In this document: piece after piece, positions 1 through 40,861 of the stretch | Layout: every line of letters begins with the position of its first letter | Position numbering within the stretch: position 1 is the stretch's first letter | NCBI GenBank assembly: GCA_937140905.1 | Contig: CAKZQO010000083.1 | Location: 1-40,861, forward strand | Direction: 5' to 3' | DNA length: 40,861 nucleotides | Source: an uncultured Spirochaeta sp. | GTDB taxonomy: Bacteria; Spirochaetota; Spirochaetia; DTKZ01 | Translations under genes and position numbers: made by a program | The notes under the pieces: generated by a model | Told to the model about the DNA's origin: nothing | Seen by the model: the letters and a program-made list of their open reading frames with translations, nothing else | The model's database searches: none

Positions 1-2
1 CT

Positions 3-293
3 ACCGCTAGTCCTGGCTTCTTCTTAGGTAAGAATCCACGGAATCCCAAGGAAGTTGCTACCCTCCGGTTGGTGCCAACCGTGCGGGATACCTTCAAGAA
101 GTTCGGGATTTCCCAAGCAAACTTCGATTCCATGCCCAACTACTGGGATACCTATCCTCACAACATCAAGAAGCGGACGGACCGAACGCGGGAATGCGCC
201 GTGTGCCATGAGGAAAAGACGTATTTCCTCACCGAGGAGATGTTGATAAAAGAGGGCTCGGAAGCGAATAAAAAGCTGATCTTCCACCACTAA
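3..293 (+). CDS. C-terminal part of a c-type (probably multiheme) cytochrome, cut by window edge
   Basis: The reading frame is open from the first bases of the window, so only the last 96 residues are seen. The ttg at 69 in the ORF track is unlikely to be the real start because the frame continues upstream without a stop. Near the C-terminus there is a CAVCH motif, the CxxCH site for covalent heme attachment, followed by a charged tail rich in Lys and Glu. Such tails with a last CxxCH are common in periplasmic or membrane-bound multiheme cytochromes, but only one heme site is visible, so heme number and partner are unknown. The gene is followed by a strong hairpin terminator. It is probably the last gene of a respiratory operon lying upstream. 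Confidence 0.6.
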   Translation, partial: TASPGFFLGKNPRNPKEVATLRLVPTVRDTFKKFGISQANFDSMPNYWDTYPHNIKKRTDRTRECAVCHEEKTYFLTEEMLIKEGSEANKKLIFHH

Positions 294-327
294 ACGGGCG
301 GCTTATTGTTCCTGTATACTGTCCAAG

Positions 328-353
328 GCTCCCTTCTAAAGGGGGCTTTTTTT
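328..353 (+). terminator. Rho-independent terminator after the cytochrome gene
   Basis: GGCTCCCTT, a three-base loop, then AAGGGGGC form an eight-pair stem with one G-T wobble, followed directly by seven T residues. It lies about 35 bases after the cytochrome stop codon and suits plus-strand termination. Confidence 0.85.
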
Positions 354-363
354 ACACGATTTC

Positions 364-522
364 TCACTTCGCGCCGGATACTAGATACCCAAGTAAGGCT
401 CCATACAGGATGCTAATGTATGGATTCGAAGTAATGGGGCATGCGCCCGTGCGACAACCGATGAATTTATAATAGGCAAATCCCGCTGCTCCACCCAAAA
501 GAACGGCTAATACTGTCCCCAT
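364..522 (-). CDS. Small membrane protein, DUF6132-like
   Basis: This 52-residue protein starts at the ATG with a GGAGG box five bases upstream; the 74-residue version in the ORF track begins further up without a ribosome binding site. It has two short hydrophobic, glycine-rich segments (about residues 3-20 and 32-50) joined by a loop carrying GCRTGACPITSNP. The Cys-x-x-Gly-x-Cys-Pro plus Ser-Asn-Pro pattern is that of the DUF6132 family as I recall it. Its function is unknown. The two loop cysteines could bind metal or form a disulfide. Its place next to arsenic and metal genes suggests a role in metal or redox homeostasis, but this is inference. Confidence 0.6.
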   Translation of the reverse strand: MGTVLAVLLGGAAGFAYYKFIGCRTGACPITSNPYISILYGALLGYLVSGAK

Positions 523-623
523 CTGATCCTCCACTGATGAAAAGATTCTTTCATGGAGAAATATAACAAATATAATATATGATAGCAATCCTATATATAC
601 AATTTAAGACAGGAAAAATTATG

Positions 624-665
624 TTGACGTGGAAAAACCCTCGTATTATATTGAGCATAAGCTCA
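624..665 (+). promoter_or_regulatory. Promoter with overlapping inverted repeat, upstream of the DUF5320-like gene
   Basis: TTGACG (624-629), a 17-base spacer and TATATT (647-652) form a good sigma-70 type promoter. The inverted repeat TGAGC-ATAA-GCTCA (652-665) starts at the last base of the -10 box and covers the expected transcription start, the position of a repressor operator. A metal-responsive ArsR/SmtB-type repressor would fit the context, but the half sites do not match the candidate operator at arsR. Confidence 0.55.
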
Positions 666-693
666 TAATAAACTATATATGCAGGAGGTTTCT

Positions 694-969
694 ATGCCTT
701 GTGGAGACGGAACAGGACCCCTTGGGCATGGTCCCAGCGTAGGTGCCGGAAGGTTTGGATTGTATAGGGGATGGGGATGCCACCAAGACCACCGAGGGTA
801 CGGTCATTTTGCTAAAGGTCCCTTCTCGTGGGGATACGGAGTCCCATACTCCTTAACCCCGGAAGAGGAAAAGATGTTTCTGAAACAGCGGGCAGAATGG
901 ATCGCGAAGCAACAGGAATGGATCCAACAGCGCTTGAAAGATCTGGGCGAACAGGAGAATCCTTCCTAA
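694..969 (+). CDS. DUF5320-like Gly-rich small protein with C-terminal coiled coil
   Basis: The start is the ATG at 694, which has GGAGG seven bases upstream; the frame also opens earlier at 679 but without a ribosome binding site. The 91-residue product begins MPCGDGTGPLGHGP, the Gly/Pro-rich opening typical of DUF5320 family proteins (usually MPGGDRTGPxGxGP). It continues with a Gly/His/aromatic region and ends in a Glu/Lys/Gln-rich helix (about residues 53-88), likely a coiled coil. Family members often sit near NifB/NifX-type iron-molybdenum cofactor proteins in anaerobes; their function is not known. It has its own promoter with an operator-like repeat. Confidence 0.6.
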   Translation: MPCGDGTGPLGHGPSVGAGRFGLYRGWGCHQDHRGYGHFAKGPFSWGYGVPYSLTPEEEKMFLKQRAEWIAKQQEWIQQRLKDLGEQENPS

Positions 970-998
970 AGGGAACAGCGCGGTTCCCGAAGCTGAAC

Positions 999-1433
999 TT
1001 AGGGTAGGCTTTCTGGCAGAGTTTCCACGAATGCCCGTATTTGATCCCGTACCCGGCGATAGACGGCGAGCTTTTCCTCTTCGGAGGTAAGGTTTGCCGA
1101 AAGCCGGGGTGGATCATCGAACCTCACATGGAGCCGTTTCACGGGGCCGGGAAAGACGGGGCAAGTTTCGTTCGCGTGATCACACACGGTGATCACATAA
1201 TCGAAGGGAATATGGAACAGGTCGCGGACGTGTTTGGAGGTATGGTGAGAAATATCTACCCCCGCTTCCTTCATCACCTGCACCGCGTACGGGTTGAGTC
1301 CATGAACTTCAATTCCCGCAGAGTACGGTTCCAATACGTCCCCTTTTAGATGTCGTGCCCAACCTTCCGCCATCTGGCTCCGGCAGGAATTACCCGTGCA
1401 TAAAAAGAGGATTTTCTTTTTCTTGTTTTTCAA
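999..1433 (-). CDS. arsC: Arsenate reductase, thioredoxin-coupled (LMW phosphatase fold)
   Basis: This 144-residue protein would reduce arsenate to arsenite in the cytoplasm using a Cys relay recharged by thioredoxin. CTGNSCRS (residues 12-19) is the CX5R phosphate-binding loop with the nucleophilic Cys. VCDHANETC supplies the second and third redox cysteines, and the spacing is as in the Staphylococcus pI258/Bacillus ArsC class. The start is a TTG right after GGGTGGAG, with a somewhat short spacing; no ATG lies between it and the P-loop. It is the last gene in a minus-strand series arsR, hydrolase, arsC. Its arsenite product needs an exporter; the acr3 in this window is broken, so one of the permeases may serve instead. 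Confidence 0.9.
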   Translation of the reverse strand: MKNKKKKILFLCTGNSCRSQMAEGWARHLKGDVLEPYSAGIEVHGLNPYAVQVMKEAGVDISHHTSKHVRDLFHIPFDYVITVCDHANETCPVFPGPVKRLHVRFDDPPRLSANLTSEEEKLAVYRRVRDQIRAFVETLPESLP

Positions 1434-1453
1434 TTCTCCACCCTTTGATTGGC

Positions 1454-1485
1454 GGCAGAAGATACAACTATTCTCAGATTCTGCC
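1454..1485. repeat. Inverted repeat between hydrolase and arsC
   Basis: GGCAGAA and TTCTGCC form a perfect seven-pair inverted repeat separated by 18 bases, in the 88-base gap between the two minus-strand genes. There is no T-run, so it is not an obvious terminator. It could be an mRNA processing hairpin or a binding site. Confidence 0.35.
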
Positions 1486-1521
1486 TGTTCGTTCTAAATC
1501 GGGACCCTGCCGGCTAAAAGT

Positions 1522-2355
1522 TTAGCGAGTTAAACCATCCAAAAAGGTTTCTAGTTCCCTGTTCCACCGCTCTGCCTGTTCGACATTGGGTAAGTGACGG
1601 GAGTTGGGTATTATAGCCATTCTCGAACCTTTTATCCGTTTGTGGATTTCCTCGGCTACCGATACGGGCGTTCCAGGATCTTCCTCGCCTACCAGGATCA
1701 GAGTGGGAGTGCGGATAGAGGTTAACTTCTCTAGATTGTCCAGTCTCATGATGGCCTGCACACAGCCTATGTAGCCGGCGACCGGCGTTTTTAAGAACTG
1801 TGCCTCGATCGCTTCATAAATAGCGGGACGTCTTTTTCGGAAGGGCTCGGTGAACCACCGTTCCATGGTCCCTTCCAGAAGAGGTTTTAACCCTTCCCGT
1901 TTTACCTGCTCGATCCTCTGTTCCCAGACTTTGATCGCTTCGGGAGGGGTACGAGCTGAAGTATCGGAGAGGGTGAGACTCAACAGCCGGTCGGGATGTC
2001 GAAGAGCGAGTTCCTGACCGATCATCCCTCCCATCGAGAGTCCCACGAAGTGGACCTTATCGATCTCGAGGCTGTCTAGAAGCGCCAGTACATCGTCTGC
2101 CAGAATCTGGAACGTGTAGGGGCCTTCGGGAGCTTCGCTCTTTCCATGTCCCCGGGTATCGAACCGGAGGAGCCGGAAGGAGTGTTGGAAATGCTTCACC
2201 TGCGGCTCCCACATCACCGTGGACGAAGCTAGAGAATGGCTAAACATGAGAACGGGTGCTCTATCGGGGCCTTCGAGAACGTAGTGGATCTTAGGCCTAT
2301 AAGTATGTGCGTGTGCCATGAGAATAGGGTAATGTGGTTGGATCGGATCCGTCAA
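1522..2355 (-). CDS. Alpha/beta hydrolase, 3-oxoadipate enol-lactonase-like
   Basis: This cytoplasmic hydrolase of about 277 residues has a PcaD-like layout. An HSLAS oxyanion-hole segment lies near residue 40, the nucleophile elbow GLSMGG near residue 105, the acid Asp in the GEEDPGTP segment, and the catalytic His in SRHLP. A cap domain sits between the elbow and the Asp. The substrate is unknown; PcaD-like names are often given to general esterases. The start is uncertain: a TTG at 2355 has no clear ribosome binding site, and an ATG at 2319 lies closer to where the family fold begins. It lies 34 bases after arsR and before arsC, so it is probably co-transcribed with them, which is unusual for an ars operon. 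Confidence 0.75.
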   Translation of the reverse strand: MTDPIQPHYPILMAHAHTYRPKIHYVLEGPDRAPVLMFSHSLASSTVMWEPQVKHFQHSFRLLRFDTRGHGKSEAPEGPYTFQILADDVLALLDSLEIDKVHFVGLSMGGMIGQELALRHPDRLLSLTLSDTSARTPPEAIKVWEQRIEQVKREGLKPLLEGTMERWFTEPFRKRRPAIYEAIEAQFLKTPVAGYIGCVQAIMRLDNLEKLTSIRTPTLILVGEEDPGTPVSVAEEIHKRIKGSRMAIIPNSRHLPNVEQAERWNRELETFLDGLTR

Positions 2356-2389
2356 GGGAGCGTCATTACCTTGTCACGAACCTGTTTGA

Positions 2390-2728
2390 TTAGGTTAATC
2401 GTTCTAAAATACGGGAGTAATGCTTGTGCTTTTCTTCCAATAGAGGAACCAGTTTTTGCAACGCATCGAGCACGCATCGGCAACGGAGTTTGTAAAACAC
2501 CATGTTTCCCCGTTTCTCATCTACCACGATTCCCGCTTGCCGGAGGATCGAGAGGTGCTTGGAAACGGTAGAGGTATCGGACCCCACTAGGGCGGTGAGT
2601 TCGCACACGCAGTGAGGCTTTTCTCCCAATGCTTCCACCATAAGGAGGCGGGAAGGGTGGGATAGAGCTTTGAGGATTCCGGAGACTTCGTTCAAGCGGT
2701 TCGGATCGAATCGCTCTTGTCCTTCCAT
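2390..2728 (-). CDS. arsR: ArsR/SmtB-family metalloid-responsive repressor
   Basis: This 112-residue winged-helix repressor should release DNA when it binds As(III) or Sb(III). The helix-turn-helix region reads ALSHPSRLLMVEAL followed by SDTSTVSKHLSILRQAGIV, as in ArsR proteins. The HCVCEL segment places Cys40 and Cys42 at the metal-binding position of classical ArsR (ELCVCDL type). A further CRC pair lies near the C-terminus. The ATG start is only seven bases from a -10 box, so the mRNA appears leaderless. The gene leads the arsR-hydrolase-arsC series and is divergent from the split permease genes; a candidate operator covers its promoter, suggesting autorepression. Confidence 0.9.
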   Translation of the reverse strand: MEGQERFDPNRLNEVSGILKALSHPSRLLMVEALGEKPHCVCELTALVGSDTSTVSKHLSILRQAGIVVDEKRGNMVFYKLRCRCVLDALQKLVPLLEEKHKHYSRILERLT

Positions 2729-2735
2729 AAAAATT

Positions 2736-2764
2736 AGTCTAATCTATCTTAGGCTATTTGGCAA
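2736..2764 (-). promoter_or_regulatory. arsR promoter with overlapping operator-like inverted repeat
   Basis: On the minus strand TTGCCA (2764-2759), a 17-base spacer and TAGACT (2741-2736) form a promoter, and only seven bases separate the -10 box from the arsR ATG. The imperfect inverted repeat AGTCTAA-TCTATC-TTAGGCT (2736-2755, one mismatch) covers the -10 box and part of the spacer, ideal for repression by ArsR. Binding by ArsR is inferred. Confidence 0.6.
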
Positions 2765-2843
2765 GGTATGCAAAGACCAAGGGGCTCATATCTTTATTCC
2801 AAGATAAAGCAACGGGTTTGATACTAAAATTGAGGGCGCTTAT

Positions 2844-3323
2844 ATGGAATACGTGTTTTACGGAATCGCGGTAAGCTGTTTGATCCTTTCCTGGGTAAAG
2901 GATAGGCAAAAAACTCTAAAGGGGCTAAGGAAAGCCTGGAAAAGCCTTGAGGCCATTCTGCCCCAATTGCTGGGAATACTCCTTTTCACGGGGATCGTGA
3001 TCGCATGGACAAACCCTGAAACGATCTCTAGGGTGATCGGGGTGAAATCGGGATGGTTGGGTACTGTTGGAGCGGCTGTAGTCGGGTCCTTAACGCTGAT
3101 ACCAGGTTTCGTGGCTTTCCCTATGGCGGCCATGCTCCTAACGAACGGCGCAGGGTACACGCAGATCGCCGCTTTCGTGTCGACTCTTATGATGGTAGGA
3201 GTGGTGACCTTTCCCATGGAACGGATGTACTTTGGCACCAAGGTGGCTTTGGTGCGAAACCTGTTGGCTTTCCTGTTCTCCTTTCTCGTGGCGGGGGTGA
3301 TTGGATGGGTGCATGGAATGTGA
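2844..3323 (+). CDS. Half-size permease, N-terminal partner (DUF318/ArsP-like half)
   Basis: This 159-residue protein has about four membrane segments. Its core segment IPGFVAFPMAAMLL, followed by a stretch ending TFPMERMYFGTKVAL, can be laid over a matching part of the next gene (AGPLYGAFPVAAVFL and KIPMFLFEGQSLGWKFAL). The two genes therefore look like the two homologous halves of one permease encoded separately. The start ATG has GAGGG upstream. The next gene starts before this one ends, so the two are translationally coupled and probably form a heterodimer. The family resembles permeases found with arsenic genes, but the substrate is not shown by the sequence. Confidence 0.65.
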   Translation: MEYVFYGIAVSCLILSWVKDRQKTLKGLRKAWKSLEAILPQLLGILLFTGIVIAWTNPETISRVIGVKSGWLGTVGAAVVGSLTLIPGFVAFPMAAMLLTNGAGYTQIAAFVSTLMMVGVVTFPMERMYFGTKVALVRNLLAFLFSFLVAGVIGWVHGM

Positions 3324-3862
3324 AAGGATTCCTCGGAAGATATCGTTTCTTTCTTGCCATGGGGCTTCTCTGGGTAGGGTTGTACTTCGGGAAAACCGAT
3401 CTTGCAGTAAGCTCTCTGGAAGTGTGCTGGTACAGTTTAAAGGAAATGCTCATCGTGATTCCTCCTATATTCATCCTGGTAGGGTTGTTCGATGTGTGGG
3501 TACCGAAGGAAAAGGTGGTGCGATTCATGGGGAAAGGAGCGGGTTTCCGGGGGGTTCTCCTGTCTTTCCTAACGGGAGCCCTGGCAGCGGGGCCTCTGTA
3601 TGGTGCCTTTCCCGTGGCGGCGGTTTTTTTGAAAAAGAACGCTAGCCTCTCGAACGTGTTCATCTTTTTGGGAGCCTGGTCCACCATGAAAATTCCCATG
3701 TTCCTGTTCGAGGGACAGTCTTTGGGGTGGAAGTTTGCGCTAACCCGTCTTTGCTTGAATATTCCCGGAATTCTATTGATCGCCTATGTCCTTACCAAAA
3801 TGCTCGAACCAGATGAAGAACAGTGGATTCGGCAGCAGGCGGACGACCTGACTCTGCGATGA
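3305..3862 (+). CDS. Half-size permease, C-terminal partner
   Basis: The start is the ATG at 3305, preceded by GGGGGTG; the longer frame in the ORF track (from 3053) runs inside the previous gene and is not real. The 185-residue product has about five hydrophobic segments. It shares the Gly...FPxAAxxL...PM...GxKxALxR pattern with the preceding half-permease. It overlaps that gene by 19 bases, so the two are almost certainly co-translated. The pair probably moves a metalloid or metal-thiol species across the inner membrane, given arsR, CDF and ArsP-like neighbours. Substrate and direction are inferred. Confidence 0.65.
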   Translation: MGAWNVKGFLGRYRFFLAMGLLWVGLYFGKTDLAVSSLEVCWYSLKEMLIVIPPIFILVGLFDVWVPKEKVVRFMGKGAGFRGVLLSFLTGALAAGPLYGAFPVAAVFLKKNASLSNVFIFLGAWSTMKIPMFLFEGQSLGWKFALTRLCLNIPGILLIAYVLTKMLEPDEEQWIRQQADDLTLR

Positions 3863-3885
3863 CTAATGAGTGAGTTGGGTTAAAC

Positions 3886-3921
3886 TTGACAAGTGTATTG
3901 ATATTTGGCTATATTACCAAA
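3886..3921 (+). promoter_or_regulatory. Promoter and inverted repeat upstream of the CDF transporter
   Basis: A perfect TTGACA (3886-3891) is followed by an 18-base spacer and TATATT (3910-3915). The inverted repeat TTTGG-N8-CCAAA (3904-3921) brackets the -10 box and may be an operator. The CDF, thioredoxin and ArsP-type genes downstream are closely spaced and could all be read from here. Confidence 0.6.
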
Positions 3922-3943
3922 AAGCATAGCGCTTTAGACAAAA

Positions 3944-4876
3944 ATGGAAAAGGAGAACGGAGGGTTGGAACATACACATCGACACGGTGAAGGACACGAA
4001 CTTTCGGGGATACGTCTGGGAGTTGTCACTGCGCTGAATCTTACCATCACGGTCGCCGAAGTGGTGGGAGGGGTATTGAGCGGTAGTTTAGCCCTCCTAT
4101 CGGATGCCCTTCATAACTTGGGGGATTCGGCTGCCATCGTCACCAGTTGGGTGGCCCATCGAATCGCGGGAAGGCCCCATACTCTGGAGAAAACCTACGG
4201 GTTCAAACGAGCGGAAGTATTGGCCGCTTTATTCAACGCGCTAGTCCTCTTTGGCCTCTCTTTTTTTCTAATTGGAGAGGCATACCGTAGATTTGTGGCT
4301 CCTGAGCCGATCAAAGGGGGACTGATGCTTACCGTGGCGATCATTGGCCTAATGGGGAACTTAGCCTCGGTGTTCCTGTTGAAACGGGATTCCCGGGAAA
4401 ACATGAACATTCGATCTAGTTATCTCCATCTGTTGAGTGACAGTATCTCTTCCGTAGGGGTCATTCTAGGTGGGATCGCGATTGGCCTCTGGAACATTGT
4501 ATGGATCGATCCTTTGATCACGGTGCTCATTTCCCTCTACATCCTTCGAGAAACCTGGAACATCATAAAAGAAACAGTGGATATCCTGATGCAGGCTTCC
4601 CCCCGGATCGACTACGAAGAGCTGAAGCAAGCGGTGGAATCAGTAGGGGGCGTGAAGAACCTTCATCACGTGCACCTATGGAGGTCGGACGAAAAATCCA
4701 TCTATTTCGAGGGGCATGTGGACGTGGAGGATATGCGGGTTTGCGATGCCCAGCGTATCATCGAAGATATTCAGAAAATCCTTCAAAAGCGGTTTGGTAT
4801 CGGTCACGCCACTATCCAGGTGGAAACCGACCGGTGTGAGGACAAGGAAATCGTAAAAACAAAACACAAAGAATAA
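3944..4876 (+). CDS. Cation diffusion facilitator (CDF) metal exporter, CzcD/ZitB-like
   Basis: This inner-membrane proton/metal antiporter of about 310 residues probably exports Zn(II), Cd(II) or Co(II). It has a His-rich N-terminus (HTHRHGEGHE), six membrane helices, metal-site residues in SDALHNLGDS (helix 2) and HLLSDSISS (helix 5), and a cytoplasmic C-terminal domain of the usual ferredoxin-like fold with HHVHLW. The start is uncertain: the ATG at 3944 has no ribosome binding site, while the in-frame TTG at 3965 has AGGAG nine bases upstream and would give the typical M-E-H-T-H-R-H opening. The gene heads a run CDF, thioredoxin-like protein, permease. Neighbours suggest general metal defence. 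Confidence 0.9.
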   Translation: MEKENGGLEHTHRHGEGHELSGIRLGVVTALNLTITVAEVVGGVLSGSLALLSDALHNLGDSAAIVTSWVAHRIAGRPHTLEKTYGFKRAEVLAALFNALVLFGLSFFLIGEAYRRFVAPEPIKGGLMLTVAIIGLMGNLASVFLLKRDSRENMNIRSSYLHLLSDSISSVGVILGGIAIGLWNIVWIDPLITVLISLYILRETWNIIKETVDILMQASPRIDYEELKQAVESVGGVKNLHHVHLWRSDEKSIYFEGHVDVEDMRVCDAQRIIEDIQKILQKRFGIGHATIQVETDRCEDKEIVKTKHKE

Positions 4877-4896
4877 AATAAATTGAGGAGGAAGAT

Positions 4897-5139
4897 ATGC
4901 GGATTCAGATTCTAGGGACAGGGTGTCCTAAATGTCGACTTTTGGAAGAACACGCCCGTCAAGCCGTGAAGGAATTAGGAGTGAACGCGGAAATCGAAAA
5001 AGTAACGGAGATCGAAGAGATTATGCGATTTGGAGTGATGGTAACTCCTGCCTTGGCCATCAATGGAAATGTAAAGGCGTCGGGGCGGGTGCTCACCAAA
5101 GACCAGATCGCCGAATTGATCAGGAAAGAACGGAACTAG
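4897..5139 (+). CDS. Small thioredoxin-like protein (redox-active disulfide protein 2 type)
   Basis: This 80-residue thioredoxin-fold protein has a GTGCPKC active site at residues 7-13 and the cis-Pro in VTPAL. It lacks the extra helices of full thioredoxin, as in the TM0996/MTH895-type family. It has a strong GAGGAGG ribosome binding site. It sits 20 bases after the CDF gene and seven bases before the permease. Proteins of this family are very often encoded beside DUF318/ArsP-like permeases, which suggests a dithiol partner delivering or receiving a thiol-bound metalloid; this is inference from context. Confidence 0.85.
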   Translation: MRIQILGTGCPKCRLLEEHARQAVKELGVNAEIEKVTEIEEIMRFGVMVTPALAINGNVKASGRVLTKDQIAELIRKERN

Positions 5140-5146
5140 AACTTCC

Positions 5147-6334
5147 ATGGCACAGAAAGACCTTTCTCCCAATGGTAAGCTTCTGCTTACCGCGGGCGTA
5201 TTTTTAGTAGCCTACTTTACTCCCTTTGATTCTCCCCGGATGGCAGGGGCCGTACAGGAAGCCTTCCTGATGCTCTCTGAATATGCCCGGGATCACGTGC
5301 TTCTCTGCGTGGTGCCTGCCATGTTCATAGCGGGAGCTATCACCGTATTCTTGAACCAGCAAGCGGTGATCCGATATCTCGGGCCCAGCGCCCCCCGGCT
5401 CTTGGCGTACAGCGTCGCTTCCGTATCGGGAACGATCCTTGCCGTTTGCTCCTGCACGGTGCTTCCCCTTTTCAAAGGAATTTACAAAAAAGGTGCGGGG
5501 TTGGGGCCCGCGGTTTCTTTTTTGTACTCCGGGCCAGCCATCAATATCCTGGCCATCGTGCTCTCTTACAAGGTGTTTGGCTGGAAGATGGGATTCGCGC
5601 GGATGTTCGGTGCCGTAACATTCGCCTTTCTCATAGGCATGATTATGCAGGCGTTGTTCCGGAAGGAAGACGAAGAGCGTCTTGCCGATGAGAGGATGTT
5701 CCAGTATGCGGGGGATGTGTCGGACCGGACGCTCCTTCAGATGATCCTGTACATGACTTCCATGATCGGAATCTTGGTGTTCGTGAACTGGGCACCTTCG
5801 CGGGGAACCCTCCCTGTATGGGATTTCATCTATCAGTACAAGTACGCTATTACCGCTGCTTTCGTTCTGGTTCTGGTATACAGTCTGGTACGATGGTTCA
5901 GCCGGGACGAGATAAAGGATTGGACCCTTGCCACGAGGGACTTCAGCCTCCAGATCCTTCCCTACCTGTTCTTCGGGGTTCTAGTGGCAGGGTTCCTGCT
6001 GGGCCGTCCGGGCCATGAGGCATTGATTCCCAGCCGATGGGTTTCAGGGCTCGTGGGAGGGAACTCGATTTTCGCCAACTTCTTCGCCGCGGTAGCGGGA
6101 GCCTTCATGTACTTCGCCACCCTGACGGAAGTCCCCATCGTGCAAGGACTTTTGGGAAGCGGGATGGGGCAGGGGCCAGCTCTGGCATTGCTCCTCGCGG
6201 GCCCGAGCTTATCTCTCCCCAGTATGCTGGTGATTCATGGAGAACTGGGATTCAAGAAGACCGCCGCCTACGTACTCCTCGTAGTGGTACTGTCTACCCT
6301 CGCGGGATATGGGTTCGGCTCAATTGTCCGATAG
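5147..6334 (+). CDS. ArsP/DUF318-family permease
   Basis: This inner-membrane permease has 395 residues and eight to ten hydrophobic segments. The family signatures are AVCSCTVLPLFKGI, with a conserved Cys pair, and FLYSGPAINILAI in the first half. In the second half GAFMYFATLTEVPIVQGL and LLAGPSLSLPSML form the homologous repeat. A hydrophilic linker (about residues 178-200) separates the halves. Members include ArsP, which exports trivalent organoarsenicals, and the SO_0444 type linked to Cu/Zn efflux. No arsenic methyltransferase is visible nearby, so the substrate is open. It follows the thioredoxin-like gene by seven bases and precedes the broken acr3. Confidence 0.8.
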   Translation: MAQKDLSPNGKLLLTAGVFLVAYFTPFDSPRMAGAVQEAFLMLSEYARDHVLLCVVPAMFIAGAITVFLNQQAVIRYLGPSAPRLLAYSVASVSGTILAVCSCTVLPLFKGIYKKGAGLGPAVSFLYSGPAINILAIVLSYKVFGWKMGFARMFGAVTFAFLIGMIMQALFRKEDEERLADERMFQYAGDVSDRTLLQMILYMTSMIGILVFVNWAPSRGTLPVWDFIYQYKYAITAAFVLVLVYSLVRWFSRDEIKDWTLATRDFSLQILPYLFFGVLVAGFLLGRPGHEALIPSRWVSGLVGGNSIFANFFAAVAGAFMYFATLTEVPIVQGLLGSGMGQGPALALLLAGPSLSLPSMLVIHGELGFKKTAAYVLLVVVLSTLAGYGFGSIVR

Positions 6335-6347
6335 GCAGGAGATGTAG

Positions 6348-7263
6348 ATGGATACAGTAACAAAAAAGCTTTCGTTCTTTGATCGCTACCTTACCCTATG
6401 GATCTTCCTGGTGATGGGAATCGCCGTACTGACTGGCAGTGTGTTCTCTGGAATTGCGAAGTTCTGGAACTCTTTCAGCTATGGAACTACGAATATTCCC
6501 CTTGCATTGGGATTGATCCTTATGATGTACCCGCCATTGGCTAAGGTGCGGTACGAGAAGCTTCCCGTTGTATTTAAAAACCTGAAGATGCTATCTTTTT
6601 CTCTTGTTCTGAACTGGATCGTGGGGCCCTTTGTCATGTTCTTTCTAGCGATCCTCCTTCTTCGGGATAGACCCGAGATGGCTATAGGAGTCATTCTCGT
6701 GGGATTGGCCCGTTGCATTGCCATGGTACTGGTATGGAACGATCTGGCAAAGGGAGACTCCGAATTGGCAGCTGGACTTGTAGCGTTCAATGCATTGTTC
6801 CAAATTCGCTATGGGCCTCCTTTCCAACTATTTACTACGAAAGTCGAAAGGGGATGAGTGGTATTTCTTTAGGTACATTCCTTCTATCTCGAAACTAACC
6901 CCTATGGCGTTACTTTTCACGATATTCGTGATGTTTTCCCTTAAAGGGGATAAGATTATCGAACTACCTCTGGATGTAATGCGGGTTGCTATTCCCTATA
7001 CCCTTTATTTCAGCCTCATGTTCTTCGTTACCTTCTATTTGGCACACCGAATGAAGATACCGTATGAGAAAGCGGTCACGGTTTCCTTCACGGCATCTAG
7101 CAATGATTTCGAGCTGGCTATAGCTGTGGCAGTAGCGGTATTTGGGGTAAGCTCAGCTCAGGCGTTTGCTACCGTAATCGGACCTTTGGTGGAAGTGCCG
7201 GTTCTGGTCGGTTTGGTTCATGTGGCATTGTATTTCCGTAGAAGACTGATGTCAGTGGCATGA
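6348..7263 (+). pseudogene. ACR3 arsenite exporter gene disrupted by a frame-shifting internal deletion
   Basis: Two overlapping frames together encode an ACR3-type As(OH)3 exporter. The first (from 6348) matches ACR3 up to VAFNALFQI near residue 153, including [19 protein letters not shown] with the essential Cys. It then runs into unrelated sequence and stops at 6857. The second frame picks up at [16 protein letters not shown] and continues through MVMFSLKG-like, TASSNDFELAIAVAVAVFG and VIGPLVEVPVL to a normal end at 7263. From memory of full-length ACR3 (about 350 residues), roughly 45-50 residues, about two helices, are missing at the junction (about 6804-6826). This is therefore a deletion, not a simple frameshift. 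The rest is well conserved, so the event may be recent, or an assembly error. It lies 13 bases after the ArsP-type gene with a good ribosome binding site. Confidence 0.8.
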
Positions 7264-7265
7264 GG

Positions 7266-8579
7266 TCACCCCTGAAGATTCTGCTTTTCTAAAGGTTTGA
7301 TCGTGAGGAACTGTTCATTGTTAGCGGAAAGGCGTGCGGCCAACAGTTCCACCATCCGGGTAGCGGCGTGAGGATCCTGATTCAGGAGGCCTTTGAACAT
7401 GGAGGAAGGCAGGATGAAAACGGTAGTATCCGTTTGCGCGATTGCCCAGGCTGTGCGAGGTTCTTTCAGGATGCAGGCCATTTCTCCAAAGAACTCTCCC
7501 TCTTTCAAGACCGAAATAGGTTTTACTCCCGTACCGGGATCTTCTATGAAGACCGCCACCTTCCCCTTGTAGAGATAGTAAGCTTCCCCGCACGGGTCAC
7601 CCTTCTTGAAGATGGTAGAACCTGCGGGGAACTCGCGAGCATACTTCTTGAAAAGCCGCTGGGGTTTCGAGAAAAGATTTCGCTCCAACGCCTTAGGCGT
7701 TTTCCCGCTAGTATCGATCCGATGGAATCGAGCGAAGAGTAGCGAGTCGTAGTTTTCCAGGGTATAACATAGTTCCGCGAAGAAAAAGTAGAACCAAAAA
7801 AACATGTAGACCCGGATGAGTCCTCCGATCAGGTTACCCAGGATTCCATACAGGAGACCGTACCGGTCTGTGTTGAGAATAATCCCCAACAGGGAGCTCA
7901 TCCCGATATACGAACCAAGGCAAAGGATAGAGGAAATGAGGGCATGTTTCGTGGCAGGTTTCTGGGCAGGAACTTTCAGGTAGGTGAGGAAGGTGAATAA
8001 CCACAGGGATAATGGACCGAGGGAAGAAATTCCCAGGGAAACCAGACCGGATAGAAGTCTTCGCATGGGAAACCATCCCGTGGATTGAAAGAAGAGTTTC
8101 AGAATCTGTCCCATCCCTAGGATCACGATTAGGGCCACCAGGCTAACCAATTCTATAGCGATGGTAAGGAGATTCTCCCGGAACGCGCTATCCCGGCTTG
8201 GAGAAGAGTAGATCACCCGAATTCCCCTCTGAATGGAAAGGATCAGTAACCGAGATGTCCAGACAAGGTTTAGGAATCCGAAGATACCAGCCCAGCCGGA
8301 TAGGGGGCGCGCAAGGAGATCGATGAAGAGTTCTGTTCCTCCAAAGGATTCCAGATAAGGGGAAAGGATCGATACTACCCAGGCAAGCTCCCATCCCAGC
8401 CATTTCCCAAGGGTGGAAAATCCATACAGAACGATTAGTATTGCGGGAAACGCGGATAACAGGAACGCGTAAGCGCCTGCCGATGCATGGTTGGCCATTT
8501 CATGTCTAGAGAATTGCTCGAAGGAAAACAATCCCCGACGCAGCGGCCCCTGAATCCAGCCGGGAAGATTTTTCCTCAT
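7266..8579 (-). CDS. YihY/BrkB-family membrane protein fused to a cyclic-nucleotide-binding domain
   Basis: The 437-residue protein has an N-terminal YihY/BrkB membrane domain (about residues 1-285, six helices, once misnamed ribonuclease BN). The C-terminal cNMP-binding domain (about residues 310-420) carries FPAGSTIFKKGDPCGEAYYL, EGEFFGEMACIL and PRTAWAIAQ, the phosphate-binding cassette pattern of Crp-like domains. There is no DNA-binding domain after it. Function is unknown; a nucleotide- or voltage-gated role in envelope transport can be imagined. This fusion is, as I recall, typical of spirochaetes. The ATG start has AGGGG six bases upstream. The gene converges with acr3 and is divergent from the exported-protein operon. 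Confidence 0.85.
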   Translation of the reverse strand: MRKNLPGWIQGPLRRGLFSFEQFSRHEMANHASAGAYAFLLSAFPAILIVLYGFSTLGKWLGWELAWVVSILSPYLESFGGTELFIDLLARPLSGWAGIFGFLNLVWTSRLLILSIQRGIRVIYSSPSRDSAFRENLLTIAIELVSLVALIVILGMGQILKLFFQSTGWFPMRRLLSGLVSLGISSLGPLSLWLFTFLTYLKVPAQKPATKHALISSILCLGSYIGMSSLLGIILNTDRYGLLYGILGNLIGGLIRVYMFFWFYFFFAELCYTLENYDSLLFARFHRIDTSGKTPKALERNLFSKPQRLFKKYAREFPAGSTIFKKGDPCGEAYYLYKGKVAVFIEDPGTGVKPISVLKEGEFFGEMACILKEPRTAWAIAQTDTTVFILPSSMFKGLLNQDPHAATRMVELLAARLSANNEQFLTIKPLEKQNLQG

Positions 8580-8727
8580 AGTGTTCCCCTATCTTACAGT
8601 ATAAGTCCGGAATATCGTATTGGGGAATACACTTTTACGATAATAAAAATTATTCTTAAAAGTATTATTATTGGATATAAATGGAATATGTGATATATTT
8701 ATATTAAAAAGCCGTATTGGGTGATAC

Positions 8728-9726
8728 ATGTTTAAAAAGCATAAACAGTATTCTTTTTGTTTACTGATTCTGGTATGCTTGACACTAGTCCCATACAGAA
8801 TCTGTTCACAAGAACTCATAGTACATGTGTTTCAATCGGGTACTCCTGATAAAAAGTTTGAAGACCTCCTGTACCTTATTTTGGGCGTGGAACTATTGAA
8901 GGCAGGTTTCTCTAGTACAAAAGTATCGGAAAAATCCGATTACGTGCTGATGACTGACTATAAACTGAAAGATCAGGAAGCGGAAGTATGCTTTAGGTTA
9001 TATAATGCAAAGAATCCGGAAAAACCTCTGGCGGAACAGAAGGAAACATGGCAGATCGATTATTCTCTTGAATCGCAGGTATCAAAAGCAGTACAAAGCT
9101 TGATTACACATGCGGGGATCGGTTCCAGACCGGAGAAAGAACCGGTCATTGAAGGCGTACTTGCCGAATCTCCAAAAGTAGAGCAAGCTGATGTACCCAT
9201 ATCTGCCGAACCTCCGAAGCAACCCGATAGGGAAACGATAGGGCGTACTGAACCGTATTTTGAGACTTCCCTAGGCTTAGGGGGGATCATGCTTCTAGGA
9301 GATATCACAAAATACGTTCACTATGGGATTACCGGAAGCCTGAAAGCAGATATTATGTTTCCTAAGGATGGTTACAGTGTTGCTGCGGGGATCCGGATTA
9401 CTTCAAGCAGGATGTTCAATAATTCCGGTGTAGAGGGAGGACCGCTGCTGATCAGTACGATAGGGCCCAATGTGCAGTTCGGCACTTCCCTCCGGATGCC
9501 CTACTATGCGGCTATTGCCGTATCTGGGGGTGCGGCAGTACTATCTATTTTGGAAGGTACCCCTCTTCATAAAACCGTACCGTATGTGGATATCGGGATC
9601 CACGCAAGGATTCCGGTAGGGAAAGGGTTCTTTACCGGGGCGGATGTACGGTACCTGCTGGTGTTTGATTCGGATATTTTGATCATGGGCATAGTACCCG
9701 GTCTGTTTATGGGAAAGGAAATCTAA
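8728..9726 (+). CDS. Exported protein with probable C-terminal outer-membrane beta domain, unknown function
   Basis: This 332-residue protein has a clear signal peptide (about residues 1-27, ending RICSQ). Residues 28-135 look like a small alpha/beta domain of the type found in spirochaete and outer-membrane-assembly accessory proteins. A Pro/Glu-rich linker follows (about 140-180). The last 150 residues are rich in alternating hydrophobic/Gly strands (GGIMLLGDI, AAGIRITSS, GADVRYLLVF), suggesting a beta barrel or beta sandwich. I do not recognise a named family. The start ATG has GGGTG close upstream. The lipoprotein gene follows two bases after its stop, so the two are one operon and probably act together at the outer membrane. 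Confidence 0.6.
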   Translation: MFKKHKQYSFCLLILVCLTLVPYRICSQELIVHVFQSGTPDKKFEDLLYLILGVELLKAGFSSTKVSEKSDYVLMTDYKLKDQEAEVCFRLYNAKNPEKPLAEQKETWQIDYSLESQVSKAVQSLITHAGIGSRPEKEPVIEGVLAESPKVEQADVPISAEPPKQPDRETIGRTEPYFETSLGLGGIMLLGDITKYVHYGITGSLKADIMFPKDGYSVAAGIRITSSRMFNNSGVEGGPLLISTIGPNVQFGTSLRMPYYAAIAVSGGAAVLSILEGTPLHKTVPYVDIGIHARIPVGKGFFTGADVRYLLVFDSDILIMGIVPGLFMGKEI

Positions 9727-9727
9727 A

Positions 9728-10468
9728 ATGAATCGAATCCGTTTAACAGTAATACCGCGAGTTCTGTTTCTTGGGGTGCTAACGTTTATTCTGGTAGAGT
9801 GCGATTCCTATACCGTAATGGAACAATTCAGTACCTCTTTACCAGTTAATGGGGGAAGCTCTTACACCGGAGGGGGAGACGGAGGAACAGGAGGTGGGGG
9901 CACGGGAGGAGGTACTCCAACACCGGAACCTCTCACTCTGGATGTGCAAGCGTCTTTTGTCGAACGAGAAGGAACGGTTCAGTTGATACCCAATGGCGGC
10001 ACAAAGCCATACCGATTTTCTTTAAAAGAAGAAGATTTATACTATAATGAAACTCTCGGGTCCATAAACGAATCAACCTATGTTTACACAGCCGGTACTT
10101 CCATAGGGCAGGTAAGAATCCGGGTGCATGATGCAAACGAAAGAACTGCAGATGCGGTTGTAGCGATTATTCCGCTGGCTCCAACAACGGTTTCGGTTGG
10201 AAAAGTAGATTTCAATACTCAAAAGTTTAAAGTAACCCTATCCTGGTCTTATGAAAATCTCAACCTGATCCAGAATTTTGTGATAGAATGTTCAACGGGT
10301 GGAGGGCCTTTCGTTCAGATTGGTACGACCAATAACACAACCTACTCTGATCCAACCCAATTGGATAAGAGTACTTCCTATAGGTACCGAATCTATGCAC
10401 AGGCAAGCACAAGCAAGAATACCTATACATCGAAGGTGGAATATTCGAGTGTGGTTTCCTGGCCGTAA
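9728..10468 (+). CDS. Putative lipoprotein with Gly-rich linker and fibronectin type III-like domain
   Basis: The N-terminal hydrophobic segment ends LVEC at residue 25, a plausible spirochaete-type lipobox, so the protein would be lipid-anchored. A flexible Gly/Thr-rich linker (about residues 42-65, GGGDGGTGGGGTGGG) follows. Then come a first beta domain (about 75-145) and a second, fibronectin III-like domain (about 150-246, with FVIECSTGGGPF and SYRYRIYAQAS). Length is 246 residues. It starts two bases after the upstream exported protein and ends facing the coiled-coil gene. A role in surface binding or envelope structure is inferred only from domain types. Confidence 0.6.
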   Translation: MNRIRLTVIPRVLFLGVLTFILVECDSYTVMEQFSTSLPVNGGSSYTGGGDGGTGGGGTGGGTPTPEPLTLDVQASFVEREGTVQLIPNGGTKPYRFSLKEEDLYYNETLGSINESTYVYTAGTSIGQVRIRVHDANERTADAVVAIIPLAPTTVSVGKVDFNTQKFKVTLSWSYENLNLIQNFVIECSTGGGPFVQIGTTNNTTYSDPTQLDKSTSYRYRIYAQASTSKNTYTSKVEYSSVVSWP

Positions 10469-10471
10469 CAG

Positions 10472-10488
10472 AAATAATACGCTTATTT
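10472..10488. terminator. Possible weak bidirectional hairpin between convergent genes
   Basis: AAATAA-TACGC-TTATTT is a perfect six-pair AT-rich inverted repeat in the 14-base gap between the convergent lipoprotein and coiled-coil genes. It is short and AT-rich, so termination there is uncertain. Confidence 0.3.
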
Positions 10489-11493
10489 GTCTTTGTGCTT
10501 CCTACCCGTCGATCGGAGGTACTCCAGCATAGCCTGGTACGCCTCCTTTTGCCCTTTAATCCTTTCCTGATGGCCGTAGGAATTAAAAGAGCGATCAAAG
10601 GATTCTGTAAGATCCGGATATGTGGAGCGAATGGAGGGGGTGCTCAGGATCGCGCGCACTAGGGCAAGAGCGCGCAGGTCTTCCAGTTTTGGAGGAGGTT
10701 TCTTGTCTAAATCTCGTATTTTTTGTTCCAGGAGTTCGATGGTCTCGTCTGCAAAGCCGGGGTCGGCAGGTTTCTCCGAAGCAGAAGCAGCAGGAGGTGC
10801 CGGTATAGTGGATTGAACGGCAGAGAGTGTCGCCCGGAGGGTTTGATTTTCTGCCTTGTATCGTTCGATTTCCCTTGTTGCTTCTAAGATTTTAGTAGAA
10901 CTTTCCTGTATTTTTTTCTCGTTTTCCGTTTGCAATGCTTCGAGGATTTTTACCTGCAGTTCGAGGGATTGTATCTTCTGTCCTAAAAGCTCGACGGTTG
11001 TTGTGCCTTCTTGAAACGGAGGAAGGGCAGGCGTTTTTGCATCTAATGTATCCGTCTGGGTAGGGGTAGTTTTGGCTGCGTCCTTACTATGCAATGTTTT
11101 TACGGTACCCGAGACTGAAACGCCTGTGATCCGGGAAGAAAGTATGGCTTCCCGATCCGATTCAGCTTTTTTTAATAGAATGTCAAGTTCTTTAAGTAGT
11201 TCCCCTGAATACCCCTGTTGTTTTAGGTCGCGGTACTGTTGCCGGAGGGTGTTTATTTCACGGTCTTTTTCAAGAAGCAATTTGTCCATCTGCACTTTAA
11301 ACTCTTTCAGTAGGTTCCATTCAACAGTAAGGAATCGTGTTTCGCGAAGGGTAATCGTATCGACCTGTTTCTGAAAGAGGGATATGGCAATCCATGCAAG
11401 CGCGATGGTGCATACGACCAGAACAACGTTTGTGAGTGGTATTAACATATCATTGGTTTGTTGCTGTAACGGCCCGTTTTCAAGTGTTTTCAT
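10483..11493 (-). CDS. Membrane-anchored coiled-coil protein, unknown function
   Basis: The 336-residue protein has one membrane helix (about residues 17-40, LTNVVLVVCTIALAWIAISLF) and long coiled-coil stretches. These lie at about residues 45-120 (Leu/Glu/Lys heptads) and about 165-225 (ELLGQKIQSLELQVKILEAL). A Pro/Ala-rich break (about 230-245) and a helical C-terminal part (about 250-336) follow. The N-in topology puts the coiled coil in the periplasm, or in the cytoplasm if inverted. No enzymatic motif is visible. It resembles scaffolding proteins of the MotB/TolA/DivIVA kind only in architecture. It is divergent from the HD-GYP gene with a 54-base gap, so the two could be coordinately controlled. 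Confidence 0.6.
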   Translation of the reverse strand: MKTLENGPLQQQTNDMLIPLTNVVLVVCTIALAWIAISLFQKQVDTITLRETRFLTVEWNLLKEFKVQMDKLLLEKDREINTLRQQYRDLKQQGYSGELLKELDILLKKAESDREAILSSRITGVSVSGTVKTLHSKDAAKTTPTQTDTLDAKTPALPPFQEGTTTVELLGQKIQSLELQVKILEALQTENEKKIQESSTKILEATREIERYKAENQTLRATLSAVQSTIPAPPAASASEKPADPGFADETIELLEQKIRDLDKKPPPKLEDLRALALVRAILSTPSIRSTYPDLTESFDRSFNSYGHQERIKGQKEAYQAMLEYLRSTGRKHKDK

Positions 11494-11547
11494 GTATTTC
11501 TATATAATAGTAGCAAAAAAACGATTCATATACTATATATTTTACCA

Positions 11548-12927
11548 ATGAATCGCTTGCGTTTTAAATTGTACCTCACCATTCTGCCTCTTGTTACCTT
11601 GTCTATCGTGTTGAGCGGTTTATTTGCTTCCCTCTGGTCGCGTATGGCGTTAACACGGGCAGCCAACAGGCATCTCGCCTATAAAGCGGAACAACTTCGG
11701 GATTATATCAACGGGGAGTGGGAAGTACTAGAAAGCCTTCGTTTGGCGGATAAAGAGGAGTACAGGTCTGCAGCAAAGAATTCTTTTCGTTCCTATGCAT
11801 ATTCCTTGATCCGGAACGAAACAGAACAGATACTTGTTTTTAATGCGGATAGTGTGTTGATTCAGCGGATTGGATTGGAAAGCCATACTGAGCAGATCCA
11901 AGAAGAAACCTCGGCCTTGCCTGTGGGAACGATACCCAGGACAGGTTGGTTTCTAGCGAATCTTTACGGAGAAGAGAGGGTGGGTGTTTCGTTCCCCTTT
12001 GATCCGTTCGGCTGGGTAGTTGCAATAACTGAACTCAAAGAAACCTTTTTTTTGGAAGTAAAACGAATTCAGATTACTCATATTGTGCTCCTGACTATAG
12101 TTATTCTGATTGTTACAATTCTTATAGCCATCTTTGTCCGACATATTGTGGGACCGTTGGAACGCCTTGTCCGCACTATTGAGCATATCAAAGAGACTGG
12201 AGATTTAGGATTTCGTGCTAGGATTGAGTATGCGGATGAAATAGGGCTACTTGCGGAACGATTCAACTCGATGATCGACACGATCCAAGCGGATCAAGCC
12301 AGGCTGGAAGACGCCTTTTTGATTGAAAGAAAATCCAAAGAATCGGTTCGTCAAAGGGAGTATGAAACCCTATTAATTTTAGGAAGAATCTCCGATTACC
12401 GGGACGAAAAAACCGGAGCGCACCTTAAGCGAATTGGATCCTTTGCTGTTCTATTTGCTCAAATTATGGGTAAGGATAAACATTATCAGGAATTATTGGA
12501 GTATTCCGCCCCTCTTCACGATATTGGGAAAATATCCATACCCGATTCGATCCTGTTAAAACCAGGCAAGCTGACAGAGGAAGAGTTTGAGATTGTGAAA
12601 AAACATTCTATCTGGGGATATGAACTCCTAAAAGACACTCAAAGTGTATATCTAATGGAAGGGGCTGTAATCGCTTTATCCCATCATGAGAAGTGGGATG
12701 GATCGGGTTATCCTAAAGGGCTAGCAGGAGAGGACATTCCTCTTTCCGGACGCATTGTGGGGTTAATCGATGTGTACGATTCGCTTATCTCCGAACGGCC
12801 CTATAAAGCTCCATGGGAACCGGAAAAAGCTTTGCAGTATATAAAAGAACAGAAAGGTAAACATTTCGACCCGCAATTGGTGGAATTGTTTGAGAAGCAT
12901 TTCCTTGAGTTCCTACAGTTGGGATAG
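11548..12927 (+). CDS. Membrane receptor with HAMP and HD-GYP domain (probable c-di-GMP phosphodiesterase)
   Basis: The 459-residue protein has a membrane helix at 9-31, a periplasmic sensor region (about 32-175) and a second helix near 178-200. A HAMP domain follows (about 200-255, PLERLVRTIEHIKETGDLGFRARI), then a short coil and an HD-GYP domain (about 275-455). The key motifs are intact: HDIGK, HH(x)nWDGSGYPKGL and the downstream DVYDSL. HD-GYP domains hydrolyse c-di-GMP to pGpG or GMP. The sensed ligand is unknown. The start ATG lacks a ribosome binding site, and an AT-rich -10-like tract lies close upstream, so the message could be leaderless or nearly so. Confidence 0.9.
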   Translation: MNRLRFKLYLTILPLVTLSIVLSGLFASLWSRMALTRAANRHLAYKAEQLRDYINGEWEVLESLRLADKEEYRSAAKNSFRSYAYSLIRNETEQILVFNADSVLIQRIGLESHTEQIQEETSALPVGTIPRTGWFLANLYGEERVGVSFPFDPFGWVVAITELKETFFLEVKRIQITHIVLLTIVILIVTILIAIFVRHIVGPLERLVRTIEHIKETGDLGFRARIEYADEIGLLAERFNSMIDTIQADQARLEDAFLIERKSKESVRQREYETLLILGRISDYRDEKTGAHLKRIGSFAVLFAQIMGKDKHYQELLEYSAPLHDIGKISIPDSILLKPGKLTEEEFEIVKKHSIWGYELLKDTQSVYLMEGAVIALSHHEKWDGSGYPKGLAGEDIPLSGRIVGLIDVYDSLISERPYKAPWEPEKALQYIKEQKGKHFDPQLVELFEKHFLEFLQLG

Positions 12928-12979
12928 TCTGTTGTTTGGCAATACCTTTCAAGATACACCCATACGCATTACCTGTATT

Positions 12980-13603
12980 TTAGAACCCCAATGGCTCTTC
13001 CACAAGAACTAGCTTTACCCGACCTGGTTGAATTTCCTTTTCGAAGATCAAGATCTTAGAGGGGTAGGAATGGAAGGTGTCAGGGAGGTTATAGGCCTTT
13101 CTAGCTCGGGCTGTTTCTTTGGGAAGAACGTACTGATGGATCCGGTTGAGGCCTTCCTCCAGGTTTCTCACGATTTTTTGAGCCCCTATTACCCAGATCA
13201 AGTTTCCAGCCCCGTACACGTATGCAGGAATCTGACTACCCGTAAAGCTCGCTACTATCACTATTCCTGATTCGGTTACTGCATGGGCACTTCCGATTGC
13301 GTAGTCAGGAGCAGTGCCAAGTTTCCTCTGCTCACGTGCCTGTGTTTTAGGGTCCAATGTGTACAGAGCGTTACGAACCGAACTATACCGGCCCGAATCG
13401 TTCACCTCTTTCGTAATTCCTACCTCATCGAGGGTAACTGAAGTTAAGGTGAATACCTCGGCTTTCTCTGGAATGAAAGAAAGCACCTTTTTAAGTGCTT
13501 CAGCTCGATTAGGGACCACAATGGCTTCGATCCCATTTTGCATCAGCGCCTTCTGCGTCCTTGAAATTACTTCTTTGGAAGGAAGAGTTCCGAAATCTTT
13601 CAT
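12980..13603 (-). CDS. LUD-domain (LutC/YkgG-type) protein
   Basis: The start is set at the ATG at 13603, which has GGAGG five bases upstream; the TTG at 13615 is too early. The 207-residue product has the LUD fold: VISRTQKALMQNGIEAIVV, TLTSVTLDEVGI, then GSAHAVTESGIVIVAS and the NLIWVIGAQKIVRNLEEGLNRI segment. LUD proteins such as LutB/LutC act in lactate oxidation to pyruvate, but stand-alone members are common and poorly understood. There is no lutA or lutB next to it. A link with the etfBA-glcD lactate operon 3 kb away is possible but not shown. Confidence 0.8.
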   Translation of the reverse strand: MKDFGTLPSKEVISRTQKALMQNGIEAIVVPNRAEALKKVLSFIPEKAEVFTLTSVTLDEVGITKEVNDSGRYSSVRNALYTLDPKTQAREQRKLGTAPDYAIGSAHAVTESGIVIVASFTGSQIPAYVYGAGNLIWVIGAQKIVRNLEEGLNRIHQYVLPKETARARKAYNLPDTFHSYPSKILIFEKEIQPGRVKLVLVEEPLGF

Positions 13604-13768
13604 TACGGCCTCCAAGTAATTATTAGTAAATTAGTAATCTTAATATAGTAACACAATTGCCTTGGGTCAACATATTCCTTACATTTGCAGAGTGGGCTAG
13701 AAGATGGGGAAAATCAACAAGTAGGAACGGAATAAAACCTCGGAACCAACCGTAAGGGGAGGCGAACT

Positions 13769-14956
13769 ATGATCAAAGTGTTTCGCAAAGACGTCTTGTC
13801 GTTGTTCTACTTGGGAGTAGTATTCTATTGGGGATTAATACTTCATCCTGCTGTTGGATTTGAACATGTAGTGGTGATGGAGGAGACTTCCAGGGTAGGA
13901 AAGTTCCGTGTGGTGCGGGTCGCTTCTGGCCTTGAAAATCCCTGGGCACTGGCTTTTCTGCCGAATGGTAATCTGCTAGTTACCGAACGACCGGGTAGGA
14001 TGTGGATTTTGGGACCAGGAGGGAGCAAGCAGCGAGTGGAAGGACTTCCCTCTGTAGTAGCTTCTGGCCAAGGAGGGCTTTTGGATGTGATATTGGATCC
14101 CGCATTCGATACGAATCGATGGATCTACTTCTCTTATAGCGGCTCTGGATCGAGAGGGAGTTACGGGACTGCAGTAGCTCGCGCTCGGTTGAATGAAAGT
14201 CGATTAGGTGGACTTCAGGTACTGTATGAAATGAATAAAAAGACCTCCTCCGGGTTGCATTTTGGATCGCGACTTGCTTTTGGAAAAGATGGAATGCTCT
14301 ATATTTCTACGGGAGACCGGGGAGCGCGGGACCGTGCGCAGGACCTATCAGACACCGCGGGGAAGGTGTTACGGATCCATCCGGATGGTCGAATCCCGCA
14401 GGATAACCCCTGGATGGGGCAGGGAAGAATGGAAAGAACAGGGGCAAGATCCGTGGCTCCTGAAATTTACACCTATGGGCACCGGAACATCCAGGGCGTG
14501 GCAGTGCATCCGGAGACAGGTAAAATCTGGGTTCACGAACATGGCCCCCGCGGAGGGGACGAAATCAATATTCTTAAGCCTGGGGCGAATTATGGTTGGC
14601 CGGTAATTACCTATGGAAGGGAGTATTTGGGCAGTCTTCCCATTGGGGAAGGAACCTATAAGGAAGGGATGGAGCAGCCGATCCTGCAATGGACGCCCTC
14701 CATCGCTCCTTCGGGAATGACCTTCTATACAGGATCCCGTTTTCCCCGCTGGCAGGGCAACCTCTTTGTGGGAGCGCTTGCTGGGCAGCATCTGCGCCGC
14801 GTTGTCTTGGAGGGCGAGAGGGTGGTGGAGGAAGAAATCCTTTTGCACCGAAAAATCGGTCGGATCCGGGACGTTCGAACCGGTCCGGATGGATTTCTGT
14901 ATCTCTTGACGGACGATAGGAATGGAGGGGTGTACAGGTTGGAACTGATCGACTGA
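13769..14956 (+). CDS. Exported glucose/sorbosone dehydrogenase-like six-bladed beta-propeller protein
   Basis: The 395-residue protein begins with a hydrophobic signal segment (about residues 8-31) and is probably periplasmic. The propeller carries GSDH family motifs: NPWALAFLPNGNLLVTERPGR, GLHFGSRLAFGKDGMLYISTGDRG, YGHRNIQGVAVHPETG, and EHGPRGGDEINILKPGANYGWP. Homologues such as YliI/Asd are PQQ-dependent aldose sugar dehydrogenases. Whether this organism makes PQQ cannot be told here, and many homologues have other roles. The ATG has GGGGAGG eight bases upstream. It stands alone and converges with rtcB. Confidence 0.85.
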   Translation: MIKVFRKDVLSLFYLGVVFYWGLILHPAVGFEHVVVMEETSRVGKFRVVRVASGLENPWALAFLPNGNLLVTERPGRMWILGPGGSKQRVEGLPSVVASGQGGLLDVILDPAFDTNRWIYFSYSGSGSRGSYGTAVARARLNESRLGGLQVLYEMNKKTSSGLHFGSRLAFGKDGMLYISTGDRGARDRAQDLSDTAGKVLRIHPDGRIPQDNPWMGQGRMERTGARSVAPEIYTYGHRNIQGVAVHPETGKIWVHEHGPRGGDEINILKPGANYGWPVITYGREYLGSLPIGEGTYKEGMEQPILQWTPSIAPSGMTFYTGSRFPRWQGNLFVGALAGQHLRRVVLEGERVVEEEILLHRKIGRIRDVRTGPDGFLYLLTDDRNGGVYRLELID

Positions 14957-14990
14957 GGTGCTTAGCGGCCTTAGAAAGGAGTCTGTCTTT

Positions 14991-16142
14991 TTATCCTTTT
15001 ACTACTGCTAGAGGATGCAGTTCCAACACCACATCCACCAAGTCTTTCTGCGCGTCCATCACCTGATGGATATCCTTGTAGGCGCCCGAGGCCTCGTCTA
15101 AATCTTTGGGTTTACGAACCGCGTGGATCACTCCTAGGCTTTCCAAGCGGCGAACTTCTTCCTGGAGATCGAGTTTCTTCCGAGCCTCGTTCCGCCCGAG
15201 GCGTCGGCCCGCCCCGTGACTGCAGGACTTGAAGGATAGAGGGTTGTCCTTTCCTTCCACGATGTAACTAGGGGATCCCTGGGAACCTGGGATGATGCCT
15301 CGTATGGCCTTGTGCGCGGCGGTAGCTCCTTTTCGGTGCACGATCACTTCTTTTCCGTAGTGCTTCTCTGGCGCGGCGTAGTTGTGATGGATGTCAATTC
15401 GTTCGGCTGCTTCGAAGGGGCCGACGGTTTCCTCGATAATCGTAAGGATATCCTCCATAATTTGACGCCGGTTCTCCCGAGCGAACCGAAGAGCGTAGTT
15501 CATGCCCTCGATGTATTCCCGACCCAGTTTGCTGTCTACCGGTAGGTAGGCGAGATTTGGGTCAGGGAGGGAGAGCTTGTGTTCGGAACAATAATTCTTC
15601 GCCTTGCGGTGGTACTCCTCCGCGATCTTAAGGCCGAAGTGACGGGAGCCTGAGTGCACCATGATCCAGAGGTGTCCTGTGTGATCCTTCTGTAGTTCAA
15701 TGAAGTGGTTCCCGCCGCCCAACGTGCCTAACTGGTGCCGGGCAGATTCCAACTCCTGCTTCACGATGGGCAGATCGGGTGCTTCCCGAAATCCTTCCCA
15801 GGAGCGAGGATGCTTATGATGTTCGAATCCCAAGGGGATGCGGCTACGAATTTTAGAAGCGATCGTCTCCAGAGTGTGACGAGGAAGGTCTTTCAGGTTG
15901 GTACGGACCGCGTGCATTCCACATCCTATGTCTACCCCTACGGCGTTGGGAATGATGGCATCCTCCGTGGCCAACACCCCTCCAATGGGCATGCCAAAGC
16001 CCACGTGAGCATCCGGCATCAGCGCCACATGGTGGTAAGCGATGGGGAGATTAGCGATGTTCTTTGTCTGCCTTAGGGTTTCCTCATCTACCTCTTCCGC
16101 CCAGATGTAGATGGGGATCCGCTCCGATTCGATCTTTCGCAT
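14991..16142 (-). CDS. rtcB: RNA-splicing ligase RtcB
   Basis: This 383-residue GTP- and Mn-dependent ligase joins 2',3'-cyclic phosphate ends to 5'-OH RNA ends. Visible motifs are MPDAHVGFGMPIGGV, GVDIGCGM (Asp71 and Cys74 metal ligands), GGGNHFIEL, the HSGSRHFG segment, IHHNYA and CSHGAGRRLGR, whose His should carry the GMP intermediate. It is a little shorter than E. coli RtcB (408). No archease or rtcA gene is next to it. The ATG has no ribosome binding site and lies nine bases from a -10 box, suggesting a leaderless transcript. Confidence 0.95.
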   Translation of the reverse strand: MRKIESERIPIYIWAEEVDEETLRQTKNIANLPIAYHHVALMPDAHVGFGMPIGGVLATEDAIIPNAVGVDIGCGMHAVRTNLKDLPRHTLETIASKIRSRIPLGFEHHKHPRSWEGFREAPDLPIVKQELESARHQLGTLGGGNHFIELQKDHTGHLWIMVHSGSRHFGLKIAEEYHRKAKNYCSEHKLSLPDPNLAYLPVDSKLGREYIEGMNYALRFARENRRQIMEDILTIIEETVGPFEAAERIDIHHNYAAPEKHYGKEVIVHRKGATAAHKAIRGIIPGSQGSPSYIVEGKDNPLSFKSCSHGAGRRLGRNEARKKLDLQEEVRRLESLGVIHAVRKPKDLDEASGAYKDIHQVMDAQKDLVDVVLELHPLAVVKG

Positions 16143-16151
16143 CTACGCTAG

Positions 16152-16181
16152 GATATACTGAAGCGGAGGGGTAGGGGTCAA
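16152..16181 (-). promoter_or_regulatory. rtcB promoter, nearly leaderless
   Basis: On the minus strand TTGACC (16181-16176), an 18-base spacer and TATATC (16157-16152) precede the rtcB ATG by nine bases. Transcription would therefore start within a few bases of the start codon. Confidence 0.6.
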
Positions 16182-16202
16182 GGAAAAAAGACTGTTATAG
16201 GA

Positions 16203-16637
16203 TCATCCCAGGGTAATAAGGATCGCCCCCAGAACCATAATGGCGGCTCCAATGGCCGCTTTGAGGCTGACCTTTTCACCCAGAAAAATCACTGCCAGTA
16301 TCATGGCGAATACCATGCTCAACCGGTCGATGGGAGCCACCTGGTACACCTTTCCCACTTTCAAGGCCAGGAAGTAGAACACCCAGGATACGGCTCCCGC
16401 GACTCCACTCAACACGATGAAAAGGATTGCCTTGCTGTTACCGAAGATGGTGGAAACATGGGCAAGTTTCCCCTGGGCAATCACCACGCCAATGAGAAAC
16501 AGGGCCATGATCACGGCCCGCACCGCCGTGGCAGTGTTGGAATCGATTCCCTGCAAGCCAATCTTCCCGAAGATCGCCACGAGGGATGCCGTTGCCGCGG
16601 AAAGAAGCGCGAATACAAGCCATAGATAGTCGGTCAT
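16203..16637 (-). CDS. Half-size EamA/DMT-family membrane protein
   Basis: The 144-residue protein has five hydrophobic helices and a single EamA domain, half the usual ten-helix DMT transporter. Helix 4-5 carries APIDRLSMVFAMILAVIFLGEKVSLKAAIGAAIMVLGA, the conserved end of an EamA repeat. Single-repeat members probably work as dimers, as EmrE-like proteins do. The substrate is unknown. It has its own near-consensus promoter whose -10 box ends six bases from the ATG. It is unrelated in function to rtcB downstream as far as can be seen. Confidence 0.75.
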   Translation of the reverse strand: MTDYLWLVFALLSAATASLVAIFGKIGLQGIDSNTATAVRAVIMALFLIGVVIAQGKLAHVSTIFGNSKAILFIVLSGVAGAVSWVFYFLALKVGKVYQVAPIDRLSMVFAMILAVIFLGEKVSLKAAIGAAIMVLGAILITLG

Positions 16638-16643
16638 GGGTGA

Positions 16644-16672
16644 AGCTTAAAAGGGAAAGGGTACGGTGTCAA
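16644..16672 (-). promoter_or_regulatory. Leaderless-type promoter of the EamA gene
   Basis: On the minus strand a perfect TTGACA (16672-16667), a 17-base spacer and TAAGCT (16649-16644) are followed by only six bases before the ATG at 16637. The start of transcription would coincide with the start codon; no Shine-Dalgarno sequence is present. Confidence 0.65.
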
Positions 16673-16734
16673 GGAGAATGCTTTCAATGACCAGAACGCA
16701 CTATTTTTGTGTTGCGTGGCATTTTTTCCCTCCG

Positions 16735-18201
16735 TTACAAGTCAATAATCTTTCCCGGGTTCATGATATTTTTCGGATCCCACGCTTTTTTGAGGGCCCG
16801 CATCAGTTCCAGTTCCACAGGGTTCGCGATCTCCTGGAAATACTTCTTCCGCTTGATCCCGATGCCGTGCTCGCCGCTGATCTTTCCTCCTAACCGGGCC
16901 ACGGCTGCGTACAGTTCCCGGAGGCAGGAATCCTCCACCCTCTTCCACGTCTCCATGTCCATCTTTGGGTCTTTCACCAAGGTGGCGTGGAGGTTCCCGT
17001 CCCCCGCGTGACCGTAGCAGGGGATCTGGATCCCGTACTTAGCGCTTAATTTTTCCAGTTCCGGGATTAGATCGGGGATCCGGCTTGGGGGTACCACGAT
17101 GTCTTCCAGGCTCTGGACCGGACAGTACACCTTGAAAGCTTCGGCGATGTTCCGCCGCACGTTCCAGATACGCTCCCGGTTGTTCTTGTCCTGGGCTACA
17201 TACACCTCGAGGGCTCCCTGTTCCTCGCATAGCTCGCCCACCGTAATCATGTCAGTTTCCACCTGCTCGGGGTTGGTGCCGTCCACCTCGATCAGGAGCA
17301 GGGCGCCCGCTTTCTCGTAGGGAAGGGTTTCGTTCAGGTAGCGGCAGCTGGTCTGGATGGAGAGGCGATCCATGAACTCGATGCTCACGGGTACCACCCC
17401 CTGGGTGAGGATGCGGGGTACGGCGTTGATCGCTTCCTGCGGGGTATGGAACAGTACTAAGAGATCCGCCCATGCCTTCGGAAGACCAATGAGCTTTACG
17501 ATGGCTTTGGTCACGATCCCGAGGGTGCCCTCGGAGCCGATCACGAGGGACTTTAGGTCGTATCCGGTAACGTCCTTCGAAAGTTTTCCCCCGAGCCAGA
17601 CCGATTCCCCCGTGGGGGTCACCAACTCGATCCCCAGGATGTAGCGGCCCGTGACCCCGTACTTGATCGCTTTCCCTCCTCCCGCGTTCTCTGCGATGTT
17701 GCCTCCGATACAGCAGGTTTCCAGGCTCATGGGGTATCCAGCGTAGAATAGACCGTGTTCCGTAACCTTGCGGGCCAAGTCGTTAGTAACCATCCCCGCC
17801 TCCACTACCGCCACCATGTTGGCGGTGTCCAGCTCGATGAGCGCATTCATCCGTTCTAGAGACACCACGATTCCTCCCTGATGAGGAATGGCGCCGCCGG
17901 AAAGGCCAGAGCCCGCTCCTCGGGGAACGATAGGCACGCGATACTGATTGGCCAGCTTTACTATACGGCAGACTTCTTCGGTAGTTTTGGGGAACACCAC
18001 CACGTCGGGCATGTGTCCGTAGGTCTTGGCGTCTGTCTCGTCGTGACTGTAAGCTTCCATCTTTTCGGGATCTGTCCACACGTAAGATGGCCCCACGATG
18101 CTCTGCAACTCGTGAATCACACCGGCGGCAAGGGTCGAGGCTGTGGTTGGGTTTTCCTTGTCATGGTGTTCGCCAGGGCGAGCCCTATTCTTCGCAACCA
18201 T
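16735..18201 (-). CDS. glcD: FAD-linked lactate/glycolate dehydrogenase, GlcD-like
   Basis: This 488-residue FAD enzyme oxidises a 2-hydroxyacid such as lactate or glycolate. The FAD-binding part (about residues 60-245) has VPRGAGSGLSGGAIP and NIAENAGGGKAIKYGVTGRYILG. The C-terminal oxidase domain (about 250-485) has YGHAGDGNLHATL and GKISGEHGIGIKRKKYF. AGGAGGG lies five bases before the ATG, and the gene overlaps the end of etfA by 17 bases. The order etfB-etfA-glcD is that of the electron-bifurcating lactate dehydrogenase LctBCD of acetogens, where lactate oxidation with NAD is driven by reduced ferredoxin. The complex is inferred from gene order and Etf sequence type. Confidence 0.9.
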   Translation of the reverse strand: MVAKNRARPGEHHDKENPTTASTLAAGVIHELQSIVGPSYVWTDPEKMEAYSHDETDAKTYGHMPDVVVFPKTTEEVCRIVKLANQYRVPIVPRGAGSGLSGGAIPHQGGIVVSLERMNALIELDTANMVAVVEAGMVTNDLARKVTEHGLFYAGYPMSLETCCIGGNIAENAGGGKAIKYGVTGRYILGIELVTPTGESVWLGGKLSKDVTGYDLKSLVIGSEGTLGIVTKAIVKLIGLPKAWADLLVLFHTPQEAINAVPRILTQGVVPVSIEFMDRLSIQTSCRYLNETLPYEKAGALLLIEVDGTNPEQVETDMITVGELCEEQGALEVYVAQDKNNRERIWNVRRNIAEAFKVYCPVQSLEDIVVPPSRIPDLIPELEKLSAKYGIQIPCYGHAGDGNLHATLVKDPKMDMETWKRVEDSCLRELYAAVARLGGKISGEHGIGIKRKKYFQEIANPVELELMRALKKAWDPKNIMNPGKIIDL

Positions 18202-19225
18202 GGGTTCCCTCCTGTTGTTTCCTCATCCGATACTCCCGCAACCGGTCGCGGATCCTAGGGATCACTTGGAACAAGTCACCCACGATTCCGAAGTTGGCTA
18301 CCTGGAAGATCGGTGCCCCTGGATCGGAGTTCACGGCCAGGATGGTTTCGCTCGATTTGATGCCCGCCAAGTGCTGGATGGACCCAGAGATTCCTACCGC
18401 GATGTATAGTTTTGGCGAGATAGTCTTGCCGCTCAAGCCTACCTGGTGGGGATAGGAAATCCATCCCCGTTCTACCGCTTCCCGGCTTGCTCCGATGGCG
18501 GCGCCGAGCTCTTCCGCTAAGCCGCGGATAAGGGAAAAGTTTTCGGCTTTCTTAAGTCCTTTGCCGCCAGAGACTACGATATCGGCCGATTCAAGGCTAT
18601 TCCCATCTTCATCCAAAGCTTGGAGTTCCAGAAATTGTACTCGGTTATCCATCCATTCCTCCGGCGCTTCGATGGTCTCGATTCTTCCTTTCCGTGTAGG
18701 GTCGGGGCACAGGGGCTTTTTTGAACGCGGCCGGACCGTGGCCATCTGGGGCCGGTGGTTGGGTGTTTTTATCGTGGCCATGATGTTTCCCCCAATGGCC
18801 GGACGGGTCTGTAGGAGGTTCCCTGTTCCCGGTTCTATGTCTAGAGCCGTGCAATCGGCTGTAAGTCCAGTCCCCACCTTAACAGCCAAGTAAGGCAGAA
18901 GGGTCCGACCCGTGGTAGTGGCCCCACCCAAGAGGATCGTTGGCCTGCGCGTTTGGATCAACCGTTCCAACACCCGAGCGTACGACTCACAGGTGAAATG
19001 GGATAACCGCGGATGCTGGACGCAGTACACCTCATCGGCCCCATAGTGAACAAGCGTCTCCAGAGTCTCCCTTGGAATGCCGTTACCCATCACGACGGAA
19101 ACAAGGGGTGCGTTGAGTTTGTCCGCCAGGTTCCTGCCCCACGCGAGAAGTTCGTAGGAAATAGGTTTCAGCTTTCCTTCCCACTGTTCCGCCAGTGTCC
19201 AGACTTGGTTTTCCATTAAGTCCAC
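18185..19225 (-). CDS. etfA: Electron transfer flavoprotein, alpha subunit
   Basis: The 346-residue protein has the Etf N-terminal domain and the C-terminal FAD domain (about residues 215-330). The latter contains GKTISPKLYIAVGISGSIQHLAGI and AVNSDPGAPIFQVANFGIVGD, the FAD-binding signature. It begins directly with the Etf fold and has no N-terminal ferredoxin-like CxxCxxCxxxCP extension, which the LctC of Acetobacterium carries. The start is a GTG just after GGAGGG. It lies 127 bases from etfB and is coupled to glcD by overlap. It passes electrons between glcD and its acceptors. Confidence 0.92.
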   Translation of the reverse strand: MDLMENQVWTLAEQWEGKLKPISYELLAWGRNLADKLNAPLVSVVMGNGIPRETLETLVHYGADEVYCVQHPRLSHFTCESYARVLERLIQTRRPTILLGGATTTGRTLLPYLAVKVGTGLTADCTALDIEPGTGNLLQTRPAIGGNIMATIKTPNHRPQMATVRPRSKKPLCPDPTRKGRIETIEAPEEWMDNRVQFLELQALDEDGNSLESADIVVSGGKGLKKAENFSLIRGLAEELGAAIGASREAVERGWISYPHQVGLSGKTISPKLYIAVGISGSIQHLAGIKSSETILAVNSDPGAPIFQVANFGIVGDLFQVIPRIRDRLREYRMRKQQEGTHGCEE

Positions 19226-19352
19226 GAACCCTCCTTATTCATGTTAAGCATACTCCCGCTAACGCGGGGCCTATTTCGCGGCAACGCCTCCCGCTGTGTG
19301 GTACGTTGGCCAACGATAATCTGACACTTGATTTAATCATAGAGTCGGCCTT

Positions 19353-20150
19353 TTAGATCAAGGCTCTTTCTTCCAGAAACCGGACAAACTCTTCCGCGGC
19401 CTTCTCTAAATCCTCCTCGGTTTTAATCACCAGCACCTCTCCCTTCCGTGAGACTTGGGGAGTTTCGATCTTCACTACCCGGGTGGGGGAACCCCGAAGA
19501 CCTAAGTACTCGTCCCGGAAGGGAAAGGCATCCTTTCCCCGGATAGAGATTTCCGAGGCCCGAGCTCGCTTTATCCCTTTTAAGGTTGGAAGGCGCGGGA
19601 TGGCGATTTCTTTTACAACGGTTAAAAGACAAGGCAGGGGCACCGAAAGCCGTTCATATCCCTCTTCGGTGAGCCGGGCTAGGGTAAATCGCGTTCCATC
19701 GAAGTTCTCTATCCTGGCCACGTAGGTCGCCACGGGTATATTGAGCCAAGCGGCGATTCCAGGCCCTACCTGCCCCGTGTCCCCATCGGTGGCCCGCTCG
19801 CCGGTGATGATCAGATCGTAAGGTACGCTTTCCCGGATCGCGGTGGAAAGGGCATAGGAAGTAGCCCAGGTATCGGCACCCGCGAAGGCTTTGTCGGAGA
19901 GAAGGACCCCCTCGTCGCATCCCATGGCCAGGGCTTCTTTTAGGGTTCGATGTGCGGAAGAGGGGCCCATGGACAGAACGGTGATTTTACCCCCGTACTG
20001 TTCCTTCAGCCGGATGGCTGTCTCTACGGCGTAGAGGTCTAAAGGGTTCATGACAGCGTCCGTCTCGGAGCGGATCATAGTTCCTGTTTCGGGATCGAGT
20101 TTTACCTTGGCTGTGTCAGGCACTTGCTTGATGGGAACGACGATGTGCAT
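19353..20150 (-). CDS. etfB: Electron transfer flavoprotein, beta subunit (bifurcating type)
   Basis: The 265-residue protein has VVPIKQVPDTAKVKLDPETG, NPLDLYAVETAIRLKEQYGG and GERATDGDTGQVGPGIAAWLN. The ATDGDTGQVGP segment is of the type seen in bifurcating Etfs, in contrast to the shorter loop of mitochondrial-type proteins. AGGAG lies eight bases before the ATG, and a promoter lies just upstream. It is first in the operon. The 127-base gap to etfA contains a small CCCGC-TAAC-GCGGG hairpin but no gene. Confidence 0.92.
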   Translation of the reverse strand: MHIVVPIKQVPDTAKVKLDPETGTMIRSETDAVMNPLDLYAVETAIRLKEQYGGKITVLSMGPSSAHRTLKEALAMGCDEGVLLSDKAFAGADTWATSYALSTAIRESVPYDLIITGERATDGDTGQVGPGIAAWLNIPVATYVARIENFDGTRFTLARLTEEGYERLSVPLPCLLTVVKEIAIPRLPTLKGIKRARASEISIRGKDAFPFRDEYLGLRGSPTRVVKIETPQVSRKGEVLVIKTEEDLEKAAEEFVRFLEERALI

Positions 20151-20170
20151 GAGGGGATCTCCTTTAACTT

Positions 20171-20200
20171 ACAGTATCTGAAAAAATTGCCTGCGGTCAA
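20171..20200 (-). promoter_or_regulatory. Promoter of the etfB-etfA-glcD operon
   Basis: On the minus strand TTGACC (20200-20195), an 18-base spacer and TACTGT (20176-20171) lie about 20 bases upstream of etfB, with AGGAG between promoter and ATG. Confidence 0.5.
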
Positions 20201-20308
20201 TGATACTACTCTGCGATATTTCCAACTTTTCGGATGAACTCGACGTAGTGGTAATTCTTCAAGTTGGGGGGAGTCCTTTGCGCGGTGACTTTTACCCTTA
20301 CAATGGGG

Positions 20309-20327
20309 TATACTCCTTCCCCGTATG
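20309..20327 (+). promoter_or_regulatory. -10 box ten bases from the amidotransferase start
   Basis: TATACT (20309-20314) lies ten bases before the ATG at 20325, with a weak TGACTT -35 at 17 bases spacing. There is no Shine-Dalgarno sequence. The transcript would start two to four bases before the ATG. Confidence 0.4.
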
Positions 20328-21026
20328 ATCGCCATCCTGAAACATGTTCCGGAAGAGGGACCGGGCAGCCTAGAGCGGTACCTAATTGAGCGTTCCCTTC
20401 CCTACAGGATTTTTGAAACCCTTAAGGGAGACGCTCCTTCTTCCTTAGATGGTATTACCAGGGTTATTCTATTGGGAGGCCCGATGGGGGTGTACGAAAG
20501 GGATAGGTACCCTCACTTGCGGTGTTCCCTGCGGCTGATCGAAGGAGCTCTCCGGGCGGAGATTCCCATCTTGGGTATTTGCCTAGGCTCCCAGCTTTTA
20601 GCCCACGCTTTAGGAGGGAGGGTATATAAAGGGCATGGAGAAGAGATTGGTTGGCGAGATATAGAACTTACCCAGGAGGGTCTAGAGGACCCCGCCCTGC
20701 GGGCTTTGGCCCTAAATCCCTTAAATGGCGCGGTAGATAGGGCTTTCACGGTGTTTCACTGGCATGGGGATACCTTTGATTTACCAAAAGGTGCCGTACA
20801 CTTGGCGAGATCGGCTTCCTACCCCCATCAAGCGTTCCGGTACGGGAAAGGAGCCTACGCGTTTCAGTTCCATGTGGAGGTAACGGAAGTAATGATCCGA
20901 CAGTGGTTTCAGGATAGCCCGTTACTTGAAATTATTCTCCAGGAAACCGCGTCCCGGATACACGAATACGCTAGACGAGCGGAACAGTTTTACCGGTACT
21001 TCTTTAGCCTGAAACCCGCTCTGTAG
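20325..21026 (+). CDS. Class I glutamine amidotransferase-like protein
   Basis: The 233-residue cytoplasmic protein has a GATase1 domain with a complete triad: the nucleophile elbow GICLGSQ (Cys near residue 86) and FQFHVEVT with His and Glu. RVILLGGPMGVYE and FHWHGDTFDLP are typical of the GMP-synthase-like stand-alone family. It may release ammonia from glutamine or hydrolyse gamma-glutamyl compounds; the physiological substrate is unknown. No synthetase partner is adjacent. The phosphodiesterase gene follows 25 bases later and may be co-transcribed. Confidence 0.85.
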   Translation: MIAILKHVPEEGPGSLERYLIERSLPYRIFETLKGDAPSSLDGITRVILLGGPMGVYERDRYPHLRCSLRLIEGALRAEIPILGICLGSQLLAHALGGRVYKGHGEEIGWRDIELTQEGLEDPALRALALNPLNGAVDRAFTVFHWHGDTFDLPKGAVHLARSASYPHQAFRYGKGAYAFQFHVEVTEVMIRQWFQDSPLLEIILQETASRIHEYARRAEQFYRYFFSLKPAL

Positions 21027-21051
21027 GTAACATCTTATGTAGGATACATCT

Positions 21052-21999
21052 ATGGTTCGTAATTTGAGATCCCAGATTCGTAGAAGTCCTCAGTTGCCGG
21101 CTCACGGGATGATACTTTTGCAGTTTGCCCTGCTTTTCTTTTTGAACCCGCAACCTCTTACCGCGGCCCCCTTTAAGGGTACGGAGACGCCCCAAAGACC
21201 CCTTATCGTGGCCCACCGGGGCGGGGCCGGGCTTGCGCCGGAAAACACGTTGGACGCCTTTGCCAACAGCCTGGAACTGGGCGTGGAAGCGGTGGAACTG
21301 GACGTGCATTTGAGTAAAGACGGGGTCCCGGTGGTGATCCATGACCCTTCGCTGGAGAAGACCACCGATGGAAAGGGATTCGTGGAAAACTTTACCTTGG
21401 GGGAACTGAAGTCTTTCAATGCCGGGGTCCGGTTCAAGGGTTCTTTAGATACTGCAATAGCTCGGGACACTACTAAAGATGGAAAAGAGATTCAGAGAAT
21501 TCCCACCCTGGAGGAAGTGCTGGACCTGATCAAGAGACGGGTGAAGCTCCAGCTGGAAATCAAGGTGCGGGAGGATGGGAGCCGGTATCCGGGTATCGAA
21601 GGGAAGGTGATCGAAGCGTTGCGGAAGCACGACATAGTGAACCGCACGGTCCTTCTCTCTTTCGATTTTCCCACCCTGCGGGAGGCGAAAGAGCGGGAGC
21701 CAGGGCTCCAAACCTGCGCCTTACTTGGCGGCCGGTACCTGAACGCCATGCTCCCCCGGGGGGTATCCGCCATTGCCGATGAAATGGCAAGTCTCAAGGT
21801 AGAGTACGCGGGGATAGACGAACGCAGGTATACCCCCGCCCTTCTCGAGGGGCTACGGACCCGTGGGTATCGGGTAGGGGTATGGACGGTGAACGACGAG
21901 TCCCGGATGCGCTACTTTATCCAGCAGGGGGTAGATTTTATTACCACAGACCGGCCGGATGTGTTGATGAAGATCCTAAAAAGTTCGCACCGCAATTAG
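21052..21999 (+). CDS. Glycerophosphodiester phosphodiesterase, exported
   Basis: The 315-residue protein has a hydrophobic N-terminal signal (about residues 20-38, ending LTAAP) and a GDPD TIM barrel. VAHRGGAGLAPENTLDAF and ELDVHLSKDGVPVVIHDPSLEKTTDG give the catalytic His pair and the metal Glu/Asp. LQLEIKV and GYRVGVWTVNDESRMRYFIQQGVDFITTDRPDV complete the family pattern. It would hydrolyse glycerophosphodiesters to glycerol 3-phosphate and alcohols in the periplasm. GlpQ and UgpQ are both possible names, so none is given. It converges with the DUF262 gene. Confidence 0.9.
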   Translation: MVRNLRSQIRRSPQLPAHGMILLQFALLFFLNPQPLTAAPFKGTETPQRPLIVAHRGGAGLAPENTLDAFANSLELGVEAVELDVHLSKDGVPVVIHDPSLEKTTDGKGFVENFTLGELKSFNAGVRFKGSLDTAIARDTTKDGKEIQRIPTLEEVLDLIKRRVKLQLEIKVREDGSRYPGIEGKVIEALRKHDIVNRTVLLSFDFPTLREAKEREPGLQTCALLGGRYLNAMLPRGVSAIADEMASLKVEYAGIDERRYTPALLEGLRTRGYRVGVWTVNDESRMRYFIQQGVDFITTDRPDVLMKILKSSHRN

Positions 22000-22004
22000 G
22001 TGCG
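21978..22004 (-). terminator. Terminator of the DUF262 gene
   Basis: On the minus strand CGCACC-TAATTGC-GGTGCG followed by AACTTTTT lies ten bases after the DUF262 stop codon. The stem overlaps the end of the convergent phosphodiesterase gene. Confidence 0.5.
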
Positions 22005-22013
22005 TAACTGTCA

Positions 22014-23810
22014 CTATAACGATTGAAAGTAGGTCTTGATCTTTTGGGCCATCAACTCCCTCCGCTTCATCAAGAAGTGATCATAATCATTTACTTCCAT
22101 TTCCTCTATACCCTCGGGGATACAGTTCATTTTTAAATTCTCGAGTAATTCTCCCATGTCTGTAATTCCCCCGTATTTAATTGGCCCGCCATTGCATTGT
22201 TTGAACAATTCTTTGAAATATTGGGCGGGCGATTTAGCTCCTATGGCAATATTGATTTCGCTCTGCGTTATGGCATAGTTGGCGATCTGATTATAACGAC
22301 CTTTTGGAATCTCGAATTTTTTCAGATATTCCCGGGGAAAAATATGGTGAACGTCTCCCTTGTGAATAATCAAATCATGCACCATTATATCTCGAGATAA
22401 GAATCCCTTGTCCTGTAGCTTAACCTGTGCTGCTAGGAATGCATTAAAGGATGGGCTACTAGCAACGGAGGTGATCATCTGCTGAGGGAGACCAAAGTTC
22501 CAGAAAGCGTCCGATAGTTCCGCGTTAATCACGTTTTGGATATATTTCCTGGCTCCTATGTCATGGATGCTTCGAATATCAACGTCGAATTGCGTTTCGG
22601 CCGCGCCGGAATAGCGGCTGGTGAGAATGGACAGGACGAACCATTTTTTTACTAAGGACTCGATCATTGCAGCGCTCTCGTTTTGTTCTCTCAGGGTTAG
22701 GTATAAAATGTAGGCAAAGTTAATGGCGTTTTGAGAGCTGATCATGGATTTGTCCACGAAACCGGCGGAACGCAGGATCATCACCAACCGTTTGAAATAG
22801 GTTTCATTCATGAAATTCAAAATACCTTTGCGCAGGGTAGTGAAAGAGGCTTCCGCAATTTTTTCTTCATATTCCCGCGTTTCAAAGTTCCGACCGGAAA
22901 GTAAGGCGACCAAGTCTTGCAGGCGGCCGCGCTTGAACTCAGAGGTAAAGGCTACCCGCAACATATCTGTATAGGAAGGATCGTAAAGGTCGTCGTTTTC
23001 ATGCCGTAGCCAGGCCATCTTCTTGAAATAGTCCGTATGGGTAAACTCTTTGTCTGTCTCCATCATTTGGTCGTAAAACTCTGGGGCAACAGCAAGGTGG
23101 CAAAAATAGTCAATTGCTTTGCGGAGCGTGTTTCCTCCGTAGGTTTCGTTGACGGCTATTTTAGACATCGCGAAATCGGCTTGGCTTAAGACTGTTCCCG
23201 CGGAGTTGATACGGATAAAAATCTCGGTCACTGTTTCGATATCCAAATCGGAGTTGAGCTCGATCAATCCAATAGGATTATTGACAATCCCTTTCAGCGT
23301 TTCCAAGCTTTCGTGAATATCATCCCGGTTGGCGGATTCATTTTGCTTGCAGTAGTCTTCGACGGCTTTCAATATCTTATACGTAGGGGTAAAAACAGTC
23401 GCGATATCCGAAATCCAAGACTTGTCTTTTTGTATGGCTGGGTTGCATACCTCAAATTTTCGCTCAACAGGATGAAAAGCGATGGTGATGCGCTCTTTCT
23501 TGTAATCTTTGTTTATTACCGTAATACCTAGAAGGGCCGCCATGAGCGCCGTGACGCGTTGTTGTCCATCGATAAGGATACGTTTTCCCGCTGACAACTT
23601 GCCGTCTTTGAGTTTCACGTTAGGATTGCGCCAGGTAATGAGATAGCCGATCGGATAACCTAAAAAAAGGGAATCCATTAGGTTGCGCACCTGGGTAGCG
23701 TCCCAGACAAAGGGCCTCTGGATTTCCGGAATGGCGATTTCCCCCGACTGAACCCAGGTAAGTAGGGTTTGAATGGGATGTTGATTTACCGAGTATTGCT
23801 GAAGGATCAT
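22014..23810 (-). CDS. DUF262-domain protein, GmrSD-like (putative DNA-targeting defence protein)
   Basis: The 598-residue protein has an N-terminal DUF262 domain (about residues 10-230) with [25 protein letters not shown] and [18 protein letters not shown]; the DGQQR motif belongs to the ParB/sulfiredoxin-like nucleotide-binding fold. The C-terminal part has [35 protein letters not shown], an HNH/DUF1524-type nuclease signature. This resembles fused GmrS-GmrD type IV restriction enzymes that cut modified phage DNA, but many such orphans are uncharacterised. AAGGAGG lies seven bases before the ATG. No methylase or other defence gene is next to it. A pair of direct repeats lies in its upstream region. 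Confidence 0.85.
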
Positions 23811-23921
23811 ATTTAAACCTCCTTTTTACCTACTATTTTGAAGTCTTATGGAACTAAATCTTTTTCCCAAACTTGAGGGGCACAAATATTATCTTGGTTT
23901 TCAATTAGGGTCCTGTCAATT

Positions 23922-23951
23922 CTTGTTCGTAAAATTATTGTGCGTAAAATT
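23922..23951 (-). repeat. Tandem 15-base direct repeats upstream of the DUF262 gene
   Basis: On the minus strand AATTTTACGCACAAT is followed directly by AATTTTACGAACAAG (13 of 15 identical) and then by AATTGACAGG. They lie about 110-140 bases upstream of the DUF262 ATG, next to a TTGACA, and may be sites for a regulator. The rest of the 251-base gap holds the promoter and leader of the opposite gene and no coding signal. Confidence 0.5.
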
Positions 23952-23963
23952 CTTTCATAGAGC

Positions 23964-23992
23964 TTGAATAAAGTGCACCCTGTGCTTGTAAT
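23964..23992 (+). promoter_or_regulatory. Promoter of the enolase-superfamily gene
   Basis: TTGAAT (23964-23969), a 17-base spacer and TGTAAT (23987-23992) lie about 70 bases before the ATG at 24062. The leader contains CTTTC-CATCTA-GAAAG, a small hairpin close to the start, and no good Shine-Dalgarno sequence. Confidence 0.45.
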
Positions 23993-24061
23993 TCAGTTCT
24001 CTAGGGAGGAGCGCGTTTATCAGATTGCACTTTCCATCTAGAAAGGGTACCATCCTATCCC

Positions 24062-25204
24062 ATGAACATCGTAAAAGTGGAAACCTTTCCCCTCTCCTTT
24101 CCCCTCGAAGTTGCCGCCCGGGATGCCACGGGAGTGTGGGATAGCTGGGACACGGTCATCGTACGGCTTACCGCCTCCGATGGAACCGTAGGGTACGGAG
24201 AGATCGGCCCGGTGCATGGGGGGGGTGTTTTGGCGTTCAAAGCCCTCGTGGACTACCGCATAGCCCCCCGGATCCTGGGGGAAGATCCTTTGGACCGGGA
24301 GAGATTGTTCCAAAAGATGCTGGGACAGGGCACATCGGCCTACGCGTTTGGGGAAAAAGGGGCCATCGTTTCCGCCATCGCGGGGATCGAGATGGCTCTA
24401 TGGGATCTAACAGGAAAAATCCTGAAGACCCCCGTGTATCAACTTTTGGGTGGTCGTGTCTTGAGTCGGATACCCGCCTACGCCTCCGGCTTTTTCGGCA
24501 AGGAAGGACGTCCTCTAACTCCAAAGGAGTGTGCCGAGGAAGCACGGCGATACGCGGATCAGGGGTTCAAGGGGATAAAGATGAAGATCGGTTATGGCCG
24601 GAAGCGGGACCTCGAGAACCTCGAAGCGGTACGGACTACCTTAGGACCGGATCTCGGAATCATGGTAGACGCAAACCAGGGTTTCACGGTGGCGCAGGTC
24701 CTGCAACTGTCCGATGAACTCGCAGCCTTCGACCTAACCTTTCTCGAAGAGCCCATTTCCATCCATGACGTTGCGGGGATGAGTCGTCTGTCTGCGACGG
24801 TTCCCATTCCGCTTGCGGCGGGAGAAAATTACTATACCCATAAGGAGTTCAGGGATTTAGTGACGCAGCGGGCGGTGAGCGTGGTGCAGCCCGATGTGAT
24901 CCACGTGGGAGGGATAGGGGAGGCGAAGAAGGTAGCGGTACTAGCGGAAGCGTTTGGTATGGCTCTTTCTCCCCACATCCATGCCACTGTCGGAGTCGCA
25001 GCCAGTATCCAGCTTTTGGCATCCTGTCCCCATACGCTGGCAGCGGAATATATCACTTCCGGCGGTTCCTATGACTTGCGTCGAGCCCTGTTGGGAGACG
25101 CGTATATGGTCGATCGGGAGGGGTATGTCCCTGTACCGGATGATCCCGGTTTGGGAATCCAAGTGAACACAGAAGCTCTTGAACGATACGGGATCAGAGG
25201 ATAA
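24062..25204 (+). CDS. Enolase-superfamily sugar-acid dehydratase/racemase, mandelate racemase subgroup
   Basis: The 380-residue protein has the capping domain followed by a TIM barrel. GIKMKIGYG holds the KxK base (Lys173/Lys175). The metal ligands are Asp203 in MVDANQG, the Glu pair in FLEEP near 229 and Glu255 in AAGEN. QPDVIHVGG (Asp278) and SPHIHA (His305 or His307) give the His-Asp dyad that defines the mandelate racemase subgroup. Most members dehydrate aldonic or uronic acids to 2-keto-3-deoxy acids. The substrate cannot be read from sequence. It faces the TRAP operon that may import its substrate. Confidence 0.85.
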   Translation: MNIVKVETFPLSFPLEVAARDATGVWDSWDTVIVRLTASDGTVGYGEIGPVHGGGVLAFKALVDYRIAPRILGEDPLDRERLFQKMLGQGTSAYAFGEKGAIVSAIAGIEMALWDLTGKILKTPVYQLLGGRVLSRIPAYASGFFGKEGRPLTPKECAEEARRYADQGFKGIKMKIGYGRKRDLENLEAVRTTLGPDLGIMVDANQGFTVAQVLQLSDELAAFDLTFLEEPISIHDVAGMSRLSATVPIPLAAGENYYTHKEFRDLVTQRAVSVVQPDVIHVGGIGEAKKVAVLAEAFGMALSPHIHATVGVAASIQLLASCPHTLAAEYITSGGSYDLRRALLGDAYMVDREGYVPVPDDPGLGIQVNTEALERYGIRG

Positions 25205-25232
25205 AAAACAGCGGCGGGGTAGGGCCCCGCCG
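25203..25232 (-). terminator. Terminator at the end of the TRAP operon
   Basis: CGGCGGGG (25212-25219), a five-base loop and CCCCGCCG (25225-25232) form a perfect eight-pair GC stem. The T-run is on the minus-strand side (CTGTTTTTT), so it terminates transcription coming from dctM. Confidence 0.8.
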
Positions 25233-25278
25233 ACTATATGAATAATAGCTTTTTACTTAGCCGAAAACTCTGCAAGTG

Positions 25279-26574
25279 CTATTTCAAGTAACCCGCCACC
25301 CTAGGTAGAAACAGGATCAATTCCGGCACATAGGTGATCAGGAGAACCGCTACCATTTCCGCGGCCACAAAGGGCATCACTTTGCTTACAATCTTTTCCA
25401 GCGGAACCTTCGCGATGGGCACGGCGGTAAAGAGGCAGACCCCTACCGGCGGCGTGGTAAGCCCTATGTTCAGGTTGACCAGCATCACTAAGGCGAAGTG
25501 CAGGGGGTGGATTCCATAGGAAATAGCTACCGGGAGGAGAATCGGAGTGAGCATGATGACCGTGGCGGAGATCTCCATGAACATCCCCATGATGAAGAAG
25601 AGCACGTTTGCGAACAACAGGAACAGGTACTTGTTGGAAATGAAACTGGTGAGGAGTTTAGCGATCTGCTCTGGGATCCGTTCCAGGGTCAATACCATGG
25701 AAAACACCTGGCTGGTGGATATGATGATGAGGATGGTAGCTGCCACCACGCCCGCGTTGATCAAGCTATCGATCAGGTCTTTCAGTTTGAGGCTACGATA
25801 GTAGAATACTCCCACTAAAAACGCATACAGACAGGCGATGGAGGCGGCTTCCGTAGGTGTAAACAGACCGCTCAGGATCCCTCCGATTATGATGAGGGGA
25901 ACGAGGAGGGCCACGATGGACCTTCGGATGATTCGAATCGCTTCCGCTCTCGGGATGGGTTCGGTGCGTCTGGGGTGGTTTTCTTTCACCGCGTAGTAGT
26001 AGGCCAGAACCATGAGGGAGAGAGCCACCAATAAGCCGGGAATGAATCCTCCCATGAAAAGAGCGCCCACGGACTCTCCCGTTACCGACGCGTAGATTAC
26101 CATGATGATGCTGGGAGGAATGATAGGGCCGATGATGGAGGAAGCGGTGGTTACCGCTGCCGAGTATTCAGGGGTATATCCTTCTTCGATCATGGCAGGG
26201 ATCAGGATGGAACCGATAGCAGCGGTATCGGCAACGGCTGCCCCTGTAAGACCGGCAAAGAAGATGCTCACCACGATATTCACCTGAGCTAGAGCGCCCC
26301 GAACGCGGCCCACGAGGAGCCGGGAAAAGTTTACCAGGTCCCGGGTAATTCCCGTATGGTTCATGATATTTCCCGCCAGGACAAAGAAAGGTAGAGCTAA
26401 AAGAACATAGTTATCGATACCCCCATACAGACGGGAGGCGATCGCCATGAGAGGCACGCCTTTGAAAAGAATCAGGTAGAGAAGGGGAACCAAACCCAAC
26501 ACGAAGGCGATGGGAATCCCAATGACCAACGTTACAGTAAAAATAAAGGCTATTACGAGTAATCCCAGATTCAT
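25279..26574 (-). CDS. dctM: TRAP transporter large permease subunit (DctM family)
   Basis: The 431-residue protein has 12 or so membrane helices. Family patterns are FFAGLTGAAVADTAAIGSILIPAMIEEGY, SSIIGPIIPPSIIMVIYA, LFTPTEAASIACLYAF and LNIGLTTPPVGVCLFTA. It is the channel-like subunit that uses the sodium gradient to take up a carboxylate delivered by DctP. Its ATG overlaps the dctQ stop codon (ATGA), so the two are translationally coupled. Confidence 0.95.
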   Translation of the reverse strand: MNLGLLVIAFIFTVTLVIGIPIAFVLGLVPLLYLILFKGVPLMAIASRLYGGIDNYVLLALPFFVLAGNIMNHTGITRDLVNFSRLLVGRVRGALAQVNIVVSIFFAGLTGAAVADTAAIGSILIPAMIEEGYTPEYSAAVTTASSIIGPIIPPSIIMVIYASVTGESVGALFMGGFIPGLLVALSLMVLAYYYAVKENHPRRTEPIPRAEAIRIIRRSIVALLVPLIIIGGILSGLFTPTEAASIACLYAFLVGVFYYRSLKLKDLIDSLINAGVVAATILIIISTSQVFSMVLTLERIPEQIAKLLTSFISNKYLFLLFANVLFFIMGMFMEISATVIMLTPILLPVAISYGIHPLHFALVMLVNLNIGLTTPPVGVCLFTAVPIAKVPLEKIVSKVMPFVAAEMVAVLLITYVPELILFLPRVAGYLK

Positions 26575-27116
26575 TCTGCACCTCCTTCAGATTGACCACC
26601 GCTGATCATGAACTCTCGGAGGTTTTCCTTTTCATCCCAAATCCCTACCAGAAAGTACGTCATGTGAACCAACATCAGGATACATCCCACGGGGATATTC
26701 ATCTTTACCCAAAACATGGGGATCCGGATGATGGCTCCCAATTGGTACCAGGCCATGAAGGAAGCCTTCCAGGTATACCAGAATATGATGACCAGGAAAA
26801 TGATGATGAAGATATATCCGAAAATAATTGCTACCTTTCTAACGGGAGTTTTCAACTTCAGGAGGAAAAACTCGATTCCAATATGGCTGCGGATCTTGAG
26901 GGCTACGGAAGCGCCGATATACCCTATTCCAATGAGAAGCCACCGCATGAGTTCTTCGTTCCAGGAAAGAGCCTTGCCTGCGGAACGGAAAAACACGCCT
27001 ATAATGGATAAAAGGGTAACTGCTGTTATATAGACAAGCACGATCCATTTGGCAATCAGGTAGGACACGTCGCTCGCGGTTTTTAAATATTGTTTAATAG
27101 TGGTTTTTACACTCAC
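26571..27116 (-). CDS. dctQ: TRAP transporter small permease subunit (DctQ family)
   Basis: The protein has four membrane helices. SWNEELMRWLLIGIGYIGASVALKIRSHIGIEFF is the conserved DctQ centre. The GTG at 27116 is taken as the start because GGGGG lies a few bases upstream; the ATG at 27134 has no ribosome binding site and adds six residues. The length is then 181 residues. It lies between dctP and dctM, separated from dctP by a terminator-like hairpin. Confidence 0.88.
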   Translation of the reverse strand: MSVKTTIKQYLKTASDVSYLIAKWIVLVYITAVTLLSIIGVFFRSAGKALSWNEELMRWLLIGIGYIGASVALKIRSHIGIEFFLLKLKTPVRKVAIIFGYIFIIIFLVIIFWYTWKASFMAWYQLGAIIRIPMFWVKMNIPVGCILMLVHMTYFLVGIWDEKENLREFMISGGQSEGGAE

Positions 27117-27142
27117 ACCATCCCCCTTATACATTAGAAACT

Positions 27143-27177
27143 TAAAAAAGAGCAGTCTGTTCGTTAGAACAGACTGC
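27143..27177 (-). terminator. Partial terminator/stabilising hairpin between dctP and dctQ
   Basis: GCAGTCTGTT and AACAGACTGC form a perfect ten-pair stem around a six-base loop. On the minus strand it is followed by TCTTTTTT. This would let most transcripts end after dctP, giving more binding protein than permease. Confidence 0.75.
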
Positions 27178-27214
27178 CTATCATTTTGATGCTACACCGA
27201 ATTGAGGGAGGATC

Positions 27215-28297
27215 CTACCGTCGCCATCCCGCTCGCATTTCCGCTAACTGGACTTCCGTCAGGAACCGATCCACCAGATCTTTTCCCAGTTGCCCCCTAA
27301 GGTATTCAACAATTGCGGGTTGAGAAAGCTTGCGGAACGCATCCTTTTCCTCTTGAGTGGGGAAGTATACCTGCATTCTTTTGGCTACGATTTCGAACTT
27401 CACGATATTGGAAACCATCCGTTCTGCCACATCGTTAGCCTGCGCGCCCAGTTTCGCACCTTGGAGAATGATCTGTTGAGCGGCAAGAGGCAAGCTTTTA
27501 AACTTGGCCAGGTTCATCACCATAATGTTCTCGCTCCAGATATGTTCGTCCATGGTGAGGTACTTCTGCACTTCGTAGATTTTCCCTAGATAGATGGGGG
27601 AGATGGGGTTTTCATGGCCATCCACTACACCGGTCTGTAAGGCTGTATAGGTTTCGTTCCACGCGATTGGCACCGCTCGGCTACCTAAGCTTTCGATGAA
27701 CTTGATGTACACGGGGCTTTCCATAACCCGGAACTTGAGTCCCTTGAGATCCTCGGGCTTGCGGATGACTCGAACGTTGTTGGTGAAGCTTCTCCACCCA
27801 TTCTGTCCAATGGCCAAATATTTAAAACCTACGTTTTCCATTTTTTGGGTGAGCTCCTTCCACAAGGCGCTCCCATTGAAGAACTCCTGTACCACATCGT
27901 CCGACATGAAAACGTAGGGGATGGCTAAAAGTTGGATTTCCTTGAAAAAGTTTGCCAAAGATCCTGTACCGATGTTGATGTCGATGGAGCCGTTCTGCAC
28001 CATTTCGCAGGTCTGTCGGTAGGATCCTAGAGCACCCGAACCAAAGAGTTCAACTTTTATCTTTCCCGCAGACATCCGTTCCACATAATCCTTGAACATA
28101 ACCGCGAAAGCATGCTCTGGGTCAGGAACGTTTTCCTTTGCGGGCCAAAGAGTCGGGTCATCGTAAGTGACTTTGAGGGTGATCTGGCGGGGGATGTTCA
28201 TATCGATCCGGTCGGGAATCCGTTGCTGACCGAATAGAACGATGGATCCCACCAGCAGTAAGACCGTCATACCAACGAGTCTCTTGGTATTGTTCAT
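27215..28297 (-). CDS. dctP: TRAP transporter substrate-binding protein (DctP family)
   Basis: The start is the ATG at 28297, with AGGAGG seven bases upstream; the longer frame has no support. The 360-residue product has a signal peptide (about residues 1-25). The mature domain carries GALGSYRQTCEMVQNGSIDIN, FRVMESPVYIKFIESLGSRAVPIAWNETYTALQTGVVDGHENP, with the Arg/Asn residues that bind the substrate carboxylate in DctP proteins. It delivers a carboxylate or sugar acid to DctQM. The adjacent mandelate-racemase-subgroup enzyme suggests an aldonate or uronate, which is inference. Confidence 0.93.
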   Translation of the reverse strand: MNNTKRLVGMTVLLLVGSIVLFGQQRIPDRIDMNIPRQITLKVTYDDPTLWPAKENVPDPEHAFAVMFKDYVERMSAGKIKVELFGSGALGSYRQTCEMVQNGSIDINIGTGSLANFFKEIQLLAIPYVFMSDDVVQEFFNGSALWKELTQKMENVGFKYLAIGQNGWRSFTNNVRVIRKPEDLKGLKFRVMESPVYIKFIESLGSRAVPIAWNETYTALQTGVVDGHENPISPIYLGKIYEVQKYLTMDEHIWSENIMVMNLAKFKSLPLAAQQIILQGAKLGAQANDVAERMVSNIVKFEIVAKRMQVYFPTQEEKDAFRKLSQPAIVEYLRGQLGKDLVDRFLTEVQLAEMRAGWRR

Positions 28298-28331
28298 ACA
28301 GTAACCTCCTGTCTGAATGTTTGATTGAATC

Positions 28332-28361
28332 ATTATACGATGGATAAAATATATCTGTCAA
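28332..28361 (-). promoter_or_regulatory. Near-consensus promoter of the dctPQM operon
   Basis: On the minus strand a perfect TTGACA (28361-28356), an 18-base spacer and a perfect TATAAT (28337-28332) lie about 35 bases upstream of dctP. It sits in the 150-base divergent region shared with the SDR gene. Confidence 0.75.
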
Positions 28362-28447
28362 ATATTTACATATCATAATACGTTTGAATTAGGATCCGGC
28401 CAACCTAGAACTTGCAGCAATCTAACTTTCCAGGTAAAGTAAGAACC

Positions 28448-29464
28448 ATGAAGATCTTGATCCTGGGTGGAACGGGCGTGATTAGCCGCGCCATTGTTGA
28501 ACAATTGTTGGAAAAGAACCACGAAGTAGTGCTGTTTAATCGAGGGAAGCGGAGTGTGCCATTCTCTCGAGATGTGCGGGTCATCGTAGGGGACAGATAC
28601 GCGGAAAAGGGGCTCGAACAGTCGATTGGGAAGGAAACCTTTGATGCGGTAATCGACATGATCTGTTTCAACCGCAAGGATGCAGAGGAGACTCTACGGG
28701 TCTTTCCAGAGCGGACTGGTCATATCATCATCACCTCCAGCATAGCAGCTTACAAACGGCCCTACCATACCCTACCCACGAAAGAAGATGCGGAAGAGTT
28801 GTTCGATAATCCCGTATTCCCCTACGCCTTCAACAAGGCGGAAATGGAACGGTACATCTGGGCAGAGGTGAAAAAGCGCCGTCTTCCCGTCACGGTGATT
28901 CGGCCTTCCCTCACTTATGGAATCGGTGCCGCCAATATCGGAGTTCTTCGACAGAATTATGGGATCCTCTATAGGATACGGAATGAGAAGCCCTTGGTGA
29001 TGTTCGGGGATGGTTCGACTCCTTGGCAATTCACCTTCGTGGAAGATCTGGCCAAGGCGTATGCGGGGGTGGTAGGGAATCCAAAAGCGTTTGGTCAAGC
29101 CTACCATGCCACTACCGACGAGATCCACCGATGGGAAGACCTGTACCTAGAGTTTGGTAGAATCGTGGGGAAGGAGCCTCGGATTATCCATGTGCCCAGC
29201 GAACTACTGATGCAAGCAGCCCCTTCCTTATGTAGTCACCTTTTCTTCGAAAAGACCTATCCCGGTGTGTTCGATAACGGTAAGATCCGGACAGTGATTC
29301 CAGATTTTAAAGCTGACGTGAGTTTCCAAGAGGGACTTGCGAAAATTGCCGAATGGTTCGACCGGGAAGCTTCCGAGGTAGATCCCGATAAGGACCGGTT
29401 GGAGGATCAGATCGTTGGCTACTACCAAGAGTTTGCCAGCAAAATGAAGGATCTCATGCCATGA
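28448..29464 (+). CDS. NAD-dependent epimerase/dehydratase (extended SDR family)
   Basis: The start is set at ATG 28448 because the Rossmann fold begins at once (MKILILGGTGVISRAIVEQLL); the ttg at 28412 adds an unlikely tail. The 338-residue protein has the GGTGxxS nucleotide loop, the catalytic YAFNK (Tyr-x3-Lys), and RPSLTYG. It resembles NAD-dependent epimerases acting on sugar nucleotides or sugar acids, but the substrate is unknown. Its end overlaps the next gene (ATGA). Divergent to dctP, it may act on the imported compound. Confidence 0.8.
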   Translation: MKILILGGTGVISRAIVEQLLEKNHEVVLFNRGKRSVPFSRDVRVIVGDRYAEKGLEQSIGKETFDAVIDMICFNRKDAEETLRVFPERTGHIIITSSIAAYKRPYHTLPTKEDAEELFDNPVFPYAFNKAEMERYIWAEVKKRRLPVTVIRPSLTYGIGAANIGVLRQNYGILYRIRNEKPLVMFGDGSTPWQFTFVEDLAKAYAGVVGNPKAFGQAYHATTDEIHRWEDLYLEFGRIVGKEPRIIHVPSELLMQAAPSLCSHLFFEKTYPGVFDNGKIRTVIPDFKADVSFQEGLAKIAEWFDREASEVDPDKDRLEDQIVGYYQEFASKMKDLMP

Positions 29465-30051
29465 GTACACTAGGGTATCGCGCCTTAGCGATCAACGGGA
29501 GTGCCCGCAAGGGGGGGAATACTGCCCGGTTGTTGGATCGGGTGCTAGAGGGTCTTCGAAAGGAAGGGTTTCACACAGAGCTGGTAGAGTTGGGGGGCAC
29601 CGTCTTACGGGGATGTACCGCCTGTAGATCTTGCTTCAAGAACAAGAACAGACGATGCGTGATTGAAACCGATAGTCTAAACGAGATCTTGGCAAAGATG
29701 ATTGCATCGGATGCCCTGATCATAGGTTCTCCTACTTACTTTGCCGATGTAACCTCTGAAACGAAGGCGCTGATAGATCGGGCAGGATACGTGGCTCGGG
29801 CAAACGACAACCTGTTCCATCGAAAAGTGGGAGCTGCAGTCGTGATGATGAGGCGAGCAGGGGCGATCCATGCCTTTGATACCATAAACCATTTCTTTCT
29901 GATCGAAGGAATGTATGTGGCGGGTTCTACCTACTGGAATCTAGGCATCGGACGCGAGATAGGCGAGGTAGAAAAGGATTCAGAAGCCCTTGCTACCATG
30001 GATGCCCTGAGTGCCAACATTGCACATTTGGTAAAGTGTTTAAAACGATAA
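29461..30051 (+). CDS. Iron-sulfur flavoprotein / NADPH-dependent FMN reductase family
   Basis: The 196-residue flavodoxin-fold protein has the FMN phosphate loop NGSARKGGNTARLLD and GSPTYFADVTSETKALIDR. Its insert GCTACRSCFKNKNRRC has the compact Cys-x2-Cys-x2-Cys-x7-Cys array that binds a 4Fe-4S cluster in iron-sulfur flavoproteins of anaerobes. It would shuttle electrons between ferredoxin or NAD(P)H and another acceptor. It overlaps the SDR gene by four bases and the methyltransferase gene by 16, so the three are one coupled unit. Confidence 0.85.
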   Translation: MSTLGYRALAINGSARKGGNTARLLDRVLEGLRKEGFHTELVELGGTVLRGCTACRSCFKNKNRRCVIETDSLNEILAKMIASDALIIGSPTYFADVTSETKALIDRAGYVARANDNLFHRKVGAAVVMMRRAGAIHAFDTINHFFLIEGMYVAGSTYWNLGIGREIGEVEKDSEALATMDALSANIAHLVKCLKR

Positions 30052-30698
30052 CATTCTATGATCTGTTCATGGCCCCCATGGAGGCCCGCTGGATCGCGTC
30101 CCTCCGGAAGTGGCTCATTCCAAAGGCCTGGGGGACGGTGCTCGAGATAGGGACGGGTACAGGAGCAAATCTTCCCTATTATCGAATGAACCAGCTCCAG
30201 CAGTTGGTCCTCACGGATCGAAAGGGGGGCGACCCTGAATTCTCTAGGATCATCCAAGCACGGATACGGGATTTGATCCAATCCAGAGATGGTGGTATTG
30301 TTTCTCACCCATCGATACCCCTCTTCTCATCCATCCAATACCAGGTAGCGGAAGCAGAAGACCTACCTTTTTCTAATGGTCAGTTTGATACGGTGGTCGC
30401 TAGCTTACTTCTCTGCTCCGTGGAGAGTCCTCGAAAGGCTATAGCGGAAATACGCAGGGTTTTACGAGAGGGTGGACAGTTCCTCTTCATCGAACACGTC
30501 CTGCCCTCGACCCCTGTCATGGCTTCCCTATTCCATCGAATTACCCCTGCGTGGCGGAGGATCGCCTCTGGGTGCCATTTGAATCGGGACACGGTGAAAA
30601 CGATCGAAGAGGGAGGCTTTTCCGTTTTAGAAATGAGACGTCCTGGCAATAGCGTGTTTGTGGGTGGTGTGGCTTTAAGATCTGGACTTTTCAGTTAA
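30036..30698 (+). CDS. Class I SAM-dependent methyltransferase
   Basis: The 220-residue protein has the SAM-binding motif I VLEIGTGTGANLPYY, motif II region LVLTDRKG, and the QVAEAEDLPFSNGQFDTVVASLLLCSVESPRKAIAEIRRVLREGGQFLFIEHV part typical of the Methyltransf_11 family. A UbiE/METTL7-like general role is possible; the substrate is unknown. The GTG start at 30036 lies within the end of the flavoprotein gene; the ATG at 30069 is an alternative. It lacks the conserved cysteines of ArsM, so it is not an arsenite methyltransferase. Confidence 0.85.
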   Translation: MFKTITFYDLFMAPMEARWIASLRKWLIPKAWGTVLEIGTGTGANLPYYRMNQLQQLVLTDRKGGDPEFSRIIQARIRDLIQSRDGGIVSHPSIPLFSSIQYQVAEAEDLPFSNGQFDTVVASLLLCSVESPRKAIAEIRRVLREGGQFLFIEHVLPSTPVMASLFHRITPAWRRIASGCHLNRDTVKTIEEGGFSVLEMRRPGNSVFVGGVALRSGLFS

Positions 30699-30710
30699 AA
30701 TATAGAATAA

Positions 30711-30725
30711 TAAATTTAAAATTTA
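30711..30725. promoter_or_regulatory. Perfect AT palindrome upstream of the GntR gene
   Basis: TAAATTT-A-AAATTTA is a perfect 15-base palindrome 20 bases before the GntR start codon. Its core AATTTAAAATT recurs at 32409-32419 right after the tctC promoter. It is a candidate operator for the GntR protein, with the caution that the region is AT-rich. Confidence 0.4.
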
Positions 30726-30744
30726 CTATAATTAGGAGTGTCCC

Positions 30745-31440
30745 TTGCAAGAACAAAATGCTCTTGATTTCGAGTTTCCCGCTGTTTTCATTACCAAAAA
30801 AAGCAGAGCAGAAGACATCGTAGGGATCATTAAAGAAGGAATCATACGCGGGTATTGGAAACCGAACGAAAAAATCGATGATAAAGAGTTAGCAAAAAGA
30901 TTGAATGTGAGCCGCATAACAGTCCGAGAAGCTCTCTCAAAGTTGGTAGAACGACGATTGATTGAAAAGAAGCATTGGAAAGGGTTTGCGGTGAGGTATT
31001 TGTCCTGGGAAGAGATAGAGAGTTTGATTGATGTCCGAATAGTGCTAGAAGAATTGGCTCTGAAGAAGATTGTCCAAATGATAACGCCCAATATTATTCA
31101 ATCTCTAGAACAATCTATTGACGAAGCAAAAGAAGCGGTAGAACGAAGAGATTTTCATGGTTTTTCCAGGTCGGATTATCGTTTCCACCAAATCATTCAG
31201 TCTGAATCTGGGAATCCTTGGATCAAGGACATTCTAGAAGACCTTCACGTGCTCATCAGTATCGTGCGATATATTTCTCAATGGAAACATCCTGAGGAAG
31301 TTGCCAAGAAAAGTATTAGTGAACATGAACGGATCGTGGAGTGTTTGAAGCAAGGCAATGGAGATGAAGCGATTCGACATCTCCACGAACATCTAAATAA
31401 CCATCGTGAGCGAGTTAGGATGGAATACCAGTCCGGCTAG
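30745..31440 (+). CDS. GntR-family transcriptional regulator, FCD (FadR-like) subfamily
   Basis: The 231-residue protein has a winged helix (about residues 15-80; LAKRLNVSRITVREALSKLVERRLIEKK) and an all-helical FCD domain (about 90-225). The FCD metal ligands are seen in SDYRFHQII, SEHERIVECL and HLHEHLNNH. FCD regulators usually sense small carboxylates or sugar acids and repress a nearby operon. The start is a TTG with AGGAG seven bases upstream. Its 3' end overlaps the convergent rarD gene by 26 bases. The likely target is the tctCBA operon beyond rarD. Confidence 0.9.
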   Translation: MQEQNALDFEFPAVFITKKSRAEDIVGIIKEGIIRGYWKPNEKIDDKELAKRLNVSRITVREALSKLVERRLIEKKHWKGFAVRYLSWEEIESLIDVRIVLEELALKKIVQMITPNIIQSLEQSIDEAKEAVERRDFHGFSRSDYRFHQIIQSESGNPWIKDILEDLHVLISIVRYISQWKHPEEVAKKSISEHERIVECLKQGNGDEAIRHLHEHLNNHRERVRMEYQSG

Positions 31441-32341
31441 ATCGAACAAGGCTAACCGTGTAGATAGCGAGAGCAGACCATATACACCCAAAGGTGATGA
31501 TATGAGCTCTGGTGAAGGGTTCACCATAAAACAAGACCCCTAATATCAGCATCATGGAGGGGGCAATGTACTGAAAGAATCCCACGGTTGAAAGGGGAAT
31601 TAAACGGGTACCTTTTCCAAACAGATAAAGGGGAAGACTTGTCACCAAGCCACCCAGCATAAGTAAAAAAGTAGTTTGAGATCCATGCAATCCTATAGCA
31701 CCGAGACCTCTCAATTCCATTGTAGCGACGTAAAAAAGCGCCCAGGGTAATAGAACAGCAGTTTCAAACAGAAGCCCAGAAAGTGAATCTAAAGGGGTAA
31801 GCTTTTTCAACAAGCCATAGAATCCGAAGGCCGTTGCAAGGGTAAGCGCAATCCAAGGGAAACGACCATAGTCCAAGGTAAAGTATAAAACTCCAAAAAT
31901 CGAAAGACAGAGGGCTATTCGTTGGATCGGTTTTAGTCGTTCATGTAGAAAGACTCTACCTAGGAGAATGTTCATCAAAGGATTGATGTAGTATCCTAAA
32001 CTAGCCTCAACAATATGTGCATTGAATACTGCAAAAATATATAAAAACCAGTTTACGGCAATCAGGAAGGCAGTGCCGATTAAAAGCATGAGGGTAGTTT
32101 TATTCGCAAACACATTCTTGATCGGATCAGGTCTTGTGATCAGGTAGAGAAGCCCTACGAGTAGAAAAGACCATAGGATCCGATGAGCCAATAATTCCAG
32201 AGGTGAAACATAGCTAAGTTGTTTCCAATATAGAGGTTGAAAGCCCCAAAGAAAAAATGCAGTTAGAGTATAGAAGTATCCTGAAGTATGCATCGAATTT
32301 TTTGTGTTTGATTTGATAGCAATTTGTACACTTTTCTTCAT
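31415..32341 (-). CDS. rarD: RarD-type EamA transporter
   Basis: The 308-residue protein has ten membrane helices and the RarD pattern: FFLWGFQPLYWKQL, HRILWSFLLVGLL, NWFLYIFAVFNAHIVEASLGYYINPLMNILLG, RLIPLSTVGFFQYIAPSMMLILGVLFYGEPF. RarD was named from chloramphenicol sensitivity in Pseudomonas, but its real substrate is not established. It has no clear ribosome binding site, and a TACTAT -10-like box lies ten bases before the ATG. It is divergent from tctC. It may be an exporter or importer linked to the same catabolic cluster, or a bystander. Confidence 0.9.
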   Translation of the reverse strand: MKKSVQIAIKSNTKNSMHTSGYFYTLTAFFLWGFQPLYWKQLSYVSPLELLAHRILWSFLLVGLLYLITRPDPIKNVFANKTTLMLLIGTAFLIAVNWFLYIFAVFNAHIVEASLGYYINPLMNILLGRVFLHERLKPIQRIALCLSIFGVLYFTLDYGRFPWIALTLATAFGFYGLLKKLTPLDSLSGLLFETAVLLPWALFYVATMELRGLGAIGLHGSQTTFLLMLGGLVTSLPLYLFGKGTRLIPLSTVGFFQYIAPSMMLILGVLFYGEPFTRAHIITFGCIWSALAIYTVSLVRSSRTGIPS

Positions 32342-32369
32342 AAACGCGTCAATAGTAAAGAAAATTTGC

Positions 32370-32419
32370 TTGACAAAATAAATTTTATGTTCTTAATATA
32401 AAAATCATAATTTAAAATT
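32370..32419 (+). promoter_or_regulatory. Promoter and candidate operator of the tctCBA catabolic operon
   Basis: A perfect TTGACA (32370-32375), an 18-base spacer and TAATAT (32394-32399) lie 40 bases before tctC. The palindrome AATTT-A-AAATT (32409-32419) covers the first transcribed bases and matches the core of the palindrome upstream of the GntR gene. Confidence 0.6.
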
Positions 32420-32438
32420 CTAAATATAGGAGGGCCTT

Positions 32439-33437
32439 ATGAAAAAACGAATTGGCCGGGGGATCCTTTTATTAAGCGCCTTTGTGTTAGTCGTTACCAC
32501 GCTCATCCATGCGGAAGGAAAAAGGGAGGAAGCAAAGTTCCCGACCAAGCCTATCACTGTTCTACAAGGGTTCAAACCAGGGGGAGGAAGCGATGCGTTG
32601 GCGCAATTGGTGCAACCCTTTCTGGAAAAGAAATTGGGAGTTTCTTTCGTTAATCAGTATATCCCCGGAGCAACAGGTGCGATTGCATGGACACAGTTAG
32701 CAAAACAAACAAAGAACGATGGGTATACGATCAGTATCACCAACACTCCTATGTTGATGACGAACTACATTATGAATCCTGAAATTACCTATTCTGTGGA
32801 TGACCTGGAACCTCTCGCCAACATCGTGACGGATCCTGGAATTATCGTTGTGGGGAAAAACAGTCCTTTCCAGTCAGTGCAGGATTTTTTAAACGCAGTA
32901 AAAGCAAATCCTGGAAAGATAACTGTTGCCAATTCAGGAGTAGGAGGGGATGATTTCTTTACCACATTGATTTTTCAGAAAGAGACAGGATTGAAAGTTC
33001 AAATGGTTCCCTTCGATGGCGATGGTCCTTCCTGGCAGGCTGCCATGGCAGGGAAAGTAGACGTGAGCTTCAACAATCTGGGGGTTACGTATCCACAAAT
33101 TCGAGCAGGTAACCTGCGTGCTCTAGCCCTTTTTGCCGAAAAACGTGATTCCATGATCCCAGAGGTTCCCACTATGAAAGAGATAGGGTTCAATATCATC
33201 GCCGGCTCTTCTAGAGGGTACAGCGCTCCCAAAGGTATTCCTGAGCAAATAAAAAAGGTCTACCTAAAAGCTTTTGAAGAAGTCGCTAAAGACCCTGCAC
33301 TTATTTCTGCAGCCAATGCCCGTGCCCTTCCAATGGACGTTAAGATTGGAGAAGAATATAGAGTCTACTTGAAAACACAAGAAAAGGTATTCAAAGAGAT
33401 TTGGAACGAAGTTAAGTCCCAGTATAGCGTAAAATAA
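32439..33437 (+). CDS. tctC: Tripartite tricarboxylate transporter (TTT) binding protein, TctC/Bug family
   Basis: The 332-residue periplasmic protein has a signal peptide (about residues 1-27, ending IHAEG). Bug-family features are PTKPITVLQGFKPGGGSDALAQLVQPFLEKKLG, a pyrrolidone-type loop with PGATGAIAW, and the C-terminal YSAPKGIPEQIKKVYLKAFEEV. AGGAGGG lies seven bases before the ATG. It captures a carboxylate for TctBA. It opens the operon tctC-tctB-tctA-adh-larA-like-ilvD-like. Confidence 0.92.
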   Translation: MKKRIGRGILLLSAFVLVVTTLIHAEGKREEAKFPTKPITVLQGFKPGGGSDALAQLVQPFLEKKLGVSFVNQYIPGATGAIAWTQLAKQTKNDGYTISITNTPMLMTNYIMNPEITYSVDDLEPLANIVTDPGIIVVGKNSPFQSVQDFLNAVKANPGKITVANSGVGGDDFFTTLIFQKETGLKVQMVPFDGDGPSWQAAMAGKVDVSFNNLGVTYPQIRAGNLRALALFAEKRDSMIPEVPTMKEIGFNIIAGSSRGYSAPKGIPEQIKKVYLKAFEEVAKDPALISAANARALPMDVKIGEEYRVYLKTQEKVFKEIWNEVKSQYSVK

Positions 33438-33438
33438 A

Positions 33439-33460
33439 GAGAGGAGGGCTTCCTCCTCTC
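33439..33460 (+). repeat. Stable intergenic hairpin between tctC and tctB
   Basis: GAGAGGAGG-GCTT-CCTCCTCTC is a perfect nine-pair stem starting two bases after the tctC stop codon. There is no T-run, so it is more likely an mRNA-protecting hairpin that raises binding-protein levels than a terminator. Confidence 0.65.
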
Positions 33461-33480
33461 CTCTATCATAGGTGGTAGAT

Positions 33481-33939
33481 ATGAACCACAGCTCAGCAAG
33501 AATAAGATATTTTCTGTTAGGCTTTATCGTTTTTATTGCAGTTCTTTTTTATTATCAAAGTCTTAAATTACCAAAAGCAGGGTATCAATTACCTAGATTA
33601 CTCTCTGGAGTCATACTTATTTTGGTTCTTATAGATATAGCTAGTACGGTTTTCCATAAGATGTCTAAAGGTGTGGATGGTGTAAAAGATAATAATCCTA
33701 TTAAGGATACAAAGAAAAGACTTCTTTTTTTCTTAATTTCGACATCCCTTTATATCTTTTTGATGCAGCCCATTGGGTACTTTATTATTACTCCTATCTA
33801 CTTGTTTATTACCTTTTTAACATTAAAGTCAATGAAATTGAGAACCAATATTATCGTAACCTTAGGATTTACTCTATTTGTGTATGCATTGTTTGTTAGA
33901 TTCTTGAACCTCCCTGTTCCAATGGGATTTCTAGGATAA
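33481..33939 (+). CDS. tctB: TTT small membrane subunit (TctB family)
   Basis: The 152-residue protein has four hydrophobic helices: about 12-28, 42-60, 84-105 and 110-140. Family-like features are the first helix followed by PKAGYQLPRLLSGVILILVL, and the RFLNLPVPMGFLG end. The start ATG at 33481 has GGTGG five bases upstream; the GTG at 33472 lies within that site. The gene is noticeably AT-rich compared with its neighbours, as often for TctB. Confidence 0.85.
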   Translation: MNHSSARIRYFLLGFIVFIAVLFYYQSLKLPKAGYQLPRLLSGVILILVLIDIASTVFHKMSKGVDGVKDNNPIKDTKKRLLFFLISTSLYIFLMQPIGYFIITPIYLFITFLTLKSMKLRTNIIVTLGFTLFVYALFVRFLNLPVPMGFLG

Positions 33940-33942
33940 AAA

Positions 33943-35433
33943 ATGATTATCAATAATATCCTATTAGGGTTTAGTAACATTCTACAGCCATTTAACTTGC
34001 TGCTTGTTATTGTAGGTTCCTTCATTGGAATATTCGTAGGAGCAATGCCAGGTTTGTCTGCAACGATGGCCATTGCTCTATTATTGCCATTGACGTTTGG
34101 GTTGCCTCCCGCATCGGGAATTGGGATGTTAGCTTCCCTATACATGGGGGCCATGTATGGTGGGTCTATTTCTGCCATCTTAATTCGCACCCCCGGAACA
34201 CCTGCGGCTGCAGCAACGGTGCTGGATGGATATCCGATGGCGCAGAAGGGTATGGCTGGCAAGGCATTAGGGATTTCCCTAACTGCCTCGTTAGTGGGAG
34301 GTGTTCTAAGTAGCATTGCTCTTTTGACGATTGCTCCCGCTCTAGGATACGTAGCTTTAGAGTTCGGGCCTGTAGAGTTATTCGCGGTCGCAGTGCTGGG
34401 GATTACCATTATAGGTTCGTTGTCTCAAGGTTCTACCGTGCTGGGCCTTCTTTCTGGCGCCTTTGGGTTACTGCTGGCCATGGTAGGTATGGACCCGATC
34501 ACGGGAACTCCTCGATTTACTTTTGGGTTAATCAACCTATTTTCGGGAATTCCCTTTGTCGTTGCTCTGATAGGGCTCTTTTCCATCCCCCAAGCCCTTC
34601 GGTTGATCGAACAAGGGGATGATGGAACTCAAGTGATTAGTCGAATTCAGGATCGGCTATTACCGGCTTGGAAAGAATTTAGATCCTTAATTCCTACGAT
34701 TCTTCGTTCCTCGGTAATTGGTATCTTCACCGGAATCATTCCCGGCACGGGAGGGGACACTGCCTGTTGGTTCGCTTACAATGAGGCAAAGAGATTTTCT
34801 AAAAGAAAAGCGGAGTTCGGCTCGGGTGTTCCGGAAGGAATCGCCGCACCAGAATCGGCAAACAATGCGGTTGTAGGCGGTGCATTGATCCCCACGATAT
34901 CCTTGGGGATACCTGGTAGTTCTGCAACTGCAATACTGATTGGTGGTTTGATGGTGCATGGAATCATGCCGGGCCCAACTCTCATGAGTGAGTACGCGGA
35001 GGTTACCTACACACTGATTTGGGCAGTATTCTTTTCCAATTTTGCCATGTTTTTTATTGGTTTGTTGTTTACGAAGGGTGCGATCATCGTAACGAGAGTG
35101 AAGAATAAAGTATTGGCACCCATCATCGTTGTTCTCTGTGTGATTGGATCCTTCTCCATCAATAATAGTTATTTCGATGTAATCATGATGTTTTTATTTG
35201 GTCTGCTTGGGTATGTGATGGAGAAAGTGAAGATGCCAACGGCTCCAATGGTGCTAGGTTTGATCCTAGGCAAGATGATGAACAACAGCCTCTATCAGTC
35301 TCTTCTCATAGGACATGGCAGTTGGTTGATCTTTCTGAAGAGCCCCATAGCAGTGATATTATTTATAGTTTCCATTCTCTCGATACTTCAATCTACTCCT
35401 TTAATCCGATTCATTAAAGGAAAATTCAAATAA
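33943..35433 (+). CDS. tctA: TTT large membrane subunit (TctA family)
   Basis: The 496-residue protein has about 12 helices. The two TctA signature loops are present: GAMPGLSATMAIALLLPLTFGL in the first half, and GIIPGTGGDTACWFAYNEAKR plus PEGIAAPESANNAVVGGALIPTISLGIPGSSATAIL in the second. It starts three bases after tctB and is translated in the same unit. It takes up a carboxylate with a sodium or proton gradient. Confidence 0.95.
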   Translation: MIINNILLGFSNILQPFNLLLVIVGSFIGIFVGAMPGLSATMAIALLLPLTFGLPPASGIGMLASLYMGAMYGGSISAILIRTPGTPAAAATVLDGYPMAQKGMAGKALGISLTASLVGGVLSSIALLTIAPALGYVALEFGPVELFAVAVLGITIIGSLSQGSTVLGLLSGAFGLLLAMVGMDPITGTPRFTFGLINLFSGIPFVVALIGLFSIPQALRLIEQGDDGTQVISRIQDRLLPAWKEFRSLIPTILRSSVIGIFTGIIPGTGGDTACWFAYNEAKRFSKRKAEFGSGVPEGIAAPESANNAVVGGALIPTISLGIPGSSATAILIGGLMVHGIMPGPTLMSEYAEVTYTLIWAVFFSNFAMFFIGLLFTKGAIIVTRVKNKVLAPIIVVLCVIGSFSINNSYFDVIMMFLFGLLGYVMEKVKMPTAPMVLGLILGKMMNNSLYQSLLIGHGSWLIFLKSPIAVILFIVSILSILQSTPLIRFIKGKFK

Positions 35434-35455
35434 ATATTTTGAAGGAGCGGTAGTT

Positions 35456-36553
35456 ATGAGCAAAAAGATGCTTGGTTTAGTTGCGCATCCAGATGGTTCT
35501 CTGAAGCTGGAAGAAGTTCCAGTTCCGGAAATTGGGAAGAATAGGTTTGCCCCCCACGATGTACTAGTAGAAGTACAGTACTGCGGAATCTGTGGAAGTG
35601 ATATCCATAAGTTTCTTGCCGATGATTCGGAAAAAGCGAAATTGAAACATGTTCCTGCTCCAGTAGTGAGCGGACATGAGATAGTAAGCATTGTACGGGA
35701 GGTAGGAAAAGAAGTAACCCGCGTAAAACCAGGCGATAGAGTAGTCCATGAAATTGTAACCTTCTACTGTGGCCATTGCCCCGCTTGTAGGGAAGGAAGG
35801 TACAATATCTGTAACACTTTAGAGCCCATGATGGGGCGTGCTCATTTCGTTACAGGGGGAGGCTTTGCCAAGTATACCATGTGGCCGGAATGGCAGCTTC
35901 ATAAACTTCCCGATTCTGTTCCCACACAAGCCGCGGTACTGATGGAACCTACTGCGGGTTCTGTTCATAGTATCATTACTAGAATGGGAGTAAAGGCTGG
36001 AGAGTCAGTTGCCATACTGGGTCCTGGGGCTAGAGGACTTTTAATGCTTCAAGTTTGCAAAGCGATTGGCGCGGGACCTATCTTGATGTCAGGGATAACT
36101 CGGGATGAACCATTACGTTTGGCAATGGCTCGAAAACTTGGTGCGGATGTGGTTGTGAATGTGGAGAAGGAAGACCTTTGGTCGAAAGTGAAAGAAATGA
36201 CGGGTGGTATCGGTGTGGATGTAGTATTAGAGAACACTGGAGAGGTGGAGCCAATCGCACAGTCTATCGATATTGTGCGTAAAGGTGGCAGGGTTATGTG
36301 GGCCGGTGGAGGTATTCGTGGAGGCATAGTAGCTCCTGTAGACACCCATAAAATCATTGTGAAAGAACTCGATATTAGGGGAGAAATATCTCAGATACCC
36401 TATGATTGGTTAACAGCCATCCATCTCGTTTCGACAGGTAAAGTGCAATTGGAACCTCTAGTAACCCACGTGTTTCCTTTAGAACAATGGAAAGAAGGAT
36501 TTACCTTGGCTGCTACGAGCCATGATTGTCTACGGGTAGCAATCAAACCTTAG
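35456..36553 (+). CDS. Zinc-dependent medium-chain alcohol dehydrogenase (polyol/sugar-acid type)
   Basis: The 365-residue protein has catalytic zinc ligands in QYCGICGSDIHKF and SGHEIV, and the structural zinc site CGHCPACREGRYNIC with four Cys. The NAD(P) domain has VAILGPGARGLLMLQVCKAIG. It is close to the sorbitol / threonine / L-idonate dehydrogenase branch of the family. The likely reaction is oxidation of a secondary hydroxyl of a polyol or aldonate to a ketone. GGAG lies a few bases before the ATG. It sits between the transporter and the LarA-like/IlvD-like genes, so it probably works on the imported compound. Confidence 0.9.
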   Translation: MSKKMLGLVAHPDGSLKLEEVPVPEIGKNRFAPHDVLVEVQYCGICGSDIHKFLADDSEKAKLKHVPAPVVSGHEIVSIVREVGKEVTRVKPGDRVVHEIVTFYCGHCPACREGRYNICNTLEPMMGRAHFVTGGGFAKYTMWPEWQLHKLPDSVPTQAAVLMEPTAGSVHSIITRMGVKAGESVAILGPGARGLLMLQVCKAIGAGPILMSGITRDEPLRLAMARKLGADVVVNVEKEDLWSKVKEMTGGIGVDVVLENTGEVEPIAQSIDIVRKGGRVMWAGGGIRGGIVAPVDTHKIIVKELDIRGEISQIPYDWLTAIHLVSTGKVQLEPLVTHVFPLEQWKEGFTLAATSHDCLRVAIKP

Positions 36554-36581
36554 CGATGCTGTTTTACGAGGAGTTACTGGA

Positions 36582-37850
36582 ATGGATACGATCGATCGGT
36601 TACTAGAGGGAATCCCCATCCCTAGGGTGGTACAGGTAAAGCAAAAGTTCGAACGTCCTGTTATTGTAGATTTGAAAAAAGAGTTTCTTAATCAGATTGA
36701 AGCCAAAAATCTATTTTCTCGTTTACGGAAAGGGATGAAGGTTGCCATCACCGTTGGGAGTAGAGGGATTTCCAATCAACCCTTTCTAGTCAAACTACTA
36801 ATTGAGGAGCTTAAAAAAGTAGGAACGGTACCATTTGTTATTCCTGCGATGGGAAGTCATGGGGGGGCAACCGCGGAAGGTCAACGGTCGATGCTGGAAG
36901 AAATGGGATTCACGGAAGACTACCTTGGCGTTCCTATCAAGGCTACGATGGAGACTGTACAGATTGGAACCAGTTCCAATGGGCTTCCTGTTTATATTGA
37001 TAGATATGCCTCGGAAGCGGACGGGATCATCCTCGTGAACAGAATCAAACCCCACGTGTCTTTTCGAGGACCTTTCGAAAGTGGACTGATGAAAATGATT
37101 ACCATTGGTCTGGGGAAGCAGAAGGGTGCCGATATTTGTCACGAGTTGGGATTTGGGAAAATGGCGGAAAACATTCCTGCCATTGGAAAGGTGGTGTTGT
37201 CTTCTGGAAGAATCTTATTTGGAATAGGGTTGATAGAGAATGCGTACCATGAGACGTGTAGGATCATTCCTCTTTTCCCAGAAGAAATAGAAACTACAGA
37301 ACCACTATTGTTGGAAGAAGCTAGACGGTTATGTCCTAGACTTCTGTTTGATTCGCTAGATGTATTGATTATAGACGAAATAGGAAAGGATATCAGTGGG
37401 ACAGGGTTCGATACGAATGTGGTTGGAAGATACCATACACCGTTTATCTCTGGGGGGCCGAAGATCACAAGAATTGCTGTATTAGATGTTACCGATGCTT
37501 CCCATGGGAATGCCAATGGTTTGGGTATCGTAGATTTTTCTACTCTTCGAGCCTATAAAAAGTTTAAATTCGATCAGACGTACCCCAATTCACTGACATC
37601 GACGGTTCCTATGAGTGCAAAGATCCCGATCATTCTTAAAAATGATCGGCAAGCAATGCAGGCAGCCATTAAAACATGCAATATCTTAGATAAGACGGCT
37701 GTGCGTTTCGTTCGAATTAAAAACACCAACAGTTTAGAATCGATTCTAGTAAGTACCACCTTGCTGGAAGAAGTGAGGAAAAACCCTTCCCTGGAAGTTG
37801 TGGGAGAGCCTTTCGAAATGAAGTTTGATGAAGAGGGGAATGTATTGTAA
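36582..37850 (+). CDS. LarA-like (DUF2088) nickel-pincer-type racemase/epimerase homologue
   Basis: The 422-residue protein has the two-domain LarA layout: an N-terminal DUF2088 domain with VIPAMGSHGGATAEGQ, then NRIKPHVSFRGPFESGLMK and IGLGKQKGADICH. In LarA two His and one Lys in comparable segments hold the nickel pincer cofactor. The H of GSHG, the H of KPH and the K of GLMK here are plausible equivalents; this mapping is from memory. LarA homologues can racemise or epimerise 2-hydroxyacids. The cofactor genes larB, larC and larE are not in the window. AGGAG lies nine bases before the ATG. It directly precedes ilvD-like with no gap. Confidence 0.7.
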   Translation: MDTIDRLLEGIPIPRVVQVKQKFERPVIVDLKKEFLNQIEAKNLFSRLRKGMKVAITVGSRGISNQPFLVKLLIEELKKVGTVPFVIPAMGSHGGATAEGQRSMLEEMGFTEDYLGVPIKATMETVQIGTSSNGLPVYIDRYASEADGIILVNRIKPHVSFRGPFESGLMKMITIGLGKQKGADICHELGFGKMAENIPAIGKVVLSSGRILFGIGLIENAYHETCRIIPLFPEEIETTEPLLLEEARRLCPRLLFDSLDVLIIDEIGKDISGTGFDTNVVGRYHTPFISGGPKITRIAVLDVTDASHGNANGLGIVDFSTLRAYKKFKFDQTYPNSLTSTVPMSAKIPIILKNDRQAMQAAIKTCNILDKTAVRFVRIKNTNSLESILVSTTLLEEVRKNPSLEVVGEPFEMKFDEEGNVL

Positions 37851-39500
37851 ATGCGAAGTAAAGCTATTACAGAAGGTTTATCGGGCGCTACTAGTCGAGC
37901 TCTGTTGCACAGCGTGGGGGTAAGGAGAGAGGATCTAGGTAAGCCTTTGATTGCGGTTGTCAGTTCCTATAACGAGATTGTGCCTGGTTGCATACCGTTA
38001 CGAATCTTATCCGAGTATGTGAAGCAAGGGATCCGACAAGCGGGAGGGATACCGTTCGAGTTCAACACGATCGGGGTTTGCGATGGAATCGCTCAGGGAC
38101 ATACTGGCATGTATTATTCCCTCCCTAGTCGAGAGATCATTTCCTATTCAGTGGAAATTATGCTGCAAGCCCATAGGTTCGACGGGGCTGTGTTTTTAGT
38201 TTCCTGCGATAAGATTACTCCTGGAATGTTGATGGCCATGGTTCGGGTCAACATTCCTTCTATAGCAATCGCAGCAGGGATCATGCCTTCCGGACACTAC
38301 AAGGAAGAACAACTCACCGTTTCCTTGATGCGGGAGTTCATTGGAAGGTTTCAAGCAGGTTTGATAACAGAACAGGAGCTAGTAGAAGTGGAAGCTGCAG
38401 CGTGTCCAAGCTGGGGCACTTGCTCCATGCTGGGTACTGCAAATTCAATGAATTGTTTGACAGAAGTTCTTGGATTGACTTTCCCTTACTCTTCTACGCG
38501 ATTGGCAAACTCCTCAGAAAAGTTCCGGGAAGCTATCCAAGTAGGAGAACGAGCCGTAGCGCTTGTGCAGATGGGTGTGACACCATTAGATATTCTCAAG
38601 AAAGAAGCATTCATAGATGCTGTTCGAGTAGCGGAAGCTATGGGAGCTTCTACGAATGTGGTTTTGCATTTGCCCGCCATTGCGAACTACGCAGGGATAG
38701 ATCTAACGTTGGACGATTTCAAACGAGAGAGTGAACAAGTACCAATCCTTGTGAAAATTAATCCTTCCGGTTCAAAAACAATGGAAGATTTCCATAGAGC
38801 GGGGGGTATTCCTGCATTATTGAAATCGTTAAAAGTTCTTTTAAGTTTAGATCGTCCTACTGTGTATGGTACAACTATTAAAAGTGTCGTAGAAAATACT
38901 ACTATATGGGATCCTGAGATGATCCATCCCTTGGATTCACCCCTAAGCCCGAAAGGTGGGATAGCAGTCCTGTATGGTACATTGGCTCCAGAAGGGGCGG
39001 TGATCAAGAGATCTGCGGTGGATCCTACTTTGTGGAAGTTCCAAGGGCCTGCCCATGTGTTCAATCGAATGGAAGACGCAGTTCAAGCAGTGCAAGATGA
39101 AAGGATTCAACCGGGGGAAGTTCTTGTGATTCGATACGAAGGGCCTATCGGTGGCCCTGGTATGCGAGAAATGCAACAAATAACCGCCATTCTTTCCGGT
39201 AGCGGCTTGGCGAAAAAGGTAGCCCTAGTTACCGATGGCAGATTTTCCGGGTCTACCCGAGGCCCTTGTGTGGGGCATGTCGCACCAGAAGCGGCAAGGG
39301 GAGGCCCTATCGCATTGGTGAAGGACGGAGATTTTATTCGTATCGACCTAGAATCGGGAACTCTGGATATTCTGTTGGATCCAGAGGAATTGGAAAATCG
39401 GAGACGTACTTTTTCATTTCAACGGGAACAGGAACCAGGTATCCTTTCTTTATACGCATCCATGTTGCCTGATACTTCCAAAGGAGCCGTTTGGCATTAA
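37851..39500 (+). CDS. IlvD/Edd-family Fe-S dehydratase, probably sugar-acid dehydratase
   Basis: The 549-residue protein is of the usual length for dihydroxy-acid dehydratase. Family motifs are [69 protein letters not shown] and [21 protein letters not shown]. The Cys of CDK and of CPSWGTC should hold the Fe-S cluster. In the branched-chain enzyme, as I recall, the third residue after NEIVP is His (NEIVPGH); here it is Cys. The operon context with TTT, alcohol dehydrogenase and LarA-like genes, and no ilv genes, suggests an aldonate dehydratase making a 2-keto-3-deoxy acid rather than amino-acid synthesis. Confidence 0.85.
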
Positions 39501-39583
39501 GTTAAAGGTTGGTAGCCACACTAGTTAGAAGGTCAAGATAAAGGCAGTAAAATGTGATGGTATCAAAGATACCGCTGCGGTTA

Positions 39584-40708
39584 TTATCTCATCGCATTCC
39601 GGATCTTCATCTTGTCTACTTCATTCAATTTTTTCCCTGCAGCCACTTTCGCCCAGGTGGAGTAATTATAGAACCGAAGGGCGTTCGCCGCCGTAACGAT
39701 CTCGTTGTACATATCAAAACTTCCAGCGGGGAGAAAAAAATCCTGCACGTTGTCCGTTCCGATTCGCACCGGGATATCCTCGATCAGAAAATCCAGTACC
39801 CGGGTGATGCTATTGTGCATGGGAACCATTACCCGCCTGTCTTGCCGGTTGGAAAGAGTGGCCGTAGGGCAGACAATGACACCGATGTTGGTTTCCTTCA
39901 GGCCCTCTACAACCCTTCTAAACTTTTCTTCACTGTAGGAGGCGACACTTAGAGCATGGACCGCCCAGATGGTTGGCTCTTGGCTTTCTTGTGAGGAACG
40001 AACCTTGGTTTCTTGCTTGGTATCCTCAATTCCCTGGTGTTTGTATTGTTTTCTGTAATGAGCGGGGCGTAACCATCGTACCGCTTCGATCAGGGTCAGG
40101 GTCCCCTCTTCATCCGGCAGATTCGTTTGATCCACATGGAAATGCACTTCTTTTCCTCCCAAGGAATTGGCCAATTCGATCACTCTTCGAAAATGCTCTT
40201 TGAATCCAATATGACCTTTTCGGGCATCTCGTTCAGGGAGGGTGCCGATGAAGTCGGCCAGTGAGGCCGCGGCTACGAACACTTCCCACCGACGGGGTTC
40301 ATCGTCCTTGAAGCCGAATATGGGATATGCTCCTACTCGTAGATCGATCTTGTCTTTGTACTTGGCCTTCAAATCCAGGGCAACTTCCAAGGCCCTTAGT
40401 TCTACCCCATCCGCCGTAGTGTCAATGAAGGTGTCCAATCGAGTTACTCCGAACCGAATCGACGCATCTAGGGCTGCCCCCATACGCTCGTAGAGGGATT
40501 CCCGGGTGTAGGCTAAGCCTTCGTGCAGGACCCCCGTGGTATGTTGTTTCACCTCCAGGGGATAGGTGGCGATTTCCCAGGGATCCATATCTGCATGGGA
40601 AACATACTTGGGATCCATCACCAGGGCGCGGTCTAAGTGAGCGTGCCCATTGAAGAATCCTCCCGCTTCTTGGACCGAGCGGCGGATTAAGGTTTCATAG
40701 GACGTCAT
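39584..40708 (-). CDS. Amidohydrolase-family metal-dependent hydrolase (cytosine-deaminase-like)
   Basis: The 374-residue TIM-barrel protein has FFNGHAHLDRA (metal-binding HxH), EVHFHVDQTN, WAVHALSVASYSEE and RIGTDNVQDFFLPAGSFDMYNE, matching the layout of CodA/atrazine-chlorohydrolase-like amidohydrolases. The final Asp in TDN is the metal Asp. It would hydrolyse an amide, amidine or cyclic substrate, perhaps a nitrogen heterocycle. GGAGG lies five bases before the ATG. The gene is convergent with the ilvD-like gene and may be preceded by an attenuator leader on the same strand. Its role beside sugar-acid genes is unclear; lactone or cyclic amide opening is possible. Confidence 0.8.
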   Translation of the reverse strand: MTSYETLIRRSVQEAGGFFNGHAHLDRALVMDPKYVSHADMDPWEIATYPLEVKQHTTGVLHEGLAYTRESLYERMGAALDASIRFGVTRLDTFIDTTADGVELRALEVALDLKAKYKDKIDLRVGAYPIFGFKDDEPRRWEVFVAAASLADFIGTLPERDARKGHIGFKEHFRRVIELANSLGGKEVHFHVDQTNLPDEEGTLTLIEAVRWLRPAHYRKQYKHQGIEDTKQETKVRSSQESQEPTIWAVHALSVASYSEEKFRRVVEGLKETNIGVIVCPTATLSNRQDRRVMVPMHNSITRVLDFLIEDIPVRIGTDNVQDFFLPAGSFDMYNEIVTAANALRFYNYSTWAKVAAGKKLNEVDKMKIRNAMR

Positions 40709-40733
40709 GGGAACCTCCGAACGAAAGGAACAT

Positions 40734-40779
40734 AAAAAAAGCTCCCTAATCCCGAAGGATCAGGGAGCTTTACTGCTCC
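40734..40779 (-). promoter_or_regulatory. Candidate transcription attenuator in the amidohydrolase leader
   Basis: On the minus strand AGCTCCCTGATCC-TTCG-GGATTAGGGAGCT is a 13-pair stem with one G-T pair and a C(UUCG)G-type loop, followed by seven T residues, 26 bases before the amidohydrolase ATG. GGAGC-AGTAAA-GCTCC (40779-40764) uses the same GCTCC as its 3' arm, so it excludes the terminator. This is the arrangement of a terminator and antiterminator pair. The G-T pair becomes A-C on the plus strand, which supports the minus-strand reading. It could also simply end a minus-strand gene beyond the window. Confidence 0.65.
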
Positions 40780-40791
40780 GAGATACCATTG

Positions 40792-40861
40792 CCAGGCATG
40801 CACCTCATTTTTTTGGTGCAAATTAGTACAACTGCCTAGCCCAGTTACCATCTTAGAACTT
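40792..40861 (-). ncRNA. Structured leader region upstream of the attenuator (possible aptamer)
   Basis: On the minus strand CTAGGCA (40839-40833) pairs with TGCCTGG (40798-40792), and directly stacked on it TGCACC (40820-40815) pairs with GGTGCA (40804-40799) around a ten-base A-rich loop. A 12-base one-sided bulge GTTGTACTAATT lies between the two helix parts. A further AGAT/ATCT pairing may enclose this. The 5' part is cut by the window edge. I do not recognise a known riboswitch class. Confidence 0.4.

Follow-up and report, generated by a model that had tools for sequence, protein, structure and literature searches.

The amidohydrolase gene of the window, which is the whole 40,861-nt stretch of DNA analyzed here, is probably attenuated by a conserved and unclassified leader RNA. 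A cis-acting transcription attenuator of this gene was found to be the best explanation of the sequence comparisons, with a probability of about 0.52. The window equals the entire contig C83 of the draft genome G000, which is assembled in 324 contigs, so the contig has no sequence past 40861. All elements of the leader lie on the minus strand between 40734 and 40861, and the features referred to below are the following:

40850..40857, minus strand: 5' strand of helix P1, UCUaAGAU, pairing with 40784-40777 in 7 pairs
40849-40846 (within 40842..40849), minus strand: conserved unpaired GGUN
40845-40842, minus strand: 5' strand of helix P1b, ACUR, with its partner at 40788-40785
40833..40840, minus strand: 5' strand of helix P2, GCURGGCA, with its partner at 40798-40791
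40821..40832, minus strand: 12-nt one-sided bulge on the 5' side
40799..40820, minus strand: P3 hairpin, UGCACC...GGUGCA
40777..40798, minus strand: 3' strands of P2, P1b and P1, UGCCUGGC-AR-UGGU-AUYUCGGA, near-invariant in two species
40757..40787, minus strand: proposed antiterminator of 10 pairs, GGUAUYUCGGAGC (40787-40775) with GCUCCCUGAUCC (40768-40757)
40779-40764, minus strand: hairpin GGAGC-AGTAAA-GCTCC, 5 pairs, -7.3 kcal/mol
40734..40768, minus strand: intrinsic terminator with a UUCG loop and seven T at 40740-40734
40705..40851, minus strand: leader reading frame of 48 codons, crossing the terminator, its TGA overlapping the amidohydrolase ATG
40714..40718, minus strand: Shine-Dalgarno GGAGG of the amidohydrolase gene, by sequence
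39584..40708, minus strand: cytosine-deaminase-like amidohydrolase gene, 374 aa, ATG at 40708

The stacked helix with its 12-base one-sided bulge (40832-40821) and the GGAGC-AGTAAA-GCTCC hairpin, whose 3' arm is common to the terminator, were both recovered where the initial annotation had placed them. The terminator likewise ends just 5' of the ribosome binding site, with GGAGG and the ATG coming next, and the gap between terminator and ATG amounts to 25 nt, in which no promoter-like site was found. It is strong, UUCG-capped and followed by seven T as had been described, and 12 core pairs, or 15 including the A/U extension, were counted in it. The 132-nt leader stretch folds with -57 kcal/mol compared to -33.7 +/- 3.7 in dinucleotide shuffles (z = -6.4, with 0 of 200 shuffles as good), and a large share of this energy belongs to the terminator hairpin, which alone accounts for approximately -22 kcal/mol. 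The fold containing P1b is an alternative that lies at most 1.4 kcal from the MFE.

Among the nine genomes of the family that were searched, which are also the whole sample for the order, a counterpart of the leader was found in G002 (MAG ‘Spirochaetes bacterium isolate SKW186’), a member of the same genus as the window genome. It is located before the same gene with 82% identity over 123 nt (E 4e-29), and the two amidohydrolases share 92% of their amino acids. The RNA occurs in cis and on the same strand in both species, 85 nt before the gene in G002 and 25 nt before it in the window. Fourfold-degenerate sites of the gene are near saturation with 46 of 90 identical (51%), whereas the RNA core is 89% identical, with differences at 7 of 62 positions (p 8e-7 against the 44 of 90 fourfold sites that differ). 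The 12-nt bulge and the P3 loop differ at 12 of 22 positions, a divergence that is distinct from that of the core at p 1e-4, while the terminator part differs at 3 of 39.

Changes in paired columns kept the pair in five out of six cases, for which the chance expectation is about 0.02. All of them are one-sided, so that covariation between the two sequences consists of one-sided changes only and includes no double-sided ones. In P1b a G-U pair is exchanged for A-U, and in P2, which is predicted in both species, an A-U pair for G-U. The P3 stem is kept despite two one-sided changes and its loop has diverged. P1 has lost its outermost pair in G002 and shows one G-C to G-U change, with its other pairs invariant. 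Among the unpaired positions, conservation was seen at GGUN, at a G/AR internal loop, and in a stretch around UCGGAGCAG. As the core is conserved, the bulge and loop have diverged and the pairs are kept, selection acts on the folded RNA. The structured core is a candidate aptamer. With 7 of 12 positions changed, the bulge is less conserved than any other part and therefore not the functional core. P1 is weak in G002 and absent from the MFE structure, which counts against an attenuator.

None of the 4227 families of Rfam 15 matched the leader RNA at or above the gathering threshold, and the best sub-threshold matches at permissive thresholds covered the generic terminator only. The search agrees with the earlier reading that no known class is recognizable, and the reported absence of a T-box signature was reproduced, with RF00230 giving no match up to E = 10. 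The leader recalls T-box RNAs in its UGGUA beside the antiterminator, which resembles UGGNACC, but it is too short, lacks a Stem I with specifier loop in its 120 nt, and matches only 8 of the 14 bases in the T-box consensus. Its terminator arms resemble the GCUCCC...GGGAGC of PyrG leaders. In contrast to the PyrR-binding and PyrG leaders (RF00515 and RF02371), however, the binding loops and the GGGCUC start were not found, and the scores of 18-24 bits stay below the cut-offs of 54 and 65 and are carried by the terminator. For RF00515 they were 18.3 and 18.0 bits in the window and G002, respectively, mostly from the generic terminator. A PyrG-type reiterative start was rejected, as the leaders show no GGGC start. 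In titles and abstracts of the literature, no regulatory RNA was reported for the amidohydrolase gene.

Progressive folding showed that the sensor helices form first. Window transcripts of 105-110 nt then prefer a 10-pair antiterminator, GG(U)AUC-UC-GGAGC / GCUCC-CU-GAUCC, which takes the 5' arm of the terminator minus one CU as well as the 3' strand of P1/P1b and can form before the terminator is completed. Both species can form each of the ten pairs, the sole variable base (C/U in column 77) being compatible with either alternative. In the folding model, the P1 3' strand, the antiterminator and the terminator exclude one another, a strand sharing like that of riboswitch expression platforms. 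The minus-strand RNA would first fold into a sensor of P1, P1b, P2, and P3, and the P1/P1b 3' strand (GGUAUYUCGGA), together with GC, could alternatively pair with the terminator 5' arm. Binding of a metabolite or protein that keeps P1 closed would allow the terminator to form and transcription to stop 25 nt before the gene (OFF), while an open P1 would let the antiterminator delay the terminator so that the gene is read. Since strand sharing leaves the terminator free when P1 is closed, an OFF switch is predicted.

Two energy comparisons count against the attenuator. The terminator state is favored by 17-18 kcal/mol in the full RNA, and the antiterminator energy compared to shuffles reached p 0.05 in the window and a non-significant 0.32 in G002. 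With a terminator preference of approximately 17 kcal/mol, switching must be kinetic. Given this large preference and the non-significant value in G002, switching is, like its direction and any effector, something we infer. The layout of aptamer, antiterminator and terminator proposed in the initial annotation stands in so far as a conserved structured cis leader ends in a terminator, but the 5-pair GGAGC/GCUCC hairpin it had named as antiterminator is too weak at -7.3 kcal/mol to compete thermodynamically with the terminator. In no lineage did mimic hairpins of this 5-pair type reach significance (p 0.07-0.88).

The leader resembles terminating metabolite riboswitches in strand order and sharing, with the P1 3' strand forming part of the antiterminator and the terminator downstream, and also in its conserved core with variable loops and its position in cis to a metabolic gene, here without an Rfam class. 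It differs from them by its occurrence in two species only, its weak antiterminator, and the other leaders carried by orthologous genes. A metabolite riboswitch is a plausible candidate, and the enzyme class and the pyrE neighbors in relatives make a pyrimidine-related effector the best guess. The more specific reading, in which a new riboswitch class of narrow distribution would respond to a pyrimidine-like metabolite by turning off the cytosine-deaminase-like enzyme, with the lineages each having acquired a different attenuator, is tentative and regarded as rather doubtful.

The 85-nt core was turned into a covariance model (R1), which identified the RNA in two of 395 genomes of the class, the window genome and G002. 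A close amidohydrolase occurred in exactly the same two genomes and was not found in the genus sisters G001 and G003, each of which is only 79% complete. This co-occurrence speaks for a role in cis rather than for a free-standing RNA. Further R1 matches in G072 (23.7 bits) and G194 (18 bits) were rejected, as their helices are broken and the former lies inside an open reading frame. Short BLAST matches in the G000 contigs C96, which by reading lies in a coding frame, and C116 were rejected at chance-level E-values.

More distant amidohydrolase orthologues with 65-70% identity were identified in KSB3 MAGs and in a small number of further Spirochaetota. The conservation among homologous amidohydrolases that had been named as a check on the leader did not extend to them, as their leaders contained other elements and no R1 RNA, no detectable common aptamer, and no Rfam family at gathering score. 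The lack of a common aptamer counts against the attenuator. Every distant orthologue, however, carries one or two terminators between the upstream gene and the start codon. A strict terminator detector passed five out of six independent lineages (window/G002, L029, L030/L042, L032, and L033), with weaker terminators in L031, whereas only 3 of 287 control genes in four of these genomes had a leader terminator (1 of 140 divergent and 2 of 147 co-directional). The binomial probability of this enrichment is 7e-10, or 2e-6 at a background of 5%. The sole divergent control case (L098) sits behind a tRNA cluster, so the divergent control rate is effectively 0 of 140. The upstream gene is divergent in L030, L031, and L032, where the leader terminator can therefore not belong to it, and possibly co-directional in L029, L033, and G002. 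Since terminators occur in the leaders of all lineages and rarely before controls, attenuation would be the rule for this gene with a leader that differs by lineage, and is likely a property of the gene itself.

Some of these leaders showed additional elements. Those of the f39 orthologues (L030:2790-3000 and L042:30-240) contain a clear promoter (TTGACA), a leader frame rich in Lys and Arg that crosses the terminator, and a small hairpin (GGCUU/AAGCC) that shares a terminator arm. At L032:2800-3000, two frames continue without a stop codon across the leader terminator, of which one shares the phase of the amidohydrolase gene.

The main rival, serious although considered less likely than the readings above, is translation-coupled attenuation of the pyrBI or trp type, in which a ribosome on the frame starting at AUG 40851 would follow the RNA polymerase and melt the terminator, and slowing of either would alter read-through. 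Leader frames reach or cross the terminator in all lineages, starting approximately 60-110 nt before it. They cross it in the window, G002, L029, L030 (GTG), L042 (ATG), L031, and L032, and end in the terminator loop in L033. The frame is kept in both close pairs, L030/L042 and window/G002, the latter despite a 60-nt difference in length, as the 60 extra nt past the terminator in G002 contain no in-frame stop before the same ATGA is reached. Orthologues without a common aptamer would be expected of leader-peptide attenuators; enteric pyrE and pyrBI use translation-coupled attenuation, and pyrE is found downstream in L033 and together with pyrD/K in L029. Open frames are, however, not rare in shuffles (p 0.05-0.44 per leader and approximately 0.06-0.12 for the window frame alone), and with a combined p of approximately 0.07-0.2, a Fisher estimate from the per-leader shuffle values, the leader frames are suggestive only. 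No Shine-Dalgarno precedes the AUG in G002 or within the 10 nt visible before AUG 40851 in the window, and the AUG sits within P1. The leader peptides are unconserved with mostly non-synonymous changes, and the frame does not account for why the P1/P2 core is so strongly conserved. By reading, the window and G002 lack a U-rich pause tract before the terminator, and L029 has one. The leader thus resembles the E. coli pyrBI and rph-pyrE attenuators in a frame up to or through the terminator and in the pyrE beside the amidohydrolase in relatives, but the window leader differs from them in lacking a Shine-Dalgarno and a U-rich pause tract and in having a conserved RNA fold, which the pyrBI leader is not known to have. 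Trp control by conserved UGG-CAR-UGG-UAU codons was rejected, as their position gives no clean switch and the translation start is poor.

It is unlikely that the RNA is an independent small RNA, or forms the 3' end of an upstream alpha/beta-hydrolase transcript, and has this terminator as its own, with the amidohydrolase transcribed from its own promoter. One feature that had been named as evidence against the leader, a gene on the minus strand that ends just past 40861, is present in G002, where a co-directional alpha/beta-hydrolase gene ends at L023:10201, approximately 26 nt ahead of the RNA. Promoter-like sites also flank the RNA there; one (TTGACT-17-TATCGT) ends immediately 5' of P1, which also fits the attenuator, and the other, between terminator and amidohydrolase, also counts against the attenuator. 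In the window, however, only 25 nt separate the terminator from the ATG, the RNA occurs only where the close amidohydrolase occurs, and a conserved 85-nt structured RNA would be unneeded in front of an upstream gene's terminator. The leader terminators behind divergent upstream genes in three other lineages, at a near-zero rate in controls, speak against this origin as well. Least probable is a protein-bound attenuator (PyrR-, LicT- or ribosomal-protein-like), a sub-case of the general attenuator scheme in which the conserved helix would be a protein site and not a metabolite aptamer. Conserved residues in helices and small internal loops and the pyrimidine context in relatives are in its favor, but no candidate protein was identified and the PyrR model reached 18 bits against its cut-off of 54 in both species, mainly on the generic terminator.

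Upstream of the leader in G002, a TetR gene and the alpha/beta-hydrolase gene lie on the same strand, the latter (L023:10201-11413) apparently frameshifted close to the 3' end, through error or decay. No overlap with the window end was found among 60 sampled G000 contigs. The edge of contig C8 (L131, 3-560) falls inside a metallo-hydrolase gene that is located three genes upstream in G002, and approximately 2 kb between C83 and C8 are therefore probably missing from the assembly or located on an unsampled contig.

If the attenuator reading is right, it would add an uncatalogued structured regulator from a little-studied spirochaete lineage. The terminator before the gene in every lineage examined, with differing sensors, would be a clue to an uncharacterized amidohydrolase family and a testable case in which the attenuators upstream of a single gene have repeatedly been exchanged. 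Identifying the effector would then show to which pathway the amidohydrolase belongs.

The closest NCBIfam model of the 374-aa amidohydrolase was PRK06886 (E 3e-55, below its cut-off), followed by cytosine deaminases, which are also the nearest solved structures in the PDB; no Pfam match was obtained. The gene was rejected as a missing dihydroorotase, as PyrC-like proteins, none above the model cut-off, were found elsewhere in 8 of 8 genomes searched. In the KSB3 MAGs, pyrE was found directly 3' of the orthologues at L029:4240-6713, together with a pyrD/pyrK fusion, and at L033:4105-4761. This neighborhood suggests a pyrimidine role for the family. By reading, a pyrE-like gene also precedes a diverged homologue in L043 (G201:C250). 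In G002, RarD immediately follows the amidohydrolase. In the window, RarD is surrounded by a cassette at 30745-39500 that reaches the amidohydrolase gene and is missing from the equivalent G002 site; it comprises a GntR regulator, a Tct-type transporter (by reading), a dehydrogenase, a nickel-pincer isomerase of group 22, and a dihydroxy-acid dehydratase.
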